A DNA stretch of 64,000 nt, taken from contig NZ_VLLE01000002.1 of assembly GCF_007830055.1 (NCBI RefSeq), forward strand, positions 693,953 through 757,952, read 5' to 3'. Shown one piece after another: positions 1 to 64,000 of this stretch (position 1 is the first letter of the stretch; each line of letters opens with the position of its first letter). The notes under the pieces are model-generated. The model searched no databases and was not told where the DNA came from. It saw nothing but the letters and a program-made list of their open reading frames with translations. The stretch comes from Lacibacter cauensis. GTDB lineage: Bacteria; Bacteroidota; Bacteroidia; Chitinophagales; Chitinophagaceae. A program made the position numbers and the translations under genes.

Positions 1-1075
1 GATGTTTACAGGTATTGTAATACTCTGTATACATGGCACGATATGCTTCAAACAGCGGTGCGATTTTTTCTTTGATCGCTTTTGTATCACTCAAATCTTC
101 GCCTGCTGTAAGATTCAACACCAGCGGAGAAATTTTTGTGCGCAGGAAGTGGTCGGGACAGCTTGTGCCTAAAGGAGCCAAACGATCCAGATCGTTGGAG
201 TTGATATATTCAAGCACACGTGCATCATCGGTAAAATGACCGATCATACGGTTTTGCGATGAGCAGAAACCACGCAGCACCGGTGCTAATGCAGCCGCCT
301 GTTTTTTACGATCGGCTTCGGGCAAGGATTCAATTTTTGCACCACCGAAAATGGCTGTTTGTTTGCTGATGTTATCTTGTAAATATTCTGCACAACGCTC
401 AATTACTTCGAGTGTGTTGATGTATGATTCGTAAGCAGTATCGCCCCAGGTAAATAAACCATGCGAGCCAAGCATGATACCACGGATGCCGGGGTTTTCA
501 TCGAGACATTGCTTCAACTGCAAACCCAGATCAAAACCGGGCTTCTGCCATTTTACCCAACCAATGGTTCCGTTGAATAATTCTTTGGTGATCTTTTCGC
601 CATCTTTGGCTGCAGCAATGGCAATCGCTGCATCGGGGTGTAAGTGATCAATATGTTTGAATGGAAGAAAACCATGCAACGGAGTGTCGATCGATGGAGC
701 TTTCGAAGCCAGATCGTAAATACAATGGTTGAAAAGTTCCACCATTTCATCTTCGTGTTCAATACCACGATAGATATTTTTTAAGCTGCGTAAACGATCA
801 ACATACAATGCAGCCAGGCCGCTGCGCTTCATGGTGCCGAGGTCGCCACCACTACCCTTCACCCACATTACTTCTGTTTCCTTACCTGTAAGCGGATCTT
901 TCGCCATGGCTTTGCACGAAGTATTACCGCCACCATAGTTCGTTAAACGCAGATCGGCTCCCAATAAGTTTGAGCGATATACTAACAAAGCCACTTCATC
1001 ACCGGCTAATTCTGCAGCCTTTGCATCATCCCACAAATAGCTTACGTGTTTAAAATTCTTAGTTGCTACTGACAT
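1..1075 (-). CDS. Bifunctional rhamnulose-1-phosphate aldolase/dehydrogenase, N-terminal part (cut by window edge)
   Basis: The reading frame is open to the left edge, so about 358 N-terminal residues are visible. They form a class II aldolase domain: an early NYGGGNTS phosphate-binding stretch, VKGSGGDLG, then the metal-binding histidines in TPLHGF, HLHPD and GSHGLF. In this family the aldolase domain splits rhamnulose-1-phosphate into dihydroxyacetone phosphate and lactaldehyde, and a C-terminal short-chain dehydrogenase domain, off-window here, oxidises lactaldehyde. The start is the ATG at 1075, giving MSVATKNF; no clear Shine-Dalgarno site precedes it. It lies 22 bp downstream of rhaT on the same strand, so the two are probably one rhamnose operon. 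The presence of the dehydrogenase domain is inferred from the aldolase subtype, not seen. Confidence 0.85.
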   Translation of the reverse strand, partial: MSVATKNFKHVSYLWDDAKAAELAGDEVALLVYRSNLLGADLRLTNYGGGNTSCKAMAKDPLTGKETEVMWVKGSGGDLGTMKRSGLAALYVDRLRSLKNIYRGIEHEDEMVELFNHCIYDLASKAPSIDTPLHGFLPFKHIDHLHPDAAIAIAAAKDGEKITKELFNGTIGWVKWQKPGFDLGLQLKQCLDENPGIRGIMLGSHGLFTWGDTAYESYINTLEVIERCAEYLQDNISKQTAIFGGAKIESLPEADRKKQAAALAPVLRGFCSSQNRMIGHFTDDARVLEYINSNDLDRLAPLGTSCPDHFLRTKISPLVLNLTAGEDLSDTKAIKEKIAPLFEAYRAMYTEYYNTCKH

Positions 1076-1097
1076 ATTCTGTTCTTTTCAGTTGTTA

Positions 1098-2189
1098 TTA
1101 TATATGGAGGCTGTTACCACGTCCTACCAGTAATACCGACAGGATAATAATGATAATGCCTACTGTTATGGTTGTAATGGTTTTTTTGCTTACGCCTTTC
1201 CACTCACGCAACACAAGGCCCCACATGTTGGCAACAAGGATAATGAATGCCATGTGTAAGATCCATGAACTTGGACCATTGCCTAATTTGCTTTCGCCCA
1301 TTCCGTAAAAGAAAAATTGGAGGAACCAGGTTGTACCGGCCAATGCGGAGAAGAGATAGTTTTTTAATAACGGTGTTTTTTTGTTTGTGTAATCGCCGAA
1401 TGTTTTGTTACGTGCATTTAAAATCATGCACCAGATAAAGTTAGTGGATAAACCACCCCAAAGCAACACCACATAAATAACGTTGTTCCGGTAAAGGAAT
1501 TCACCTTCGCCGGGGTTGGCAGCTTTCCATGCTTCGTTGGCAACAGTGGCCATCTCCTGCCCTGCTTCCAAACCAAAGTTGAAACAGGCGCTCAGTACAC
1601 CTGAAACAATGGCCACAAACATACCCAGGCCAAATTTGTATTCGGTGCTTGTTTCGGCACCATGCGGATCGGTACCTGCTGTCTTCAGTTCTTTCTCCTT
1701 CATCATACCGGCTTTACCGCTGATGATGATACCGATTACACACACCAATAAACCGGCAATGATGGTTAGGCCCCAGTTAGAGCCAACCATTGCACTGAAT
1801 GTATCTTTTCCTGCAACAGGATTAAAATCGTAATAGATAGCGGGAATGATTGCGCCGAATACCATGCATAAACCAAGGATGATGCTGCTGCCCAACGATA
1901 CGCCAAGGTAGCGAACTCCAAGACCATAGGTTAAACCACCAATGCCCCAAAGCACGCCAAACATAAATGTAATTGCTAAAGCTGAGCCGGCTGCTCCGCT
2001 GATAATATCGCCAAACCCAGGGATAGTTAAGTAAGCCGCTATAGGAGGAACAATGAGCCAGGAAAACAAACCGCCAACAATCCAGTAGCTTTCCCAATGC
2101 CAACCTTTTACCTTTTTGTAAGGAATGTAAAAACTGCCCGATGCGAAACCGCCGATAAAGTGAAAAATAACGCCTAATAATACATTCAT
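1098..2189 (-). CDS. rhaT: L-rhamnose/H+ symporter RhaT
   Basis: About 363 residues, almost all hydrophobic, with around ten membrane segments. The N-terminus (GVIFHFIGGFASGSFYIPYKK) aligns in register with the start of enterobacterial RhaT, and the GVLWGIGGLTYGLGVRYLG stretch is also characteristic of that family. RhaT imports L-rhamnose with protons across the inner membrane. I chose the ATG at 2189 rather than the upstream ATG at 2213: an AAGGA Shine-Dalgarno sequence ends 5 nt before it, and the shorter N-terminus matches the family. It is transcribed toward the aldolase gene and away from a divergent GntR-type regulator, which supports the rhamnose assignment. Confidence 0.9.
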   Translation of the reverse strand: MNVLLGVIFHFIGGFASGSFYIPYKKVKGWHWESYWIVGGLFSWLIVPPIAAYLTIPGFGDIISGAAGSALAITFMFGVLWGIGGLTYGLGVRYLGVSLGSSIILGLCMVFGAIIPAIYYDFNPVAGKDTFSAMVGSNWGLTIIAGLLVCVIGIIISGKAGMMKEKELKTAGTDPHGAETSTEYKFGLGMFVAIVSGVLSACFNFGLEAGQEMATVANEAWKAANPGEGEFLYRNNVIYVVLLWGGLSTNFIWCMILNARNKTFGDYTNKKTPLLKNYLFSALAGTTWFLQFFFYGMGESKLGNGPSSWILHMAFIILVANMWGLVLREWKGVSKKTITTITVGIIIIILSVLLVGRGNSLHI

Positions 2190-2310
2190 TGTAATCCTTG
2201 ATTTATATGGCAAGACATAAAAAGATAAAAGTAGTTTGCTGTGGCAGAAATTCCGTCATGTACTATCCTGAGCTTAAGAACAGTGTCGGCCGCTAAATGG
2301 TTCGTTCATA

Positions 2311-2352
2311 AACTGTACATTTACATCCCTTACCGATCTTAATTGTCTACAA
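2311..2352. promoter_or_regulatory. Two candidate operator palindromes in the rhaT/regulator intergenic region
   Basis: The 172-bp divergent spacer has two palindromes with related arms. AACTGTACATTT at 2311-2322 is a near-perfect dyad around TGTACA. TTGTCTACAA at 2343-2352 has TTGT/ACAA arms and lies about 10 bp before the regulator ATG. GntR regulators with a sugar-binding C-domain (AraR of Bacillus is the best-known example) bind sites of the form TTGTACGTACAA, which these resemble. The assignment to this regulator is inference. Confidence 0.4.
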
Positions 2353-2361
2353 ATCTTGTTT

Positions 2362-3390
2362 ATGAGCGACAATATTTACCGCCATATCGTAATTGATGAA
2401 CAGTCCATCACCCCTAAATATGTACAAATTGTAAACTCCATTCTGAAGGCCGTTGAAATGGGCCAGATACATAAGGAGTACCTGCTGCCTTCCATTAACG
2501 ATTTAAGTTTTGAACTGAGCATTGCCCGTGATACGGCCGAGAAGGCATATCGCCAGCTAAAGCAATTGGGTGTGGTGGGTTCGGTACCAGGCAAGGGTTA
2601 TTTTATTTCGAAGACAGATATCCGGCAGGATATTAAAGTCTTTCTCATCTTCAATAAACTCAGTTCGCATAAGAAGATCATTTACGATTCATTTGTGGCA
2701 ACGCTGGGTGATAAGGCAGCAATTGACTTTTACATTTATAATAACGACTATGCCCTTTTCCGTAAGTTGTTACAAAGCCGGAAAGAAGGTTATACGCATT
2801 ATGTGATTATTCCCCACTTCCTCGAAGGAGGTGAAAATGCGTATGAAGTGATCAATGAAATAACCGATGGGCAGTTGATTTTATTAGACAAACTGATTCC
2901 CGGTATTAAACGGGAGTATGCAGCCGTATATGAAAACTTTGAGAAAGATCTTTTCAATGCATTGAAAGAAGCATTGCCCAAGCTGAGTAATTACCAGAAT
3001 CTGAAACTGGTGTTTCCTTCGTACACGTATTTCCCTGAAGAGATATTACGGGGGTTTGAACATTTCTGTATGGAGTATGCATTCAACTATAAAGTGGTGC
3101 ACGAAATTGCAAAGGAGCCCATTAAAGAAGGCGAAGTATACATCAACCTTATGGAAGATGACCTGGTGGTATTACTTGATAAAATAAAAGAAACTAATCT
3201 GGTTGTAGGTAAAGACATCGGCATTATTTCATATAACGAAACACCGTGGAAACGTTTTATCCTCAATGGAATCACCACCATTTCAACCGATTTTAGACGT
3301 ATGGGCGAAATGGCTGCCGAGGTAGTTTTAAAAAGCGAACACAAACGACTGGAAGTGCCGTTTTCGTTGGTGCTGCGGGATTCGTTGTAG
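2362..3390 (+). CDS. GntR-type winged-helix regulator with periplasmic-binding-protein-like sensor domain
   Basis: About 342 residues. Residues 1-75 form a GntR winged helix ending in the characteristic GVVGSVPGKGYFIS; residues from about 90 to the end look like a LacI/periplasmic sugar-binding fold, with GKDIGIISYNETPW and the closing stretch near RMGEMAAEVVLK. This architecture (AraR-like) gives a repressor released from DNA by a sugar. It is divergent from rhaT, so a rhamnose-pathway intermediate is the likely ligand, though that is inferred from position only. The ATG at 2362 is preferred over an in-frame TTG at 2356. Confidence 0.8.
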   Translation: MSDNIYRHIVIDEQSITPKYVQIVNSILKAVEMGQIHKEYLLPSINDLSFELSIARDTAEKAYRQLKQLGVVGSVPGKGYFISKTDIRQDIKVFLIFNKLSSHKKIIYDSFVATLGDKAAIDFYIYNNDYALFRKLLQSRKEGYTHYVIIPHFLEGGENAYEVINEITDGQLILLDKLIPGIKREYAAVYENFEKDLFNALKEALPKLSNYQNLKLVFPSYTYFPEEILRGFEHFCMEYAFNYKVVHEIAKEPIKEGEVYINLMEDDLVVLLDKIKETNLVVGKDIGIISYNETPWKRFILNGITTISTDFRRMGEMAAEVVLKSEHKRLEVPFSLVLRDSL

Positions 3391-3479
3391 TGTTTTTTCT
3401 TTACGTTCTCAATTTCTGTTGTGCATTGTACTTTTAATAAACTCACTTAGCAAACAATAACGAAACAACTACTTGCCAA

Positions 3480-4658
3480 ATGAATAACGAAACAAAACAC
3501 AGACGACAGTTTTTAAAAGACTCTGTAAAAGCATCGGGACTTATGTTTATGACACCGATGTTTGAAAACTTCAGCACAGTACAGTCTTCTTCGAAACCAA
3601 AAACGATTGCTGTTGCCCCGAACAGGATAAAATTCGCAGTGATCAATATCAATCATCCGCATATTTATGGTATGACCGATGCCATTAAAAGAGGCGGTGG
3701 CGAATTGGTGGCAGTATATGCAAAAGAAGCCGATCTGCTTGCAGCTTTTTCCAAAGCTTATCCCGAAGCAAAACTGGCTCAATCAGAAAAAGAAATTTTA
3801 GAAGATAAGTCGATTCAACTGGTGCTCAGCTCCGGTATTCCTGATGAGCGTGCCCCGCTGGGTATTCGTGTAATGCAGCACAGCAAAGATTATTTAACCG
3901 ATAAGCCGGGCATCATCAGTTTAGAACAACTGGCAGCAGTTAAAAAAGTGCAGAAAGAAACCAAACGCATCTATTCCATTATGTATAGTGAGCGTTTGGA
4001 AAACAAAGGCACCGAAAAAGCAAGTCAGCTGGTAAAGGCTGGTGCAATCGGCAATGTGATACAAACGATCAATTTAGCACCGCACCGCATCAGCAATAAG
4101 TTCGGCACATCGGGCTTAGCAGTACGGCCCGATTGGTTCTGGGACAAAAAACGTTACGGTGGAATTTTAACGGACATTGGCTCACACCAGTTCGATCAGT
4201 ATTTGCATTTTACGAATTCAACCGAAGCAACGGTGCTGATGTCGCAGGTGGGCAATGTACATTTTCCGCAAGCGCCAAACTTTGAAGACTTCGGCGATGT
4301 AATGCTGAGTGGTAATGGTGGTGTGGGTTATATCCGTGTCGATTGGTTTACACCCGATGCCCTGGATAGCTGGGGCGATGGACGATTGATCATCATGGGT
4401 ACCGAAGGAACCATTGAAGTGCGTAAGAACACCGATATTGTTTCGGGTAAGAAAGGTGGCAATCATTTATACCTCGTCAACAAAAAAGAAATGCTGCACA
4501 TGGATTGCAACAACGAAGCACTCCCCTTTGGTCCTTTGTTTGTGGATGATGTCTTGAACCGTACAGAAACAGCCATGAGCCAGGCGCATTGTTTTCTTGC
4601 AACCGAGCTGGCTTTGATTGCACAGAAAAATGCAAAGCCGATGAGTTTGAAAAAATAG
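3480..4658 (+). CDS. Tat-exported Gfo/Idh/MocA family oxidoreductase
   Basis: 392 residues. The N-terminus contains a twin-arginine motif (HRRQFLKDS) ahead of a modest hydrophobic stretch, so the folded, nucleotide-loaded enzyme is probably exported through Tat. The N-terminal Rossmann domain starts near residue 50; the family's usual EKP catalytic-lysine motif appears as DKPG near residue 140, and the C-terminal domain has GGILTDIGSHQFDQYL, with the Asp/His pair expected of an NAD(P)-dependent sugar oxidoreductase. The substrate is unknown. It lies downstream of the rhamnose regulator but 89 bp away, so it may be a separate unit. It ends in a strong bidirectional terminator. Confidence 0.8.
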   Translation: MNNETKHRRQFLKDSVKASGLMFMTPMFENFSTVQSSSKPKTIAVAPNRIKFAVININHPHIYGMTDAIKRGGGELVAVYAKEADLLAAFSKAYPEAKLAQSEKEILEDKSIQLVLSSGIPDERAPLGIRVMQHSKDYLTDKPGIISLEQLAAVKKVQKETKRIYSIMYSERLENKGTEKASQLVKAGAIGNVIQTINLAPHRISNKFGTSGLAVRPDWFWDKKRYGGILTDIGSHQFDQYLHFTNSTEATVLMSQVGNVHFPQAPNFEDFGDVMLSGNGGVGYIRVDWFTPDALDSWGDGRLIIMGTEGTIEVRKNTDIVSGKKGGNHLYLVNKKEMLHMDCNNEALPFGPLFVDDVLNRTETAMSQAHCFLATELALIAQKNAKPMSLKK

Positions 4659-4680
4659 AAACAACAGATTCGGTATAAAA

Positions 4681-4718
4681 ACAAAAAGCTTCACAGCAAT
4701 GTGAAGCTTTTTGTTTTT
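4681..4718. terminator. Bidirectional intrinsic terminator
   Basis: A perfect 15-bp stem (ACAAAAAGCTTCACA at 4681-4695 with its complement at 4700-4714) closes on a GCAA loop and is followed by TTTTAT; the other strand also ends in a T-run. It lies between two convergent genes. Confidence 0.85.
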
Positions 4719-4773
4719 ATACATTTTTCTGTAGTCAAATTTGGCATATGTAAGAGGAACTACAAAGCGATCA

Positions 4774-5403
4774 CTAATCGGCCCAGTAACCCCAGGCAAC
4801 AAATATCCATTGTAATAATCCAACCACGGCGACCGGTGTAATTGCAGGCGGTGGCGGACCAAAAACGTTCATGATGTGTATCACTAACAGGAATATGATC
4901 AGCGACCATGTAATGATACTTTTTCTTTTTCCCGGGTTCACTCTGCTTTTAAAAAACAATGCAACAGCAATCGCATACATCAGTAATTCTAAAAGCAACT
5001 CTGCGGTTTTATAATTCCACAAACCCAAACCAAGTTTCTCATTGCTAAATGGTGTTAATGGCAGATCGGGAATATGCACCAGCCAATCTAAAAACCAATG
5101 GCTCAAAACCAAAAAGGCTATTACAAAAGCAGATCGCAGTTGTTTGGTAATTCCGTAAAATACAACTGCAAACAACAGTGCCCAGCCTGCTACAGTCAGC
5201 AAGCTGTGCGAAAAAGGATAAGAAGTAAATTCCAGCGGAATGTTAGATCCTGCAGGAGCAATGGCTGCCGTCTCTGTACCGGTCAACAAGAGCACAGGCC
5301 ATAGTAAGTCGAGCCATTGAGCAGCAAGCATGGTACTGCCAAGAGATAGGGTTTTATCAGCTTTCTTAGCTGCGAAAGCAACAGCAAAATGTCCAAGGAA
5401 CAT
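4774..5403 (-). CDS. Multi-pass membrane protein, YdjM/DUF457-like
   Basis: 209 residues with about five to six membrane segments. The N-terminus LGHFAVAFAAKK, the SHSLL motif near residue 66 and SHWFLDWLVHIPD near residue 100 give the scattered His/Asp pattern of the membrane-bound metal-dependent-hydrolase-like families (YdjM/DUF457 type), in which these residues are thought to bind a metal. No enzymatic function can be named. It stands alone: convergent with the oxidoreductase across a terminator, with the tRNA-Pro locus beyond its 5' end. A homologue with a defined role is not known to me. Confidence 0.55.
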   Translation of the reverse strand: MFLGHFAVAFAAKKADKTLSLGSTMLAAQWLDLLWPVLLLTGTETAAIAPAGSNIPLEFTSYPFSHSLLTVAGWALLFAVVFYGITKQLRSAFVIAFLVLSHWFLDWLVHIPDLPLTPFSNEKLGLGLWNYKTAELLLELLMYAIAVALFFKSRVNPGKRKSIITWSLIIFLLVIHIMNVFGPPPPAITPVAVVGLLQWIFVAWGYWAD

Positions 5404-5507
5404 AGCAGATAGTTTTCTGTAATTTATACAGAAATTATAAAATGTAAAAGCTGTTAACTGTTGTGTACTCTCATCGGTGAAGTGTGTTGCATCTGCATTG
5501 CAGGAAC

Positions 5508-5541
5508 AAAAAAGAGCATTGACAAATCAATGCTCTTTTTT
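5508..5541 (-). terminator. Terminator behind the 3' tRNA-Pro fragment
   Basis: A 15-bp stem (5508-5522 with 5527-5541) around a 4-nt loop, with A/T runs at both ends. It sits directly at the end of the 3' half-tRNA, suggesting that this fragment was once a complete tRNA gene with its own terminator. Confidence 0.7.
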
Positions 5542-5542
5542 G

Positions 5543-5596
5543 TCGGGACGACTAGATTCGAACTAGCGACCCTCCCGCCTCCTGCGGGATGCGCTA
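5543..5596 (-). pseudogene. 3' half of a tRNA-Pro-like gene
   Basis: The first 29 nt read on the plus strand (5543-5571: acceptor 3' strand, T arm, variable loop) are identical to the matching part of the intact tRNA-Pro at 5646-5719. The anticodon arm is instead a GC-rich hairpin with no T at position 33, and the sequence stops at the 3' side of the D stem. The 5' acceptor strand is absent here, but a matching 5' half lies at 5987-6035. Confidence 0.75.
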
Positions 5597-5610
5597 TCAA
5601 TAGCACAAAT

Positions 5611-5644
5611 AAAAAAGCCTCACATTTCTGTGAAGCTTTTAAAA
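5611..5644 (-). terminator. Terminator of tRNA-Pro
   Basis: On the minus strand, AAAAGCTTCACA, a GAAA loop and TGTGAGGCTTTTTT form a strong hairpin with a T-run starting one nt after the tRNA 3' end. One G-T pair interrupts the stem. Confidence 0.8.
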
Positions 5645-5645
5645 G

Positions 5646-5719
5646 TCGGGACGACTAGATTCGAACTAGCGACCCCTTGCACCCCATGCAAGTGCGCTAC
5701 CGGGCTGCGCTACGTCCCG
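5646..5719 (-). tRNA. tRNA-Pro (GGG)
   Basis: A complete 74-nt cloverleaf: acceptor CGGGACG paired with CGTCCCG, discriminator A, D arm GCGC/GCGC, anticodon stem CTTGC/GCAAG with loop ATGGGGT (anticodon GGG), and T arm CTAG-TTCGAAT-CTAG. CCA is not encoded. Its 5' end lies only 3 nt after the stop codon of the GIY-YIG gene on the same strand, so the two are probably cotranscribed and separated by tRNA processing. Confidence 0.93.
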
Positions 5720-5722
5720 AAC

Positions 5723-5965
5723 TCAAACAAGACCTTGATCCTGTAAGTATCGTTTGATTCCTCTTTTTTTAATTTTCAATTCCAGTTGAGCTGCACTTGA
5801 TCGAGAAGTACATTCAACTATTGTAATTAAAATCCAAGGAACACCTTTCGATGTATAATTACCTTTTCCTGCATTATGCTGATTTAATCTGATACTTACA
5901 TTTTCAGTATAACCAACATAATACTTTTCTAAAGAACTACTAAAGAGAATATATACGTAAAACAT
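5723..5965 (-). CDS. Small GIY-YIG nuclease-domain protein
   Basis: 80 residues, a single GIY-YIG domain of the UPF0213/YhbQ size class. The signature reads YVYIL near residue 4 and YYVGYT near 16; the conserved Arg is in ENVSIRLNQHN and the metal-binding Glu in AQLELKIKKR near residue 60. The domain cuts DNA or nicks structured nucleic acid in characterised members, but the role of these tiny Bacteroidota proteins is unclear. The gene is sandwiched between a 5' tRNA-Pro half 21 nt upstream of its ATG and an intact tRNA-Pro 3 nt after its stop, which suggests a tRNA-targeting mobile or domesticated element. Confidence 0.88.
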   Translation of the reverse strand: MFYVYILFSSSLEKYYVGYTENVSIRLNQHNAGKGNYTSKGVPWILITIVECTSRSSAAQLELKIKKRGIKRYLQDQGLV

Positions 5966-5986
5966 AAACTCTCTATTTTGGTTAGC

Positions 5987-6035
5987 AACCCTCCCGCCTC
6001 AGGCGGGATGCGCTACCGGGCTGCGCTACGTCCCG
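5987..6035 (-). pseudogene. 5' half of a tRNA-Pro-like gene
   Basis: The 29 nt at 6010-6038 are identical to 5694-5722 of the intact tRNA-Pro (5' acceptor strand and D arm plus 3 flanking nt). The anticodon arm is replaced by a 7-bp GC hairpin, TCCCGCC-TGA-GGCGGGA. The sequence then runs into the GIY-YIG leader with no T arm. Together with 5543-5596 it would rebuild one full cloverleaf. Confidence 0.75.
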
Positions 6036-6159
6036 AACAAAAATTGAGAAATCCACCCCTGGATTTCATCGGGGGCTGCAAATGTAAGATTTATATCTAT
6101 TTGGCACAAAATCAATCAAAAAAAACGATCTTAGCGGCGCAATAATTTTCCCCAGGTAC

Positions 6160-7425
6160 ATGACTATTCTTATTCGTCAGGCGCATATTATCGATCCGCT
6201 TTCTCCTTTTCATAAGAGTACACAAGACGTTTTTATTGATAATGGCCGCATCAGCAAAATCGGTACACTCGCTAATCAAGAGGCCGACCAGGTGATTGAA
6301 GCCAACAATCTGCATCTGTCGCCGGGATGGGTAGATGTGTTTGCACATTTTTGCGATCCGGGTTTTGAGTTTAAAGAAACATTGGAAACGGGTATTGCTG
6401 CAGCTGCGGCCGGTGGTTTTACCGAAGTGTTGCTGTTACCGAACACCAACCCGGTTGTAACCGGTAAGTCGCAGGTGGAATACATGGTGCAGAAAGCAAA
6501 ACACAGCATGGTGAGTGTACATCCGCTGGGTGCTGTTACCAAACAAACCGAAGGGAAAGAGTTGGCCGAAATGTACGATATGAAAGCAGCCGGTGCAGCA
6601 GCTTTTACTGATGGATTGCATCCTGTGCAATCGGCAGGTTTGTTGCTCAAAGCTTTGCAATATGTAAAAGCATTTGATGGTACAATTATCCAGATACCCG
6701 ATGATAAAACAATCGGTACGTATGGGTTGATGAACGAAGGCATCATCAGTACAAGACTGGGCTTGCCGGGCAAACCCATTCTTGCAGAAGAAATTCAGGT
6801 AGCCAGAGATATTAAACTGGCACGCTATGCCGAATCGAAGTTGCACTTCACAGGCATTACTTCGCCCAAGAGTATCGATTATATCAATCGTGCAAAACAA
6901 AGCGGTGCAGCAATCAGTTGCTCCGTAACACCTGCGCATCTTTATTTTACCGATGAAGATCTGCAGACGTATGATACGAATCTGAAATTATATCCACCTG
7001 TACGCACAGCTGTTGAACGGAATGCATTACGGGAAGCTGTTTTAAATGGCGGCGTTGATTGTATTACGACCCATCACGAACCACACGAATACGACAGTAA
7101 AATTTGTGAGTTTGAATATGCCAAGCCAGGCATGATTGGTTTGGAAACCTGCTATGGTGTAATGGGCGCTGTGTTTGGCGATGCATTGAGTGCAGAGCGT
7201 TGGGTGGAGCTGGCCAGCAGCAACCCACGTAAATTGATGCAGCTTTCACAACCGGTAATTAAAGAAGGTGAAGTGGCGAATGTAACATTGTTTGAACCTT
7301 TGGCGACATATGTGTTTACAGAAGATGCCATTCGTTCAAAATCGAAAAATTCTGCCTTTGTTGGCAAAGAGTTAAAAGGTAAAGTGATTGGCATCATCAA
7401 TAACAATCAACTAAAACTCAACTAA
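6160..7425 (+). CDS. Dihydroorotase-like protein with a degenerate metal site
   Basis: 421 residues, amidohydrolase fold of the dihydroorotase family, as shown by GLMNEGIISTRLGLPGKP, the AAAAAGGFTEVLLLPNTNP stretch and the overall length. The metal ligands are mostly lost. The N-terminal D-x-H-x-H-x-R signature reads DVFAHFC (residues 59-65), so one His and the Arg are gone; the later His-containing motif reads TIIQIPDD; and the catalytic TDHAPH motif reads THHEPH. It is therefore probably a non-catalytic paralogue or an enzyme with changed activity, not the pyrimidine-pathway PyrC. It heads a tight plus-strand series with DUF4199 and a glycosyltransferase, an order I recognise from related genomes. 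Confidence 0.8.
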   Translation: MTILIRQAHIIDPLSPFHKSTQDVFIDNGRISKIGTLANQEADQVIEANNLHLSPGWVDVFAHFCDPGFEFKETLETGIAAAAAGGFTEVLLLPNTNPVVTGKSQVEYMVQKAKHSMVSVHPLGAVTKQTEGKELAEMYDMKAAGAAAFTDGLHPVQSAGLLLKALQYVKAFDGTIIQIPDDKTIGTYGLMNEGIISTRLGLPGKPILAEEIQVARDIKLARYAESKLHFTGITSPKSIDYINRAKQSGAAISCSVTPAHLYFTDEDLQTYDTNLKLYPPVRTAVERNALREAVLNGGVDCITTHHEPHEYDSKICEFEYAKPGMIGLETCYGVMGAVFGDALSAERWVELASSNPRKLMQLSQPVIKEGEVANVTLFEPLATYVFTEDAIRSKSKNSAFVGKELKGKVIGIINNNQLKLN

Positions 7426-7435
7426 ACATTTGTTT

Positions 7436-7981
7436 ATGGAAACAAAACAAGCAAATCCCCTCTTACAGTTCGGTCTTATCTCGGCAGTTGTTGGTATCAT
7501 CGCCTATATTGGTTTGTATTTGGGTGGCGTAAAAATATTAATGAGTCCGCTGGCATTTGTAACAAGCTACCTGTTGCCTATTGTGTTTGCAGTAATGGCT
7601 TGTCTGGCTGCTAAAAAACAAGGTGGCGGATATCTTGAATTTGGTAAGGCTTTAAAAACAAGCTTTGGTGTGTTTGTATTGACTGCACTGGCCATCTCTG
7701 TTCTCTCCTATGTGCTTTTTAATGTGATTGATCTTGAGTTTAAACAGGCCATGACAGAAGAATCGCTGAACATGTCGGAAAAAATGCTCAAGAAATTTGG
7801 TGCATCGCAGGATCAGATTGATAAGGCAATGGATGAAGCAAGGAAGAAAGATAGTTTCAGCATCAGCAATATGTTGTTGGGCTTTGCTTTCAGCTGCTTT
7901 ATTTATTTTCTCTTAGCTTTAATTATTGCGGCGATTGTAAAGAAGAAGAATCCCGAAAATGAAATGCCTCAAACTCTTTAA
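7436..7981 (+). CDS. DUF4199 membrane protein
   Basis: About 181 residues with two membrane segments near the N-terminus, a third near residue 75, an amphipathic charged stretch (about residues 105-140) and a C-terminal membrane segment followed by KKKNPE. This layout matches DUF4199, a family of unknown function common in Bacteroidota. The ATG at 7436 is chosen over an in-frame TTG at 7430. The gene begins 10 nt after the dihydroorotase-like gene and ends 7 nt before the glycosyltransferase, so the three are probably cotranscribed. Confidence 0.75.
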   Translation: METKQANPLLQFGLISAVVGIIAYIGLYLGGVKILMSPLAFVTSYLLPIVFAVMACLAAKKQGGGYLEFGKALKTSFGVFVLTALAISVLSYVLFNVIDLEFKQAMTEESLNMSEKMLKKFGASQDQIDKAMDEARKKDSFSISNMLLGFAFSCFIYFLLALIIAAIVKKKNPENEMPQTL

Positions 7982-7988
7982 TTACTTC

Positions 7989-8930
7989 ATGAACTTAAGC
8001 ATAGTTATACCCCTGAAAGATGAAGCCGAATCGTTACCGGAGCTTTGTGCATGGATTGAACGTGTGGTAAACGAACAGCAGCTCAGTTACGAAATTATTC
8101 TGGTGGATGATGGTAGTACCGATGATTCCTGGAAGGTGATCAAGGAACTGCGTTCGGCCAACAGCAATATTAAAGGCATTCGCTTTCAGCGAAACTATGG
8201 TAAGTCGGCTGCACTAAACGAAGGATTTAAAGCAGCACTTGGCGAAGTAGTAATTACTATGGATGCCGATTTGCAGGATAGTCCCGATGAAATTCCGGAG
8301 TTGTACAAGATGATCAAAGCCGATGGATTTGATCTGGTGAGTGGCTGGAAAAAAGTACGTTACGATAATACACTCACAAAAAATATTCCGTCGAAATTTT
8401 TTAATGCAGCTACACGCCGCATGAGTGGTATCTATCTGCACGATTTCAATTGCGGATTAAAAGCGTACAACGGTAAAGTTGTAAAGAGCATTGAAGTTTA
8501 CGGCGAAATGCATCGTTACATTCCGGTGCTGGCCAAGTGGGCAGGTTTTAGAAATATTGGTGAAAAAGTAGTGGAACACCGCAAACGTAAATATGGTGTT
8601 ACCAAGTTTGGATGGGATCGTTTTGTAAATGGTTTCCTCGATTTGGCGACTATTTCTTTTGTAGGGAAGTTTGGTAAACGTCCGATGCATTTCTTTGGTT
8701 TGTGGGGAACACTGTTTTTTATGATTGGTTTTTTGATCAGCGCCTATTTGATTGTAGCCAAGCTCATCGACTTTAATTTTTCCATCACCAATCGTCCAAC
8801 ATTTTTTATTGCGTTGGTGTCAATGATCATTGGTTCGCAATTATTCCTCGCCGGTTTTATTGGTGAACTGATTGCACGCAATGCACCTGAACGTAATTTT
8901 TATTTGATTGGTGAGAAGGCAGGGATATAG
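7989..8930 (+). CDS. Family 2 glycosyltransferase, polyprenyl-phosphate sugar transferase type
   Basis: About 313 residues. The GT-A domain fills residues 1-220: SIVIPLKDEAESL, VDDGSTDDS, the DADLQDSPDEI metal-binding motif and a later GLKAYNG. Two hydrophobic segments close the protein (about 235-260 and 270-295). This is the DPM1/GtrB/ArnC-like arrangement, in which a nucleotide sugar is transferred to undecaprenyl phosphate on the cytoplasmic face. The ATG at 7989 starts after the preceding stop; the longer ORF from 7959 would overlap DUF4199. The stop codon's last base is also the first base of the inverted-repeat-bounded GxxExxY unit. Confidence 0.85.
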   Translation: MNLSIVIPLKDEAESLPELCAWIERVVNEQQLSYEIILVDDGSTDDSWKVIKELRSANSNIKGIRFQRNYGKSAALNEGFKAALGEVVITMDADLQDSPDEIPELYKMIKADGFDLVSGWKKVRYDNTLTKNIPSKFFNAATRRMSGIYLHDFNCGLKAYNGKVVKSIEVYGEMHRYIPVLAKWAGFRNIGEKVVEHRKRKYGVTKFGWDRFVNGFLDLATISFVGKFGKRPMHFFGLWGTLFFMIGFLISAYLIVAKLIDFNFSITNRPTFFIALVSMIIGSQLFLAGFIGELIARNAPERNFYLIGEKAGI

Positions 8931-8978
8931 ATAGAGACACGGATAACACAGATGTATACAGATTAAGGCGGATTTTTT
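8930..8978 (+). repeat. Left terminal inverted repeat of the GxxExxY cassette
   Basis: This 49-nt end begins GATAGA and contains ACACGGATAACACAGAT and a CGGATTT block. Read against the reverse complement of 9393-9441 it matches at about 34 of 49 positions in register by hand alignment. It starts at the last base of the upstream stop codon. Confidence 0.7.
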
Positions 8979-9016
8979 CTGATCATTGATTATCTTGATT
9001 AGATTAAAACAACCTT

Positions 9017-9406
9017 ATGCTGCTACATGAAGAACTTACCAGTAAAATACTCCGCTGTTTTTACAATGTTTATAATAAACTTGGATACGGCTTTCTTGAA
9101 AAAGTATATGAAAATGCGCTGCTGATTGAATTGCAAAAGAACGGGTTGCAGGCACTTCAGCAAAAACCAATTAAAGTGTATTACGAAAATGTGCAGGTCG
9201 GCAGTTATTATGCTGACATATTGGTTGAAGACATGTGTATTCTCGAACTGAAAGCAGGTGAAGGAGGAATTATTATGGAACACGAGTTGCAGCTTCTCAA
9301 CTATTTAAAGGCTACAGATTATGAGATTGGGTTACTTTTGTTCTTTGGTGAAAAACCTTCTTTCAAACGAAAGGTGTTTACCAATGAAAATAAACAAATC
9401 CGTTAG
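9017..9406 (+). CDS. GxxExxY family protein
   Basis: 129 residues. The diagnostic GxxExxY motif is present as GYGFLEKVYENAL near residue 23, followed by QKPIKVYYENVQVGSYYADILVED and a LELKAGE stretch, which together look like a PD-(D/E)XK nuclease core (Asp in YADILV, Glu-x-Lys in ELKAG). The family is widespread in Bacteroidota and its biochemical role is unknown. Here it is the only gene of a 512-bp unit bounded by inverted repeats and set between two glycosyltransferase genes, so it has probably been inserted. Its own promoter was not identified. Confidence 0.9.
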   Translation: MLLHEELTSKILRCFYNVYNKLGYGFLEKVYENALLIELQKNGLQALQQKPIKVYYENVQVGSYYADILVEDMCILELKAGEGGIIMEHELQLLNYLKATDYEIGLLLFFGEKPSFKRKVFTNENKQIR

Positions 9407-9441
9407 AATCAGCTCAACTCAGTGTCATCCGTGAATCTATC
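9393..9441 (-). repeat. Right terminal inverted repeat of the GxxExxY cassette
   Basis: The reverse complement reads GATAGATTCACGGATGACAC at the outer end and has a matching CGGATTT block inside. It overlaps the last codons of the GxxExxY gene and the first GTG codons of the downstream glycosyltransferase. No clear target-site duplication is visible outside the two ends. Confidence 0.7.
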
Positions 9442-10603
9442 ATCAAAAAAAATAATCATCCTCGGCCCTGCGCATCCCTTACGTGGCGGTATCGCCATTT
9501 TTAACGAGCGGCTGGCACGGCAATTTCAAAACGAAGGACACGATGTAAGCATCTACTCTTTCAGCCTGCAATATCCCGGCTTTTTGTTTCCGGGTACCAC
9601 ACAATATTCATCGGAACCTGCTCCTGCCGATCTCAACATCAACATAAAAGTCAACTCCATTAATCCGCTTAACTGGATGATCGTTGGCAACGAAATCAAA
9701 AAGCAAAAGCCCGATTTAGTGGTGGTACGTTACTGGCTGCCGTTAATGGGCCCGGCGTTGGGTACAATCCTTCGCCGCATCAAAGCTAATGGACATACAA
9801 AAATTGTTTGTATTGCCGATAACGTAGTGCCGCACGAAAAACGTGCAGGCGATCATGCGTTCACGAAGTATTTTATTAAGCCTGTTGATGCCTTCGTTAC
9901 CATGAGCGAAAAAGTGATGACTGATCTGCGCAGCTTCACCCAAACAAAACCGGCTGTGTTGCAACCACATCCGTTGTACGATGTGTTTGGCAATGCTGTT
10001 TCAAAAGAAGAAGCAAGAAAACATCTCAACATCAATCAAAACGATTTCATCTTTCTCTTCTTTGGCTTCATCCGTAAATACAAAGGATTGGATATGCTGC
10101 TGGAAGCTTTTGCAAAACTGAAAGCTGCCAAACATCAAGATCCCAATACCCAAATTCCAAATCCCAAGTTCCAATTACTAATAGCCGGCGAGTTTTACGA
10201 AGACCGTAAGCATTACGACGAACAGATCGCACAGCTGGGTATTGCAGATGACCTGATTCTTAAAACAGAATTCATTGCCGATAGCGAAGTGAAATATTAT
10301 CTCTGTGCTTCCGATGTAGTGGTACAGCCTTACCGCAATGCAACGCAAAGTGGTGTTACGCCCCTTGCCTATCATTTCGGAATTCCAATGATCGTTACCA
10401 ATGTGGGTGGACTGCCTGCCTTTGTACCGCAAGGAAAAGTAGGTTTGGTTTGTGAACCCAATGTAGCATCTATTGCAGAGGCGATGCAGCAATTTATGCA
10501 AAAAGGCTCTGCCCATTTTCTGCCTCACCTGCAGGAAGAAAAAAAGAAATACGGCTGGGATAAAATGACGGCGGCTATTCTGCAACTCGCTGCCACCGCT
10601 TAA
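9422..10603 (+). CDS. Family 4 (GT-B) glycosyltransferase
   Basis: About 393 residues. The N-terminal domain starts IIILGPAHPLRGGIAIFNERL; the C-terminal nucleotide-sugar-binding domain has FFGFIRKYKGLDMLLEAF, then VVVQPYRNATQSGVTPLAYHFGIP with the glutamate-less variant of the GT4 motif, and VTNVGG. It probably adds a sugar in the cytoplasm to a surface glycan. No ATG fits the N-terminus: the only starts are GTG at 9422 or 9431, both inside the right inverted repeat of the GxxExxY unit, so the original start may have been altered by the insertion. An in-frame low-complexity insert follows residue 238. Confidence 0.82.
   Translation: MSSVNLSSKKIIILGPAHPLRGGIAIFNERLARQFQNEGHDVSIYSFSLQYPGFLFPGTTQYSSEPAPADLNINIKVNSINPLNWMIVGNEIKKQKPDLVVVRYWLPLMGPALGTILRRIKANGHTKIVCIADNVVPHEKRAGDHAFTKYFIKPVDAFVTMSEKVMTDLRSFTQTKPAVLQPHPLYDVFGNAVSKEEARKHLNINQNDFIFLFFGFIRKYKGLDMLLEAFAKLKAAKHQDPNTQIPNPKFQLLIAGEFYEDRKHYDEQIAQLGIADDLILKTEFIADSEVKYYLCASDVVVQPYRNATQSGVTPLAYHFGIPMIVTNVGGLPAFVPQGKVGLVCEPNVASIAEAMQQFMQKGSAHFLPHLQEEKKKYGWDKMTAAILQLAATA
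10141..10174 (+). repeat. Low-complexity CCCAA/CCAAAT insert inside the glycosyltransferase gene
   Basis: Repeated TCCCAA, CCCAAAT, TCCAAAT and CCCAAG units encode DPNTQIPNPKFQ between helix KLKAAKH and strand LLIAGEF. The segment is extra relative to the usual GT4 fold and keeps the frame. Confidence 0.5.
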
Positions 10604-10609
10604 TTCATT

Positions 10610-10617
10610 TACATTTG
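10610..10617 (+). promoter_or_regulatory. -7 box of gmhA
   Basis: TACATTTG fits the Bacteroidota -7 consensus TAnnTTTG exactly and lies 4 nt before the gmhA ATG, so the transcript would be nearly leaderless. No clear -33 TTG was found. Confidence 0.5.
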
Positions 10618-10621
10618 CAGT

Positions 10622-11206
10622 ATGAACGAACAGATCAAACAGATCATCGGCGATTCAATAGCTGTAAAACAGCAATTGCTCAGCGATGAAGCAATGATGA
10701 CAAAGATCAACAGCATCAGCGATTTGATTGTGGATGCCTTCCGTGCAGGAAAGAAAATTCTTTTTTGTGGCAACGGTGGTAGTGCTGCCGATGCACAGCA
10801 TTTGGCTGCAGAACTCAGTGGTCGTTTTTACTTCGATCGGGATGCGTTACCTGCTGAAGCATTGCATGTAAATACATCGTACCTAACTGCTATTGCCAAC
10901 GATTACAGTTTTGAAGTGGCCTATGCACGTTACATCAAAGGCGTTGGACATACCGGCGATATACTGGTGGGCTTATCAACTTCCGGTAATTCAACCAATA
11001 TTATTGAAGCGTTTAAAGCAGCGAAAGAAAAAGGCATGATCACCATTGGTTTTACCGGCGCAAGTGGAGGTAAGCTGAAAGAATTTAGTGATCATCTGTT
11101 CAATGTACCATCGACGGTTACACCACGTATACAGGAAAGTCACATTATGCTCGGTCATATCATTTGCCAGTTGGTGGAAGAGCGTTATTTCAATCCAAAG
11201 AATTAA
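10622..11206 (+). CDS. gmhA: Sedoheptulose-7-phosphate isomerase
   Basis: 194 residues, the usual length for GmhA. A SIS domain carries FCGNGGSAADAQHLAAELSGRF near residue 47, GLSTSGNSTN near 118 and ESHIMLGHIICQLVE near the C-terminus, the last providing the catalytic Glu/His. It converts sedoheptulose 7-phosphate to D-glycero-D-manno-heptose 7-phosphate, the first step of ADP- or GDP-heptose synthesis. The phosphatase gmhB follows 3 nt later, so the two form an operon; the kinase and nucleotidyltransferase are not in the window. Confidence 0.92.
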   Translation: MNEQIKQIIGDSIAVKQQLLSDEAMMTKINSISDLIVDAFRAGKKILFCGNGGSAADAQHLAAELSGRFYFDRDALPAEALHVNTSYLTAIANDYSFEVAYARYIKGVGHTGDILVGLSTSGNSTNIIEAFKAAKEKGMITIGFTGASGGKLKEFSDHLFNVPSTVTPRIQESHIMLGHIICQLVEERYFNPKN

Positions 11207-11209
11207 TGC

Positions 11210-11830
11210 ATGATCCACACAACACTTACCAACAAGGTTCCCGCCAATACCGCTTATTTTATGCCGCTACCACATAAAGAATTACCACCCGTTACCAACG
11301 AATGGACCTTGTTTCTCGATCGTGATGGCGTGATCAATAAAGATGTGGTGGGCGATTACATCAAAAGCTGGAGTGAATTTCATTTCACCGAAGGAACCTT
11401 GGAGGCAATTGCTGCATTATCGAAATTATTCGATCGCATTTTTGTCGTGACGAACCAGGCAGGCGTTGGTAAAGGATTGATGACACTCGAAACATTGGAA
11501 GAAATTCATACCAACATGTTGCAGGCAATTACTGCAGCAGGTGGACGGATCGATAAAATTTATTTCTGCCCTTCAACCGATAACAAACACATCAACCGTA
11601 AACCTAATCCCGGCATGGCGTTGCAGGCCAAACAGGATTTTCCTGAAATCGATTTGAAGAAATCGATCATGGTGGGCAATATGCCCAACGATATGTGGTT
11701 TGGAAGAAAGTTCGGCGCATTTACCGTTTATCTGCCTACCCGTCCTGAGGAAAAGCCCGACCCCTCTACGGTAGACGCACAGTATAAAGATTTGTTAGCT
11801 TTTGCACAGACCCTCAGCAGCAAGGCGTAA
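11210..11830 (+). CDS. gmhB: HAD-family heptose-bisphosphate phosphatase (GmhB-like)
   Basis: 206 residues. HAD motifs are clear: LFLDRDGVIN (catalytic Asp pair) near residue 35, FVVTNQAGVGKG, RKPNPGM and VGNMPNDM. GmhB removes the 1- or 7-phosphate from heptose bisphosphate. The family's zinc loop, normally Cys-x-His followed by a CxC pair before RKP, is reduced here to FCPSTDNKHINRKP with one Cys, so zinc is probably not bound. In motif 4 the usual GD is GN, with the second Asp retained. The N-terminus has an extra 25 residues before the HAD core. Placement directly after gmhA supports the role. Confidence 0.82.
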   Translation: MIHTTLTNKVPANTAYFMPLPHKELPPVTNEWTLFLDRDGVINKDVVGDYIKSWSEFHFTEGTLEAIAALSKLFDRIFVVTNQAGVGKGLMTLETLEEIHTNMLQAITAAGGRIDKIYFCPSTDNKHINRKPNPGMALQAKQDFPEIDLKKSIMVGNMPNDMWFGRKFGAFTVYLPTRPEEKPDPSTVDAQYKDLLAFAQTLSSKA

Positions 11831-11837
11831 AACACAA

Positions 11838-11845
11838 TAATTTTG
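11838..11845 (+). promoter_or_regulatory. -7 box upstream of the 11869 gene
   Basis: TAATTTTG matches TAnnTTTG and lies 23 nt before the ATG. No -33 TTG at proper spacing was recognised. Confidence 0.35.
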
Positions 11846-11868
11846 CCTTTAAACAGTTAATAGCATCA

Positions 11869-12873
11869 ATGAAGAACCTGTTTACCCTTCTTACAATTTT
11901 TGTTGCAGTAACAGCATCGGCACAGAAGCTTACTCCGGTTGAGTTAAAGCAGTTTCGTTTGCGTGAAGATTCGCTCAAGAAATTCGGTTATGAAATTGTG
12001 CGTGGCAAAGATGCAGCAGTGCGTTTCCGCAGCGACAGTAACTTTACCCGTATTCTCGTTCGTGCAATCATCCAGGATAAATCATTTCAATATCCGTTCG
12101 ATTCGTTAAAAACCATTTCTAAAATTTACAGCGAAGACAGTTCGTTCCGCATATTTACCTGGCAGGTAGTAAAGGATGATGATTACTGCCGGCAGAAAGG
12201 ATTTATCCAGTTCCGTAATCCAAAGGGTGCAGAAAAGTTTATTCCGCTGCGTGATGCTGACCAGTTTATTACCAACGATGTGGATACCATTGCCAACAAT
12301 ATGTGGTGGATCGGAGCCGTGTATTACCGCATTGTAGAAAAAGAATTCAACGGTAAAAAATATTATACGCTGTTTGGTTACGATGAAAACGATACACGTA
12401 CAACAAGAAAATGGTTGGATGTGATGTGGTTCGATGAAAATGAAAAACCAGTGTTTGGTAAACAGGGTGCTTTTTCGTTTGCACAGGATTCTGTACCGAA
12501 GCCTGCAACGAATCGTTTTTTACTGGAGTACAAAAAAGATGGCCGTGCACGTGTGCAGTACGATGAGGAAATGGATATGATCATTTTCGATCATCTTGTA
12601 TCAGAAACAAGTGAGCCCGGTAAAAAATACACACTCATCCCCGATGGCGACTACGAAGGCTTTAAATGGGAAAACGGACAATGGCAACACATCGATAAAG
12701 TCTTCAACTTTAAGTTAGAAGACGGACAGGCACCTGTACCTGAAGCCATCGATTTCAACAACCGTTTATTGAAGGGTGAAATTATTGAAGAAGCGCCACC
12801 AGCAGCACCGAAGCAACAACCGCAGAAAAAGCCGGTTGCCAAACCACCGGTGAAAAAGAAAACAGGGAATTAA
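11869..12873 (+). CDS. Secreted protein of unknown function
   Basis: 334 residues. A Sec signal peptide (MKNLFTLLTIFVAVTASAQ) ends near residue 19. The body is rich in aromatic and charged residues, with no motif I recognise; the C-terminal 35 residues are a Pro/Lys/Gln-rich tail (repeated KKP, KPP) that probably is disordered. It follows gmhB at 38 nt with its own possible promoter and is closed by a terminator. A periplasmic or outer-membrane-associated location is likely. I cannot assign a function. Confidence 0.75.
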   Translation: MKNLFTLLTIFVAVTASAQKLTPVELKQFRLREDSLKKFGYEIVRGKDAAVRFRSDSNFTRILVRAIIQDKSFQYPFDSLKTISKIYSEDSSFRIFTWQVVKDDDYCRQKGFIQFRNPKGAEKFIPLRDADQFITNDVDTIANNMWWIGAVYYRIVEKEFNGKKYYTLFGYDENDTRTTRKWLDVMWFDENEKPVFGKQGAFSFAQDSVPKPATNRFLLEYKKDGRARVQYDEEMDMIIFDHLVSETSEPGKKYTLIPDGDYEGFKWENGQWQHIDKVFNFKLEDGQAPVPEAIDFNNRLLKGEIIEEAPPAAPKQQPQKKPVAKPPVKKKTGN

Positions 12874-12878
12874 AAATA

Positions 12879-12904
12879 AAGGCCACGCATCGTGGCCTTC
12901 TTTA
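12879..12904. terminator. Intrinsic terminator
   Basis: AAGGCCACG, a 3-nt CAT loop and CGTGGCCTT form a GC-rich hairpin followed by CTTTATT; the other strand also ends T-rich. It separates the plus-strand gene from the minus-strand orphan island. Confidence 0.75.
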
Positions 12905-12951
12905 TTGTAAGTAACAGAGCCCTTCCCAATGTTAGTTGTCGTTATGCTTTG

Positions 12952-13464
12952 TCAAACGTGAACTTTTTTAAGTCGATAAGCCATTTCTTTTCGTATTCCT
13001 TCGTCTGTGGCATTGCTATACTCTTTCATTAAGTCAATGGCTTCTGCTGTCCCGATTGAATACAAAAGCCAACTGAACCATTTTGCAATAGCGTAGGAAT
13101 CGGAACAGGTATATTCTAAATAGTCAAAGTTGCTTTCCAACGCTTTCCTGATAAAAGGCACTGTCGATGGACTTGGTGCTTCATCTTGTAAGGTCTTAGC
13201 AATTTGTTGATGCCTTTTATGGTTGGGATTTATTAGAAGTTCGTTTAGAATGTCAACATACTTAGAAATGTCACCTGATAACAAAACAAGAGAAAGTGTC
13301 CTTTGAATTTCGTCTGGGTCAGAATTTGCAATCGCATTTATCATTTCTGTCCTTACAAATTCTGTGTCACTTTTTATGTCAACCGAAAAACTCTTCAAGA
13401 AAGTTTCAGTCGTAATAATTCCATAGTCAAGTTCAGCAAGTAATTGTTTGTCTTTGTCGGTCAT
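12952..13464 (-). CDS. Helical-repeat (HEAT-like) protein of an orphan gene island
   Basis: About 170 residues, predicted almost wholly helical, with Asp/Glu/Leu-rich helical hairpins such as EIQRTLSLVLLSGD and KEMAYRLKKVHV resembling HEAT repeats. No catalytic motif or signal peptide is present, so it is probably cytoplasmic. The ATG at 13464 (MTDKDKQLL) is chosen; the longer reading frame to 13497 enters the inverted-repeat spacer. Base composition is visibly more AT-rich than the flanking housekeeping genes, suggesting recent acquisition. Proteins like this often serve as immunity partners, but that is inference from the SUKH neighbour. Confidence 0.6.
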   Translation of the reverse strand: MTDKDKQLLAELDYGIITTETFLKSFSVDIKSDTEFVRTEMINAIANSDPDEIQRTLSLVLLSGDISKYVDILNELLINPNHKRHQQIAKTLQDEAPSPSTVPFIRKALESNFDYLEYTCSDSYAIAKWFSWLLYSIGTAEAIDLMKEYSNATDEGIRKEMAYRLKKVHV

Positions 13465-13485
13465 GATAAATGGTTTGTAATGCCT

Positions 13486-13616
13486 GCCAACGCCCAAAAC
13501 GTTTGTGAAGGAGTGGATGTCTGGGTTCCTTCAGCTTCACGTTTGTTTTATTGTCGATTTATGTTTTGCTGTTCAATTTAGCACTTCAGCCTCTCGTTTA
13601 CAAATGCTCTGTTGGC
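13486..13616. repeat. Spacer bounded by inverted GCCAAC/GTTGGC cores
   Basis: The non-coding spacer between two orphan genes begins with GCCAAC (13486-13491) and ends with GTTGGC (13611-13616). Inside, CTTCAGC occurs twice (near 13530 and 13585). The ends recall the RYYYAAC/GTTRRRY boxes of integron attC sites, but the interior does not fold as a clear attC. Confidence 0.35.
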
Positions 13617-13622
13617 TGTAGT

Positions 13623-14072
13623 TTATCTTTCCGCAACAGCAGTCATATTAATTTCGTTGATATTTACTTCAAATTCTTTTGTCACATCTTGATATTTTTT
13701 ATGGAATATTAAGATGCTGTCAACAAGTTTTTCCAGTTTGAAATTACCGCCTGTCAGTTTTGAAAATCTGCCTGTTTTGCCTTTCGAAAAATCAAACAGT
13801 CTCAAATTAAAAACAAGGTCTTGATCTGTTTTTATGTTTTCTTTATTCAGAATTGAAGTATCATATTCTTGTATAATCAACAGTTGTCGTTCCTCAATAA
13901 TCAGATAATTTGGTGTAAAAAGCCCACTGTCAATCAATTTGTCGTCACGGTAAAGCTGATAGATAAAATTCCAGTGGTCTGCCTTTATATGAACTAAAGT
14001 TGGATGGACTAAGTCAAGAAATTCTAATCTTAAAACTGTTCCTTTCGAAATATATAATTGAATATCTTCCAT
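13623..14072 (-). CDS. Hypothetical orphan protein
   Basis: 149 residues, beta-rich in appearance, with alternating hydrophobic strands (YLIIEERQLLIIQEYD, LVFNLRLFDF) and a helical C-terminal part. There is no signal peptide, membrane segment or motif I recognise. The start MEDIQLYISKG lies just inside an inverted-repeat spacer. It is AT-rich like its two minus-strand neighbours and is probably part of the same acquired set. Similar small proteins next to SUKH genes include immunity proteins and toxin fragments, but nothing in this sequence decides between them. Confidence 0.6.
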   Translation of the reverse strand: MEDIQLYISKGTVLRLEFLDLVHPTLVHIKADHWNFIYQLYRDDKLIDSGLFTPNYLIIEERQLLIIQEYDTSILNKENIKTDQDLVFNLRLFDFSKGKTGRFSKLTGGNFKLEKLVDSILIFHKKYQDVTKEFEVNINEINMTAVAER

Positions 14073-14095
14073 TATCGGTGTCTAACAAATTACAT

Positions 14096-14285
14096 CCAAC
14101 GAGCAGGGCTTTATGCAGGTTGGGAATTAGTATTCCATCTGCCGACAACCGCTGCGGGTTGAAAATATAAAATTGAATTTAAGAACTAAAGTTGAAAGTC
14201 GTTTGTCCAGCCCGAACCACAGTTTGGATTTGAAATTTTTTGATGTTTGCTGGTCATGCCCAAACTGCATAAAATCCAACTTTAG
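14096..14285. repeat. Nested inverted repeats in the spacer between orphan genes
   Basis: CCAAC (14096-14100) and GTTGG (14119-14123) close a short hairpin that also pairs GCA with TGC. Further on, CTAAAGTTG (14186-14194) pairs with CAACTTTAG (14277-14285), and within it CAGTTTGG (14220-14227) pairs with CCAAACTG (14260-14267). No open reading frame here looks real. The nested, imperfect form resembles a recombination site, without an integrase nearby. Confidence 0.4.
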
Positions 14286-14296
14286 ACGCATTGTTG

Positions 14297-15007
14297 TCAA
14301 TCTTTTTTTACAATGCCGCCCCAACCAACGTCATCTGAAATTGTATAAACTCCACTTTGCAAGTCAGTCACATAATTATCTATCCAATTTTTAAATGATG
14401 TTGCAAGTAAGTCTCTGTTTGGCATGTCATGCCACATCCTGATAATTTGTCCGCAAGTGCCATCGCTTGTAGGGTCTAAGTCAATGCAATAATTGTCACC
14501 GCAGCCGTTAGATGTAATAGGAATCCAAGAAGAACTCCACCAATAAGGCTTTATTCCTTTGTCCGGCGTTGAGCTTGCTGCTTCACCATACATTTCTTTG
14601 CAATTTTTGTCAATATCTGGCAAAACTTCGTTCCAAAGTTTCCACTCAGAAATAATCTCGTCAACACTTAATAATCTGTCACCGTCAAATAAATTCAAGT
14701 GTGTAAATGATTGACCGTTGTGAATTTTATAAAATTCAATAAAGTCGAGTGGTAGCTTTAAGCTAATAACATTTTCTAAATTATTAATGTCTTGCTCGGA
14801 AGCGCCAGCATTTAAGGTGTCAAGGATTGGTGGGCAATTTGCAAGAATCCATGTCTCAATCTTTTCCCAATATTTTTTCAAGGTAATATTTTTAAAAACT
14901 GACGCATATGTTGCGCCTGACGTATAAATATACACACCTTCTTGTTTAAACAACCATTGATCTGCAACCTGTCTTTCACCAAATGTACCAGGCAAAAAAA
15001 GCGTCAC
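14297..15007 (-). CDS. SMI1/KNR4 (SUKH) family protein
   Basis: 236 residues as read from the ATG. From about residue 44 it matches the SUKH fold: KKYWEKIETWI, GASEQDINNLENVISLKLPLDFIEFYKIHNGQ, then WWSSSWIPITSNGCGDNYCIDLDP, with W and GDN positions typical of the family. SUKH proteins are often immunity proteins against contact-delivered nuclease or deaminase toxins. No toxin gene is visible nearby. The first 42 residues are not typical; a TTG at 14881 would start the protein MKKYWEKIE, like many relatives, so the true start may be there. AT-rich composition sets it apart from flanking genes. Confidence 0.8.
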   Translation of the reverse strand: MTLFLPGTFGERQVADQWLFKQEGVYIYTSGATYASVFKNITLKKYWEKIETWILANCPPILDTLNAGASEQDINNLENVISLKLPLDFIEFYKIHNGQSFTHLNLFDGDRLLSVDEIISEWKLWNEVLPDIDKNCKEMYGEAASSTPDKGIKPYWWSSSWIPITSNGCGDNYCIDLDPTSDGTCGQIIRMWHDMPNRDLLATSFKNWIDNYVTDLQSGVYTISDDVGWGGIVKKD

Positions 15008-15128
15008 AGGATTTTATTCATGCCTTATCAGTTACACAAGTGCTGTCTTCCCAAAAAGTTACATTAAATGGATTCAAGCATTTCGTTCGTTGGTCGGGCG
15101 ACCAACAACGGCCTGGAGGTGCAGAACA

Positions 15129-15575
15129 CTATCCCTTCCCTTTCTTTTTAGTTGATGATTTAGGCCGGTTATTGATCTGTTGCAGCAACGAATCATTTAC
15201 AGGTGCATCGAGTTGTTCGTCTTTTTTCTTTACCCAAATGGTGATGCTTTTGCGTACTGCGGGTTCTTTTTTCAAACGCACTTCAACAACCACACTGTCG
15301 TACGGAAAAGTCCAGTCGAGCCAGATAGTATTGCGTTCCAGTTTGCCGGCGCTGATTTTAAAATCCAGCTGTTCGGACGTAAGCGGCATGTATTTGCCAT
15401 TGCTCAGTTTGGCGTCCACGTTAATATAATTCCACGAGCCTTTTTTTAAACTGTCAGTATACAGGTTAAAAAACAAGCTATCGATATGCTGCGCTTTTGC
15501 CGCTGCACACAACCAAACAAAACCGAGTATAAAAAGAAACTGCTTCACGCAATTGAATTTAAGCACAAAGATCAC
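15129..15575 (-). CDS. Small secreted protein of unknown function
   Basis: 148 residues. A signal peptide is clear, and if translation starts at the GTG at 15548 it reads MKQFLFILGFVWLCAAAKAQ; the ATG at 15575 adds nine residues. The mature part appears to be a small beta domain (WNYINVDAKLSNGKYMPL, IWLDWTFPYDSVVVEVRLKKE) and ends in a basic Lys/Ser tail. Nothing identifies a function. It is divergent from the NAD(P)-binding protein gene, about 100 bp away. Confidence 0.65.
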   Translation of the reverse strand: MIFVLKFNCVKQFLFILGFVWLCAAAKAQHIDSLFFNLYTDSLKKGSWNYINVDAKLSNGKYMPLTSEQLDFKISAGKLERNTIWLDWTFPYDSVVVEVRLKKEPAVRKSITIWVKKKDEQLDAPVNDSLLQQINNRPKSSTKKKGKG

Positions 15576-15675
15576 AAAAACGGCAAAGAGGTTGGCAGCC
15601 TGTTAAATTTAACAAGGTTCTTACCCCGGCATTATTCGTAAACCTGTTGTAATTTGTAGATCTAAACAGCACAAG

Positions 15676-16305
15676 ATGAACCTGATTGTATTCGGAGCAA
15701 CCGGGCAGGTTGGAGTGCAGGTAGTAAAGCAAGCGTTGTGGCGTGGACATGCAGTAAAAGCCTATGGCCGTAATGTGCATCAGCTGGCCGATGGTAATCC
15801 GAAGCTGCAGTTGATCAAAGGCGCTTTGTTTGATGAGGGCGATGTATACGATGCAATAAAAGGCTGCGATGCGGTGATCAGCGTTATTGGTGGTGCATTT
15901 GATGGTGCCGATAAATCCCGATCGCTGGGTATGAAGAATATTGTGACACAAATGAAAAAGGCAGCTGTACGCCGCATTGTTGCACTGGGCGGCATGGGTA
16001 TTTTAAATTTTGATGAACATTCGTTGCTCATCGATCAGAAAGATTATCCGCAGGAATACCTGCCTGTTGGCAACGAGCACCGCAAAGCATTTGAATACTT
16101 GCAGGCTTCGTCGCTCGATTGGACATTTGTCTGCAGTCCGGATATCATCAACGATGGACCAACGGGCAACTACACCACGAATAAAGATTATCCGCCGCAA
16201 CCCAATTTATACCGCATCAACGCCGGCGATCTTGCCCAGTTTATGCTAACTGAGCTGGAAGAAAATGCTTATGTGCAAAGCAGGGTTGGTATTTCAGCTA
16301 AATAA
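15676..16305 (+). CDS. Atypical short-chain dehydrogenase-like NAD(P)-binding protein
   Basis: 209 residues. The Rossmann signature GATGQVGVQVVKQAL starts at residue 7, followed by an aGCDAVISVIGG strand and RRIVALGGMG; the C-terminal region has WTFVCSPDIIND. This matches the NmrA/YwnB-like 'NAD(P)H-binding' group, which includes flavin reductases and redox-sensing proteins, and lacks the usual YxxxK pair of classical dehydrogenases. The substrate is unknown. Its stop codon overlaps the first bases of a second copy of the repeat seen at the GxxExxY cassette. Confidence 0.8.
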   Translation: MNLIVFGATGQVGVQVVKQALWRGHAVKAYGRNVHQLADGNPKLQLIKGALFDEGDVYDAIKGCDAVISVIGGAFDGADKSRSLGMKNIVTQMKKAAVRRIVALGGMGILNFDEHSLLIDQKDYPQEYLPVGNEHRKAFEYLQASSLDWTFVCSPDIINDGPTGNYTTNKDYPPQPNLYRINAGDLAQFMLTELEENAYVQSRVGISAK

Positions 16306-16349
16306 TAGAAACACGGATAACGCAGATTGTTGCTGATAGTAACGGATAT
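16304..16349 (+). repeat. Solitary copy of the GxxExxY-cassette end repeat
   Basis: ATAGA, ACACGGATAAC, CAGAT and CGGAT blocks fall in the same register as in 8930-8978. It starts within the stop codon of the upstream gene, exactly as at the other locus. No GxxExxY gene accompanies it; only 33 nt remain before the end of the convergent gene. Confidence 0.6.
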
Positions 16350-16382
16350 GAAATCATTGCATAGCTATCCTAATTTGTAGTG

Positions 16383-17120
16383 CTATCCTCGTTTCAGCTC
16401 CCATAAAAAGATACTGGTCGCAATGGCTGCATTCAACGATTCAGCTTCACCAAAACGGGGAATCATCAAGGCGTCGCTCAGCAAAGGAATCACCTCTTCA
16501 CGAATGCCATTGGCTTCGTTGCCAATGACTAAAATACCGTTTCCTGGAAACGTAAACGAAGCTAGTTCTTTTCCGCACAGCACTGCACCAACAACCGGCA
16601 GTTGCTGCTTGCTGAGAAAGCTTGTCAACTCTTTTTCAATGATGGTTACACGCATAATGCTGCCCATGGTGGCTTGCACTACTTTGGGATTGTAGATATC
16701 TGCACAATCGGGCGAACAAACGATCTGCTTAATGCCAAACCAATCGGCCAGGCGAATGATGGTGCCCATGTTGCCGGGATCACGAATAGCATCGAGTACC
16801 AGTGTCCAATCATTTGCAGCAGCGCTCCACTCCTGCTGTGGAAAATAATGCAGTAAGGCCAGTGCCTGGTTAGGCGTTTGCAGTTGCGAAATACGCTCCA
16901 GTTCATCATCCGTAACAACAAAATGCTGTTGTATATTTTTTGCAGCAGCGCAATGCCCGTAAAATGTTTCGGTAGCGTATAACCGCACTATTTGCGAAGG
17001 ATAATGCTGCACCAGCTCGGCCACCATTTTGCTGCCTTCTACCAAAAACAGCCTTTCTTGGTCCCTTCTTTTTTTGTGGCCTAAACTTTGGATATATTTG
17101 ACTTCGTTTTTACTGAGCAT
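16383..17120 (-). CDS. TrmH/SpoU-family RNA 2'-O-methyltransferase
   Basis: 245 residues. An N-terminal substrate-binding domain (LSKNEVKYIQSLGHKKRRDQERLFLVEG) precedes the SPOUT knot domain. SpoU motif 1 is seen as IRDPGNMGTIIRLADWFG near residue 111, motif 2 as LVIGNEANGIREE near 190, and motif 3 as IPRFGEAESLNAAIATSIFLWEL at the end. It methylates ribose in tRNA or rRNA with S-adenosylmethionine; which site is not evident. It is divergent from the TamL-like gene with only 13 bp between the two ATGs, so the promoters must lie inside the opposite coding regions. Confidence 0.88.
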   Translation of the reverse strand: MLSKNEVKYIQSLGHKKRRDQERLFLVEGSKMVAELVQHYPSQIVRLYATETFYGHCAAAKNIQQHFVVTDDELERISQLQTPNQALALLHYFPQQEWSAAANDWTLVLDAIRDPGNMGTIIRLADWFGIKQIVCSPDCADIYNPKVVQATMGSIMRVTIIEKELTSFLSKQQLPVVGAVLCGKELASFTFPGNGILVIGNEANGIREEVIPLLSDALMIPRFGEAESLNAAIATSIFLWELKRG

Positions 17121-17133
17121 TGATCATCTTTTT

Positions 17134-19635
17134 ATGCAATTCACCCGGGCAGCTGTTACCATATTATTCAGTTTTATTGCAATGCAGGCAATTGTTTCCT
17201 GCACGGCATTTAAAAAACCAACCCGGCGTCAATATACCAAAGTAAAGAAATATCCCATAGATAAGCCCTTTGTTTATTACAACGAAATAAAGGTTGTAAA
17301 CGATAAGTTGAGCAAGGATGAAAAAACAGTTTTGGGTGATGGGTTACGTACACAGCTCGACGATAGTTTGCAAACAATCGTAAAAGAGTCGTTTGTATTT
17401 TTTAAGAAACTCGAGTCGCCCGCTGTTTACGATACGGGGTACGCTGTTAACAGTGCCCGTAACATGGAAATCTATCTAAAGACCGAAGGTTATTATAACG
17501 GTAAGGTCAATTACGAACTGTTTCCCTTCGATACAGTTTACAAAGGCAATCCTGAAAAAGAACAGATACGGGTTGCAACCAAGTTTATTGTGAACACCGG
17601 ACCTGTTTTCCGCATCGATTCTATTGCTATTATTCCAAACGATTCGGGACGTAACTACCTTGTGCCGCTGCAGGAGTTATCGAACAAATATTTGTCGCAA
17701 AGTTTGCTGAAAAAAGGCAAGCCCTTTTCAGAACAACTGGTATCGGGCGAAATGAATCGGTTGGTGGAGCTGTTCCGCAACAACGGGTATTACAATTTTA
17801 CCCGTGATGCTATTTATGCCGATGTAGATACGGTTTTTCTTGCACTGCTCGACCCATTGCTGGCACTGGATCCTATCCGCCAGTTTGAAGTATTCCAGGA
17901 AGCACAGGAACGCAGAAAGAACCCGGTGATCAATGTGTACATCCGTACCAAGCCCAAATTAAATCCTGCCGTTTTTCAGCAGTTCACCAATAACAAAATT
18001 GTTGTTTATCCTGAATTTAAAGGGGGCGATAAAACGGATTCTATTCCTTATGTTGATAGTGTACGCAACAACATTATTGTGCGTTTTCAGGAAGGGAAGT
18101 TCAAACCGTTGTTTATCCGTCGTAATCTGAAATTACGAACAGACAGTTTGTACAGTGCTTTAAAGATTAGCCAAACAGCTGAAGAGTTGAATAAACTAAA
18201 TGTGTGGCAGGTTATCCGTATTCAGCCAAAAATTTCAACAGAAGATTCAGCAAAAATCGATTACGATGTATTGCTGATTCCTTACAAGCGATACACGTTC
18301 AGTACCAACCTTGAAGGTGTGTTTAACCAACCGTTAAACCAGCTGACAGGTGCCGGTAACCTTGTTGGTTTGGGTGTAAACTTTGGTTTGCAGGATCGTA
18401 ATATTGCCAAACAAGGTATCCAGATGACGAACACTTTGCGTACCGGTATTGAGTTTGGCTTACCTCCTATCAATGCCGGTTTGCAGGCAACCGAGTTAAC
18501 CTTCAGCAATTCCATAACATGGCCACGCATACCCGATAAACTGTTTACACGTAAAAGCAGGCGTTGGCTCAACCGCAAAACATTCTTAACCTCCAATATT
18601 TCTATCATCGATAGAAATATCAACAAGAATGGATCGTTTGCGCTTACCACTGTGAGTTCAACATTTGGCTGGCAGTTTCAAACGCCCAAGAATGCATTGT
18701 GGCGTGTAAGTCCGTTAAATGTTGAGTATGTAAACCTTTACGATATCTCTAACAACTTCAGGGAGCAGCTGAACAACAATCCGTTTCTGCGTAACTCTTT
18801 TAACCAGGGTTTTGTATTAGGTGTTGTAAATGCAGGTTACAAACAACCATTCCGTATCAAGAAACACGATAATCATTCGGCGGCTCTGCGTGTAAATTTT
18901 GAAGAATCGGGTGCGTTGTTTGGCCGCTTTAAAAAATCGGTGACGTTGTTCGATGAGCAATTGTTTGAGTATGTGAAAGCCGATGCCGAATTCCGTTATG
19001 CTATTGCGAATCCTGCACGTAACCGGGAGTTGGTTTTCCGTGCAGCAGTTGGTGCGGGTTATCTCTACGATAACGATACATCGAACATGCCGTTCTTTAA
19101 ACAGTTTGCAGGTGGTGGCCCTAACAGTATGCGTGCATGGCCATTGCGTAGTTTAGGACCGGGTGCCAGCCGTAACGATCCACGTACCGGACGTAACCAG
19201 TTTTTCAGTCGTTCGGGCGATATGTTACTGGAAGGAAACATTGAATACCGTTACAATATCTGGAGTATTTGGCCCAACACTCTTATTTTACGAGGTGCAC
19301 TCTTTACCGATATCGGTAACGTGTGGAACTTCCGTAACCAAAGTAATATCGGCAACGATACTGTTGTCTTCCAACTGAAGAACCTGTACAGAGATTTAAG
19401 TGTAAGTGTGGGTACCGGTTTCCGTCTGGATTTTGTTGGCCTGTTCCTGATACGTGTGGATGTTGGGTATCGTTTAAAAAACCCGGCTTATCCGTTTGTG
19501 CTCACCAACGATGGGTGGCGTATTCCTAAATTCAGTGATGCTGCCAATCTTTTCAGCGGTTCGGATGCTGCACGAAGCTGGCGCTACGACAATATCAATA
19601 TTTCATTGGGGATTGGTTTGCCGTTCCAGTTCTGA
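17134..19635 (+). CDS. tamL: BamA/TamA-family outer-membrane assembly lipoprotein (TamL-like)
   Basis: About 833 residues from the ATG at 17134. The signal peptide ends in the lipobox AIVSC, so Cys23 is probably lipidated; this lipoprotein form of TamA is a Bacteroidota speciality. POTRA-like repeats occupy about residues 50-400; the C-terminal Omp85 barrel follows, with the FAGGGPNSMRAWPLRSLGPG loop (the conserved RGF-type lid motif has RAW here) and a terminal Phe (GLPFQF) acting as the beta-signal. It should sit in the outer membrane and help insert or export envelope proteins. No tamB is adjacent. The longer reading frame from 17029 overlaps the divergent methylase and lacks a signal peptide at its start. 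Confidence 0.8.
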   Translation: MQFTRAAVTILFSFIAMQAIVSCTAFKKPTRRQYTKVKKYPIDKPFVYYNEIKVVNDKLSKDEKTVLGDGLRTQLDDSLQTIVKESFVFFKKLESPAVYDTGYAVNSARNMEIYLKTEGYYNGKVNYELFPFDTVYKGNPEKEQIRVATKFIVNTGPVFRIDSIAIIPNDSGRNYLVPLQELSNKYLSQSLLKKGKPFSEQLVSGEMNRLVELFRNNGYYNFTRDAIYADVDTVFLALLDPLLALDPIRQFEVFQEAQERRKNPVINVYIRTKPKLNPAVFQQFTNNKIVVYPEFKGGDKTDSIPYVDSVRNNIIVRFQEGKFKPLFIRRNLKLRTDSLYSALKISQTAEELNKLNVWQVIRIQPKISTEDSAKIDYDVLLIPYKRYTFSTNLEGVFNQPLNQLTGAGNLVGLGVNFGLQDRNIAKQGIQMTNTLRTGIEFGLPPINAGLQATELTFSNSITWPRIPDKLFTRKSRRWLNRKTFLTSNISIIDRNINKNGSFALTTVSSTFGWQFQTPKNALWRVSPLNVEYVNLYDISNNFREQLNNNPFLRNSFNQGFVLGVVNAGYKQPFRIKKHDNHSAALRVNFEESGALFGRFKKSVTLFDEQLFEYVKADAEFRYAIANPARNRELVFRAAVGAGYLYDNDTSNMPFFKQFAGGGPNSMRAWPLRSLGPGASRNDPRTGRNQFFSRSGDMLLEGNIEYRYNIWSIWPNTLILRGALFTDIGNVWNFRNQSNIGNDTVVFQLKNLYRDLSVSVGTGFRLDFVGLFLIRVDVGYRLKNPAYPFVLTNDGWRIPKFSDAANLFSGSDAARSWRYDNINISLGIGLPFQF

Positions 19636-19677
19636 TGATCGTTTAATCTAATCCTTAAACGTCACTCTCGACTTTGC

Positions 19678-20379
19678 TCAGGACTCCATTCCCGCTTTCA
19701 CTTCTTTTATCCAGGCTAATGTATCGGGCAATGTTCTTGCTTGTTCGGTTGTAAACTCACCGATGCGTGTACGACGCAGGCTGCTGAGATAAGCTCCGCA
19801 ACCCAATGCTTTACCATAGTCGTGTGCAAGACTGCGGATGTAGGTTCCCGTAGAGCAAACCACACGAAAATGCAACACCGGTAATTCAATCTTTGTTATT
19901 TCAAACGCAGCAATGTGCAAGGGTCTTGGCTCCAGTACCACTTCTACTCCTTTTCTTGCCATCAGGTAAACAGGTTTCCCTTTTTGTTTAATAGCAGAAT
20001 GTGTTGGCGGCACCTGCATAATATCGCCGATGAATTGTTTCGTTGTTGCGTGAATGAGTTCTTCTGTAACAAACGAATAATCTTTCTGCTGTTCGGGTTC
20101 GCTTTCCAGATCGTACGTTGGTGTTACGGCGCCAATGGTAAAGGTGCCGGTGTATTCTTTTTCACGGGCCTGGTATTCGTTGATGCGTTTGGTAAATTTA
20201 CCGGTGCAAAGGATAAGTAAACCTGTTGCCAAAGGATCAAGCGTGCCTGCATGCCCCACCTTTTTTATGCGGATGGTGCTGCGCACTTTTGCCACCACAT
20301 CATGCGATGTCCATTCAAGTGGTTTATCTACTAAGATCACTTGTCCTTCGGTAAAAATGGTTTGCTCTTCCTGTTTCAT
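19678..20379 (-). CDS. truB: tRNA pseudouridine-55 synthase TruB
   Basis: 233 residues. [17 protein letters not shown] and [23 protein letters not shown] carry the TruB signature with the catalytic Asp in TLDP near residue 47; [10 protein letters not shown] and [22 protein letters not shown] are further family motifs. It isomerises U55 in the T loop of elongator tRNAs. The protein lacks a long C-terminal PUA extension, as is common in this phylum. A -7 box lies 7 nt before its ATG. It is convergent with the TamL-like gene. Confidence 0.93.
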
Positions 20380-20386
20380 GCGTGGG

Positions 20387-20394
20387 CAAAGGTA
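20387..20394 (-). promoter_or_regulatory. -7 box of truB
   Basis: TACCTTTG on the minus strand matches TAnnTTTG and ends 7 nt before the truB ATG, so the mRNA would be almost leaderless. No TTG at -33 was found. Confidence 0.45.
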
Positions 20395-20442
20395 GGGATT
20401 GGCGCACGTATGTTACGAGATTGGTTCTGTTTCTCTCACTAC

Positions 20443-21582
20443 TCAATAGGTAAACATCCGCAAAACATTGTACACACTTGGCAACCAGTTACGGATATTG
20501 CCCGGATCGGTTTCTAAGAAATGTTTGGCCATGACATTGCCCATTACGGCTGCCTGTTGAATATCTTTTTTACCTGCCTTTTTATCCTCCAGACAAATAA
20601 GGCTAATGCCACGGTAATAATATGCTGTGGAAGAGCCGGGATGATAGTACAATGCTTTGTCGAAAAAAGTAAGCGCTTCTTTGTATTTCTTTTCCCGTAA
20701 CAACAACGAGCCCATAACAAGGAGTCCGTTTAACGAAGTAGAGTCATCCGCTAAAAGCGCTTCGGTTTGCCTGTACACTTTTTCCATCATGCCAAGCTTT
20801 AATAATCGTGAATTTACAAGTGAGAGATTGTATTCGTCTGCAGGATTCTGTTCGATTGCCCGGTTGAAATAATTTACTGCCGCTGTTGTATCGTGCTGCA
20901 GCAATTTCACATCGCCGATATTGATGTACGGCAGTCCTTGTGTTGAATCGGCTTCAATTGCTTTTTGATAGAAAGAAACAGCGGTGTTTAAATCATCCAT
21001 GTTTTTATAAATGTTCCCCAATACAACAAATGATTTGTAGTGACTGCCCCCTGCCAGTTCTATTGCATTATTTAAACTCTTAATTGCCTTTCGGTAATTA
21101 GATTTATCTCCAAATGTTCCGTAACTGTGTGTGGCTTCATTTTTTTGACAATAGCCTTTATAATACCATCCTTCCGGATCTTTTGGCGACAGTTGAATGT
21201 AATGATCAATTACGGTTAATGCTTCTTTATAATTTTCCAGACTCAACAATACTAATGCTTTCCTGAAAACAGCATCTGTATCATTGGCATTCATTTCGAG
21301 TAAGCGGTTTAAATAGCTTAAGGCAAAATTATAATTACCTAAATGGAAATTTCCCTCAGCAATGCCTATTTGTGCAGCTCTGTTTCCGGGAATGAGTTTC
21401 AAAACTGAATCAAAACAAAGAATGGCTTCTTCATAACGCTTCTCGTGGAGAAGGTAAACTGCTGTCGTTTTTAAACGGTAAGCATTAGCAGAATCAGTAC
21501 TGCTTATTTGTGCGGTTATAACCAATGGTGTCAAGAGAAAAAAGCAGATGACAAGCAAACCATATGATCTGGCAGCAAGCAC
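20443..21582 (-). CDS. Exported TPR protein
   Basis: About 380 residues from the GTG at 21582, which gives the signal peptide MLAARSYGLLVICFFLLTPL. The frame also extends to a TTG at 21627. The body is a string of about nine tetratricopeptide repeats, for instance YNFALSYLNRLLEMNANDTDAVFRKAL (in two parts), NLTAVSFYQKA-type helices and KEALTFFDKALYYHPGSSTAYYYRG. TPRs mediate protein-protein contact; the partner may be the downstream-encoded MoxR/DUF58 complex products, since this gene lies at the 3' end of that cluster on the same strand. The link is positional only. Confidence 0.72.
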   Translation of the reverse strand: MLAARSYGLLVICFFLLTPLVITAQISSTDSANAYRLKTTAVYLLHEKRYEEAILCFDSVLKLIPGNRAAQIGIAEGNFHLGNYNFALSYLNRLLEMNANDTDAVFRKALVLLSLENYKEALTVIDHYIQLSPKDPEGWYYKGYCQKNEATHSYGTFGDKSNYRKAIKSLNNAIELAGGSHYKSFVVLGNIYKNMDDLNTAVSFYQKAIEADSTQGLPYINIGDVKLLQHDTTAAVNYFNRAIEQNPADEYNLSLVNSRLLKLGMMEKVYRQTEALLADDSTSLNGLLVMGSLLLREKKYKEALTFFDKALYYHPGSSTAYYYRGISLICLEDKKAGKKDIQQAAVMGNVMAKHFLETDPGNIRNWLPSVYNVLRMFTY

Positions 21583-21672
21583 GTTTGTGTTTTTTGCAAT
21601 GTAGTAACGGAGACGATGCGTTTGCAATGATGCAGGTCAGAGCAATGGTTGATTGCGCTTATGAAAAGAAGG

Positions 21673-23052
21673 CTATATCGCCTGCCTTGTCTTGATCTCA
21701 ATGTATTTGTTGATGGTGTTTACCGTTACATTTTCCGGTGCGGAAAGAATACTGAGAATGCCGGCGTTTTGCAGTTCTTTCACGATCAGTTGCTTTTCGT
21801 GCATGTATTTACCGGCGATGGTTTTTACATACAGGTCTTCAAGATCTTTTACCTCCTGTTGACTTACCTGTTTCAGTTCGGTATTTTCGAAAAACACAAC
21901 CAGCAGCAGATGGTATTTGGCAATGCGCTTGAGGTATTGCATTTGCCGTTGCATACCCGTTAATGATTCAAAATTAGTAAAGAGAATAATTAAACTCCGT
22001 TGTTTAATGCTTGCACGGATACGGGTGTAGAGTAATTCAAAATCGGATTCCAGAAAAGCTGTTTGTTGATTGTACAACAGCTGCAACACTTTTTCCAGCT
22101 GTACCGGTTTGCGGTCGGCCGCCAGCATGGAGCCTGCTTTGTTGCTGAAGGTCATTAATCCAAACCGATCCTGTTTGTTCAATGCTACGTTGCACATTAC
22201 AAGACTTGCGTTAATGGCATGATCGAGCAAGGTTAATCCCTGGAAAGGCATTTTCATCAGTCGGCCTTTATCAACGATGCAATATACCTGCTGGCTTTTT
22301 TCTTCAGTATACGAGTTTACCATCAGCGATGCTTTGCGTGCCGTTGCTTTCCAATTAATATTGCGTACATCATCGCCTTGCACATACTCTTTCACCTGTT
22401 CAAACTCCATACTGTGACCAATCTTGCGCAAGCGTCTGTTACCGGCTTCTTTTGTTTGTGCAGCTTCGGCATGTAGCTGGTACTGCCGCATACGAATGAA
22501 TGAAGGATACACCGGCACCATTTGTTCCTGTGCTCCGGCAAATTTCCGTTCAACCAAACCAAGCAACGAAGATGCAAAGAACTGTACAGCGCCGAATTTA
22601 TATTCACCTCTTTCGAGTGGACGTAAACTGTAATGTTCCTCTTTGGTTTCGCCCGGTTTTAAGTAAAGGCTGCGTTTAAAATTCCGTTCTTCAAATTGTT
22701 CAGGTAATTCATCAATCAGTACTGCATGTATTTTAAATGGGTACCTGTTTTGTACCGTAATTGTTATGTGGTTAGCATCGCCATTACTTAACCGTTCCGG
22801 AACAATCCGTTCAACAACGGGCTTCCGGTTAATGGCAAATAAGAAAAATAAATCGGCTGCAAATAAAACCGACAGCAATACAAAAGCAATACGGGCGGTC
22901 GTTTCCATTTCAGGAATAAAGTATGCAAGCAGAAACAACACAATGGTTACTGCCAGCAACACATAAAAACGATTGCTGAGATAGACTGCCTTCACTACAA
23001 AGTGCGACAGTACATACAATAAACCTCCTGAAAGTAATAACAACCAGAACAT
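21673..23052 (-). CDS. DUF58 protein (MoxR-associated, vWA-like)
   Basis: About 459 residues. Two N-terminal membrane segments (about 1-20 and 30-55) are followed by a beta domain and the DUF58 signature GHSMEFEQVKEYVQGDDVRNINWKATAR near residue 215. The C-terminal half resembles a von Willebrand A domain, with CIVDKGRLMK in the metal-site position but lacking the full DxSxS. The ATG at 23052 is preferred over a TTG at 23091 that overlaps moxR; GGAGG lies 12 nt upstream. DUF58 proteins act with MoxR ATPases, probably as client or assembly partner at the membrane. Confidence 0.82.
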   Translation of the reverse strand: MFWLLLLSGGLLYVLSHFVVKAVYLSNRFYVLLAVTIVLFLLAYFIPEMETTARIAFVLLSVLFAADLFFLFAINRKPVVERIVPERLSNGDANHITITVQNRYPFKIHAVLIDELPEQFEERNFKRSLYLKPGETKEEHYSLRPLERGEYKFGAVQFFASSLLGLVERKFAGAQEQMVPVYPSFIRMRQYQLHAEAAQTKEAGNRRLRKIGHSMEFEQVKEYVQGDDVRNINWKATARKASLMVNSYTEEKSQQVYCIVDKGRLMKMPFQGLTLLDHAINASLVMCNVALNKQDRFGLMTFSNKAGSMLAADRKPVQLEKVLQLLYNQQTAFLESDFELLYTRIRASIKQRSLIILFTNFESLTGMQRQMQYLKRIAKYHLLLVVFFENTELKQVSQQEVKDLEDLYVKTIAGKYMHEKQLIVKELQNAGILSILSAPENVTVNTINKYIEIKTRQAI

Positions 23053-23053
23053 A

Positions 23054-24031
23054 TTAACGTGGTACCTCCAGCGATTTAATAATGCGATCAATTAATTCGT
23101 CGGCAGTCAATCCTTCCATTTCCTTCTCGGGTGTGAGGATGATGCGATGACGCAACACATGCGGAGCCACTTCAATAATATCTTCCGGTGTAATAAAATC
23201 ACGGCCACGCATTGCTGCAAAAGCTTTCGATGCTTTTACAATGGCAAGTGATGCTCTTGGCGATGCACCAAGGAACAGTGAAGGATTATTTCTTGTTTCG
23301 TACACAATGCGTGCAATAAACTCCAGCAATTTCTGGTCAACAACAATTTTGCGGATCGTCTCTCTGTATTGTGCGATATCATTCGCCGATAAAACTTTTG
23401 CTACTTCGTTCAGCAGGTTTCTGTTATCGGCCTGGTGTTGATTGCTGAGAATGATCACTTCTTCTTCAAGCGTTGGATAGCCTACTTCTATTTTAAACAG
23501 AAAGCGATCGAGCTGTGCTTCGGGCAACCGATAGGTTCCTTCCTGGTCGATGGGGTTTTGTGTTGCCAGCACCATGAAAGGTGTATTCATGGTATAGGTT
23601 GTTCCGTCAACCGTTACCTGCCGTTCTTCCATTACTTCAAACAATGCCGATTGTGTTTTTGCAGGGGCACGGTTAATTTCGTCAATCAAGACAATATTGC
23701 TGAACAGCGGACCGGCTTTAAACTGAAAGCTCGCTTCCTTTGGATTAAACACAGATGTGCCTAATACATCACTCGGCATCAGATCGGGTGTAAACTGAAT
23801 GCGTGAAAAATCTGCATCAATCAGCTTGGCCATTAGTTTGGCCGAAAGTGTTTTGGCAACGCCGGGTACGCCTTCAATAAGAATATGCCCGTCGGCTAAA
23901 ATACCTGCTATCATCAGTTCCAGCATCTGCTCCTGCCCTACAATTATTTTACCTACAGCTTCCCTGATGGTTGCAATTGCATTGTTAAGCTGTGTAAGAT
24001 CTGTACGTTGTTCAAAAAATGATTGTTCCAT
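23054..24031 (-). CDS. MoxR-family AAA+ ATPase
   Basis: 325 residues. Walker A is GVPGVAKTLSAKLMA near residue 55, Walker B LIDEINRAPAKTQSALFEVMEERQ near 117, sensor 1 ATQNPIDQEGTYRLPEAQLDRF near 158, and the C-terminal lid has ASPRASLAIVKASKAFA. MoxR ATPases act as chaperones that mature or activate partner complexes, usually those made with DUF58/vWA proteins. It is followed directly by the DUF58 gene and preceded by DUF4350, all on the minus strand, so cotranscription is likely. Confidence 0.93.
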   Translation of the reverse strand: MEQSFFEQRTDLTQLNNAIATIREAVGKIIVGQEQMLELMIAGILADGHILIEGVPGVAKTLSAKLMAKLIDADFSRIQFTPDLMPSDVLGTSVFNPKEASFQFKAGPLFSNIVLIDEINRAPAKTQSALFEVMEERQVTVDGTTYTMNTPFMVLATQNPIDQEGTYRLPEAQLDRFLFKIEVGYPTLEEEVIILSNQHQADNRNLLNEVAKVLSANDIAQYRETIRKIVVDQKLLEFIARIVYETRNNPSLFLGASPRASLAIVKASKAFAAMRGRDFITPEDIIEVAPHVLRHRIILTPEKEMEGLTADELIDRIIKSLEVPR

Positions 24032-24038
24032 GCCTGCT

Positions 24039-25253
24039 TTATTTTAAAAATTGTTGCATTCGGTTATTATACTCCAGTAACTCTTCATCGGTTACTTTAT
24101 ACGATTCCTGTAGTTGCTGAATAAATTTGAAAAAATCTTTTACTTCTGTTTCTGCTACACCACTCTTTCTTGCTAACGACGACATAAACTCTGCGCTGAG
24201 CTGACTGGTGTTAAGATAGTAATGCGTACGGATATACTCGAGGAAATACGTCGTCATTTTATGCGCAATATTCACATTGTCTTTCTTCTGCAGGTACAAG
24301 CGGCCAATGGTTTCCACAAACGAAATACTGTCGTTACTGTTTACTGTTTTCAACGGAATTAAACGTTGCCTGCGTTTACTTGCAAATGCAACATAAAAAA
24401 TAAGTAATGCCATAGTAAGCAGCAAAGACCATTTGAGCATTTCGTTTTTCAGGAACACATCAAACATCGAAAAGCTTTCGTTGGGGGTACTGCCTATGCG
24501 GTAATAATCATCCCAGTAAACCGTAGTTCTCGAACCGGGCAGGTACGCAAATGCCTCTTCTGCATAAGCCTTGTTTTGTTGCTGCAGTAAAAAATAATTA
24601 CTGAAAGCTTCGGGATTCAGATGCAGGAATATCCGTCCGTTGCCATGTTGTAATGAAATATAGTTGGGCGAAGTTTCATCGTTCTGGCCAAGCACCACAG
24701 CTCCTTTTTCTTCGGGATGTACAAAGTGTGCGTCGAACGGAAAATAAAAGAAACGGTATTGCTTGGGTTGTAACGAATCGGTACGTTTGATAGAAACGGA
24801 TGTGTAACGCATGGGGCCGGCAGTGTCGGCCTGTTGCTGAAATATACTTTTAACTGTATAGTATTGCGGCTCTATTTCCAACTTGTTTAGCAGCTGTTCA
24901 TCGATGTATTCTGCTGCGATAAATAATTGGTTACCGTTGCTTACATATTCGAGCAGCAGATCAACATCTTTCTCTGCCATTAATACCCGCTTTGCAATAA
25001 TTACGTAAAGGCTGTTTACCCGTTCGTTATGAAAGGCAAATGTTTCGGAGAAAGGCTTCGACATAGTAAGCACAGATGTAAGTCTATACTTTGTTGTAAG
25101 CATGCTGTAGGCTACGTATGTACCAAAAGGCTTTTTACTTCTTTTGGAATAATTGCGTGTCATATCGGGCAGCTTTACTTTGCTTTTGCTACCGCAGGAT
25201 GCAAAAGCAAAAAGTGCTGAAAGAATGAAACAATATCGTAGCAGTTTTGTCAA
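24039..25253 (-). CDS. DUF4350 lipoprotein
   Basis: 404 residues. A lipoprotein signal peptide ends at FAFASCGSK (Cys about residue 21). The N-terminal half is a soluble glutamine-amidotransferase-like or DUF4350 domain (VLMAEKDVDLLLEYVSNGNQLFIAAEYI), and a single membrane segment (about 275-293, LLLTMALLIFYVAFA) separates it from a helical C-terminal domain. The ATGA overlap with the upstream DUF4129 gene indicates translational coupling. Its function is unknown beyond membership in the MoxR gene cluster. A lipidated N-terminus with an internal membrane segment fits the periplasmic face of the inner membrane. Confidence 0.75.
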   Translation of the reverse strand: MTKLLRYCFILSALFAFASCGSKSKVKLPDMTRNYSKRSKKPFGTYVAYSMLTTKYRLTSVLTMSKPFSETFAFHNERVNSLYVIIAKRVLMAEKDVDLLLEYVSNGNQLFIAAEYIDEQLLNKLEIEPQYYTVKSIFQQQADTAGPMRYTSVSIKRTDSLQPKQYRFFYFPFDAHFVHPEEKGAVVLGQNDETSPNYISLQHGNGRIFLHLNPEAFSNYFLLQQQNKAYAEEAFAYLPGSRTTVYWDDYYRIGSTPNESFSMFDVFLKNEMLKWSLLLTMALLIFYVAFASKRRQRLIPLKTVNSNDSISFVETIGRLYLQKKDNVNIAHKMTTYFLEYIRTHYYLNTSQLSAEFMSSLARKSGVAETEVKDFFKFIQQLQESYKVTDEELLEYNNRMQQFLK

Positions 25254-26050
25254 AGTTGTTTCACTGATTGATTGAATAAGTCAAAATCGTTTTTCACCTG
25301 TTGATAAACCATGGCATCAATGGCAAAATCGCCATACCATGCATATTCATAGTGCAGCGTAACTCTTGAAAAAGCATTCCTCAACTGTGGTTTTGCAAGT
25401 TCCCGTACATATTGATAGTTGGTTTTATCGGGCGACAGATGCAACCAGTTGCGTTGACTAAGCCCGTTTAATGTTTGCAGGTATAAATAACGAATAGCCA
25501 AACGGTAATTCTGTTCCTGAACAGCCTGCTTTAATTGCTGATCGATATAAGCCTCGTCGGTCAACTGTTCTTCTTCTATTTCTACCGATTTGTTTTTTGT
25601 AGGCGAAGTAAACAAGCCTTTATCGCTTAAGAATACACGGTATAACACAAACAGTACTGCTGCAATGATGATTCCCCAAAGCAGCACCTGGAATATGCCT
25701 CCGATATCAACAGAGGTTGTGGTTGAAGTGCTTTCTGTTATTTCCTTCTGCTGTTTGTTTAATTCGTCCTGCCGTATTTTTAATAAACTGTCTAAGTTAT
25801 TGGTGTAGCTGAAATCTTTTTGCCTGCGCAGGTGGTTAATGCTGTCGTTTGGATAATACCATTGCTGAAACAACAACGTTGTGTCGTACGTTTTTGTATC
25901 ATCGGCCGACTCCTCATAATCTTCATCTTCAACAACCATCGTTGTGTCAGCAACCGGAGCCTGCACCATAACAGTATCATTCTCCTGTGCAACTGCGTTA
26001 ACAGCAAACAGAACGAAGAATAACAACAGTAAATACAAAGGATATCTCAT
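25250..26050 (-). CDS. DUF4129 membrane protein
   Basis: 266 residues. A signal peptide (MRYPLYLLLLFFVLFAVNAVAQ) is followed by an acidic periplasmic segment (VVEDEDYEESADDTK), one membrane span at about residues 118-142 (GIFQVLLWGIIIAAVLFVLYRV) and a cytoplasmic helical domain that holds the DUF4129 signature QNYRLAIRYLYLQTLNGLSQRNWLHLSPDKTNYQYVREL (residues about 178-216). DUF4129 is regularly coded beside MoxR and DUF58. The gene overlaps both neighbours by 4 bp (ATGA), consistent with one operon. Confidence 0.78.
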   Translation of the reverse strand: MRYPLYLLLLFFVLFAVNAVAQENDTVMVQAPVADTTMVVEDEDYEESADDTKTYDTTLLFQQWYYPNDSINHLRRQKDFSYTNNLDSLLKIRQDELNKQQKEITESTSTTTSVDIGGIFQVLLWGIIIAAVLFVLYRVFLSDKGLFTSPTKNKSVEIEEEQLTDEAYIDQQLKQAVQEQNYRLAIRYLYLQTLNGLSQRNWLHLSPDKTNYQYVRELAKPQLRNAFSRVTLHYEYAWYGDFAIDAMVYQQVKNDFDLFNQSVKQL

Positions 26051-27054
26051 GCGTTTATTTTTTCTGCAAAGGCCGGATTGTTCTGCAATTTTCTTTCTAA
26101 ACGGATGGGATAAATAACAAAATACCAGATGATGAACAGCAACGAAACTGCCAGTATGCTGATGCTTGCAGCAACAGGTAAGGATGTGTTGGTTGTTTTA
26201 TCAAAAGCATTCGAACTTAAACGTGTAATATAACTTTCGAGGAAAGCAGCAAGAATAGTGATGGGCACAAGGCTAACACAAATCTTCATCGCATCTTTTA
26301 CACCCCGTTTAAACGAAACCCAACGGGAGTAAGTACCGGGAAAAATGATGCTTGCTCCTAAAATAAAACCGGCGCATGCTTCAATGATCATCCCCGAAAT
26401 TTCAAGTGTGCCGTGTATCCAGATAACCAGTACACTTTGCCAGCCCAGTCCTTTTGCAAAAAACATATACTGGAAACTGCCGACCATGATGCTGTTTTGA
26501 AAAAAGAAATACAACGTACCAAAGCCGAACATGATGCCGCTTACAACAATGAGGAAACCAACTTTGATATTGTTGAACGCAATGCGTACCCACATAGAAA
26601 ACCGGCTTTCATCGCTGTACACACCAAAAGGATCGCCTTTTTCAATATTCTCCTCCGTCATGGCAACATAGTTCTCACCTAACACACCTTTTACAAAGCC
26701 ATCATCTTTCATTGATGAAAGCACAGCTATTGAACACAATAGCAGAAACAACAGGAACGTATACAGAAATGTTTTGTGGTACTTGCGGAACATCAGCGGC
26801 AGTTCATAACGCCAAAAAGTGATTAAACGGGAAAACCGTTGTTTCTTATTCTGGTAAATGGTTTGATAGATACTTACAGCCAAACTGTTGATCCATTGTG
26901 TAACCTTACTGTGCGGATAAAATGTTTTGGCATAACTCAAATCGTCGAGCAGGGTAATAAACCTGTCGGCCATCTGATCAGGGTCTTCGGTTTGCAGATA
27001 CTGGTATTCGTTCCATTTCTGCGCATTTTTTTTAATAAAGAGTGCTTCTCTCAT
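26047..27054 (-). CDS. SpoIIM-family membrane protein
   Basis: 335 residues with five to six membrane segments between residue 100 and the C-terminus. The N-terminal region (WNEYQYLQTEDPDQMADRFITLLDDLSYAKTFYP) and the SpoIIM-like stretch AFNNIKVGFLIVVSGIMFGFGTLYFFFQN support the stage II sporulation protein M family. Non-sporulating Bacteroidota carry this family in MoxR clusters, where it is thought to be a membrane partner of an RDD protein; the cellular role is unknown. It is the first gene of the minus-strand run and is divergent from the RDD gene. Confidence 0.78.
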   Translation of the reverse strand: MREALFIKKNAQKWNEYQYLQTEDPDQMADRFITLLDDLSYAKTFYPHSKVTQWINSLAVSIYQTIYQNKKQRFSRLITFWRYELPLMFRKYHKTFLYTFLLFLLLCSIAVLSSMKDDGFVKGVLGENYVAMTEENIEKGDPFGVYSDESRFSMWVRIAFNNIKVGFLIVVSGIMFGFGTLYFFFQNSIMVGSFQYMFFAKGLGWQSVLVIWIHGTLEISGMIIEACAGFILGASIIFPGTYSRWVSFKRGVKDAMKICVSLVPITILAAFLESYITRLSSNAFDKTTNTSLPVAASISILAVSLLFIIWYFVIYPIRLERKLQNNPAFAEKINA

Positions 27055-27146
27055 GGTGAGTCGGGAATTGAAAATAGCAAGTAATTTTTAATTACGGCCA
27101 TCTGTGCAATAAATTATTCCTTTATTTTACAAGCATAAACAGTTCT

Positions 27147-27929
27147 ATGCCCAACGTACAAATCAGTACACCGTTTAATATAGCGCTCGACTTTGAAATA
27201 GCACCCTTTTTCAAACGGCTTGTTGCCAGTTTGCTCGATCTTACGTTGATGGTAGTATACGCATCGCTCATGCGTTTTCTGTTGTACGATCTGTTATTGC
27301 TCAGTGGCGAAAAAGCAACCGGCATCGATATCCTGGCTGTATCCATTCCCCTGCTGTTGTATCATTTGGTTTTTGAAATTCTGTTTCACGGACAAAGTCT
27401 TGGTAAGATGGCCATGGGTATTCGGGTTATGAGTTTGGATGGCGGCGATCCTGCCATCAGTCAATATTTACTACGTTGGTTCTTCAGGGTGTGGGAGTGG
27501 CCATTGGTCTTTGCATTTGTGTTGCCGGGTTTGTTAATCCTTTACCAGATTATTATCGTTTGTGTATTCGGAATTGTTGTGGTGATTATTGTTGCTGTAA
27601 CAAAAAACAATCAGCGGCTTGGCGATCTTGCTGCCAATACTGCTGTTGTAAGTACACGCATCAACCGTTCCATACACGATACGGTGTTTATGGAAATTAA
27701 CCAGAAAGATTACAAGGTATTGTTTCCGCAGGTATTAAAACTAAGCGACAGAGATATTAATACCATCAAAACCGTTTTAAACGATTCGTACAAACGGGGC
27801 AATTTTGAAACAGCTCATCGTATTGCCGGACGTATAAAGTCTGTTCTGCAAATAGAAAGCGATCTGGAAGTGGATGCGTTTCTCGAACGGATGATTGCCG
27901 ATTACAATTACCTCGCAACAAAAGAATAA
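27147..27929 (+). CDS. RDD-family membrane protein
   Basis: 260 residues. The RDD domain is at residues 20-165 with the Arg in FFKRLVASLLDLTLMVVYASL, the second motif in HGQSLGKMAMGIRVMSLDGG and DLAANTAVV near 160, and three membrane segments. The C-terminal 95 residues are cytoplasmic and helical. RDD proteins are small membrane proteins, some linked to ion or compatible-solute transport. It is divergent from the SpoIIM gene, 92 bp apart, and pairs of RDD and SpoIIM recur beside MoxR, suggesting one membrane complex. Confidence 0.82.
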   Translation: MPNVQISTPFNIALDFEIAPFFKRLVASLLDLTLMVVYASLMRFLLYDLLLLSGEKATGIDILAVSIPLLLYHLVFEILFHGQSLGKMAMGIRVMSLDGGDPAISQYLLRWFFRVWEWPLVFAFVLPGLLILYQIIIVCVFGIVVVIIVAVTKNNQRLGDLAANTAVVSTRINRSIHDTVFMEINQKDYKVLFPQVLKLSDRDINTIKTVLNDSYKRGNFETAHRIAGRIKSVLQIESDLEVDAFLERMIADYNYLATKE

Positions 27930-27934
27930 AACAT

Positions 27935-27960
27935 AAAGCCGCTTCGGTTGAAGCGGCTTT
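27935..27960. terminator. Bidirectional terminator
   Basis: AAAGCCGCTTC pairs with GAAGCGGCTTT across a GGTT loop, between the RDD gene and the convergent CCC-motif gene; T-rich sequence lies on both sides. Confidence 0.75.
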
Positions 27961-27981
27961 GTTATATAAGGAAGACGTTGA

Positions 27982-28329
27982 TTACTTTCCTTGCAATTCC
28001 TGCATACGGCGCATCATTTCATCCGGATTGCGCATGGCTTCAATACCGAAAGTGGCGATCATTACAATAATCAGAATAAGGTACAATGCCGAAAGACTTA
28101 AACCGATAATACCGCAAACCCGGCCTGCGTTTAAGTTCTTTAAACTGGAAGCAGTATACAGTTCGGGTTCTGCCGCAAAAAGCTTTTTGTCTTTTGCAGC
28201 TAAAACAATGGCTACAATGCCGAGAATAATGCCCAGGCCATAAAAGCAGCAGGCTACAATGGAGAGAATACCTAAAACCAACACAATTGTGGCGTTGGGT
28301 AAAGGACGTTGCTGTTGAAATTGATCCAT
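27982..28329 (-). CDS. CCC-motif small membrane protein
   Basis: 115 residues with two hydrophobic hairpins. The sequence PLPNATIVLVLGILSIVACCFYGLGIILGIVAIVLAAKD, seen in two shorter parts, is the hallmark of the Bacteroidota 'CCC motif' family: N-terminal proline-rich start, a double Cys inside the first span, and an Ala/Asn-Lys-Asp loop (AAKDKKLF). The function is unknown. It is followed upstream by a paralogue in the same orientation and by a DUF2752 gene; this three-gene order recurs in related bacteria. The predicted product is a two- to three-span inner-membrane protein. Confidence 0.8.
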   Translation of the reverse strand: MDQFQQQRPLPNATIVLVLGILSIVACCFYGLGIILGIVAIVLAAKDKKLFAAEPELYTASSLKNLNAGRVCGIIGLSLSALYLILIIVMIATFGIEAMRNPDEMMRRMQELQGK

Positions 28330-28368
28330 GATAAAGTTGGTTTTGATGAGTGGAATTGTTTGCTGTGA

Positions 28369-28695
28369 TTAATTGAATCCGCCGGCGGCACCGGCAGCTG
28401 TAACAAGGAATACAATAAATACAACGTACACCAGTAAGCCGATCAGTTGTAGTGCAATACCAATGATAGCGCAAATACGACCAGTTTTAATGTTGCTGTA
28501 CGACTGTGAAGTGTATGCACCTGGGTTTGCCCGGTACAAGGCTATGTCTTTATTTGCCAGTACCAGTGCAATGATGCCGGTAATAAAGCAAATAACAATA
28601 GATAGAATGCCCAACACCAATACAGCTGTAGCGTTTGGTAGGGGTTGTTGCGATTGTTGACTGGATAAGTAATCCTGTTGTTGATTTTGTTCCAT
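28369..28695 (-). CDS. CCC-motif-like membrane protein (paralogue with one Cys)
   Basis: About 108 residues. The start MEQNQQQDYLSSQQSQQPLPN gives a Gln-rich soluble N-terminus, then PLPNATAVLVLGILSIVICF, the same scaffold as the next gene but with a single Cys instead of a pair (VICFITG). The later ANKDIALYRANPG loop and a second hydrophobic hairpin also match. ATG at 28695 shares one base with the TAA stop of the upstream DUF2752 gene (TAATG), so translation is coupled. The gene is probably a tandem duplicate of the 28329 gene. Confidence 0.78.
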   Translation of the reverse strand: MEQNQQQDYLSSQQSQQPLPNATAVLVLGILSIVICFITGIIALVLANKDIALYRANPGAYTSQSYSNIKTGRICAIIGIALQLIGLLVYVVFIVFLVTAAGAAGGFN

Positions 28696-29042
28696 TAATG
28701 CAGTATTTGGTTTGTTAGTACTTTGTAAATATAATGTACCACAATAATTACTGCACAAAAAATATAGCCTGCTGTAAGTATCCGGGCTCCGTTTTTAAAC
28801 CGGACAAACAAGTGCACTACGAGGAACAGGAGAAGGAAAAATATAGGGATTGCTGCCGGGTACAAGCGTAAGCTTTCAGCAACATTTCCTTTTAGCAAAG
28901 CAATATAACTGCGTTGTAAACCACAACCCGGGCAATCGATATGCAGCAACTTCCTGCTTGGACAGGTGAGCAAATGCTTTTCCAGCCATAAAACGATATC
29001 GGCAAATACGCTCAGCAACAGTTGCATACTCCAAACATACAC
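28695..29042 (-). CDS. DUF2752 membrane protein
   Basis: 115 residues. The motif IDCPGCGLQRSYIALLKGN near residue 35 (CPxCGxxR) defines DUF2752, followed by two membrane segments. The two Cys could bind a metal or form a disulphide. The family is uncharacterised but very often sits next to CCC-motif proteins, as here. The stop overlaps the start of the following gene by one base. An ATG at 29027 is an alternative start. Confidence 0.8.
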   Translation of the reverse strand: MYVWSMQLLLSVFADIVLWLEKHLLTCPSRKLLHIDCPGCGLQRSYIALLKGNVAESLRLYPAAIPIFFLLLFLVVHLFVRFKNGARILTAGYIFCAVIIVVHYIYKVLTNQILH

Positions 29043-29066
29043 GCCCTGCTCCTGTTTACAAAATAA

Positions 29067-29089
29067 AAGGCCGGTGTAACACCGGCCTT
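29067..29089 (-). terminator. Terminator of proS
   Basis: AAGGCCGGTG, a 3-nt loop and CACCGGCCTT make a 10-bp stem; on the minus strand it is followed by TTATTTTG. Confidence 0.75.
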
Positions 29090-29115
29090 GAAAATATGCG
29101 TTATGCTGTACAGGT

Positions 29116-30591
29116 TTAATAAGCTAATGCAAACAAGACTCTTTCTTTCGACGGTTTGCCTGTAAGCACACACTTGCCTTCTTCCTGTTCGTTGTTTAAC
29201 GGAATGCAGCGGATGGTTGCTTTGGTTTTTGTTTTGATCTCTTCTTCTGTTTCTGCTGTTCCATCCCAATGAGCTGATACAAAACCGCCTTTGGTTTCAA
29301 GTGCTTCAACAAATTCTTCCCAAGTATCAACTTTGGTAATGTGGCTGTCACGGTAAGCCTTTGCTTTGTTAAACATGTTCTGCTGAATATCGCTGAGCAG
29401 TTGATGAATATGCTGTGCCAAACCATCCATGCTTAGGGTAGCTTTTGTTTTTTCATCCCGGCGTGCAACTTCGGCTGTACCATTCTCCAAATCACGACCG
29501 CCAATAGCAATACGTACAGGCACACCTTTTAATTCATGCTCGGCAAACTTCCAGCCCGGTCTTGCATTGTCGCTGTTGTCATACTTTACCCGAACACCCA
29601 AAGCTTTCAATTCGCTCATCAGCACATTTACTTTTTCTGTAATGGCGTTCAATTGTTCTTCTCCTTTATGAATGGGAACAATCACCACCTGCAACGGCGC
29701 AATTTTTGGAGGAAGGATCAAACCCTGGTCATCGCTGTGCGCCATCACCAAACCACCAATGAGGCGTGTACTTACACCCCAGCTGGTAGCCCAAACGTAT
29801 TCGAGTTCGTTTTCTTTATTACTGAATTTTACATCAAACGCCTTAGCAAAATTCTGTCCGAGGAAATGCGAAGTTCCTGCCTGCAATGCTTTACCATCCT
29901 GCATCAACGCTTCAATGCAATAGGTATCTTCTGCACCCGCAAAACGTTCGTTGGCTGTTTTTACACCTTTAATAACCGGCACCGCCATCCATTCTTCTGC
30001 AAACTGGGCATATACATCCAGCATTTTCCTGGTTTCTTCAACAGCTTCCTGGGCAGTTGCATGCGCTGTATGACCCTCTTGCCAAAGGAACTCCGCCGTA
30101 CGCAGAAACAAACGTGTACGCATTTCCCAACGAACCACGTTGGCCCATTGGTTTACCAGAATTGGCAAATCACGGTACGACTGGATCCAGTCTTTGTACG
30201 TATTCCAGATTATTGTTTCAGACGTTGGACGAACGATGAGTTCTTCTTCAAGTTTTGCTTCAGGATCAACTACCACACCGCCACCATTCGGATCGTTCTT
30301 TAAACGATAATGGGTAACCACCGCACATTCTTTGGCAAAGCCTTCCACGTGTGCTGCTTCTTTACTCAGGAAGCTTTTGGGAATAAACAAGGGAAAGTAA
30401 GCATTAACATGGCCGGTTTCTTTAAACATCCTGTCCAATTGATCTCGCATGTTTTCCCATAGGGCAAAGCCATACGGTTTAATCACCATACAGCCACGTA
30501 CGGCTGAGTAGTCTGCCAGTCCGCCTTTCAAAATAAGATCGTTGTACCATTGCGAATAATCCTGCTCACGAGATGTAATTGCCGCTGCCAT
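29116..30591 (-). CDS. proS: Prolyl-tRNA synthetase, archaeal/eukaryotic type
   Basis: About 491 residues from the ATG at 30591. Class II motifs are visible: motif 2 region [25 protein letters not shown] near residue 150 and motif 3-type [20 protein letters not shown] near 255. The anticodon-binding domain follows, and the C-terminal zinc-like extension is reduced ([17 protein letters not shown]). Lack of the YbaK-like insertion in the catalytic core and the short size mark the archaeal/eukaryotic subtype found in Bacteroidota. AAAGGA ends 8 nt before the ATG. The longer frame to 30657 has no supporting signal. It charges tRNA-Pro, including the one at 5646. Confidence 0.93.
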
Positions 30592-30702
30592 TGTTGAAAA
30601 TCCTTTATAAAAGTTTACAGTTAGTTGAACAAGCCCTGAACACGAAAAATGCGCCATGGCTTGCTATTTGTTAAAATATTAAATGACCCATCCAAGGAGT
30701 TG

Positions 30703-30710
30703 CAAAAGTA
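30703..30710 (-). promoter_or_regulatory. -7 box upstream of proS
   Basis: TACTTTTG on the minus strand matches the consensus; the leader to the proS ATG would be about 105 nt. No -33 TTG at a suitable distance was found. Confidence 0.3.
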
Positions 30711-30746
30711 GTAACTTCACAGTACAAACCTCAAATTCAAAACATC

Positions 30747-31532
30747 ATGGTAACCAGAATTTTACTCGTTGGTTTGATAACAGCAGGGCTGACCTCCTGC
30801 GCCACCTATCGTACAGGACAAACTCCTGATGACGTTTATTATTCACCCGAGCGACCAAGGGAAGAATACGTACAGATCAATCGTGATGAAGATGATCGCT
30901 ACTCGTACAACGACCGTAATTTAGACGACCGTCGTTTGCGTCAGCAGATCCGTGATCCCCGTTTCCGTTTTGATGATGATATTTACTGGAATACGCCACG
31001 CTATAACAGCTGGGGCTGGAATACATGGAATAATCCTTACAACACCTGGGGTTGGAACAGCTGGAACAGTCCTTACAATTCATGGGCATGGAACAGTGGC
31101 TGGAATACCGGTTTCTACAACAAATGGAGTTCTCCTTACATCTGCATACCCGGCGGAAATAACCTGATTGTAATTGCAGGCCCCGGTGCTCCCAAATACA
31201 GCACAGGTATCCGTTACTCTGCTCCTATTCAGCGTTTCCCTAATTCCGGAACAAACTTTACGTACGGTAAACCAACCGGCAACGGTTCGGGCAGCCGTTA
31301 CTTCGGTAACAATACCAACAGTACAAGAAACAGTTATTTTGGCGGAAACAATAACAACAGCAATTGGAGCAGCGAAAGAACTTCAAGCAGCCGTTCATGG
31401 GGATCAAGCAACAACAACAGCTCCTCTGGCAGCAGCAGCAGAAGCTTTAGTTCGGGCTCATCATCATCTGGCAGCAGTTCTTCTTCATCTGGCAGCTCTA
31501 GTGGAAGCTCAGCCGGAGGACGCCGTAACTAA
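30747..31532 (+). CDS. Lipoprotein with Trp/Asn-rich repeats and Ser-rich tail
   Basis: 261 residues. The signal peptide ends in the lipobox LTSC, and the mature N-terminus (TYRTGQTPDDVYYSPERPREEY) is a stretch I recognise from Bacteroidota surface lipoproteins. Residues about 86-128 are a tandem repeat of WGWNTWNNPYNT-like units, with five near copies; residues about 160-255 are Gly/Asn/Ser-rich, ending in runs of Ser and a basic GGRRN. The whole second half is probably disordered. No function can be read from the sequence. It is followed 35 bp later by the outer-membrane protein gene, possibly one operon. Confidence 0.75.
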   Translation: MVTRILLVGLITAGLTSCATYRTGQTPDDVYYSPERPREEYVQINRDEDDRYSYNDRNLDDRRLRQQIRDPRFRFDDDIYWNTPRYNSWGWNTWNNPYNTWGWNSWNSPYNSWAWNSGWNTGFYNKWSSPYICIPGGNNLIVIAGPGAPKYSTGIRYSAPIQRFPNSGTNFTYGKPTGNGSGSRYFGNNTNSTRNSYFGGNNNNSNWSSERTSSSRSWGSSNNNSSSGSSSRSFSSGSSSSGSSSSSSGSSSGSSAGGRRN

Positions 31533-31567
31533 ATACAGGTTCACAAGACGATACCAGGAATTAAACA

Positions 31568-33172
31568 ATGAATATGAAAAGAATTTTCATAACAGGGATA
31601 GCCGTATGCCTTCTGCAAAGCACATATGCCCAGGACGTTTTTGATGCGTTACGCTACTCTTACCCGATCAGTTCAGGAACGGCCCGTACCCAGGCTATTG
31701 GTGGAGCGAATATTTCGCTTGGTGGTGATATCAGTTCTACTTTTATTAACCCTGCAGGTATTGCTCAGTTTAAAACCAATGAACTGGTGCTTTCACCCGG
31801 TTTTAATTTCAACAGATATAAGATCAATTATAACGACACTACTACTAAAGGCAATAAAAGTAAATTGAATGGTGGTACCAGTGGTGTAATATTTAGCTTT
31901 GGCGGAGGAAGATACGGGCGTTCAAGAAACAACACTACCCTTGCACTGGCAGTTAATCAAACAGCCAACTTCAATACCCGCTTTTCTTATGGCGGACGCA
32001 ATTTAAACAGTTCATACACTGAAAAGTGGTTAGAAGAAATCAAATACAGTAATGTAACAACAATTGATGGTGTTCGCAGCAGTTTCCCTTTGGGTGCAAG
32101 CCAGGCTTACGAATCGTATCTCATCGATATTGTGAATACACCTAACGGCGATGAATTGATTACCAATGCAGACATCAGCAAAAACATCACCCAGCATTTC
32201 GCTTACGAATCAAAAGGTGGTATGACAGAGGCTGCTCTTGCTCTTGCATGGAACAGTAACGACAAAGTACTTTATGGTTTTACCATTGGTATTCCCATTG
32301 TTCAGTACGACAGGCAAACGGTTGTAACAGAAAAAGACGGTACCGGTAACACTGATAACGATTTTGAAAGTTTTACGTTTACCGAAAACCTGGCTACCCG
32401 TGGAGGCGGTATTAATGCCAAGCTGGGTATATTGTTTAAACCTGTGGAGTATTTCCGCATTGGTTTAACTTTTCACAGCCCTTCTGTAATGGCGCTTACC
32501 GATTATGCGAATGCAACCATCACAAGTAATATCGAAAACTATTCACGCAGGTTGAACAACGATCCCAGCAAACCTACTTCTTATACTTATAGTACAAAAG
32601 ATGTGAATGAACTTACTGGCGGTGGCAATGAAAACAGGTATTCGTACCAACTGGTTACACCTTGGCGTGCGGGTTTAGGCTTGTCGTATGTATTTCGTGA
32701 AATAAGTGATGTAACAAAACAAAAAGCATTTATTACCGGTGATGTTGAAGTAATCAACTACAAAGCCATGAATTACAGCAGCAGCTCAGGCAACGATGTT
32801 AGTGAGACCAATTACTTTAAAGGATTGAACAGCTCAATTGATGAAATGTACAAAATGGCGATTAATGCACGTATAGGTGGAGAGTTGAAGTTTAAAACAT
32901 TGATGGTGCGTGCCGGTTTTAACTTTATGGGCAGCCCTTATAAACGTAATTTTCTGAATGATGTATTTGGAGAAGATTTGCCTGGCTGGAGAATGACGCC
33001 AAGTCTTGGTCTTGGTTACAGAGACAGAGGTATCTTTTTCGATTTAACTTATGCGCAAGCCTTTGGCAGAGATTTTCATGTGCCTTATACTTTGCAGGAT
33101 GCATCATACCCGTTTGCAAAGAATAAAATCTCAAACGGACAGGTTGTTGCAACTGTTGGGTTTAAGTTCTGA
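31568..33172 (+). CDS. Outer-membrane beta-barrel protein (OmpP1/FadL-like)
   Basis: 534 residues. A signal peptide (RIFITGIAVCLLQSTYAQ) precedes DVFDALRYSYP, then the GTARTQAIGGANISLGGDISSTFINPAGIAQF stretch, which is the family's N-terminal hatch signature. The remainder alternates hydrophobic strands and ends GQVVATVGFKF with the terminal Phe of outer-membrane barrels. FadL/TodX relatives move hydrophobic compounds across the outer membrane, but the substrate here is unknown. ATGs at 31568 and 31574 are both possible; the first is used. It ends before a strong terminator shared with miaA. Confidence 0.8.
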   Translation: MNMKRIFITGIAVCLLQSTYAQDVFDALRYSYPISSGTARTQAIGGANISLGGDISSTFINPAGIAQFKTNELVLSPGFNFNRYKINYNDTTTKGNKSKLNGGTSGVIFSFGGGRYGRSRNNTTLALAVNQTANFNTRFSYGGRNLNSSYTEKWLEEIKYSNVTTIDGVRSSFPLGASQAYESYLIDIVNTPNGDELITNADISKNITQHFAYESKGGMTEAALALAWNSNDKVLYGFTIGIPIVQYDRQTVVTEKDGTGNTDNDFESFTFTENLATRGGGINAKLGILFKPVEYFRIGLTFHSPSVMALTDYANATITSNIENYSRRLNNDPSKPTSYTYSTKDVNELTGGGNENRYSYQLVTPWRAGLGLSYVFREISDVTKQKAFITGDVEVINYKAMNYSSSSGNDVSETNYFKGLNSSIDEMYKMAINARIGGELKFKTLMVRAGFNFMGSPYKRNFLNDVFGEDLPGWRMTPSLGLGYRDRGIFFDLTYAQAFGRDFHVPYTLQDASYPFAKNKISNGQVVATVGFKF

Positions 33173-33189
33173 GGAAAATAAATGATCAT

Positions 33190-33224
33190 AAAAAAAGAGC
33201 TTTCAATTCGAAAGCTCTTTTTTT
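33190..33224. terminator. Bidirectional terminator whose stem codes the end of miaA
   Basis: A 15-bp stem (AAAAAAAGAGCTTTC at 33190-33204 with its complement at 33210-33224) around an AATTC loop. The last codons and stop of the convergent miaA gene lie within the stem and loop. Confidence 0.85.
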
Positions 33225-34117
33225 ATGAGATCAATGTATGCAATGATTGCTGTTTTGTCTGCAGGATGAAACCATTTCATCGCTGCATCCCGTTTAAACC
33301 AGGTAAGCTGTCGTTTGGCATAATGCCTGCTGTTCTGTTTTATTTTTTCGATGGCCTGTTCTAAAGAAATTTTTCCGTCGAAATAATCAAACAACTCTCT
33401 GTAGCCAACCGTTTGCAATGCATTTAAGTTTCGTTGCGGGTAAACAGCTTTTGCTTCTTCGAGCAGGCCTTCTTTCATCATCAGGTCTACACGCAGGTTG
33501 ATGCGTGCATATAATTCTTCTCTCGGAAGCTCTAATCCTATCTTAATTACATTAAATGGTCGTTGCTGCTTTGCTCCTTTTCTGAATGTGATGATCGATT
33601 TGCCACTTGCCATAACAACTTCCAATGCTCGCAACATCCGTTGCGGATTGTGCATTTCGCCCTGTTCTGCAAACAATGGATCGTGCAGCTGCAGTTCTTG
33701 CTGCAGCCATGCCATTCCTTTTTGCTGATAGTTTTGTTGCAGCTGCGTACGTAACGCATCAGGAACATCCGGAATATGATCCATGCCTTCGCAAAAAGCT
33801 TTGATGTATAAGCCTGTGCCACCTACCATTACTGCCATATCATTGCTTGCAAATAGTTCATCAGCCGCCTTCAACGCATATTGCTCGTAGGAAGCTGCTG
33901 TTACTTCTTCTGCAATGGAATGCGAGTTGATGAAATAATGCTTTACAGCCTGTAATTCGTCAACAGAAGGTTTGGCTACGCCAATGGTAATTTCTTTGTA
34001 ACACTGTCTGGAATCGGCGGAGATAATGCTGCTGTTGAAATGTTGCGCCAGCTCAATAGCTAGTGCTGTTTTGCCAACTGCTGTTGGGCCTGCAATAAGA
34101 ATAACTGTTTTGTGCAT
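33203..34117 (-). CDS. miaA: tRNA dimethylallyltransferase MiaA
   Basis: 304 residues. The P-loop is LIAGPTAVGKTALAIELA near residue 7; ISADSRQCYKEITIGVAKPS, VGGTGLYIKAFCEG (near 98) and KQNSRHYAKRQLTWFKRD near the end are the family landmarks. It adds a dimethylallyl group to A37 of tRNAs that read UNN codons. The C-terminal residues KKELSN and the stop are encoded in the terminator shared with the convergent outer-membrane protein gene. Confidence 0.94.
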   Translation of the reverse strand: MHKTVILIAGPTAVGKTALAIELAQHFNSSIISADSRQCYKEITIGVAKPSVDELQAVKHYFINSHSIAEEVTAASYEQYALKAADELFASNDMAVMVGGTGLYIKAFCEGMDHIPDVPDALRTQLQQNYQQKGMAWLQQELQLHDPLFAEQGEMHNPQRMLRALEVVMASGKSIITFRKGAKQQRPFNVIKIGLELPREELYARINLRVDLMMKEGLLEEAKAVYPQRNLNALQTVGYRELFDYFDGKISLEQAIEKIKQNSRHYAKRQLTWFKRDAAMKWFHPADKTAIIAYIDLIKKELSN

Positions 34118-34211
34118 GGGTTTGATGAGTTTGTACAGAACTCAACAGGTGCCGTATGTCCCGAAGAACGTTTGACACATTATTTAAACAAATGAAAATC
34201 GTAGATGGATC

Positions 34212-34237
34212 TCCGTCAGACGAGGACGTCAGACGGA
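34212..34237. repeat. REP-like palindrome
   Basis: TCCGTCAGACG and CGTCAGACGGA pair except at one A-A position around an AGGA loop. It directly abuts the stop codon of the minus-strand gene that ends at 34238 and may act as its 3' hairpin. The flanking ORF fragments here are not genes. Confidence 0.5.
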
Positions 34238-34801
34238 TTAAAATGCAGTATCGTCTTCCTCTGTGGTTGTATCTTCCTCCTCCGCTCCTTCACTTTCTTC
34301 GCCTTCTTCACCAAAGCCTTCACCTACTGCACTCAAATCGTATTTCTCTTCCATTTCGGCCAGCTTATCGCCTACCAAACCTTTGGTACCATACTGACTT
34401 GGAGCAATGCCTTCGCTGCGAACAACACAGGGATAGGTAAGCTTTGGATTTTCTTCCTTACTTACATTGATCAGTTCTACAAGAAAAGTCCAGTTTTTAT
34501 TGAAATCGTAAATGTAAATGAACTTCTGGTTGGGCTCACGGATTTCGGTACCAACTGCAGTTTCTTCCATCAGCAAAGGTTCTGCCTTGTAGTTTTTCTC
34601 GTACTTCTCAAGCGTTATTTCACGACCCTTTTGCCAGAGATCGTTACTACGATGAAAAGTAGCTTTATGCTTATTATCGAATTCGTATGCCTTGAGAATA
34701 ATCTCGTGCAGTTCTTTAAAATTCTGCGTGTGTTTAATAGCAACATCACGGTAAATGGCATCATCTTCTTCCCAATAAATTCTGAATCGTAAAACAGCCA
34801 T
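34238..34801 (-). CDS. Plasmid pRiA4b ORF-3-like protein
   Basis: 187 residues. The core IYRDVAIKHTQNFKELHEIILKAYEFDNKHKATF and IYIYDFNKNWTFLVELI match the pRiA4b ORF-3 family (also called IS1096 TnpR-like), seen both in transposons and as a resident chromosomal gene. The C-terminal 30 residues are strongly acidic (EEGEESEGAEEEDTTTEEDD). No transposase or inverted repeats lie next to it, so here it is probably a resident gene of unknown role. A -7 box and -33 TTG at 34876-34905 are well spaced upstream. Confidence 0.72.
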   Translation of the reverse strand: MAVLRFRIYWEEDDAIYRDVAIKHTQNFKELHEIILKAYEFDNKHKATFHRSNDLWQKGREITLEKYEKNYKAEPLLMEETAVGTEIREPNQKFIYIYDFNKNWTFLVELINVSKEENPKLTYPCVVRSEGIAPSQYGTKGLVGDKLAEMEEKYDLSAVGEGFGEEGEESEGAEEEDTTTEEDDTAF

Positions 34802-34806
34802 AACGC

Positions 34807-34843
34807 AATTTGAAAATGAAGGAATTTGAAAATTTGAAAATGG
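34807..34843. repeat. TTTGAAAAT repeat in the leader
   Basis: AATTTGAAAAT occurs three times in this 37-bp leader segment (near 34807, 34823 and 34831). Similar TTTTCAAATTT strings are common in Bacteroidota intergenic DNA. It lies within the 5' leader predicted from the -7 box. Confidence 0.4.
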
Positions 34844-34875
34844 AATGCAAACAGTTCCGCATCAAAAGTCTGTTA

Positions 34876-34905
34876 CAAATGTAAATTTATTCATTCACAG
34901 GAACA
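34876..34905 (-). promoter_or_regulatory. Promoter of the pRiA4b-like gene
   Basis: TTG (34905-34903) and TACATTTG (34883-34876) on the minus strand are 19 nt apart, the standard Bacteroidota -33/-7 spacing. The -33 lies inside the 3' end of the CCA-enzyme gene. Confidence 0.55.
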
Positions 34906-36308
34906 AGATTTACTTCCCTTGCCTTTTGCAGCATGAACGCATATGCAGCTTCGTAGGTGTTTTCAATTGCTCCATCCAGAATAGCATCTTTAATGGCCGT
35001 TTTTAAATCGCCCACGATGCGTGATGGCGGCACATTGAAGGTTTGCATAATCAATTCGCCGGTAATGGGTGGTTGCCAGGTACGGATATGATCTTTTTCT
35101 TCTACCTCTTTGCAGCGCTGGCGAACCAGTTCAAAGTTTTGCAGGTAGCGTTGTACCTTCTGTTGATTTTTAGAAGTAATATCGGCGTTGCACAAGGTCA
35201 TTAATGCATCAAAGTCTTCACCTGCATCAAACAACAAACGGCGTATGGCGCTGTCCGTTATATTTTCTTTGGTGAGGCTGATGGGACGCAAATGCAGTTC
35301 TACCAACTTCTTCACAAACTTCATTTTTTCATTCGCAGGTAGTTTCAGCTGCGCAAAAATTTTCGGCACCATTCTGCCGCCCACTACTTCATGTCCATGA
35401 AATGTCCAGCCATGTCCTTTTTCAAAACGCTTGGTGGCAGGCTTGGCAATATCGTGCAGGATAGCGGCCCAACGCAACCACAGATCGTTTGTGTTTTCGG
35501 AAATGTTATCTAATACCTGTAAAGTGTGATAGAAATTGTCTTTGTGCCCTTTGCCATCAATGTATTCTGCTCCGGCAAGATCAACCATTTGTGGAAAGAA
35601 TAATTTCAGTAAACCGCTTTTGTACAAAAGATCGAAACCAACAGATGGCTTTTTACTCAACACAATTTTATTGAGTTCATCTGCAATACGTTCTTTTGAA
35701 ATGATATGCAGACGATGTGCATTTTCCATAATACCCAGCCATGTTTCTGGTACAATGCTGAAATTTAATTGCGACGCAAAACGAATGGCTCGCATCATCC
35801 GCAAAGGATCGTCGCTAAAGGTTGTGCCTGGCTCTAATGGTGTACGAATAAGTTGCAACTTCAGATCTTCTACTCCATTAAACGGATCGACCAGTGTGCC
35901 AAAATCTTCTTTGTTTAAACTGATAGCAAGGGCGTTGATGGTAAAATCTCTGCGTCGCTGATCATCTTCCAATGTGCCGGGCTCTACTTCGGGTTTGCGT
36001 GAATGTGCTGCATAACTTTCTTTGCGTGCGCCAACAAACTCAACTTCAAATCCATCTACTTTAATATTCGCTGTACCAAAGGTTTTAAAAACGGCTACCT
36101 GTGGTTGCGGCTGAAATTTCTCGGCCACAGCATGTGCCAGCGCAATACCATCACCTACACACACAAAGTCAAGATCTTTACAAGGACGTTGCAATAACTT
36201 ATCCCGCACAAAACCACCAACAAGGTAACAGGGCAATTGTAACTGTTGTGCACAACTGCCAATCAATTTTAATAATGCTAATTCCTTATCGGTACAATCA
36301 ATCATCAT
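34887..36308 (-). CDS. CCA tRNA nucleotidyltransferase with HD domain
   Basis: About 473 residues. The nucleotidyltransferase head has [27 protein letters not shown] near residue 30 (Asp pair of the active site), [14 protein letters not shown] near 118 and [18 protein letters not shown] near 160. An HD domain follows ([27 protein letters not shown] near 290). It adds or repairs the CCA end of tRNAs, needed here because neither tRNA gene in the window encodes CCA. The ATG at 36308 is used; a -7 box lies just 6 nt before it, and a TTG at 36317 falls inside that box. Confidence 0.9.
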
Positions 36309-36314
36309 AAGCTG

Positions 36315-36322
36315 CAAAAGTA
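36315..36322 (-). promoter_or_regulatory. -7 box of the CCA-enzyme gene
   Basis: TACTTTTG on the minus strand, ending 6 nt before the ATG at 36308, predicts a leaderless or nearly leaderless mRNA. Confidence 0.45.
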
Positions 36323-36367
36323 AGAAAGAGAGAACAAGTACAAGAACGGGGTTTGAAGTAAGATAAG

Positions 36368-37522
36368 TTAGAATAGTTTATTGTACACTTCCATTACTTT
36401 CGCTGCTGTTGCGTTGTTGGTAAAACGTTGTGCATGTTGCCATCCTTTTTCAACCTGTTGTGCTGCAAATGCAGGATCATTTAAAATACGTTTCATCTGG
36501 GTAGCAATTTCTTCAGGACTCGTTGGATCAACATAAAACGCACCCTCGCCTCCTGCTTCGGGTAAACAGGAAACATTAGAAGTAATTACCGGAATACGGC
36601 TCCACAATGCTTCCAGCACCGGGATGCCAAAACCTTCAAACACGCTTGGATAAATCATGGCAGTTGCCATTTGATAAATAGCCGGAAAGTCTTCTGCAGA
36701 TTGAAAGCCCGGCGAGTACTTTGCAGTTTTTGTATCGGAAAGAAAAATGATCTTGTCGTCGAGTTTGTTCAACGTTACAAAGTCTTTTACTTTTTGCTTG
36801 TAATCGCCACCATTGCCAATAACAACTAATGGCAACGGATTTTCATTACCCATTAAGAGGATTGCTTTGCAAAGATTCAGCAGGTTCTTCCGTTCAATAA
36901 TAGAGCCAACGTACAGGAAATAGTGTTCGGGCAATTGGTAATGCTGGCGAATACGTTCTTTAAAATCTGTTGAATGTGTTTCACCAAATGCGGGGTTGCA
37001 ACTTTGGTAACATACATCAATTTTATCGGCCGGTGTTTGGTAAAAAGCAATGAGATCACTTTTTGTTTGTTCACTGATGGCGATGATGCGATCTGCATGT
37101 TCGCAGGCATACCTGAACTTCTTCGTGTATATTTTCCGGTCGATGGCTTTGTACTGTTCGGGGTAACGTTCATGAATTAAATCGTGCATGGTTACCACCG
37201 ATTTAATGCCGGTGCGTTTAATGTCCACAGGTATTTCATGACTGAGCCCGTGGTAGAGATCGATCTTTAATCGTTTCAGATCCGACTTCACCAAATTGCT
37301 GCGCCACAGCGACGATAATTTTTTACTAATGAATGTATGCGGCTGTACTTCCTGCACGTTCGTCAACGCATCAAAGAAAAACAGGCTGGAGGGTTTGGGA
37401 TTGAACAGGAAATATTGATGCTGCGGAAAACCGGTTGCCAGCGAACGAATCAATGTGCGACTGTAATGGCCTAAGCCCGTTTGATTGTGGTATGCCCGTT
37501 TTGCGTCGAAACCGATATTCAT
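36368..37522 (-). CDS. Family 4 (GT-B) glycosyltransferase
   Basis: 384 residues. N-terminal: [21 protein letters not shown]; central [11 protein letters not shown] and [17 protein letters not shown]-terminal [20 protein letters not shown] and the active-site motif [24 protein letters not shown], which contains the glutamates of the GT4 E-x7-E motif. It transfers a sugar from a nucleotide donor, most like mannosyltransferases of surface polysaccharides. A -7 box ends 4 nt before its ATG. It lies upstream of the CCA-enzyme gene on the same strand but has its own promoter. Confidence 0.87.
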
Positions 37523-37526
37523 GGCG

Positions 37527-37534
37527 CAAATATA
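37527..37534 (-). promoter_or_regulatory. -7 box of the 37522 glycosyltransferase gene
   Basis: TATATTTG on the minus strand, 4 nt before the ATG, fits TAnnTTTG exactly. Confidence 0.5.
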
Positions 37535-37544
37535 AGTCGGGAGT

Positions 37545-37821
37545 GGTCAATGCTGAATGGTGAGTTGTGCATGGCTTCTCGAAGTTTTGAATTGTATGCT
37601 AATTGGCAAAGTACCTATCCCTCCTCGGAGGGGCGGCAGCAAGTTAAACATAGGCAACGATTGCAGGGGTGGGTTCCTGATGAGTAGTATTCCCGAACGT
37701 ACAAGAGCTTGCGTGGCAACAGGCGATGCTATGAAAAACCGTTGTTGGTATCAAAATATTACCTACAAATGAGTTGATAATTTTAAATGCATCCATTGAC
37801 CATTCACAATTCACTATTGAC
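37545..37821. repeat. Non-coding 326-bp gap bounded by inverted ATTGACCATTCAC-like motifs
   Basis: On the left, GTCAATGCTGAATGGTGAGT; on the right, CCATTGACCATTCACAATTC in inverted orientation, followed by CACTATTGAC. In between is the palindrome CCCTCCTCGGAGGGG (near 37619) and GCAGGGGTGGGTT (near 37661), both resembling dispersed Bacteroidota repeats. No convincing gene lies here. The right end runs into the dapD promoter region. Confidence 0.45.
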
Positions 37822-37848
37822 TATTTTCGCAGCAAATTTGAAATAACA

Positions 37849-38655
37849 ATGAAAGATTTGATTCTTGAAGCATGGAGTAACCGTGAACTTTTGAAGGATA
37901 ATAAGTACAGCGATGCTGTTCGTGCGGTGATTGAAGAAGTGGATAAAGGCCGTTTACGTACGGCTGAACCTGTAGCCGATGGCTGGCAGGTAAACGAGTG
38001 GGTGAAGCAGGCCATCCTGATGTACTTTGGTATTCAGCAAATGCAGACATGGGATGTGGAGCCGTTTGAGTTTTACGACAAAATGCTGTTGAAGAAAAAT
38101 TACAAAGATCTTGGTGTGCGTGCTGTGCCACATGCCGTAGCCCGTTATGGTGCATACCTGGCAAAGAACGTGGTATTAATGCCAAGTTATGTAAATATTG
38201 GTGCGTATGTTGATGAAGGTACCATGGTTGATACATGGGCCACTGTTGGTAGCTGTGCACAAATTGGTAAAGGCGTACACCTGAGCGGTGGTGTTGGTAT
38301 TGGTGGTGTACTGGAACCTTTGCAGGCAAGCCCGGTAATTATTGAAGATGGTGTGTTTGTTGGCAGCCGCTGTATTGTGGTAGAAGGTGTACGTGTTGAG
38401 AAAGAAGCGGTACTCGGTGCAAACGTAGTGCTGACACAATCAACAAAAATTATTGATGTAAGCGGACCTGAACCCATTGAAATGAAAGGCCGAGTTCCTG
38501 CACGTAGTGTTGTGATACCAGGTTCTTATACCAAGAAATTCCCTGCAGGTGAGTACGGTGTGGGTTGTGCATTGATCATTGGTCAACGTAAACCAAGCAC
38601 CGATTTAAAAACCAGCCTGAACGATGCGCTGCGTGATTTTAATGTAAGTGTTTAA
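37849..38655 (+). CDS. dapD: Tetrahydrodipicolinate N-succinyltransferase DapD
   Basis: 268 residues from the ATG at 37849. An N-terminal helical domain is followed by a left-handed beta-helix: LAKNVVLMPSYVNIGAYVDEGTMVDTWATVGSCAQIGKGVHLSGGVGIGGVLEPLQA, in parts, and GVRVEKEAVLGANVVLTQSTKIIDV, with the conserved loop around EPLQASPVIIEDGVFVGSRC. It transfers succinate from succinyl-CoA to tetrahydrodipicolinate in lysine and diaminopimelate synthesis for peptidoglycan. The reading frame extended to 37774 crosses a repeat and is not used. A terminator follows. Confidence 0.93.
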   Translation: MKDLILEAWSNRELLKDNKYSDAVRAVIEEVDKGRLRTAEPVADGWQVNEWVKQAILMYFGIQQMQTWDVEPFEFYDKMLLKKNYKDLGVRAVPHAVARYGAYLAKNVVLMPSYVNIGAYVDEGTMVDTWATVGSCAQIGKGVHLSGGVGIGGVLEPLQASPVIIEDGVFVGSRCIVVEGVRVEKEAVLGANVVLTQSTKIIDVSGPEPIEMKGRVPARSVVIPGSYTKKFPAGEYGVGCALIIGQRKPSTDLKTSLNDALRDFNVSV

Positions 38656-38682
38656 TACAGGTAGTTGTTTATGATCATATTC

Positions 38683-38717
38683 AAAAGTCCTGTTGTACAT
38701 CAACAGGACTTTTTTTA
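38683..38717 (+). terminator. Terminator of dapD
   Basis: AAAAGTCCTGTTG, a 5-nt TACAT loop and CAACAGGACTTTT, followed by TTTATT. It sits only 10 nt upstream of the next gene's ATG. Confidence 0.85.
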
Positions 38718-38726
38718 TTCAAGTAT

Positions 38727-39638
38727 ATGCCTAAGAAATATTCCTTATCGTTTATTGGTTTTGTGCTGACGTTTGTTGGCTCCATCATGTTTTCTACCAA
38801 AGCCATTATTGTAAAAAAAGCATTTGCCAATATTGAAATTGATGCCTTGTCGCTGCTTACGCTACGGATGTTGTTTGCGTTGCCTTTTTATATAGTGGTA
38901 CTTTTTGTTAGCAAACAAAGAAATGCCGCATTACGTGTAAAGCAATGGCTGCAGCTGATTGCAGTTGGGTTGCTTGGTTATTATGTAAGTAGTTATCTCG
39001 ATTTTGAAGGACTCCGTTATATATCGGCAGGATTGGAACGCTTGATTCTTTTCCTGTATCCCAGCTTTGTAGTGTTGATTAATGCGTTTGTGTTTCGTCA
39101 GCACATTCAAAAGAACCAACGGATAGCACTGTTGCTTACATACAGTGGCATTGGCTTGGCCTATGCAGGAGAATTTAATTTATACCATCTCGAACCCGGC
39201 TTTTTCATAGGAGGGTTGCTGATCTTTCTTTGTTCGATTACCTATGCCTTTTATATTGTTGGCAGCGGCCGTTTGATTCCATTAACCGGTGCAACCAAGT
39301 TTACATCGTACGCCATGCTTGCAGCAACGGCAGGAATTTTTATTCATTTTTTGCTGAAGCATGAAGCTTCTGCGATTGTTACCGTAGCAAAAGAGCATTG
39401 GGAGTATGGTTTGCTGCTGGGTATTATTGCCACTGTTCTGCCCTCCTATTTAATTGCGGGTGGTACCAAGCGCATTGGCAGTAACAACGTCGCCATTATT
39501 TCCAGTATCGGGCCGGTATCAACCATTTTACAGGCATGGTGGTTTTTGGGCGAAACAATTCACTGGTCGCAACTGGCAGGTACGGTACTGGTTATTGGCG
39601 GCATCCTGATACTGGGTTTAAAAAAGCAATCGGCCTGA
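38727..39638 (+). CDS. EamA (DMT superfamily) transporter
   Basis: 303 residues with ten predicted membrane spans arranged as two EamA halves. Landmarks are GSIMFSTKAIIVKKAF in span 1, LTLRMLFALPFYIVVL, and in the second half SSIGPVSTILQAWWFLGETIHWSQLAGTVLVIGGILIL with the typical E-x10-G pattern near the end. EamA proteins export metabolites such as amino acids or nucleotides; the substrate cannot be told from sequence. It lies after dapD behind a terminator and before tRNA-Leu. Confidence 0.85.
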   Translation: MPKKYSLSFIGFVLTFVGSIMFSTKAIIVKKAFANIEIDALSLLTLRMLFALPFYIVVLFVSKQRNAALRVKQWLQLIAVGLLGYYVSSYLDFEGLRYISAGLERLILFLYPSFVVLINAFVFRQHIQKNQRIALLLTYSGIGLAYAGEFNLYHLEPGFFIGGLLIFLCSITYAFYIVGSGRLIPLTGATKFTSYAMLAATAGIFIHFLLKHEASAIVTVAKEHWEYGLLLGIIATVLPSYLIAGGTKRIGSNNVAIISSIGPVSTILQAWWFLGETIHWSQLAGTVLVIGGILILGLKKQSA

Positions 39639-39676
39639 AGAATGATTTTTAATTTTTTACTTTCCTGAATCCCTTT

Positions 39677-39684
39677 TACATTTG
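39677..39684 (+). promoter_or_regulatory. -7 box of tRNA-Leu
   Basis: TACATTTG lies 11 nt before the tRNA 5' end, the right distance for a start just upstream of the mature tRNA. No TTG is at -33. Confidence 0.55.
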
Positions 39685-39695
39685 CACCCCTGAAT

Positions 39696-39779
39696 GCCCA
39701 GATGGCGAAATTGGTAGACGCACTGTGTTCAGGTCGCAGCGTCCGCAAGGATGTGCTGGTTCGAATCCAGTTCTGGGCA
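39696..39779 (+). tRNA. tRNA-Leu (CAG)
   Basis: An 84-nt class II tRNA: acceptor GCCCAGA paired with TCTGGGC, discriminator A, anticodon stem CTGTG/CGCAG with loop TTCAGGT (anticodon CAG), a long variable arm (CGTCCGCAAGGATG) and T arm CTGG-TTCGAAT-CCAG. CCA is not encoded. Confidence 0.94.
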
Positions 39780-39794
39780 CAAAATTTAACGAGC

Positions 39795-39826
39795 AGGCGA
39801 TTCTTTTAAGGATCGCCTTTTTTTTG
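39795..39826 (+). terminator. Terminator of tRNA-Leu
   Basis: AGGCGAT pairs with ATCGCCT across a short loop, followed by a run of eight T. Confidence 0.75.
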
Positions 39827-39935
39827 GTTGTCTCTTCTTAGCAGTCTCCCACTTTCATCGTACATCAATTTGCAGAAAACTGCGATACAGTTATTAGGCT
39901 TTTCACAACAATCTCAACAAACAGCGTAAAATACA

Positions 39936-39960
39936 AAGGCCCGGAATAGCTCCGGGCCTT
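39936..39960 (-). terminator. Terminator of the 40579 gene
   Basis: AAGGCCCGGA, a 5-nt loop and TCCGGGCCTT; on the minus strand the hairpin is followed by TGTATTTT. Confidence 0.7.
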
Positions 39961-39994
39961 ACCCCCATAAACCACTAAACAACAAAACAGTGTA

Positions 39995-40579
39995 CTATTT
40001 CATTGCACAGAAATAGCTCACTCTGCCTTCCATATCACATTTCAGTACAATGCGTTTATTATCTTTTGAGAGTTCAACAAAGTAATTATCTGCATCTTCA
40101 AAAGAATGTCCGAACAGGATCATGTCTGTTTGATTTTCCTGGTTATCGTCAAATAGAATAACCGCTTCTTTTGTATAGTCTTTGTATTTGGTATTGATCA
40201 ATGACTGCGCCTGAAGCGGTAAATCTGTGAATGCTTTCCTGCTTGTTATGCCAATTAGTTTACTTTCAGGATCATAAAAAGCGGATTGCTTTACTCCGTC
40301 GTTTACAAATTCCGCTACATCAAAATCGCCTTCCCGTCTCCAGGCAATAGCTGTGGTGTTTCCAAAGTCTTTAGCGAATTGTTCTTTCGACGAATAGGCA
40401 ACCTCATTATCCTGTTGCTTTCGTAAGGCAGCTTTCTCTTCTTTCATTTCATGTCGGATGCTCTTCTCCTGTGCATGCAGTTGTTTTTGATCTGCTTTTA
40501 ATACTGCTATGTTGTTTTGTGCATGGCTGCTTATTCCAACAAGTAAAATTGCTGCGGTGATTGTAATTGACTTTTTCAT
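39995..40579 (-). CDS. Secreted protein of unknown function, PepSY/BLIP-like size
   Basis: 194 residues. A signal peptide (MKKSITITAAILLVGISSHAQ) is followed by a Lys/Gln/Glu-rich coiled-coil-like segment (residues about 25-60, LKADQKQLHAQEKSIRHEMKEEKAALRKQQDN in parts) and a compact C-terminal domain of alternating strands (FGNTTAIAWRREGDFDVAEF, YFVELSKDNKRIVLKC). The C-terminal domain resembles beta-lactamase-inhibitor-like PepSY domains in length and pattern, but this is uncertain. It is likely periplasmic. Confidence 0.65.
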   Translation of the reverse strand: MKKSITITAAILLVGISSHAQNNIAVLKADQKQLHAQEKSIRHEMKEEKAALRKQQDNEVAYSSKEQFAKDFGNTTAIAWRREGDFDVAEFVNDGVKQSAFYDPESKLIGITSRKAFTDLPLQAQSLINTKYKDYTKEAVILFDDNQENQTDMILFGHSFEDADNYFVELSKDNKRIVLKCDMEGRVSYFCAMK

Positions 40580-40758
40580 TTTCTTTTTTTTGATGAATGA
40601 ATTGATAGCAACTGTTCTCAGCCTGATTTTGTTTTACCGGCCTGGTATCTGTTCTCTTTAACGCCAACCCCATTTGTTCACAAGCGATACCGGCGTTACC
40701 GGTTTGCTGCACAACACTCCGCACTTCATGATGCGGAGCGTTGCAACAGCATATTGCA

Positions 40759-41148
40759 TTAACTATGCTTTTTATTTTCTTTATACCTTTTGTCGGGTGT
40801 ACCGTCTTTTTTTGCATGCTGCAAAGCGGTATGGCCTGCCATGTTACTGTTTGCTTTTGTTTGCATGGTTGTTGACGAACTTGTTTTTTTTACTGCGGTG
40901 TTTGTGTTTTTTGCCGCTGCAGTGGAAGTTGTTATCGGCTGCTTTCTCTCTTCTTTTTTAACGGTTGCTGTAACAACAGGCTTTTGCGTAGCAACGGCGG
41001 CAGACGATTGTGTTTGTTTTTTGGATGCTGCAGTTTTAGTGAGCTGCATTTTTGCATCTTTAGTTTTTGACTGATTAGTTGTTGTTTGTGCAACCGCAGC
41101 TGCACTGATACCCAACAGGGTAATTGCTGCAAGAATTAACTTTTTCAT
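40759..41148 (-). CDS. Secreted Lys/Thr/Ala-rich protein
   Basis: 129 residues. A signal peptide (MKKLILAAITLLGISAAAVAQ) is followed by about 75 residues made mostly of Thr, Lys, Ala, Ser and Gln, so disordered and basic. The C-terminus AKKDGTPDKRYKENKKHS carries the short 'GTPDKRYKEN' motif I recognise from many small exported Bacteroidota proteins. Function unknown. A -6 T-rich stretch precedes the ATG. It could bind an acidic surface polymer or DNA, but nothing shows this. Confidence 0.65.
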   Translation of the reverse strand: MKKLILAAITLLGISAAAVAQTTTNQSKTKDAKMQLTKTAASKKQTQSSAAVATQKPVVTATVKKEERKQPITTSTAAAKNTNTAVKKTSSSTTMQTKANSNMAGHTALQHAKKDGTPDKRYKENKKHS

Positions 41149-41159
41149 TTTTTTAAATT

Positions 41160-41684
41160 TTAGTTGAACATATATGATTGATAAAACTTCTCTTCAGTTT
41201 CATTAGTAAACATTGGCAGATTGAATTTAACTTCAGATTCGCCAAGCCAAACATCGTAGAGGTAGCCCGTAATTCGCCAATCGTTCCGATGTGCCTTGTT
41301 CTTGCTGCCGGGTTTACTAAGCAGCATCACACCGGTGCAACAACTCGTCAGTCCGTTTTTTGTGATGTTGCCTTCTACTGCTATCACAAGCCCGGCCGGA
41401 GAAAGTCTATTCAACTGTACGGGACTTGTACAATCCATCTGTGCATCAATAACCACCCAATCTGCATAACCATTATGCGAACCTGCTTCCTTTTGTTTTA
41501 CACCGCTGTTGATGTATGTTCTGCAACCCTTCAAACTAAACCGTCCGGTTTCGAAATCAATCAACACATCCAGCAAGGGCAAGTGCTCCTGAAACAAAAT
41601 GCCTGCTGCTTTCCAACCGGCTGTTACTGAAATTGCCGCAGGAACAGTACATGCATAAGAGTAAAGTGTTGTTTGCTGATTCAT
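41160..41684 (-). CDS. Hypothetical protein
   Basis: 174 residues, no signal peptide and no membrane segment. It is beta-rich in appearance (LPLLDVLIDFETGRFSLKGCRTYINSG, LSPAGLVIAVEGNITKNGLTSC) with three Cys in the second half. No family was recognised. It lies 11 bp upstream of the Lys/Thr-rich secreted protein on the same strand, so the two are probably cotranscribed. A terminator lies between it and the large fusion gene. Confidence 0.6.
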   Translation of the reverse strand: MNQQTTLYSYACTVPAAISVTAGWKAAGILFQEHLPLLDVLIDFETGRFSLKGCRTYINSGVKQKEAGSHNGYADWVVIDAQMDCTSPVQLNRLSPAGLVIAVEGNITKNGLTSCCTGVMLLSKPGSKNKAHRNDWRITGYLYDVWLGESEVKFNLPMFTNETEEKFYQSYMFN

Positions 41685-41821
41685 GTAATTTGCGTTTTGT
41701 TGATATAAACCTACAACTGTATTTACCGTGTGCGAATCGCAAATAGACCATCAGGCAAAACCTGTCGATGAAAACAATAAAACAAAAGTTGATCTTTAGA
41801 TCAATCACATTTCACTTAATA

Positions 41822-41842
41822 AAAAAGCAGCTTTACAGCTGC
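41822..41842 (-). terminator. Terminator of the GH18/NodB/GT2 fusion gene
   Basis: On the minus strand GGCAGCT pairs with AGCTGC across a short loop and runs into TTTTTTATT. It lies 24 bp after the gene's stop. Confidence 0.6.
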
Positions 41843-41865
41843 CTCTCATTGTATAAAAGTGGGTA

Positions 41866-44800
41866 TCAGGTTGCCGCTGTAACTGCAGCAACATGGCCTG
41901 TTCGTTTTAAGACACCCCACTGTTGGCTCTCGCCTTTTATTGCTTTTTTTATTGCTCTGAAAAGTATGATGTACATCAATTGCCGGTATACCAACCGTTG
42001 CGGAATAAGCCAAACAAGCTTTGACATTTTTTCCTTTTCAAATGCAAATGCGATGGCGCCTACCACTACATCAATGAGCAAAAACAAGAGATAAAAGGTG
42101 CCAATTTTGCCAAGACTATTTGTATCATGCCTGTTCCATATAAGACTTATTAGCAACATCAGGTCTGCAAGTGGCGCAAGTACCGGCAACAATATCTGGA
42201 ACAGCAAAATGTTGGGCAATGCCATTAAGCCTAAACCTTTGTATTTGGGGCGAAAACAAGCATCCCTGTTTTTCCAAAAAGCCTGCATAATGCCGTAGCT
42301 CCAGCGAAACCGTTGTTTCATAAACTGGTTTAATGTTTCCGGTGCTTCTGTGATTGCGATGGCAGTTGTACAATTGACCACACGGTAGCCTTTACGCAGA
42401 ATACGGATAGTAAGATCGCAATCTTCTGCCAACGTATCGGTAGTAAAACCTCCTGCCAGCTCAATGGCTTCTTTGCTAAACGCACCTATAGCACCAGGTA
42501 CTACTGTAATACCATTGATGAGATCAAGCGCTCTCCTGTCGAAATTTTGTGCAGTAGTGTATTCAATGCTTTGCCATTTTGTGAGTAACGTATGTTGGTT
42601 GCCTACTCTTACATTTCCGGCTACAGCTCCTATTGTTTTTGCAGCACCAACCGTTTTTTGTGTCGTGAAAGGCTTCATCAAATGAAGCAATGCATCAGTT
42701 TTTAACTGTGTATCGGCATCAATACACACAACATACTCACTTTCAGCAAAACGAATGCCTTTATTGAGTGCCGAAGCTTTACCGCCGTTTTCTTTTGTAA
42801 GAATTGTAACTTTTTCGTTATGCTGAAATGCTTCTGTAACCCGTTGCAGTGTACTGTCTTTCGATCCGTCGTCGATAAACACAATCTTGAAATGCGGATA
42901 ATCCTGCAACAGCAGATTATTGATTGTGCGTACAGCATTTACTTCCTCATTATACGCAGGTACGATGATGCTTACGGGAGGATATTGTTTGCTGTCAACA
43001 TCAACAGGGCTTTTTTCTTCCTGCTTTCTTTTAAGTATGGCCATTACACCCATCATCACAATCTTAACTATGCCGAGAATGATCGCCAGCCAGAATGCAC
43101 CTGTCAGTATCCGCTGCAGCCAATATCCTGCGCCTGCAACACGGTTGTCAATTTGTATTAACCCACTTTGAACAGAAGGCATCAATTGATCATGATTTGT
43201 ATGCAGCAGCGAAGCAATTGAGGTGAAGGCGACTCCTCGTTTTTTAAAGTAATGGATGATGCGTGGTAATGCATCTACAGTTGCCTGTCTGTTTCCGCCC
43301 GCATCGTGCAGCAGTATAATTCCTTTCTCCGGATTTGCTTCGTACTGATGGATAACTCTGTTGTAAATACTGTCAGCTGTAATATGATCTTCCCAATCAT
43401 TCGGATCAATACTTTCACCTACAGCGTAATAACTTTTTTGTTTGCTTATTGCAATCGGCTTTAATTCTACTTCCTTTGTTGGTTCTGCATCTGCATTAAA
43501 AGGCGGTCTGAAAAGCACGGTACTTCTGCCTGTAACAGCTTCAATCAATAAGCGTGTTGCTTCCATTTCGGCTACCGCACGTTCTGTACTTACTTCTGCA
43601 ATATTGGGATGTGTGAACGTATGATTGCCGATTTCATAACCATCGGCTGCTAACTGTTTTAATAACGGCAAATTATTTTCGGCCTGTAATCCTACAACAA
43701 AAAAGGCGGCAGGTACTTTTTCTTTTTTCAGTATATCGATTATCTGCGGAGTGTATAAAGGATCAGGACCGTCATCAAACGTAAGTACAACCTGGTTATG
43801 AACGTTCCCATATTTTCGTATCACATACCTTGTTGGCAGCTGCACATATTGTTGCTCTGCAATAATTCCTTCTGCACTGTCTGCTTCAAGTTTAATTTTT
43901 CCCGGCTGTGGTGTAGTAATCACATTCAATACTTCTCCATCGCCTACATAGTCGGGGTGTTCTGTAGCCGCAGCAACAAATGCCAACTGTTTTATATCGA
44001 AAGGATGAAGTTTCAATGCTGCATCATCGAGGTTGCGACCATAAAACTTCCACAATCTTTCGTCCTCACTTCCTAAACGCCACAACGCCGTACCTGCGGT
44101 TTTATATTCATCTGCAAACCGTAGTGTATTAAAGTTTGTTGCAGCGTCAGTAAAATAAACTTTATGCGGTTGATTGTCTGCATCGGTATAGCTGTACTCA
44201 TTATTATACGTGTCGTTATTAAAATCAATAACTGCATTGTATTGTTTTGCTGTAGCTAATGCCTGCTGATAGGTGATGGTAGCCGCTTCCTGTTGCTCTT
44301 TCCAATCGTAGCCATAACCAGCTATGCCCAGTATTATTTTTTGAGGCGATACTTCTGCTGCTGTTTTGTCAAGCATTTTTTCAATCCAGCGCTGACTGCT
44401 TACTGCGCCGGGTACACTGCTGCTGTAATGCTCATCGTAAGCCATCAACACCAGGTAATCGTTGTATGTTGCAAGGAGGGAAAGATTGAAATCATTGTTA
44501 TCCGGCATAATATCCTGCGTTACCAGTAAACCCAATTTGTGCAGTTTGCTGTACAGTTCTTTCTGAAACGATACAGCGATCATATCTGACACTTCTTTGT
44601 ATTCTTCAAAATCAATATTGATACCTTGTAAGTTATACTGCCTGCAATACTTAACAATATCGTTAATCAGGCGTTCTCTTTTTTTCCTGTCTGTAAGTAT
44701 ACGGTGGAGCAGATCGCCATCGAATACGCCTTCTCCTTTTTGATCGTTGGTATTGTTTATGAGCGGAATGATTTTTACATGCGCTTGCTGCATCAGTTTT

Positions 44801-45264
44801 AAAGCTGAGTAGTCAATTGATGGGCGAAGCGTATCGGTAACCGGATCAATAAAAAACCATTCCGGAAAAACCATGTTGAGGTTGCTGATGTTTTTCTGAA
44901 GTGAGTAAAACGATTGCGGATCCCAGTCTACATAAAATGCGGCACGTATATTTTCCTGTGATGTTGCTGCAGGTTCACGCATCAGTTGTTCATTGTATTC
45001 CTTCGCTTTCAGAAATGCGTCGAAACCTTTATATTTTTGAAGCTCTTTTTTTGTAAGCCCGGCGGGAGCCGACGGTTTTATTAATTTATGTTCTGCTGAT
45101 TGACTGCTAAGCTCCGGTAGTGCTGGTTTTTTTTGCAATAGATAGGAAATGATCAAGGAGCAGATCATTAACAATACAATGAACATCGCACCACGTGATG
45201 TCCACAAAACCGCTTTCCATCTGAATGTTGATCTTGTTTCGAATACCTGTTTAGTCTGACTCAT
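41866..45264 (-). CDS. GH18-like / NodB polysaccharide deacetylase / GT2 membrane synthase fusion
   Basis: About 1132 residues from the ATG at 45264. A membrane anchor (about 27-45) is followed by a GH18-like barrel (about 105-410) with QGINIDFEEY (Glu at about 220; the first Asp of the usual DGxDxDxE is absent, as in YaaH/SleL types), a NodB deacetylase (about 490-690) with VVLTFDDGPDP, GNHTFTHPN and LFRPPFNAD, a membrane span (about 720-745), and a GT2 domain (about 765-1000) with DDGSKDS, DADTQ, AEDCDLTIR and QRFRWSYGIMQAFW, followed by three more spans. GT2 of this kind makes beta-linked amino-sugar polymers, NodB deacetylates them, and GH18-like domains cut or bind them. The combination parallels PgaB plus PgaC for PNAG in one polypeptide. 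A DUF1003 gene precedes it. Confidence 0.85.
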   Translation of the reverse strand: MSQTKQVFETRSTFRWKAVLWTSRGAMFIVLLMICSLIISYLLQKKPALPELSSQSAEHKLIKPSAPAGLTKKELQKYKGFDAFLKAKEYNEQLMREPAATSQENIRAAFYVDWDPQSFYSLQKNISNLNMVFPEWFFIDPVTDTLRPSIDYSALKLMQQAHVKIIPLINNTNDQKGEGVFDGDLLHRILTDRKKRERLINDIVKYCRQYNLQGINIDFEEYKEVSDMIAVSFQKELYSKLHKLGLLVTQDIMPDNNDFNLSLLATYNDYLVLMAYDEHYSSSVPGAVSSQRWIEKMLDKTAAEVSPQKIILGIAGYGYDWKEQQEAATITYQQALATAKQYNAVIDFNNDTYNNEYSYTDADNQPHKVYFTDAATNFNTLRFADEYKTAGTALWRLGSEDERLWKFYGRNLDDAALKLHPFDIKQLAFVAAATEHPDYVGDGEVLNVITTPQPGKIKLEADSAEGIIAEQQYVQLPTRYVIRKYGNVHNQVVLTFDDGPDPLYTPQIIDILKKEKVPAAFFVVGLQAENNLPLLKQLAADGYEIGNHTFTHPNIAEVSTERAVAEMEATRLLIEAVTGRSTVLFRPPFNADAEPTKEVELKPIAISKQKSYYAVGESIDPNDWEDHITADSIYNRVIHQYEANPEKGIILLHDAGGNRQATVDALPRIIHYFKKRGVAFTSIASLLHTNHDQLMPSVQSGLIQIDNRVAGAGYWLQRILTGAFWLAIILGIVKIVMMGVMAILKRKQEEKSPVDVDSKQYPPVSIIVPAYNEEVNAVRTINNLLLQDYPHFKIVFIDDGSKDSTLQRVTEAFQHNEKVTILTKENGGKASALNKGIRFAESEYVVCIDADTQLKTDALLHLMKPFTTQKTVGAAKTIGAVAGNVRVGNQHTLLTKWQSIEYTTAQNFDRRALDLINGITVVPGAIGAFSKEAIELAGGFTTDTLAEDCDLTIRILRKGYRVVNCTTAIAITEAPETLNQFMKQRFRWSYGIMQAFWKNRDACFRPKYKGLGLMALPNILLFQILLPVLAPLADLMLLISLIWNRHDTNSLGKIGTFYLLFLLIDVVVGAIAFAFEKEKMSKLVWLIPQRLVYRQLMYIILFRAIKKAIKGESQQWGVLKRTGHVAAVTAAT

Positions 45265-45282
45265 AAACACATGGTTTGATTA

Positions 45283-45990
45283 TCAGGCGGCATTACTGCG
45301 TGCATTGAGTTCATCTATAAAATCCCGCATTGCATCGGCCTGCATTTGTTGAATTTCAATTAAACTTTCCTGCTGATGAATAATGAGGTGATCAATTTTT
45401 TCGTGTAGCATGCGTATTTCCAGCTCACTTTTAAGATTGACCATGTAATCGTTTTTTGCACGGTCACGGTCTTTTTCCTCCTGTCTGTTTTGGCTCATCA
45501 TAATTACAGGAGCCTGGATAGCTGCAAGACAGGAAAGAAGTAAGTTGAGCAGAATAAACGGATAGGGATCAAATCCTTTGTTGTGAAGTGCAACAATGTT
45601 CAGGATCATCCAGCTTATAAGAAATAAACCGAAGAAACCGATGAACCGCCAGCTGCCGCCAAAACTTGCAATACGATCGGCCCAGCGTTGACCCCGTGTA
45701 GCTTCGTTCTTTACATCGCTTGCTTCGTCGGCAATAAGGTGGTTTTGGTTAATATTATCCAAAACTGTATGCTCCAGTTCGGTTAAGGTGCCAACTTCTT
45801 TTGCCAAAAGATTTTGAATATACAATTGCCGGTAGTAATTGAGTTCTGCAACTGCTATAAAATGGCTCTCGTTAAACTCCGGATGATCTTTCTGGATTTC
45901 TTTTAGCACCCCGTTTCTGATCGATTTACCGGATACACGTTCCGTTACTGAAAAGGTTTTGTGCGAAATGTCGCTGATGAAGTTCTGCAT
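45283..45990 (-). CDS. DUF1003 membrane protein
   Basis: About 235 residues from the ATG at 45990 (MQNFISDISHK). The DUF1003 core is RGQRWADRIASFGGSWRFIGFFGLFLISWMILN followed by DPYPFILLNLLLSCLAAIQAPVIMMSQNRQEEKDRDRAKNDY, in parts: two membrane spans and the conserved RQ..D.R loop. Long helical segments follow at the C-terminus. The family is uncharacterised. It is on the same strand, 18 bp upstream of the fusion gene, and may be cotranscribed. The longer frame to 46044 adds residues with no support. Confidence 0.78.
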   Translation of the reverse strand: MQNFISDISHKTFSVTERVSGKSIRNGVLKEIQKDHPEFNESHFIAVAELNYYRQLYIQNLLAKEVGTLTELEHTVLDNINQNHLIADEASDVKNEATRGQRWADRIASFGGSWRFIGFFGLFLISWMILNIVALHNKGFDPYPFILLNLLLSCLAAIQAPVIMMSQNRQEEKDRDRAKNDYMVNLKSELEIRMLHEKIDHLIIHQQESLIEIQQMQADAMRDFIDELNARSNAA

Positions 45991-46069
45991 TGCTGTACAT
46001 TGAACCATAAAGCTATTACAGCTTAACAGGATGTACTTTTTCAATCGTTGAACGGGCAGAAACTGTCGG

Positions 46070-48268
46070 TCAGCTGTTTGCTATACTTTGGTAAAACAGT
46101 TGTACCTCCTGCAGAGAATGCTTACATACTAATTGCAGGGCTGTATAAGTTTCGGTAAACTCTTTTTCATCGAGGAGATTATATTCCAGCTTGTCGAGTA
46201 GCGGGTCGAGCAACGGGTTAAGGCCCATAGCGGCGATGGTTGTTTTCAAACTATGCGCAGTTTGCTGTACTTCATTTGTTTTACCTTGGTTATACAACAT
46301 TTCCAGTTGCAGCAATTGATCGGGTAACAGGCTCATAAACTGTTCTGTAATTTTTTTCTCGTACGTACGATTACCCATCCCCACTTCTTTCAGATAGTCG
46401 AGATTAATGTACGTATAATTTGTGGTAGTACCCGTTAACGTATTGCGTGCAGTTGGATTGTTATTGTTTGTTGGAACAAACTTTTTAATGAGATCAAACA
46501 GCAGCTCTTCACGGATTGGCTTGGAGATGTACTCGTTCATTCCGTACTCCAGGCATTTCTCCCGTTCACCCGTCATTGCGTGTGCAGTCATTGCAATAAC
46601 CGGCAACTGCAGGTGCAATGTGTTTCGTATTTCCTGTGTTGTGGTATAGCCATCCATTTCGGGCATTTGTATGTCCATCAGCACAAGATCGTAGCTGTTC
46701 TTTTTCAATAGCTCAATTACTTCTTTGCCGTTTGCAGCTACATCGTACGCAATCTTTTTTTCATCAAACAAATACCGCAGTAATAGCTGGTTCATTACAT
46801 TATCTTCTGCCACCAGTAGTTTTACCTGTTTCATTTCATCCGGTAACAACTGTTTTTGTTCAGGCAGAACAGTTGCAGAACGGTTGTCTGTAACAATCCG
46901 GAAAGGAAGTTCAATTGTAAACATGGTGCCTTCGCCTGGTTTACTTTTAACGGTAATGGAGCCGTTTTGAAGTTCCACCAGGTCTTTCACAATTGCCAGC
47001 CCTAATCCTGTTCCTCCATATTTGCGTGTTACTGAATCTTCAGCCTGCTCAAAACGTTCAAAAATTGTTTTCAGTTTTTCTTCTTCAATACCAATACCGG
47101 TATCTTTCACAGTAATAACCACGTTAACAGTAGTAGGTGATGTTTCTTTTCCGCTTACGTCAATTGTAATTATTCCTTTTTCTGTAAACTTAGCGGCATT
47201 GCCTGCAAGGTTCACCAATGCCTGTGTAAGCCTGGTTGCATCTCCTTCGAGTAAATCAGGCAATCGATCATCGATTGTTACATGCATCTGCACATTTTTT
47301 TCTGCAAGCCTTGGCTGAAACATAGCTTCAACAGAATGCACAACCAATCGCAAACTAAACGGAGCAGCTTCAATTCGTAACATCCCCGCTTCAATTTTCG
47401 ACAAATCAAGAATATCGTTGACCACATGCAGCAAATTTTCACCTGAATGCTGAATGGTTTGCACATAAGCTGCCGATTCTGCATCGAGTTGTTTACGTTG
47501 CAGCAGATGCGTAAAACCAAGCACTGCGTTGAGTGGCGTTCGTATTTCATGGCTCATGTTTGCAAGAAAGTTTTCTTTCACTGCAGCTGCATCTCTTGCT
47601 TTTTTTTCCGATATATTCAACCGCTCAATAAGCGCCTGTTGCTGTCTTACCTTGTAAGTGATATACGTAAATATGAAGAATACTGAAGCAACGGCAATCA
47701 ATGCAATGATTACGCCAAGTGTTTTTGCTCTTCGGCCATTACGATCGGCTTGTAAGGTAAAAGATGTGATAGCCAGCTGGTGTAAACCATCAATTTGTGA
47801 ACAGGTGTTTTTGATAGCGTCAGTGATCAATTTGCTATCCTGGTTGTTGATCATGCGTTCTGCAGCAATCTTGCCTTGTAAACGAAATGTATCGAGAAGT
47901 GACCGATGGAATCGAATCCTGGATGTTACAAGCTGGTTGAGCCTGTTCAACAAAGGCTGCACAGAGCTGTCTGCAGTAAGTGTTGTTACTTTTTGAAGCG
48001 AAGTTGTAATTGCCTTTATTTCGGTATCAAGATGAGCCGGAGATATTCCAGCATCACTGATAACGGTGCCTCGGGCCTTGCTCTCCAATGCAGCTATATC
48101 TGTTTGCAGGCGTTGAAGATTCGCTTTTACTTCAAAGCCGTTGAGCATATTTTCGTTTCCGTTAATTAAACGGTCGATGCTGCGATTGGAATTGAATTGC
48201 AGAAAAACAATCAGCAGTATTGCTACTACGAAAATCGACAATAAAAAATATCGGAAACTGTGCTTCAT
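46070..48268 (-). CDS. Hybrid histidine kinase with receiver and HPt domains
   Basis: 732 residues. TM1 (8-25), a periplasmic helical sensor of CHASE3 type (30-180, with conserved LESKARGTVISD), TM2 (184-206), HisKA with MSHEIRTP (His240), HATPase with TLQALVNLAGNAAKF and GGTGLGLAIV (about 345-455), a receiver (482-600) with VLMDIQMPEMDG (Asp532), and a C-terminal HPt with TAHSLK (His672). The chain can therefore run a His-Asp-His relay in one protein, passing phosphate on to a separate receiver. The output regulator is not certain; the LytTR regulator at 50112 lies three genes upstream. The signal is unknown. Confidence 0.9.
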   Translation of the reverse strand: MKHSFRYFLLSIFVVAILLIVFLQFNSNRSIDRLINGNENMLNGFEVKANLQRLQTDIAALESKARGTVISDAGISPAHLDTEIKAITTSLQKVTTLTADSSVQPLLNRLNQLVTSRIRFHRSLLDTFRLQGKIAAERMINNQDSKLITDAIKNTCSQIDGLHQLAITSFTLQADRNGRRAKTLGVIIALIAVASVFFIFTYITYKVRQQQALIERLNISEKKARDAAAVKENFLANMSHEIRTPLNAVLGFTHLLQRKQLDAESAAYVQTIQHSGENLLHVVNDILDLSKIEAGMLRIEAAPFSLRLVVHSVEAMFQPRLAEKNVQMHVTIDDRLPDLLEGDATRLTQALVNLAGNAAKFTEKGIITIDVSGKETSPTTVNVVITVKDTGIGIEEEKLKTIFERFEQAEDSVTRKYGGTGLGLAIVKDLVELQNGSITVKSKPGEGTMFTIELPFRIVTDNRSATVLPEQKQLLPDEMKQVKLLVAEDNVMNQLLLRYLFDEKKIAYDVAANGKEVIELLKKNSYDLVLMDIQMPEMDGYTTTQEIRNTLHLQLPVIAMTAHAMTGEREKCLEYGMNEYISKPIREELLFDLIKKFVPTNNNNPTARNTLTGTTTNYTYINLDYLKEVGMGNRTYEKKITEQFMSLLPDQLLQLEMLYNQGKTNEVQQTAHSLKTTIAAMGLNPLLDPLLDKLEYNLLDEKEFTETYTALQLVCKHSLQEVQLFYQSIANS

Positions 48269-48302
48269 GTAACTGTTATCCTAAATTACAATAAATCATT
48301 CA

Positions 48303-48497
48303 TCAATGTGATGAATGTGAACGCATAACTCGTTGCAGAAGATTTGCCATCCACTTGATATCAACAATTACAAGCACGGCTGATACGATGGTTAGCCAAA
48401 TGCCTTTATGCCTGTCGATGCTGTCTAGAAACAGGTAGGACAGCACCACCAACAGGATGGTGAGAAGTACAAATAATATAATCTGTTTTACATTCAT
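48303..48497 (-). CDS. Small two-span membrane protein
   Basis: 64 residues: one hydrophobic span at about 5-24, a short charged loop (DSIDRHKG), a second span at about 33-50, then a basic His-rich tail (RVMRSHSSH). No family was recognised. The gene lies 34 bp upstream of the histidine kinase on the same strand, so it may be cotranscribed with it. It is short and may not be real, but the two-span pattern and the charged loop are unlikely for random sequence. Confidence 0.5.
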   Translation of the reverse strand: MNVKQIILFVLLTILLVVLSYLFLDSIDRHKGIWLTIVSAVLVIVDIKWMANLLQRVMRSHSSH

Positions 48498-48509
48498 AGT
48501 TAAAATAAA

Positions 48510-48533
48510 AGGGCCATATAGATATACAGCCCT
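48510..48533 (-). terminator. Possible terminator of the 49313 gene
   Basis: AGGGC/GCCCT arms with an AT-rich interior that can pair in part, followed on the minus strand by TTTTATTTT. Confidence 0.35.
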
Positions 48534-48623
48534 GTAACCAAAACCTAGTTGTGAGAAAAACTAAACATTCTTCAATGCTGTATTATTCAATCAAAAAGCA
48601 ACGTTTACTATTCGGCTGCAGCA

Positions 48624-49313
48624 TTATTGGCTAACCGTATTGTTCCCGGCTTCATGTTTGATGTATGTTTCAATTGTTTCGGGGTTCATGTAACGTTCGG
48701 TAGTACTCTCCCCTTTTTTGGCATACTTCGACCCTCGCCAATTGGCCGTATGCATTGTTTGCCGCACATATGCACTCCATGCTTCAAGCTCTTTACCAAG
48801 TCCATGCCGGATGCACAACTCGTCGGTATGAAATTCAAACCGATCAAGATATGTGGGCGACAAGTGACCAATTAAACAACGAGCCGATTGGGCAAACGAT
48901 TTTGTTGAAAAGTCTGCAACATGGCTCAGCTCATGCCCTAGTACACCAATTCGTGCTTCCTCCGGAAGTTTGTTTAAACTGATGGGTTCAATTGCTTTTG
49001 CTGTTTTGTTACTGATGATGATGACATAACTGCGGTGTTCTTTCGAACGAAACATGCTGAAAAACGAAGGCTTTGTTTTGAGTGTGCAGGCCGATTTGCG
49101 AAGCCTGAACGAAACAGGCACATCTTTCAGTTCCGGAAAATGCGCATACGCTGCAAGAATTTCTGTTTTGTAAGCGGCGGGAATTTTCCGGAGATGAGTC
49201 GGCTCTGTAGTGGCCTCAACTGTTGTTGCCGGTAATACAGTTTGTGCAGCAACCTGTCCTTCGAACAGACTGTTCAACAAGAAAAGAACGATTATTTGCT
49301 TTTTGAAATTCAT
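48624..49313 (-). CDS. Secreted metalloprotease-like protein with HEXXH
   Basis: 229 residues. A signal peptide (MNFKKQIIVLFLLNSLFEGQVAAQ) ends near residue 23. The zincin motif is GHELSHVADF (HEXXH near residue 128), and a third ligand may be in RFEFHTDELCIRHGLG about 30 residues later. An export signal plus HEXXH suggests a periplasmic or outer-membrane-facing zinc peptidase; substrates are unknown. No family name could be assigned. A 'HELSHVADF' context points to the gluzincin-like fold of small secreted peptidases of this phylum. Confidence 0.7.
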   Translation of the reverse strand: MNFKKQIIVLFLLNSLFEGQVAAQTVLPATTVEATTEPTHLRKIPAAYKTEILAAYAHFPELKDVPVSFRLRKSACTLKTKPSFFSMFRSKEHRSYVIIISNKTAKAIEPISLNKLPEEARIGVLGHELSHVADFSTKSFAQSARCLIGHLSPTYLDRFEFHTDELCIRHGLGKELEAWSAYVRQTMHTANWRGSKYAKKGESTTERYMNPETIETYIKHEAGNNTVSQ

Positions 49314-49416
49314 ATACTGTATTCAAAAGCAAACCTACTGCCGGGCGCCCGGAAACGAAGAGAGGATACGACGGAAACGTAAAATGAATCGGTGAAAGGG
49401 CAAAAAAGGCAGTTGG

Positions 49417-50112
49417 TTACAGGATGTTCATGCGCCTGTTGAGGGCTGCCCGGTAAGCATCGGCCACGGGTATAGGCTTTCCCTGAATGACCAATGCACC
49501 ATCCTGTATGCTGTCAATCTTGTTCAGTGCAGCAATATACGAACGGTGAACACGCACAAATTTAGAAGCCGGTAACCGTTCTTCCACCGTTTTTAAAGTA
49601 CTGTGAACGGCATAAAATTTCTGTGCTGTGTGAAGTTTAACATAGTCGCCCATTGCTTCAGCAAAGAGAATATCATCAATTTTTAACCGGCGGATAATAT
49701 TAGAATCTCTGATAAACACAAATTCCTGATCCTCCACCTTCACATCTTCCTTCTTGCTGTTAATTACTTCTCTTGCTCTGTCAATTGCCTGTATAAAACG
49801 GGAAACTGTTACAGGCTTTACCAGGTAATCTGCAACATTCAGTTCAAATGCTTCGGCTGCATATTCCTTTTTAGAGGTGGTGAATATAATTACCGGGCTG
49901 CTCTTTGCAAGATTGCGTGTTAGCTCCAAACCGCTCATGCCGGGCATTTCAATATCCAGTAATAACAAATCAACAGTTTGTTCCTGCAGAAAATTATACG
50001 CTTCTACTGCTGTTGCACATTCTGCAGTTACCACAAGATCTTTCACCTGTGTTGCCAGCTGCGCCATGGTAGTTCTTGCAATTATGTTATCATCAACGAT
50101 CAGGCAGTTCAT
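49417..50112 (-). CDS. LytTR-family response regulator
   Basis: 231 residues. Receiver (1-120) with VDDN, LLLLDIEMPGMSG (Asp about 54), FTTSKKEYAAEAFELNVADYLVKP; LytTR DNA-binding domain (about 135-231) with FVFIRDSNIIRRLKIDDILFAEAMGDYVKLHT and FVRVHRSYIAALNKI. LytTR regulators commonly control exopolysaccharide or autolysis genes and act with a separate histidine kinase. No sensor kinase of the usual LytS type is adjacent. The promoter is not clear: TATCTTTA (7 of 8 to the -7 consensus) lies a few nt before the ATG. Confidence 0.92.
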   Translation of the reverse strand: MNCLIVDDNIIARTTMAQLATQVKDLVVTAECATAVEAYNFLQEQTVDLLLLDIEMPGMSGLELTRNLAKSSPVIIFTTSKKEYAAEAFELNVADYLVKPVTVSRFIQAIDRAREVINSKKEDVKVEDQEFVFIRDSNIIRRLKIDDILFAEAMGDYVKLHTAQKFYAVHSTLKTVEERLPASKFVRVHRSYIAALNKIDSIQDGALVIQGKPIPVADAYRAALNRRMNIL

Positions 50113-50210
50113 ACACTAAAGATATAACAGGAATAATTTTAAATGATAAGAAACAAAAAACGCTGTCAGCGATTATTTGTTTTTCTGTAAGTGTTAACAA
50201 ACGTCTATCA

Positions 50211-52382
50211 TCACTCAATAACAAACCAGGTATAGCTGTTTGCTGGTATTGTTACCTTTATTTCTACATTATACCCTCTGTCTAAATTATAGGTTTTAAA
50301 AGCCCCTTCTTTCTCCCTGATTTTTGCGGTGCTGCTTAAGCCTGTATAGTAAAGCGGTACTTTTATTGTTCGTACCACCGGTGTTACAGCTGGGTTGTAC
50401 AGCATCATCAATCCTTTTTGTTTTAATTGTGGATTAACGTGTAGTATTCCATCCCAATCTCTTCCGTCGGCACGTCGCAAATGAATAATATCGCTGTTGA
50501 GTATTTCCCTGTATTTTTTATACCAATTAATAACGGCAATCACAGTGTGCTTTGTTTTTTCTGTATCATACAATCTCGGGCCTCTGTAACAAGCCTGCAC
50601 GCCTGCTCCATAGTATTGCATCATCAATTGTTCATAGTCATCTAAATGATCGTTCAGCGGTTCAAGAACTGCCTCTGCATCTCCTCCCTGGTATTTCGTT
50701 AATGGTACAAATCCCCAGCCCATCGAGGGCGTTTTTTCCCATGTTCCATCATAAATATTCTGCCGGTTTAAAATTTTCTGTTGTGCTCTCGATAACGAAA
50801 AATTCACCTCTCTGTAACCTATTGCGATCTTATGTGTACCATCAAGGAAGTACCAGTCAGGAGCATTAATGTATACGCCTCTTTCATTTAACCAGCGGTA
50901 TAATTCTTTTTGAATTTCCATCTGCTTCCATTGAGAATCGTCGAGCCCCTTATGCCCGGGATGTACAGTTGATGCGCATACATCGCCGGGATATGGACCA
51001 TCATTTTCCCAAATGTCAAAACCTGTTTGCGTAAAGAAGTATTTTATTTTCTCACGATAAGCAAGTCCCCATGTACTGCCAAAGCAAGGAGCATTTCCAA
51101 AAAATGCTCCGCCGGGTTTTCCGGTTTTCGGATCAATCACATCATCTTCGTCGCTTATCCTTCGTGAACTGAATAAGGAATACCCTCCTATTTGTACATT
51201 CTTTTCGTGTGCATATTGTGCCAGTGTTTTCCATTTGTAAATATTTGCGGCAGAAGAATCTTCCATGTTCAGGTGGCTTCCAAAACTTAGTATCAACGCT
51301 TCATATCCGGTTGCAGCGCATTGATCAATGGCAGTTTTCACTTCCTCATCATTACGGCTTACTAAATGCATAAAAATGGGGTTAGCTGTTGTCCACGGTG
51401 CAATAACTCTGTACATTTTTCTGATTGCAAGTCCACGTCGCTCACGGTCGTAACTATCCATGAGCAATTCATACGATCGTACAGACGTGAACAGCTCATT
51501 TTGTTTTAATTCAATGCCCGGTGCTTTCTCGGGATATACTTCAAGGATACAAGGCGTTTCATAATTATAGTTTACCTGTGATGTATAGGTTCTATCGGTT
51601 TTCCAATGTAATGTCTGGTCACTGATGTCGTAACGCATTGCATTATTAAATGCATAATTGGTTTCAATATAAATTCCCTGTGGCTTTTTCATTACTTCAG
51701 GTTTGCCGACAACAGCACTTTCTTCTTCTACCACACTCAATAATTCATTCACCACTCTGTTTAACTTAAAAACGGTACTGCCTGTATTTTGTACAGTTAC
51801 CCATTTTGTAATGAGTGGTAACCCGTCATATATTTCGTAATGCACATACACGTTCAAATCTTTTAATGCAGGTAGTACCGATTGGTATTGAAAAGAGATC
51901 ATCTTGCCCCTTGGTTGCTGCTTATTGGTTGCCCACTGTGCAAGATTTCCTGTTGTCATTTTTTCTCTCCAGCGAACAAATGCTGAGATAGGTTGAATTT
52001 GAAAACCCTTGTATTGAAAATCTGAATCTTTTGTTGTAAATCCGTTCAGCCATTCGGATAACAGGTATGCTTTCTCTTTTTGCCCGTACACACCGCCTAC
52101 ATTGTATTCAATATCATTAATTACCAGCTTGGCTTCCGGACTAACGGCACGCAGTAGTTGCTGACCGGTAATAAGATTGCGGTAATCAATGCAAACCAGG
52201 TTTGCCGATACAGTGAATACTCTTTTGACTAAACCATTTTGTAATGCGATTTCTTTCCCGTTCTTACTGATTGCTATATCGGCCTTCTGTACAATTGGTT
52301 TTACTAACCAATCGGCAGTTTGTGCTTGTAAAAGCAACACAACATTTAGCAAAATAAGTACAGGTAATAATCTCTTTTTCAT
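50211..52382 (-). CDS. Alpha-galactosidase-like glycoside hydrolase (clan GH-D)
   Basis: 723 residues. A signal peptide (MKKRLLPVLILLNVVLLLQAQ) is followed by an N-terminal beta-sandwich (to about residue 330) and a (beta/alpha)8 barrel. Barrel landmarks include YEALILSFGSHLNMED and FDIWENDGPYPGD, which recall the catalytic-Asp strand of GH36/GH27-type alpha-galactosidases, and a C-terminal beta domain follows. The exact family and substrate are unclear. It is secreted, so it probably acts on dietary or detrital oligosaccharides in the periplasm. It is not beside SusC/SusD genes. A -7 box is 150 nt upstream. Confidence 0.6.
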   Translation of the reverse strand: MKKRLLPVLILLNVVLLLQAQTADWLVKPIVQKADIAISKNGKEIALQNGLVKRVFTVSANLVCIDYRNLITGQQLLRAVSPEAKLVINDIEYNVGGVYGQKEKAYLLSEWLNGFTTKDSDFQYKGFQIQPISAFVRWREKMTTGNLAQWATNKQQPRGKMISFQYQSVLPALKDLNVYVHYEIYDGLPLITKWVTVQNTGSTVFKLNRVVNELLSVVEEESAVVGKPEVMKKPQGIYIETNYAFNNAMRYDISDQTLHWKTDRTYTSQVNYNYETPCILEVYPEKAPGIELKQNELFTSVRSYELLMDSYDRERRGLAIRKMYRVIAPWTTANPIFMHLVSRNDEEVKTAIDQCAATGYEALILSFGSHLNMEDSSAANIYKWKTLAQYAHEKNVQIGGYSLFSSRRISDEDDVIDPKTGKPGGAFFGNAPCFGSTWGLAYREKIKYFFTQTGFDIWENDGPYPGDVCASTVHPGHKGLDDSQWKQMEIQKELYRWLNERGVYINAPDWYFLDGTHKIAIGYREVNFSLSRAQQKILNRQNIYDGTWEKTPSMGWGFVPLTKYQGGDAEAVLEPLNDHLDDYEQLMMQYYGAGVQACYRGPRLYDTEKTKHTVIAVINWYKKYREILNSDIIHLRRADGRDWDGILHVNPQLKQKGLMMLYNPAVTPVVRTIKVPLYYTGLSSTAKIREKEGAFKTYNLDRGYNVEIKVTIPANSYTWFVIE

Positions 52383-52719
52383 TGATGATTTTTTTATACG
52401 TTACCGGCTATCTTAAAACTGCATATTGGTATCAGTCTGTCTATAAAACTAAAAGCTTGAAGCTTTTGTTGACGTACATACCTTGAATAAACCTAGTAAA
52501 CTTTGAAGCATGTAGCCAGACCAATCGTTTGCACAAATTTAAGGGATCAGTTGCAGGCATTCGCCATAGTCATTTTGACGAGGATCGTAGTTTTCATTCT
52601 AAGTTTCAAGGAATGCCGTCATTTTCATGGAATGAATTTCATCCTGTTTGGTTTTTGGAAATAAAAAAGCAGCTCATTCGAACTGCTTTTCGTATTACTC
52701 ATATGATGTTCTTTTGTCA
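52383..52719. other. 337-bp non-coding gap
   Basis: Contains the perfect palindrome AAAAGCTTGAAGCTTTT (52451-52467), a minus-strand TAAATTTG (52541-52534) that matches the -7 consensus for the alpha-galactosidase-like gene, and a weak terminator at the far end (52665-52690). No credible gene is present. Confidence 0.5.
52665..52690 (-). terminator. Terminator of the 53442 hydrolase gene
   Basis: AAAAGCAG pairs with CTGCTTTT across a 10-nt loop; minus-strand sequence continues TTTTTTATTTCC. Confidence 0.5.
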
Positions 52720-53442
52720 CTACAGCGCTGCTATTTCTTCAAAAATTGCACAAAGCTCCTGCGGTTTGCTGAAGAATGGTGAGTGACTTGTTTGCATCCG
52801 GTACACTTTTTCGCAAACAGTTTCGGTATACATTTTCTGCTGAATGAAAGGCGTTACAGCACGGTCTTCGGTACATTCAATATAAAACCTGCGTAGCGAT
52901 CCAAAGTTTGCATCTGTTAATTGTAAATGCGTAACTGCCGATTCGATCGGTTCGTGACTTAACAGTAGTTTTGCCAACTCAGTAATCGAATCATCGCAAT
53001 CATGATACAAGCCTTCTTTATAAATTTCCGGTTGTAACGTATGGGCATTTAACTCCGGATACCTTGTAACATACGGTTTCAAAACACCATTTACATCCAT
53101 TGCGGAATATTCAGCCTGTGTTTTACCGTTTGGGATTAAATATGCTGCCAGGTAAATCAGCTTTTCTATTTTCTGCGGACGGTGCTCTGCAACCTGCGAA
53201 ATGATAATTCCGTTTTTGCTATGTCCAACGAGAATTACTTTTCCTTCGATGCTATCGATTAATTCAATAACTGTTTGGACAGTGGAATGCAGCTTTACCT
53301 CACTGATGGGTGTTTTATCTCTGCCCATACCGGGCAAATCAATTGCATACACTTTGTTTCCAGACTTTTCTAGAATGGGAATTACTTTGTGCCAGTTCCA
53401 TGAACTATGCCAGGAGCCATGTATCAGAATAAATGTGTTCAT
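52720..53442 (-). CDS. Alpha/beta hydrolase (EstC/PNAE type)
   Basis: About 240 residues from the ATG at 53442. The start MNTFILIHGSWHSSWNW contains the oxyanion-hole HG; the nucleophile elbow is VILVGHSKNGIIIS (Ser about 77); the acid lies in YIECTEDRAV and the catalytic His in QTSHSPFFSKP near the C-terminus. It matches the family of small esterases and plant-type methyl esterases. The substrate is unknown. The longer frame to 53577 overlaps the upstream Ada-like gene. The two genes run in the same direction, 68 bp apart. Confidence 0.82.
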   Translation of the reverse strand: MNTFILIHGSWHSSWNWHKVIPILEKSGNKVYAIDLPGMGRDKTPISEVKLHSTVQTVIELIDSIEGKVILVGHSKNGIIISQVAEHRPQKIEKLIYLAAYLIPNGKTQAEYSAMDVNGVLKPYVTRYPELNAHTLQPEIYKEGLYHDCDDSITELAKLLLSHEPIESAVTHLQLTDANFGSLRRFYIECTEDRAVTPFIQQKMYTETVCEKVYRMQTSHSPFFSKPQELCAIFEEIAAL

Positions 53443-53510
53443 TCGTTTGTTTTTTATTCTGTACAAAATTCCTCGATCGTGATAAGTGAGAAAACCCGAA
53501 TCTTGCTGAG

Positions 53511-54356
53511 TTATTGTTCCAAATGTGTTTTCACTCCCTCCCAACCAATAATGGCCGTTTTTCTCGTAGTTCCCCACATGTAGCCTCCTGTTGATCCTGA
53601 GGATTGAATAACACGATGGCAGGGAATCAGGAATGCAACCGGGTTGCTGCCAATCGCTGTACCCACTGCTCTTGAAGCATTGGGTTTTTCAATTTGTTCA
53701 GCAATTGTTCCATAGGTTGTAAGCTTACCCATTGGAATTTTTAAAAGTGTTTGCCAAACCTTTAATTGGAAATCGGTTCCTTTGAGATGCAATTTTATTT
53801 GATTGAGCTTTGTCCAATCCTGTGAGAAAATGTGTAATGCATTTTGCTGAATGAAATCAACCATTTGCCTGAACCTTGCGTTGGGAAAATGGTTCCTCAA
53901 TGCATCAAATGCAAGCAGCTCATCATCTGCAAAGGCCATATGACAAATGCCTTTTTGTGTTGATGCTACCAGGATATGACCGAAAGGACTTTCAGCAAAG
54001 CTGTAGTTAATATCAAGATTTTTACCCCCATGTTTAAATTCAGCCGGCGTCATTCCTTCTATGTTTATAAAAAGATCATGCAACCTTCCAGTGCCTGAAA
54101 GACCTGTTTCGTAGGCAGCATCAAATAATGTGGCTTGCTTTTCTTTTAAAAGTGATTTTGCATATTCCAATGTGGTGTACTGCAAAAACTTTTTCGGACT
54201 GGTGCCTGCCCATTCACTAAACAGCCGTTGAAAATGAAACGGGCTTAAATGCACTTTTTTAGCAACTTCATCAAGATTGGGTTGCGCTTTAAAGTTTGTC
54301 TGAATGTATGCAATTGCTTCTGCAATCCGGTCATATGTGATTTGCTGCTGCTTCAT
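53511..54356 (-). CDS. Ada-like fusion: AraC helix-turn-helix plus O6-methylguanine-DNA methyltransferase
   Basis: 281 residues. An N-terminal AraC domain (about 10-105) has VHLSPFHFQRLFSEWAGTSPKKF and GLSGTGRLHDLFINIEGMTPAEF; the C-terminal Ogt domain (about 120-275) has GTDFQLKVWQTLLKIPMGKLTTYG, NASRAVGTAIGSNPVAFLIPCHRVI (active Cys about 246) and the GGYMWG C-terminal turn. The zinc-binding N-terminal Ada domain of E. coli is absent. It probably repairs O6-methylguanine by accepting the methyl group on Cys246 and regulates the response. It could be named ada or ogt. Confidence 0.88.
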   Translation of the reverse strand: MKQQQITYDRIAEAIAYIQTNFKAQPNLDEVAKKVHLSPFHFQRLFSEWAGTSPKKFLQYTTLEYAKSLLKEKQATLFDAAYETGLSGTGRLHDLFINIEGMTPAEFKHGGKNLDINYSFAESPFGHILVASTQKGICHMAFADDELLAFDALRNHFPNARFRQMVDFIQQNALHIFSQDWTKLNQIKLHLKGTDFQLKVWQTLLKIPMGKLTTYGTIAEQIEKPNASRAVGTAIGSNPVAFLIPCHRVIQSSGSTGGYMWGTTRKTAIIGWEGVKTHLEQ

Positions 54357-54490
54357 ACCCTGAAAATTAGCTGCTGTAAATGTCGAGAGAAGTTTTGCAT
54401 TGACAAACCCGAAACTTGCTGATTCTTTGTAAAAATTCCAATCGCACCAATTGTATATCGTTATTAGCTATTAAAGATTCGACTGCTTTT

Positions 54491-55552
54491 TCAGATGGAT
54501 TCGTTTACTTCGACGGTAACAGCACTATCTAACGGATAACTCTGGCAAAGCAGAATATAGCCTTTGCTTACCTGTTCTGCTTGCAATGCATAATTCTGCC
54601 GCATGTACACATTGCCCTGTAATAATTTGCCGATGCAAATTCCACACGTTCCGTTTTTACAGGAGTATTGTACCGGCACATGATCTTCCAGTGCAACCTC
54701 CAGAATTGTTTTACCCGGTTCTATTTGCAGTAAATTGGTTTGCTCGTAATGATGCAGTAATACTTCCTGCATCATTGTTGGTAGCTCTGCCTTTTCTTCG
54801 TTTATAGGATGGAATGTTTCAGTAAAAATTTGTGCCTGTTCGATTCCTGCCGATTGTAACGACTCAACAGCCAACTGCATTAATCCGTTCGGACCGCAAA
54901 TAAAGTATTGTGCATCACGGTAGGCTTCACCTGCGAACTGTTTAATTATTTTTTTCAAACGAATTCTGCTCAGTCTACCTTGTAAACTATTTTCCCCAAA
55001 AGAATCATTTGCAGAAATTTCTCTTGTAAATACGTTTATAAGATGGAAACGTTGTGGATACGCTTGACGAATATGCATCAGGGCTTTCCCGAAAATGACA
55101 TCTGCTGCTGTTTTGTTTGAATTAATGAGCAGGATATTCACTTTTGTTGATAGCAGTAGATATTTCAACATAGAGTAAAGTGGCGTAACCCCACTTCCTC
55201 CTCCGATCAGCACAACCCACTCTCCGCTTTCAGCTTCAGTTGTTACATGAAACAATCCATGCGGACCATCTATTTCCCATTCCATAATTTCTTCCGCATG
55301 GCTGAGAATATAATTACTCATAATTCCACCCGCTACAGCCTTCACCGTTATGGCAGGATGTTCATCATGTTCCGGGGCGCTGCTTAACGAATATGAGCGG
55401 CTGATTCTTTCGCCATTTATAGAAAGCGTAAGATTAATAAACTGTCCGGCTTTAAAAGAAAACGAATCGCCCTGCGTATCAAAGATGATGGTAACTGCCT
55501 GTACTGTTTCCCTGATGATACAGACCGTTTTCCAGAAATACTGTTGTTTCAC
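54491..55552 (-). CDS. PaaE-like ferredoxin-type reductase (FAD/NADPH and plant-type 2Fe-2S)
   Basis: 353 residues. FAD domain with RSYSLSSAPEH near residue 52, NAD(P) domain with LIGGGSGVTPLYSMLKY near 115 and FICGPNGLM near 218, and a C-terminal plant-type ferredoxin domain with CKNGTCGIC then LLCQSYP (Cys-x5-Cys-x2-Cys, with the fourth Cys about 30 residues later). This order matches PaaE and the reductases of ring-cleaving or hybrid-cluster systems. No oxygenase subunits are adjacent, so its electron acceptor is unknown. The start is a GTG. A -7 box lies 10 nt upstream of it. Confidence 0.85.
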   Translation of the reverse strand: MKQQYFWKTVCIIRETVQAVTIIFDTQGDSFSFKAGQFINLTLSINGERISRSYSLSSAPEHDEHPAITVKAVAGGIMSNYILSHAEEIMEWEIDGPHGLFHVTTEAESGEWVVLIGGGSGVTPLYSMLKYLLLSTKVNILLINSNKTAADVIFGKALMHIRQAYPQRFHLINVFTREISANDSFGENSLQGRLSRIRLKKIIKQFAGEAYRDAQYFICGPNGLMQLAVESLQSAGIEQAQIFTETFHPINEEKAELPTMMQEVLLHHYEQTNLLQIEPGKTILEVALEDHVPVQYSCKNGTCGICIGKLLQGNVYMRQNYALQAEQVSKGYILLCQSYPLDSAVTVEVNESI

Positions 55553-55562
55553 TTTTTTTAAA

Positions 55563-55570
55563 CAAATCTA
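55563..55570 (-). promoter_or_regulatory. -7 box of the PaaE-like reductase gene
   Basis: TAGATTTG matches TAnnTTTG on the minus strand, 10 nt before the GTG start. Confidence 0.4.
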
Positions 55571-55640
55571 ATCGTTCATGAAATTGATGATGTTACACTT
55601 TTACCACCGGTTTGTATATAATTTACCTTTGACAGCTTAA

Positions 55641-56099
55641 TCATGCTTTGTCACCCATCCTGAGCCACTCATCATAAGGCAATACGCCGGCCTCGGGTCT
55701 TGCTTCACCTTCCAGTATACTGATAAACTCAAGCACGTTACCATCAGGGTCATCAAAATAAATGGCAACAGCAGGCATCCAGCAAAACACCATGGGCCGT
55801 TCCGTGCCATCATTTAAAAAATTATAACAACGAATATTGTTTGCGTGAAGGAATGATACTGATTCATGCAGTATCCAGTTCTTGTCACATGCAAATGCAA
55901 AATGCCTGGGACTAAATTCTGCTTCGGGCTTTTCCCAAAGCCCAAGCATAAATTTTTGCGGAGCACCTATCCAAAAGAAAGCGATCTTCCGCTCCTTTTC
56001 ATAATGGCATAACTGCAAACCGGGTAATTGCTGATAAAATACAATTGACCTTGCCAGATCTTTTACATAAACATGTGTTTCATATAAACCCTTTATCAT
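55641..56099 (-). CDS. VOC-family protein
   Basis: 152 residues. The glyoxalase/VOC beta-alpha-beta-beta-beta pattern is clear: YETHVYVKDLARSIVFYQQLPG at the N-terminus, and AVAIYFDDPDGNVLEFISIL near residue 115, with His, His and Glu positions for a divalent metal. These small proteins are dioxygenases, isomerases or antibiotic-binding proteins; the role cannot be narrowed. The gene follows DoxX by 10 nt on the same strand and is probably cotranscribed with it. Confidence 0.82.
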   Translation of the reverse strand: MIKGLYETHVYVKDLARSIVFYQQLPGLQLCHYEKERKIAFFWIGAPQKFMLGLWEKPEAEFSPRHFAFACDKNWILHESVSFLHANNIRCYNFLNDGTERPMVFCWMPAVAIYFDDPDGNVLEFISILEGEARPEAGVLPYDEWLRMGDKA

Positions 56100-56109
56100 A
56101 AGCTGTTCT

Positions 56110-56577
56110 TTATTTTGGTTGTTTCAACCATGATTTTGATGCAACATAGTCAAAAGAAAATTTTCCGGCACCATTGATTACTAAAAGCAATGCTAACCCA
56201 ATCACCAGTAAATGATATTCAAATCCTTCGCCTTTCTGGTTGCCATTCCAGTTCATAAAGAAACCATAATCAGCATGTGCCGTTTCAATCATCCCGATAA
56301 ACATAATGATGTACGAAATTGCCAGCAATCTTGCTCCCGTACCTGTAAGTAATAATACAGCTCCTACAGATTGCAGCATAATAACAGCGAAAGCTACAAT
56401 CCAGGGAAGACCAGCAACGCCTTTAAAATATTGCATACTTCCGTTAAAACCATAACCACCAAACCAGCCTAACAATAACTGTAAACCGTGTGGTAAAATA
56501 ACACCGCCTAATGTAAGGCGCATCAGCAGACCGCTCACATGATCATTTGTGTTTGTAATTGTTTGTAAAAATTTCAT
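56110..56577 (-). CDS. DoxX-family membrane protein
   Basis: 155 residues with four membrane spans: LLMRLTLGGVILPHGLQLLLGWFGG, AGLPWIVAFAVIMLQSVGAVLLLTG, LLAISYIIMFIGMIETAHADYGFFM and YHLLVIGLALLLVINGAGKFSFD, the usual DoxX layout. DoxX proteins are often tied to redox or stress roles and lie near thiosulphate oxidation or ferredoxin-type genes. It is followed by VOC in the same direction. A Crp/Fnr regulator gene lies beyond the divergent gene. Confidence 0.82.
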   Translation of the reverse strand: MKFLQTITNTNDHVSGLLMRLTLGGVILPHGLQLLLGWFGGYGFNGSMQYFKGVAGLPWIVAFAVIMLQSVGAVLLLTGTGARLLAISYIIMFIGMIETAHADYGFFMNWNGNQKGEGFEYHLLVIGLALLLVINGAGKFSFDYVASKSWLKQPK

Positions 56578-56832
56578 ACCTGTATTTTTTAGATCACAAA
56601 TTTGGCACGTCCCATTACCGATAAAAATTAACTGGATTAAGTTTTTGCAAACGAACTGCCTTTCTTTTAAGAAGAAATCTGATTTCTTAAACCAGTTTAT
56701 TTTTCAGGTTTGCAACAGCGATCATTTTTGTACTGTAAAGTTTTGACGCTGTCGGGAATAACCTATCAGGCATTTTTCTTTCATGCAAAAAGTTGTACAC
56801 GCAGGATAATTAAAAAAGCTTTACAGACTTTT

Positions 56833-57471
56833 ATGAAACGATTTTTACTTTCTCTTTCAGTAATGTTTGCAGCAGCTATAGCTAAAACGCAGCCTTTGAT
56901 TCTGGAAGGTTTGGCTGGCGATCACTATTTATTCTATCAACATTTGATTGCTAAAAATTTTTCGGCTGAATCGGCTTTTGGTGTTATGCATATTGCGAAT
57001 GTCAGCAGTTTTTACACATCCAATAAAAACAAAGAAGCGAAAGCTCCCGAGGTAATGAACCAGGCATACCTGACTGCAAAGCTCAACAAATCCTTAACGC
57101 TACTCACAGGCATTTTTTACAGTAATGCTACCGGTATTAGGGTTGCTGCCGGTTTGCAATATGCTGTTCCGTTTAAAAATGGTTTATGGGTAACGGTGCC
57201 GAGAGTAGATATTATGAACGGGGGATCTGCAGAATTGATGAGCGTGCTGGAACTGCAGCCGGCAATAAAAGAACACACAAAGCTATATTTCCGCATACAG
57301 GCGATGAGCAATGTTGGACCTTATCATCATAACCGCAGCTACCAGCGTGTGCGGTTAGGCATCACAATTAAAGGAACACAGGTTGGCGTAGGAATGAACC
57401 TTGATGAATATGGCAGGCAAACAAAAGTACATGTGAACACGGGTATCTTCTTGCGTAGGGATATCAGTTAA
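56833..57471 (+). CDS. Secreted protein of unknown function, beta-barrel-like
   Basis: About 212 residues from the ATG at 56833. The signal peptide (RFLLSLSVMFAAAIAKTQP) is followed by strands typical of small outer-membrane proteins (NVSSFYTSNKNK, GLQYAVPFKNGLWVTVP, RVRLGITIKGTQVGVGMNLDEYG) and it ends NTGIFLRRDIS, without a terminal Phe. It is divergent from DoxX across a 255-bp gap with an inverted repeat, and its 3' end overlaps the convergent Crp gene by 8 bp. A small outer-membrane protein is likely; the function is not known. Confidence 0.65.
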   Translation: MKRFLLSLSVMFAAAIAKTQPLILEGLAGDHYLFYQHLIAKNFSAESAFGVMHIANVSSFYTSNKNKEAKAPEVMNQAYLTAKLNKSLTLLTGIFYSNATGIRVAAGLQYAVPFKNGLWVTVPRVDIMNGGSAELMSVLELQPAIKEHTKLYFRIQAMSNVGPYHHNRSYQRVRLGITIKGTQVGVGMNLDEYGRQTKVHVNTGIFLRRDIS

Positions 57472-58072
57472 TATTTTTTCGTTGCTCACGTTGTTTCAGA
57501 ACAATTCTTTTTTTGATGGTACTCAGAAACTCCGGTGAAATACCAATATAAGATGCAATGTGTTTGGCTGAAATCTGTTGATCCATGTTGGGATAAGCCG
57601 TTGCAAAAGCAAGGTAACGTTGCTCGGCATCCATGCTTAATGTTTGCAGAGTTCGTTTATGAAATGCTGCATAGGCCCGTTGAATCAGCAAACGAAAAAA
57701 GCGCTCCATCTTGGGCACTGTATCATACAGCGTTTGCAGATCATCATACGAAAAAGAGAGTGTGTTTGTTTTCTCCAGCGCTTCGGTGTACATGGTTGCG
57801 GGTGTTTGTGTAATAAAGCTGGGAAAATCGCCCACCCACCATCGGCTGATGCCCAGTTGCACCACATGTTCATATCCCTCTGCATCAATAAAATAAACCC
57901 TGGCACTTCCTTCAGCAATAAAATTGGTATACCGGTTTACTTCTCCTTCTGTATTAATAAAATCTCCCCGTTTAAACGGACGTTTAATGACATACTGCAG
58001 TATTTCCCGCTCCTCCTCTGCAGTTAGATGAACGTATTGCTTGATGTTTGAAAGCAGCAGATCTGTATTCAT
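57464..58072 (-). CDS. Crp/Fnr-family transcription regulator
   Basis: 202 residues. A cyclic-nucleotide-binding-like N-terminal domain (about 20-130, with RGDFINTEGEVNRYTNFIAEGSARVYF) and a helix-turn-helix C-terminal domain (about 150-195, KHIASYIGISPEFLSTIKKRI). No Cys-rich N-terminus for an Fe-S cluster is present, so it is not an oxygen-sensing Fnr. It is a single-domain effector whose ligand is unknown. Its 3' end overlaps that of the 56833 gene by 8 bp. Confidence 0.85.
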   Translation of the reverse strand: MNTDLLLSNIKQYVHLTAEEEREILQYVIKRPFKRGDFINTEGEVNRYTNFIAEGSARVYFIDAEGYEHVVQLGISRWWVGDFPSFITQTPATMYTEALEKTNTLSFSYDDLQTLYDTVPKMERFFRLLIQRAYAAFHKRTLQTLSMDAEQRYLAFATAYPNMDQQISAKHIASYIGISPEFLSTIKKRIVLKQREQRKNIN

Positions 58073-58281
58073 GACTTAAATATAGTAATGCACAATGACT
58101 TTTCTACTATCCTCCAAATGAGTAATATCTTTTAAGCCGCCAAATGATTGTATTATTCGTGGCAAAGTGAAAATAATCAAAACATGATCCAATGATTTTG
58201 CTTCACCTGATAATTCTCATATTCTTTTGTTTTGCCAGTTTCCGATACATTCTATGACGTGTAACATTTCAGCAAATAAAA

Positions 58282-58305
58282 AAAGGGATTGAAAACAATC
58301 CCTTT
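58282..58305 (-). terminator. Terminator of the 59837 lipoprotein gene
   Basis: AAAGGGATTG, an AAAA loop and CAATCCCTTT; on the minus strand it continues TTTTATTTG. Confidence 0.7.
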
Positions 58306-58340
58306 GCATGCCGATGAAACATCAGCGATCAATCCAAAAC

Positions 58341-59837
58341 TTACTGATAACGGAAAACTTTTTTTATTCTGAACAGATGTTGCTGTGATGAATATCCTTT
58401 ATAACTGATATATGCTTCTGCCGGATAACCATCTGCATCGTACACATATTCGTATTTGTAAGGTATATTTGAAGGAATTGCACCTGCATAGTTCTTCGAG
58501 GTAACCAGCAAATTGTTTTTTGAGATGTTACTGAAATACAAATCATCGTAACCTAACTGATGGTAAGGGTTAATAAATACATCATAGGCATAACTTCCAG
58601 CTTCGGCACCACCGGTTGACGATTGTGCCCGATCTTCTACCCTGTTACCGTTAACAATTTTCATCGTATACAGCATGCTGTTGTTATTACTAAAGAGATA
58701 ATCTACACGAATTTCTTTGTCGCCATTTGCAGTGCCATAGTTAACAGCTGCACCGGTTTGTTGATCGTAGCTTTTGTTGTAGATCGAACGAATTTCCCCA
58801 TTCGTTCTTGTCATTGCTGTATAGCCGGTAAGCGCCTGAACGGCATCGTAGCGATAAACAGTATCCCATGCATCCATTTGTGAATAATGAAACTGGTATA
58901 CAAATGTGAGCGGCAATCCTGATACCTGCAACGACTTTTGATAATAGCGTATCGTCTGCAGTTTGTTATGTTGATTATAAACATATTCTGAACGACTCTC
59001 CGCTGTAACGGCGTAAGCATTGTCAATAAAAACCGACTCTTCCATTAAACGTTTGGCAGGTCTGCTACTACTGAATGTAATCAGCATATTATCATTTAAC
59101 GCTGCACGGGTGTATTGTTTTTGTATGCTGGTATTCCATTTGTTTATACTAAAAGTATAGGAAGCATATTCCTGTGGTACCTGTACATTGGTGAGTCCTT
59201 GCCGCAGATTAATTTCACGTAACCAGCGCTCGCCATTTGCTTTTACTGCTTCCAGTTTAAGTGTACCCGGTAAGCTGTCGTATACAACTGCTCCAACTGT
59301 AACCTGCAGATGTGTTTTGAGTGTAAGAAAAGCTTCAAAACCAAAATCGGTGCCGGTATAGCCAAATAATATTGGTGATTCGGATTGAATAACCGGCAAT
59401 ACCGAAACCGTTAACGGGTTTGTTCCTTTCGCTGTAATGGATACTGGTAAAGGCAGTGTTGCATTTACAAGTACAGCTTTGGCCGATTGGGCCTGAGGTG
59501 TTGCAAACAATGCTGTGTCAGTCGATTTTACGACGATCAGTTTACTCAGCTTATAACTTTTCTTTTCCAGCTTAATCTTTTCGCTGATATATTGCTGGTT
59601 GCTTGTTGTAATTGCTACTTTCCGGTTGGTAATAATTGAGTCACCATTCTCGTTCGTAATGCTCAAAATGGCATACATGCCGCCCTGCGATGATGGAATA
59701 CCGGCGAAGTTCAGTTGCAGGTACGAAGTCGTGTCGATGGGCTCGGGGCTTGGCATAACGGTGTCAACCGTTTTACGGCATCCTGTCGCAAGCATAAGGT
59801 AAACGACAGTGATAAAAGAAATGTACTTTAAATACAT
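58341..59837 (-). CDS. Lipoprotein of unknown function
   Basis: About 498 residues from the ATG at 59837. The signal peptide ends in the lipobox LATGC. An immunoglobulin-like or carbohydrate-binding beta region runs to about 300, and the C-terminal part repeats YNQHNKLQTIRYYQKSL and YDADGYPAEAYISYKG stretches, suggesting weak YD/RHS-like beta turns. It is probably on the cell surface. The longer frame to 59963 overlaps the next gene and begins with no signal. No relative with a known role was identified. Confidence 0.68.
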   Translation of the reverse strand: MYLKYISFITVVYLMLATGCRKTVDTVMPSPEPIDTTSYLQLNFAGIPSSQGGMYAILSITNENGDSIITNRKVAITTSNQQYISEKIKLEKKSYKLSKLIVVKSTDTALFATPQAQSAKAVLVNATLPLPVSITAKGTNPLTVSVLPVIQSESPILFGYTGTDFGFEAFLTLKTHLQVTVGAVVYDSLPGTLKLEAVKANGERWLREINLRQGLTNVQVPQEYASYTFSINKWNTSIQKQYTRAALNDNMLITFSSSRPAKRLMEESVFIDNAYAVTAESRSEYVYNQHNKLQTIRYYQKSLQVSGLPLTFVYQFHYSQMDAWDTVYRYDAVQALTGYTAMTRTNGEIRSIYNKSYDQQTGAAVNYGTANGDKEIRVDYLFSNNNSMLYTMKIVNGNRVEDRAQSSTGGAEAGSYAYDVFINPYHQLGYDDLYFSNISKNNLLVTSKNYAGAIPSNIPYKYEYVYDADGYPAEAYISYKGYSSQQHLFRIKKVFRYQ

Positions 59838-59877
59838 GTGATAAGGTTTAATGATGAATGTGTATTGGTTAAATTGG

Positions 59878-60072
59878 TTAATGAACGAGATAATAATCTT
59901 CAACTGCAACCGAATAGATGCCTGTTTTTGTTGAAGCAGCAGGAGCTGTTCGTATATGTGCACGCTGTACCTGTTGCTGTTTTACCCAACGGTTTGTACT
60001 TGTGTGAACAACCATTGCAGTTAATGTAACTGAACAGATGAATAGCAGAGAAACGGTAATAGTTGTGTACAT
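59878..60072 (-). CDS. Small membrane protein with acidic C-terminus
   Basis: 64 residues: a hydrophobic N-terminus (TVSLLFICSVTLTAMVV), a basic, Gln-rich middle (RWVKQQQVQRAHIR) and the ending YSVAVEDYYLVH. The ending resembles that of the next protein upstream (MAVNIEDFYAIY), sharing V-x-(V/I)-E-D-(Y/F)-Y. The gene runs with that one, 18 bp apart. Its coding nature rests on this similarity and on clean spacing; the size is small. Confidence 0.45.
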   Translation of the reverse strand: MYTTITVSLLFICSVTLTAMVVHTSTNRWVKQQQVQRAHIRTAPAASTKTGIYSVAVEDYYLVH

Positions 60073-60090
60073 AATGATAAGTTAATGATG

Positions 60091-60324
60091 TTAATAAATT
60101 GCGTAGAAGTCTTCGATGTTAACGGCCATGAAACCTGCTTTGTGAATGGCATCGAGCACCTGGGTTTCGTTAACAATGCCTGGTGCGTATACCTTTAGTG
60201 TATTCTCTGCTCCTGCAATATCGAGTTGCCAGTTGGTTGAACCGATTGTTGCATTGAGCAAAGGCGTAACTCGTTGCAATGCTGATGCATTGTTGATGTT
60301 TGTTTTGAATGTAATCAGCTCCAT
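60091..60324 (-). CDS. HMA-like small protein lacking the CxxC motif
   Basis: 77 residues with the beta-alpha-beta-beta-alpha-beta pattern of heavy-metal-associated domains (ELITFKTNINNASALQRVTPLL, STNWQLDIAGAENTLKVYA, VNETQVLDAIHKAGFMAVNI). There is no metal-binding Cys-x-x-Cys in loop 1, so it cannot bind copper in the usual way. Proximity to the copper ATPase suggests a decayed or repurposed metallochaperone. It ends IEDFYAIY, like its neighbour. Confidence 0.7.
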   Translation of the reverse strand: MELITFKTNINNASALQRVTPLLNATIGSTNWQLDIAGAENTLKVYAPGIVNETQVLDAIHKAGFMAVNIEDFYAIY

Positions 60325-60447
60325 ATATTCGTTATTAGATAATTAAAACGCTGGTTTTTGTCTCTTCACCCAATAATTGCTCAAAATTTACTCGCCTTAG
60401 CTCTCTAGTCAATTTTTATCAGAACACAAAAATCGAAATTACCCGGA

Positions 60448-60481
60448 AGCTGGTTCTTGGTGTTTACCAAGATTTTCAGCT
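60448..60481. repeat. Hairpin upstream of the HMA-like gene
   Basis: Outer arms AGCTG/CAGCT (60448-60452, 60477-60481), inner arms TCTTGGT/ACCAAGA (60455-60461, 60466-60472) with a GTTT loop. It could be part of a long leader of the 60324 gene on the minus strand; no riboswitch family was recognised. Confidence 0.35.
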
Positions 60482-60711
60482 GTCTGTCTTATCTGGCTAA
60501 ATAAACTGAAGAATGCTGTTTAAATTCTTGCTGCCCCAGCCTTTCGATTTTTGTTGTACAAATTTTGTTCTGCAGTTGCTCAAAAAAAATGAACTGGCTT
60601 AAGTTTTTCCTTGTTTAAGGGGGCTATTCAAAGCTACGATGGCATTAACGTGTTGCTGTTATACTATAGGCCTGCTCTTGTACATAATTCGATCAGGCAG
60701 TAAAAAAAGAA

Positions 60712-60733
60712 AACCCGGTACGAATACCGGGTT
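60712..60733 (-). terminator. Terminator of copA
   Basis: AACCCGGTA, a CGAA loop and TACCGGGTT; on the minus strand the hairpin runs into TTCTTTTTTTACTG. Confidence 0.75.
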
Positions 60734-60771
60734 ACCATCCAAAAATCAACTGCTCTAAACCTGCTTCTACT

Positions 60772-63042
60772 TTATTTCAACGATGAATATTTTAAACGAA
60801 GACTATTACTTACTACGCTTACACTGCTCAGTGCCATGGCTGCACCTGCAATCATTGGATCAAGGAGGAAGCCATTAATTGGATATAATACACCTGCAGC
60901 GATCGGAATGCCGATGAGGTTATAAATAAAGGCCCAGAATAAATTCTGCTTAATGGTGTTGACTGTTTTCTTTGAAAGATCCAAAGCTTTCGATATACTG
61001 CTGAGATCGGATGTAATCAAAGTCATCTTAGCAACATCCATTGCTATGTCGCTGCCTTTACCCATAGCAATACTTACATCGGCCTGGGCCAATGCATGAC
61101 TGTCGTTGATACCATCGCCCACCATCGCCACTACTTTTCCTTGCTGTTGTAAGTGTTGAACAAATGCTGCTTTATCGGCCGGCATTACCTCTGCTTGATA
61201 TTCTTTTAAACCAACCTCTCTGGCAATTGCAGCTGCGGTTTGTTTATTGTCGCCGGTAAGCATGTATACTTCAATCCCCTTTTTCTGCAAACTATCAATA
61301 GCAGCTTTTGAGCTTGCTTTAATTTTATCTGCGATTGCAATAACAGCTACAACGGCCTTATCTTCTGCAAAGGCAATGACTGTTTTAGCCTGCTCCTGCA
61401 GTTGACTGGTTTTCTGCAGAAACTCTTTGCTGATTTTTATTCCTTTATCTGATAAAAGTCTTGCATTACCAACAAGGTAGTCTCTGCCTTCATGCTTTGC
61501 TGCAATTCCTTTTCCCGTAATACTATTAATTTGTTGTACAGCAGCAGGATTTATTTGTTCGATTTGCAGTGAACGTACTACTGCTTCTGCAAGCGGATGT
61601 TCTGATTGCATTTCGATTGCCAATAAAATTGATTTCAATGTTGCCTGATCAACTGCAGCATCAAACAGCATATCACTTACTTCCGGTTTGCCTTCTGTAA
61701 TAGTTCCGGTTTTATCGAGAATTACAGCATCCACTTTATGTGCCAGCTCCAGGCTTTCTGCATCTTTGATAAGAATGTTATGTTCGGCGCCTTTACCTAC
61801 TCCAACCATAATGGCTGTTGGTGTAGCCAAGCCTAATGCGCAAGGACAAGCAATAACCAATACTGTAACGGCTGTTAAAAGTGCATGAGTAAAAGCGTTC
61901 TCACCGCCAAACAACATCCAGGCAATAAAAGTGAGAATTGAAATGCCGATTACGATTGGTACGAAGATGCCGGCAATTTTATCAACCAGCTTTTGCACCG
62001 GGGCTTTACTGCCCTGTGCTTCCTGCACCATTTTTATAATTTGCGAAAGCAAGGTTTCTGCGCCTACTTTTTCTGCACGAAAACGGAAACTTCCTTTTTG
62101 ATTGATCGTTCCTGCAAATACTTTGTCGCCTGTTTTCTTTTCCACGGGTATGGGTTCCCCGGTAATCATACTTTCATCCACAAACGATTCTCCTACGGTT
62201 ACCATTCCGTCAACAGGGATCTTCTCGCCCGGTTTTACAAGCAGAACATAATTTTGTTTTACCTGGCTCACCGGCAATTCCTGTGATTGTCCATTTTCCA
62301 AAATCAGTGTTACGGTTTTCGGCTGCAGTCCCATTAATTTTTTAATGGCAGATGAGGTATTTGATTTCGCCTTTTCTTCGAGCATTTTACCCAACGATAT
62401 AAATGCTATCACTACTGCTGCAGCTTCAAAATATACATGCGCATGTAAACCACGAGCATGCCAGAATTCTGGAAAGAATGTATTAAAAGCACTGAATAGC
62501 CAGGCAATACCGGTACTCAATGCAACCAGCGTGTCCATGTTTGCTTTCCGGTGGCGGGCCTGTTTCCATGCATTGATGAAAAAGCTGCGACCAAAATAAA
62601 ACACAACCGGTGTTGCAAGTGCCATCATGATGTAATTGCCAAACGGCATGTCCATAAAAAACATACCAATGATAACAACGGGCACCGACAAAAAGGACGA
62701 CCAGATAGTGCGTTGCTTTATTGCTTCGTATTGTTTTTGCTGTGCAGCTTCTTTGATCTCTTCTTTATTTTCTTTTTCTATAACAATATCGTACCCGATT
62801 GAGCGTACTGTTTCCTGGAACTGTTCAGGCGTTGCAACTGCAGGGTCATACTCCACCCAGGCATCCTGGTTGGCAAAATTTACACCTGCATCTTTTACAC
62901 CTTCTACCGATTTCAACATTGATTCTACACTTACTGCGCAGGCAGCACAGGTCATTTCAAGCACGGGAAAAGTTTCTTTGATAAGCTTGTGCTTTTTACT
63001 GTTGTCTGCATTGTGCTTTGTTAGTAATGCTTCCTGTTTCAT
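60772..63042 (-). CDS. copA: Cu+-translocating P1B-type ATPase
   Basis: 756 residues. One N-terminal heavy-metal-associated domain (about 25-90) with [14 protein letters not shown] (Cys32, Cys35); membrane helices with the CPC ion site ([12 protein letters not shown], 399-401); the actuator TGEP near 294; DKTGTITEG with phosphorylated Asp443; GDGIND and the HP pair [10 protein letters not shown] in the nucleotide domain. It exports monovalent copper from the cytoplasm. A -7 box with an overlapping CTTTGTACAAAG palindrome lies just upstream. Two AraC regulators with metal-binding N-termini follow beyond that. Confidence 0.95.
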
Positions 63043-63049
63043 AAAATTT

Positions 63050-63061
63050 CTTTGTACAAAG
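63050..63061. promoter_or_regulatory. Perfect 12-bp palindrome overlapping the copA -7 box
   Basis: CTTTGTACAAAG is perfectly palindromic and overlaps TAGCTTTG (63064-63057, minus strand), a match to TAnnTTTG that lies 14 nt before the copA ATG. This is a good place for a repressor or activator to act on copA. The binding protein is unknown. Confidence 0.45.
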
Positions 63062-63132
63062 CTAGTTTCAGTTACTGCTTTTATTGTTATACAATTAGCT
63101 GGTTGTTGTATATAATTTCCTTTGGCAGCTGC

Positions 63133-63684
63133 TTAATGATGGGTTTGCCGCAGAACTTTAAAATGTGAAAGTGTGAGCCCGGTTTGTTGTTTAAACTGAC
63201 GGGATAAGTGTGCAACACTGCTGAAACCAAGCTGAAACGATATGTCGGCAAGACTAAGTGTTGTGTAAACAAGCATTTCTTTAATTTTTTCAATACGAAA
63301 ATCAATTACGAACTTCTCGATGGTAATGCCCTCCTCTGCAGAGAATTGCTGACTGATAAAATCATGTTCTTTTTCCAGTTTTTGTGCAAGCAGATCCGAT
63401 AGCCTGAACTGGTAGGGAAAATCATAGTCGCCGGAATAGACATCTGCTACAATTTGCTTTACCTGTCGTACAAGTTTGCTGCGTTTATTTTCAATTACAC
63501 TAAATCCGAGTGGCGCTAGTGTTTTGTTCAATACATCAAAATCGGTAAATGGAGCATTCACAGCAAACCTTACTTCGCCCAGCAAAACTTCATCCAGTTC
63601 GATACCTAGTTGCTGCAGTTCCTTTGTTACGGTTGTAATACAGCGATGGCAAACCATTCCTTTAATAAAAACAGATTGTTGCAT
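63133..63684 (-). CDS. AraC-family regulator with N-terminal HMA-like domain
   Basis: 183 residues. The N-terminal 70 residues look like a heavy-metal-associated domain with the CxxC motif in GMVCHRCITTVTK (Cys12, Cys15). An AraC helix-turn-helix follows (about 105-180), with ADISFQLGFSSVAHLSRQFKQQTGLTLSHFKVLR. Such a fusion should sense metal, most likely copper, directly. It is divergent from a second copy of the same gene type (63828) and lies upstream of copA on the same strand with 90 bp between them, so it may regulate copA. The specific ligand is inference. Confidence 0.82.
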   Translation of the reverse strand: MQQSVFIKGMVCHRCITTVTKELQQLGIELDEVLLGEVRFAVNAPFTDFDVLNKTLAPLGFSVIENKRSKLVRQVKQIVADVYSGDYDFPYQFRLSDLLAQKLEKEHDFISQQFSAEEGITIEKFVIDFRIEKIKEMLVYTTLSLADISFQLGFSSVAHLSRQFKQQTGLTLSHFKVLRQTHH

Positions 63685-63790
63685 AGCATTTGATTTGGTG
63701 CAACAAAATAAATACCGGGTAATCGCTGCCCTGTTATATCATTTCGATTAAAATGTATATAATCTCCGGTTTTGATGAAGATGTAAGCCG

Positions 63791-63820
63791 ATTGCTTTTA
63801 CTTTTATATAAGTATCTTTG
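63791..63820 (+). promoter_or_regulatory. Promoter of the 63828 regulator gene
   Basis: TTG (63792-63794) and TATCTTTG (63813-63820) are 18 nt apart, close to the usual -33/-7 spacing. The -7 box ends 7 nt before the ATG at 63828, so the mRNA would be almost leaderless. Confidence 0.6.
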
Positions 63821-63827
63821 TTGTACG

Positions 63828-64000
63828 ATGGCGGAAATACTGCATATTAAAAACATGGTTTGCGACCGTTGTGTGATGGTTGTTCGTCAGCAGTTCGATC
63901 AGCTGCAGCTGGCTTATAACAACATCCAGTTAGGGCAGGTAGAACTGAAAGAGCAACCAAGTTTAGAACAGCTGGAGCAATTGCGTTACCTGCTGGAGCA
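63828..64000 (+). CDS. Second HMA-AraC type regulator, N-terminal part (cut by window edge)
   Basis: The visible 57 residues read MAEILHIKNMVCDRCVMVVRQ and continue in the same style as the N-terminus of the divergent gene: HMA domain with CxxC (MVCDRC, Cys12 and Cys15) and matching loop spacing. The AraC domain is beyond the edge and is inferred from the paralogue. The gene is divergent from its neighbour, with a shared 143-bp intergenic region. It is probably another metal-sensing regulator. Confidence 0.7.
   Translation, partial: MAEILHIKNMVCDRCVMVVRQQFDQLQLAYNNIQLGQVELKEQPSLEQLEQLRYLLE

What the first reader, a model, noticed from the sequence alone, without database searches (positions are those of the whole stretch)
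5543..6035. A tRNA-Pro split by a GIY-YIG gene plus an intact tRNA-Pro
Read on the minus strand: the 5' half of a tRNA-Pro-like gene (6035-5987), a GIY-YIG gene (5965-5723), an intact tRNA-Pro GGG (5719-5646) and the 3' half of the broken tRNA (5596-5543). The two halves share a 28-nt segment covering the anticodon hairpin, differing at two positions, and joined they give a full cloverleaf with a palindromic anticodon arm lacking T33. This looks like insertion of a nuclease-plus-tRNA unit into the anticodon arm with a target duplication. Each piece also keeps its own terminator. A GIY-YIG element carrying a replacement tRNA is not one I know to be described.
Basis: partly seen in the sequence, partly recalled or inferred. 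Interest (0 to 1): 0.75.

Follow-up and report, generated by a model that had tools for sequence, protein, structure and literature searches.

The report
tRNA genes hosting tiny nuclease cassettes
In this bacterium a very small DNA-cutting-enzyme gene sits inside a partly duplicated proline tRNA gene that has been kept intact, and nearly all the relatives examined sit beside tRNA genes in a similar way, which suggests a little-known family of genetic passengers that spread and multiply at tRNA genes.

Summary
In detail: minus strand, a 5' piece of tRNA-Pro, an 80-aa GIY-YIG gene, an intact tRNA-Pro(GGG) and a 3' piece, both pieces bearing a TCCCG...CGGGA hairpin. It is one case of a widespread arrangement not found in the papers searched. 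Of 145 relatives, 131 have an ARAGORN-called tRNA gene within 500 bp, all on the same strand; by eye 12 of the other 14 have tRNA pieces. In 135 loci, 84 of 87 5' copies lie upstream of the intact tRNA and 93 of 98 3' copies downstream. Break sites recur by tRNA type, more sharply at the 5' edge; hairpins sit at 151 of 185. GIY lineages follow tRNA identity more than host family. At this locus other genus members have one uninterrupted tRNA, scars, or arrays. Best reading, inferred: a minimal homing-like nuclease cassette that breaks tRNA genes at a preferred site; repair from hairpin-bearing copies adds copies in tandem while usually leaving one working tRNA. Phage SegB, which makes tandem segB-tRNA repeats (PMC13096335), is the closest known case.

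The parts
6079..6086 (-). TACATTTG, a Bacteroidota -7-type promoter element (TAnnTTTG); the only match between 6200 and 5501 on this strand, upstream of the 5' piece and at the place that would serve the tRNA in empty alleles
   Evidence: the promoter consensus is recalled, not from a call
6009..6035 (-). 5' partial copy of tRNA-Pro(GGG), positions 1-27, 100% identical to the intact gene
5992..6008 (-). hairpin TCCCGCCTGAGGCGGGA in place of the anticodon arm (positions 28-44)
5983..5991 (-). tRNA-like stretch after the hairpin (tRNA positions from 45 on, one change), end of the 5' partial copy
5723..5965 (-). 80-aa single-domain GIY-YIG nuclease gene; Y5, Y16, R26, E62 invariant in 13 aligned sequences (their catalytic role is recalled)
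5645..5719 (-). intact tRNA-Pro(GGG), 3 nt after the GIY stop; no -7 element of its own found; starts 316 bp after the 5' copy
5611..5640 (-). terminator-like hairpin of the intact tRNA (AAAAGCTTCACAGAAATGTGAGGCTTTTTT)
   Evidence: by eye
5573..5589 (-). second hairpin TCCCGCAGGAGGCGGGA, in the 3' partial copy
5542..5596 (-). 3' partial copy of tRNA-Pro: end of the D-arm, hairpin, then tRNA positions 45-75
5506..5541 (-). terminator-like hairpin after the 3' partial copy
   Evidence: by eye

Best explanation
A minimal, free-standing, homing-like GIY-YIG cassette lives in tRNA genes. The 80-90 aa nuclease breaks DNA within a tRNA gene at a site preferred by its lineage (around the anticodon arm in the Pro, Ala, Lys and Val lineages; the T-arm between G53 and T54 in one mixed lineage). 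Repair that copies from a neighbouring hairpin-bearing partial copy, or from an incoming one, adds another cassette or partial copy in tandem and usually leaves one working tRNA, with 5' pieces accumulating upstream and 3' pieces downstream of it. The hairpin (mostly TCCCG...CGGGA) goes with the nuclease lineage, marks the junction and probably keeps the copy from being cut again. The gene seems to have no promoter of its own: it is read from the tRNA promoter, here as a 5'-piece/GIY/tRNA transcript from which the tRNA is cut. Shown: anatomy, ordering, recurring break sites, link of GIY lineage with tRNA type and hairpin type, empty alleles. Inferred: DNA cutting, the repair route, the role of the hairpin, co-transcription.
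For: 131 of 145 relatives have a same-strand ARAGORN tRNA call within 500 bp, 0 opposite, 14 none. In the 135-locus set: median gap 40 bp, 25 anticodons, 14 amino acids. Ordering 84 of 87 and 93 of 98. 5' edges recur by tRNA type (copies, not loci): Ala at 27 in 11 of 12, Lys at 26 in 3 of 3, Val(TAC) at 28-29 in 8 of 9, Asn at 25 in 7 of 9, Pro (four anticodons) at 27 in 15 of 24. Hairpin stem of 6 or more at 151 of 185 partial copies against 505 of 5400 random windows. 20 of 135 loci have 2-5 near-full-length GIY matches in tandem. GIY tree, 107 rows: tRNA label 29 changes against 69.3 shuffled (lowest 64); host family 22 against 25.7 (lowest 24). Hairpin type clusters beyond tRNA type: 23 changes against 33.1 in within-type shuffles, 0 of 300 as low. 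One clade with Met, Pro, Leu, Asp, Val and Lys loci puts its own double hairpin directly before TTCRA of the T-arm in at least one copy at each of 7 loci. Empty, scar, single and arrayed alleles at one locus in one genus. dN 0.021, dS 0.130 against L. luteus. No -7 element in the 70 bp before the tRNA in 24 of 25 GIY-first loci, nor in the gap in 90 of 91 tRNA-first loci. SegB parallel: nuclease-dependent tandem segB-tRNA repeats, cleavage inside tRNA genes.
Against: No biochemistry. The intact tRNA beside the cassette keeps the native sequence at the break site and is identical in the window and in three GIY-less genus members, so why it is not cut is unexplained (two scar-bearing genomes, L084 and L086, do have a changed anticodon stem). 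3' edges are more scattered than 5' edges (Ala at 45 in 9 of 13, Lys at 44 in 5 of 8, Asn at 36 in 4 of 10, Pro at 45-46 in 10 of 22; Asp and Met spread widely). If the hairpin only destroys a target, its conserved stem is not needed. In part of the loci the hairpin keeps the tRNA's own anticodon loop (mean longest shared stretch 3.95 against 3.12), so it may arise by stem exchange rather than arrive with the cassette. No relative was found in phage, plasmid or viral collections with the single queries used, and no recent transfer between distant hosts was shown; host family also clusters on the tree, and old tRNA-specific lineages inherited vertically would give the same pattern. 36 of 135 loci have no partial copy at the threshold used. 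The hairpin classes were drawn up after seeing the hairpins. The promoter counts have no chance control and the gaps are short.
Confidence: 0.5

Rival explanations
1. Ordinary recombination: tRNA genes are prone to tandem duplication by short homologies, and the GIY gene is a passenger with some housekeeping DNA-repair role (UPF0213/SLX1-like) that happened to be caught in the repeats.
For: Closest solved relatives are UPF0213 proteins and SLX1. Many partial copies are near-identical to the local tRNA, as in plain duplication.
Against: Same-strand adjacency in 131 of 145 loci over 25 anticodons; recurring 5' edges, hairpins at 151 of 185 breaks, GIY lineages that follow tRNA identity. Chance passengers would not show these.
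Confidence: 0.15
2. REP-like system: the hairpin is the mobile unit and the GIY protein its mobilising enzyme, in the way RAYT (TnpA-REP) serves REPs; tRNA genes are the nest of the enzyme gene.
For: Excess of TCCCGN{3,14}CGGGA per Mb rises with GIY copy number (Spearman 0.48, n=195; 0.42, n=100 with one genome per genus, and 0.29 after taking off 3 hairpins per GIY copy), while the reversed control pattern does not (-0.02; 0.09). Three GIY-bearing genomes picked for high counts hold 103, 120 and 145 hits of the narrower pattern against 9, 4 and 9 in the control; in the two whose hits were listed (G057, G012) many are one sequence. Hairpin type follows GIY lineage.
Against: Correlation across related genomes is not independent. 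Some genomes without a GIY match are rich in the hairpin (G004 79 against 9, G170 168 against 36). The listed dispersed copies in G057 differ from the hairpin at the one of its two GIY places that was read (L188). Of 15 of the 57 hits in the window's genome that were read, 11 lie in stop-to-stop frames of 80 codons or more, so part may be coding chance.
Confidence: 0.15
3. tRNA dosage or decoy system: arrays supply extra or decoy tRNA against tRNA-cutting toxins or defences, as amplified tRNA-Tyr does in SegB-driven phage escape.
For: SegB precedent (PMC13096335). Pieces are probably transcribed from the tRNA promoter (inference).
Against: The multiplied units are mostly partial tRNA copies that lack one end of the tRNA or have the anticodon arm replaced, so little dosage and no ordinary anticodon decoy is gained.
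Confidence: 0.07
4. Site-specific integrative element: a cassette carrying one tRNA end plus GIY integrates at the tRNA by a recombinase supplied in trans, regenerating the gene, as integrative elements do at tRNA 3' ends.
For: 64 of 102 tRNA-first loci have a 3' copy downstream of the intact tRNA, and 19 of 33 GIY-first loci a 5' copy upstream. L153 has the 3' end of a tRNA-Asn from position 36, a terminator and GIY without the rest of the tRNA gene (by eye).
Against: No recombinase gene in the window's unit: the 316 bp hold only the GIY gene and a tRNA piece. Two mirror-image layouts occur and units stack in tandem.
Confidence: 0.1

Closest known systems
SegB of phages T4/T6 (free-standing GIY-YIG homing endonuclease)
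   Same: GIY-YIG nuclease gene directly beside tRNA genes: in T4, 5 nt between segB and tRNA-Arg. Cuts inside tRNA genes and drives tandem segB-tRNA repeats, by the authors' account through recombination between the tRNA 5' region and the segB 3' region. Its motif RAWTSGAAC reads GTTCSAWTY on the other strand, that is the tRNA T-arm (my reading), where one lineage here places its insertion.
   Different: 221 aa against 80 aa; no significant match (E 0.52 over 26 residues), only the shared GIY-YIG domain. Phage against bacterial chromosome. No hairpin-marked partial tRNA copies in the passages I read; 'palindrom' has 0 occurrences in its main text.
UPF0213 small GIY-YIG proteins
   Same: Single-domain; best solved relatives 1zg2 and 1ywl.
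   Different: The Bacillota homologue L027 has no tRNA near it; function of UPF0213 unknown (recalled).
SLX1 structure-selective endonuclease
   Same: Next best solved matches by sequence and by fold; suggests a liking for branched or hairpin DNA without a separate DNA-binding domain (inference).
   Different: Works with SLX4 and has a further domain (recalled); not a mobile gene.
REP / RAYT (TnpA-REP) systems
   Same: Small palindromes around an enzyme gene and, perhaps, dispersed in the genome.
   Different: RAYT is an HUH enzyme (recalled; listings); here GIY-YIG. Palindromes sit inside tRNA copies.
Integrative elements at tRNA genes
   Same: tRNA kept intact with a displaced piece (recalled for these elements).
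   Different: No integrase in the 316-bp unit; tandem stacking; break site in the anticodon arm or T-arm.

Membership tests
GIY-YIG nuclease superfamily | GIY-YIG fold with conserved Tyr, Tyr, Arg, Glu | tested here: met
   PF01541 E 4.9e-16 and 13 of 13 aligned sequences; Y5, Y16, R26, E62 invariant; model pLDDT 93 matching 1zg2 and SLX1
GIY-YIG nuclease superfamily | Nuclease activity | not testable with these tools
   needs purified protein
Homing endonuclease gene | Occupied and empty alleles of one site | tested here: met
   empty L085, L087, L088; occupied window, L079, L080 at the same dihydroorotase-flanked tRNA
Homing endonuclease gene | Insertion destroys the cleavage site, protecting the carrier | tested here: inconclusive
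   the hairpin replaces or splits the break site in partial copies, but an intact native tRNA stays beside the cassette
Homing endonuclease gene | Super-Mendelian spread by break repair | not testable with these tools
   needs crosses or conjugation
SegB family | Sequence homology over the whole SegB protein | tested here: not met
   BLASTP E 0.52 over 26 residues; no PHROG hit at 0.001; only PF01541 shared
SegB family | Association with tRNA genes | tested here: met
   131 of 145 loci
UPF0213 | Sequence and fold similarity to UPF0213 structures | tested here: met
   1zg2 E 6.1e-14 by profile, Foldseek E 6.7e-4
REP/RAYT | HUH (Y1) transposase | tested here: not met
   only GIY-YIG and the overlapping T5orf172 domain found in the protein
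Group I intron with homing endonuclease | Intron RNA that splices | tested here: not met
   at gathering scores Rfam finds only two tRNAs in the window
tRNA-integrating element | Integrase or recombinase in the element | tested here: not met
   the 316-bp unit holds only the GIY ORF and a tRNA piece

The most novel reading that the evidence does not exclude
Bacteroidota and some Patescibacteria carry a whole class of sub-400-bp mobile cassettes made of one 80-aa GIY-YIG gene and a lineage-specific DNA hairpin, which use tRNA genes as landing site, promoter and shield, and whose enzyme also disperses the hairpin through the genome: a REP-type system run by a GIY-YIG nuclease instead of an HUH transposase.
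Probability: 0.2. Interest if true: 0.9.

Novelty: new variant of a known kind. Interest (0 to 1): 0.75.

Why it matters
Free-standing homing-type nucleases that live beside tRNA genes are described for phages (PMC13096335). Here the same logic appears on bacterial chromosomes, with relatives in 111 of 195 sampled genomes of the window's family (E<=0.001) and 156 of 395 sampled genomes of its phylum (E<=1e-6), and with a single-domain protein of 80 aa. If right, it would explain odd tRNA fragments and tandem tRNA-like repeats in these genomes, and it offers a test bed for how a nuclease without a DNA-binding domain picks a tRNA gene, how needed genes survive being used as landing sites, and how hairpins arise at repair junctions.

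Tried and rejected
Group I intron, REP transposase or integrase at the locus: nothing found. Other GIY copies in the window's own genome: none at E<=0.001 with the window protein. Phage and plasmid records: no tblastn match at 1e-5 with the window protein; viral contigs: 86 stretches matched the one peptide pattern, none confirmed. PADLOC gave only partial hits to two candidate-system models, the better at E 3e-5 over 35 residues, not taken as membership.

Only titles and abstract starts of the listed papers were seen; none of these describes tRNA-nested bacterial GIY-YIG cassettes or hairpin-marked tRNA pieces. The one paper opened is PMC13096335 (outline with abstract, section 10, and passages found by terms; not the whole text). 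The library lacks most subscription papers and all preprints.

Resistant tRNA variants as the reason why the carrier survives: not supported, since the window and three empty genus members share the tRNA sequence; two scar alleles (L084, L086) do differ in the anticodon stem, which I did not follow. Host family as the driver of the GIY tree: its label also clusters (22 changes, lower than all 200 shuffles, lowest 24), but less than tRNA identity; one family makes up 81 of 131 rows; the tree has 80 columns and only 13 of 126 inner branches starred. The SegB-type T-arm motif as the general target: only 55 of 135 intact tRNAs carry GTTCSAWTY, so it does not explain most lineages.

Dropped rows: duplicates L001, L005, L070, L071 of the window's own site; loci without an ARAGORN same-strand tRNA within 500 bp, and tRNA calls of unknown or stop type, from the 135-locus counts; GIY pieces under 62 residues or with stops from the tree; tRNA matches overlapping another called tRNA of a different type. 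Within the 145, some nearest tRNA calls were of unknown or stop type (L057, L136, L154). Near-duplicates remain: L022 and L180 have the same protein, as have L007 and L079. Partial-copy counts are copies, so arrays count more than once. Of 14 genus genomes I established the allele at this locus for 10; ten loci were printed, of which L083 missed its match and L106 is another tRNA; G199, G200, G204 and G205 were not settled.

Full report
The observation. Positions 1-27 of a tRNA-Pro are followed by the hairpin TCCCGCCTGAGGCGGGA where the anticodon arm (28-44) should be. Next comes an 80-aa GIY-YIG ORF (PF01541, E 4.9e-16), then 3 nt after its stop an intact tRNA-Pro(GGG), its terminator-like hairpin (by eye), and a second partial copy with its own hairpin and positions 45-75. 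The shared segment has 2 differences in 28 nt, 3 in 33. The window protein finds one such GIY gene in this genome at E<=0.001. Among the places that the locus DNA matches in this genome, two others hold tRNA-Pro genes (CGG and TGG), and GGG is only here.

Alleles at the same locus. Fourteen genomes of the genus were searched, ten loci printed, eleven alleles compared by pattern. The neighbour upstream is a dihydroorotase-like gene (window 6160-7425 +, TIGR00857 333 bits, cut-off 279); the leader beside it was found in all eleven. L085, L087 and L088 have a single uninterrupted tRNA. L084 and L086 have the tRNA plus what looks like a decayed 3' copy; L082 has the tRNA plus a clean hairpin-bearing 3' copy and no GIY. 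L080 has GIY plus four tandem 3' copies. L081 has two units of 5' copy, hairpin and GIY before the contig ends (its first GIY frame has an early stop). L079 and L007 resemble the window. Measured to tRNA position 6, the gene starts 53-55 bp after the -7 element in the three empty alleles; in the window the 5' partial copy starts 56 bp after it and the intact tRNA 316 bp further on. So the intact gene here seems to have lost its promoter to the cassette and presumably depends on read-through; the only TAnnTTTG on this strand between 6200 and 5501 is at 6086.

Relatives. One query finds relatives in 111 of 195 genomes of the family (E<=0.001), 156 of 395 of the phylum (E<=1e-6), and 28 named loci including Patescibacteria. 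In four sets of fetched loci, 131 of 145 have an ARAGORN-called tRNA gene within 500 bp on the same strand, 0 on the opposite strand, 14 none: 27 of 28, 28 of 29, 26 of 28 and 50 of 60. By eye, 12 of the 14 have tRNA pieces beside the GIY gene; L027 (Bacillota) and L192 have none; Rfam found no RNA family in them at gathering scores. Of 28 control loci without GIY, chosen by the hairpin pattern, 1 holds a tRNA. The last set of 60 was taken down the ranking without regard to tRNAs.

Anatomy. In 135 loci with an intact tRNA (25 anticodons and 14 amino acids as called by ARAGORN), 102 have the tRNA first and 33 the GIY gene first. 5' partial copies lie upstream of the intact tRNA in 84 of 87 cases, 3' copies downstream in 93 of 98; eight loci hold the exceptions. 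This is what tandem duplication with one end inside the tRNA gives. That end recurs by tRNA type. 5' edge: Ala at 27 in 11 of 12 copies, Lys at 26 in 3 of 3, Val(TAC) at 28-29 in 8 of 9, Asn at 25 in 7 of 9, Pro at 27 in 15 of 24. The 3' edge is looser: Ala at 45 in 9 of 13, Lys at 44 in 5 of 8, Asn at 36 in 4 of 10, Pro at 45-46 in 10 of 22; Asp and Met are scattered. A hairpin with a stem of at least 6 bp is at 151 of 185 breaks (summed) against 505 of 5400 random 42-nt windows. 20 of 135 loci have two to five near-full-length GIY matches. Loci have 5' copies only (24), 3' only (48), both (27) or neither (36), so the two pieces need not be halves of one broken gene.

Lineages. On a GIY tree of 131 rows (80 columns, weakly resolved) the tRNA label needs 39 changes against 88.5 shuffled, 0 of 200 as low. 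On the 107 rows with a host-family code it needs 29 against 69.3 (lowest 64); the host label needs 22 against 25.7 (lowest 24), so host clusters too, but less. Hairpin class (87 rows, classes drawn up after seeing the hairpins) needs 23 changes against 33.1 when shuffled within tRNA type, 0 of 300 as low. One clade, starred in this quick tree (L009 Met, L047 Pro, L055 Leu, L144 and L145 Asp, L150 Val, L167 Lys), has its own double hairpin (TGCTGAC...GTCAGCA type in most). In at least one copy at each locus it stands directly before TTCRA, between G53 and T54 (some copies in L047 and L144 read GCGA). That sequence is shared by most tRNAs, which would help explain why this clade is so mixed; other clades mix tRNA types too, among them the Patescibacteria rows. 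In 42 TCCCG-type hairpins near the anticodon arm, the interior shares more with the tRNA's own anticodon arm than with others (mean longest stretch 3.95 against 3.12, sd 0.14): clear for Arg, Lys, Leu and one Val, not for the window's two (2 and 3).

Expression. In 24 of 25 GIY-first loci (gap up to 30 bp) no -7 element lies in the 70 bp before the tRNA; 17 of 25 have one within 260 bp upstream of GIY. In tRNA-first loci (gap up to 150 bp) 1 of 91 has a -7 element in the gap, 64 of 91 have one within 300 bp upstream of the tRNA, and 71 of 91 gaps have a T-run. No chance control was run and the gap is short, so this is suggestive only. The gene is under purifying selection (dN 0.021, dS 0.130 against L. 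luteus; 0.22 and 1.49 against G203).

Protein. Single domain; Y5, Y16, R26, E62 invariant among 13 sequences; AlphaFold mean pLDDT 93. Nearest solved structures are UPF0213 and SLX1. SLX1 is structure-selective, which would fit a protein without a DNA-binding domain (inference).

Mechanism. The best reading is a homing-like cassette. The nuclease breaks a tRNA gene at its lineage's preferred site; repair from a hairpin-bearing neighbour or an incoming copy duplicates cassette or piece in tandem, usually leaving one working tRNA at the inner end. The SegB work (PMC13096335; abstract, section 10 and passages read) shows that a GIY-YIG nuclease can do something like this: catalytically active SegB is needed for tandem repeats of tRNA-Tyr and segB, with microhomology between the tRNA 5' end and the segB 3' end. 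SegB's motif RAWTSGAAC reads GTTCSAWTY on the other strand, which is the T-arm (my reading). In T4 segB ends 5 nt from tRNA-Arg, as the GIY gene here ends 3 nt from tRNA-Pro. The proteins are not close kin. Against: the native site remains beside the cassette and is unchanged from empty alleles, and no cutting has been shown.

The hairpin elsewhere. TCCCGN{3,14}CGGGA occurs 57 times in the own genome against 12 for the reversed pattern; of 15 of these read, 11 lie in stop-to-stop frames of 80 codons or more. Over 195 genomes its excess per Mb rises with GIY copy number (Spearman 0.48; control -0.02), also with one genome per genus (0.42, n=100; 0.29 after subtracting 3 per GIY copy; control 0.09). 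Three GIY-bearing genomes picked for high counts have over 100 each. Relatedness is not fully removed, some genomes without a GIY match are rich too, and G057's listed dispersed type differs from that at the one of its GIY places I read, so a REP-like role is a lead, not a result.

Verdict. Real, widespread and, in the searches named under Tried and rejected, not found in print; a new variant of free-standing GIY-YIG homing genes, with hairpin-marked partial tRNA copies as its distinctive feature.

Noticed in passing
G012, G057, G038; own genome: Dispersed hairpins with over 100 pattern hits per genome against 4-9 in the control; in G012 and G057 many are one sequence (TCCCGATAGCTATCGGGA, TCCCGAAGTTTCGGGA). 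Of 15 read, a few sit at the tip of longer hairpins (L195, L201; by eye).
   Followed up: partly
L209, around 1501: A tRNA-Ser(CGA) whose long variable arm seems to be a hairpin of the TCCCGAT...ATCGGGA type, in an otherwise intact tRNA call.
   Followed up: no
L153 (G019), upstream of its GIY gene: A unit starting at tRNA-Asn position 36 with terminator and GIY but no 5' part of a tRNA gene, possibly an insertion outside a tRNA gene (by eye).
   Followed up: no
L084 and L086, same locus as the window: Two genus members with a decayed 3' copy and no GIY at this locus have a changed anticodon stem in the intact tRNA-Pro.
   Followed up: no
window 5461-5658 +: A 65-aa ORF antisense to the 3' partial copy (...RFELATLPPPAGCAINSTNKKA...) is probably a spurious tRNA-antisense frame; I recall such peptides as common false annotations in Bacteroidota.
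   Followed up: no
G489, G384, G434, G055: Tandem GIY arrays of 3-5 listed copies with periods of about 315-380 bp; G489, G434 and G055 are single-contig genomes, so these are unlikely to be assembly artefacts.
   Followed up: partly
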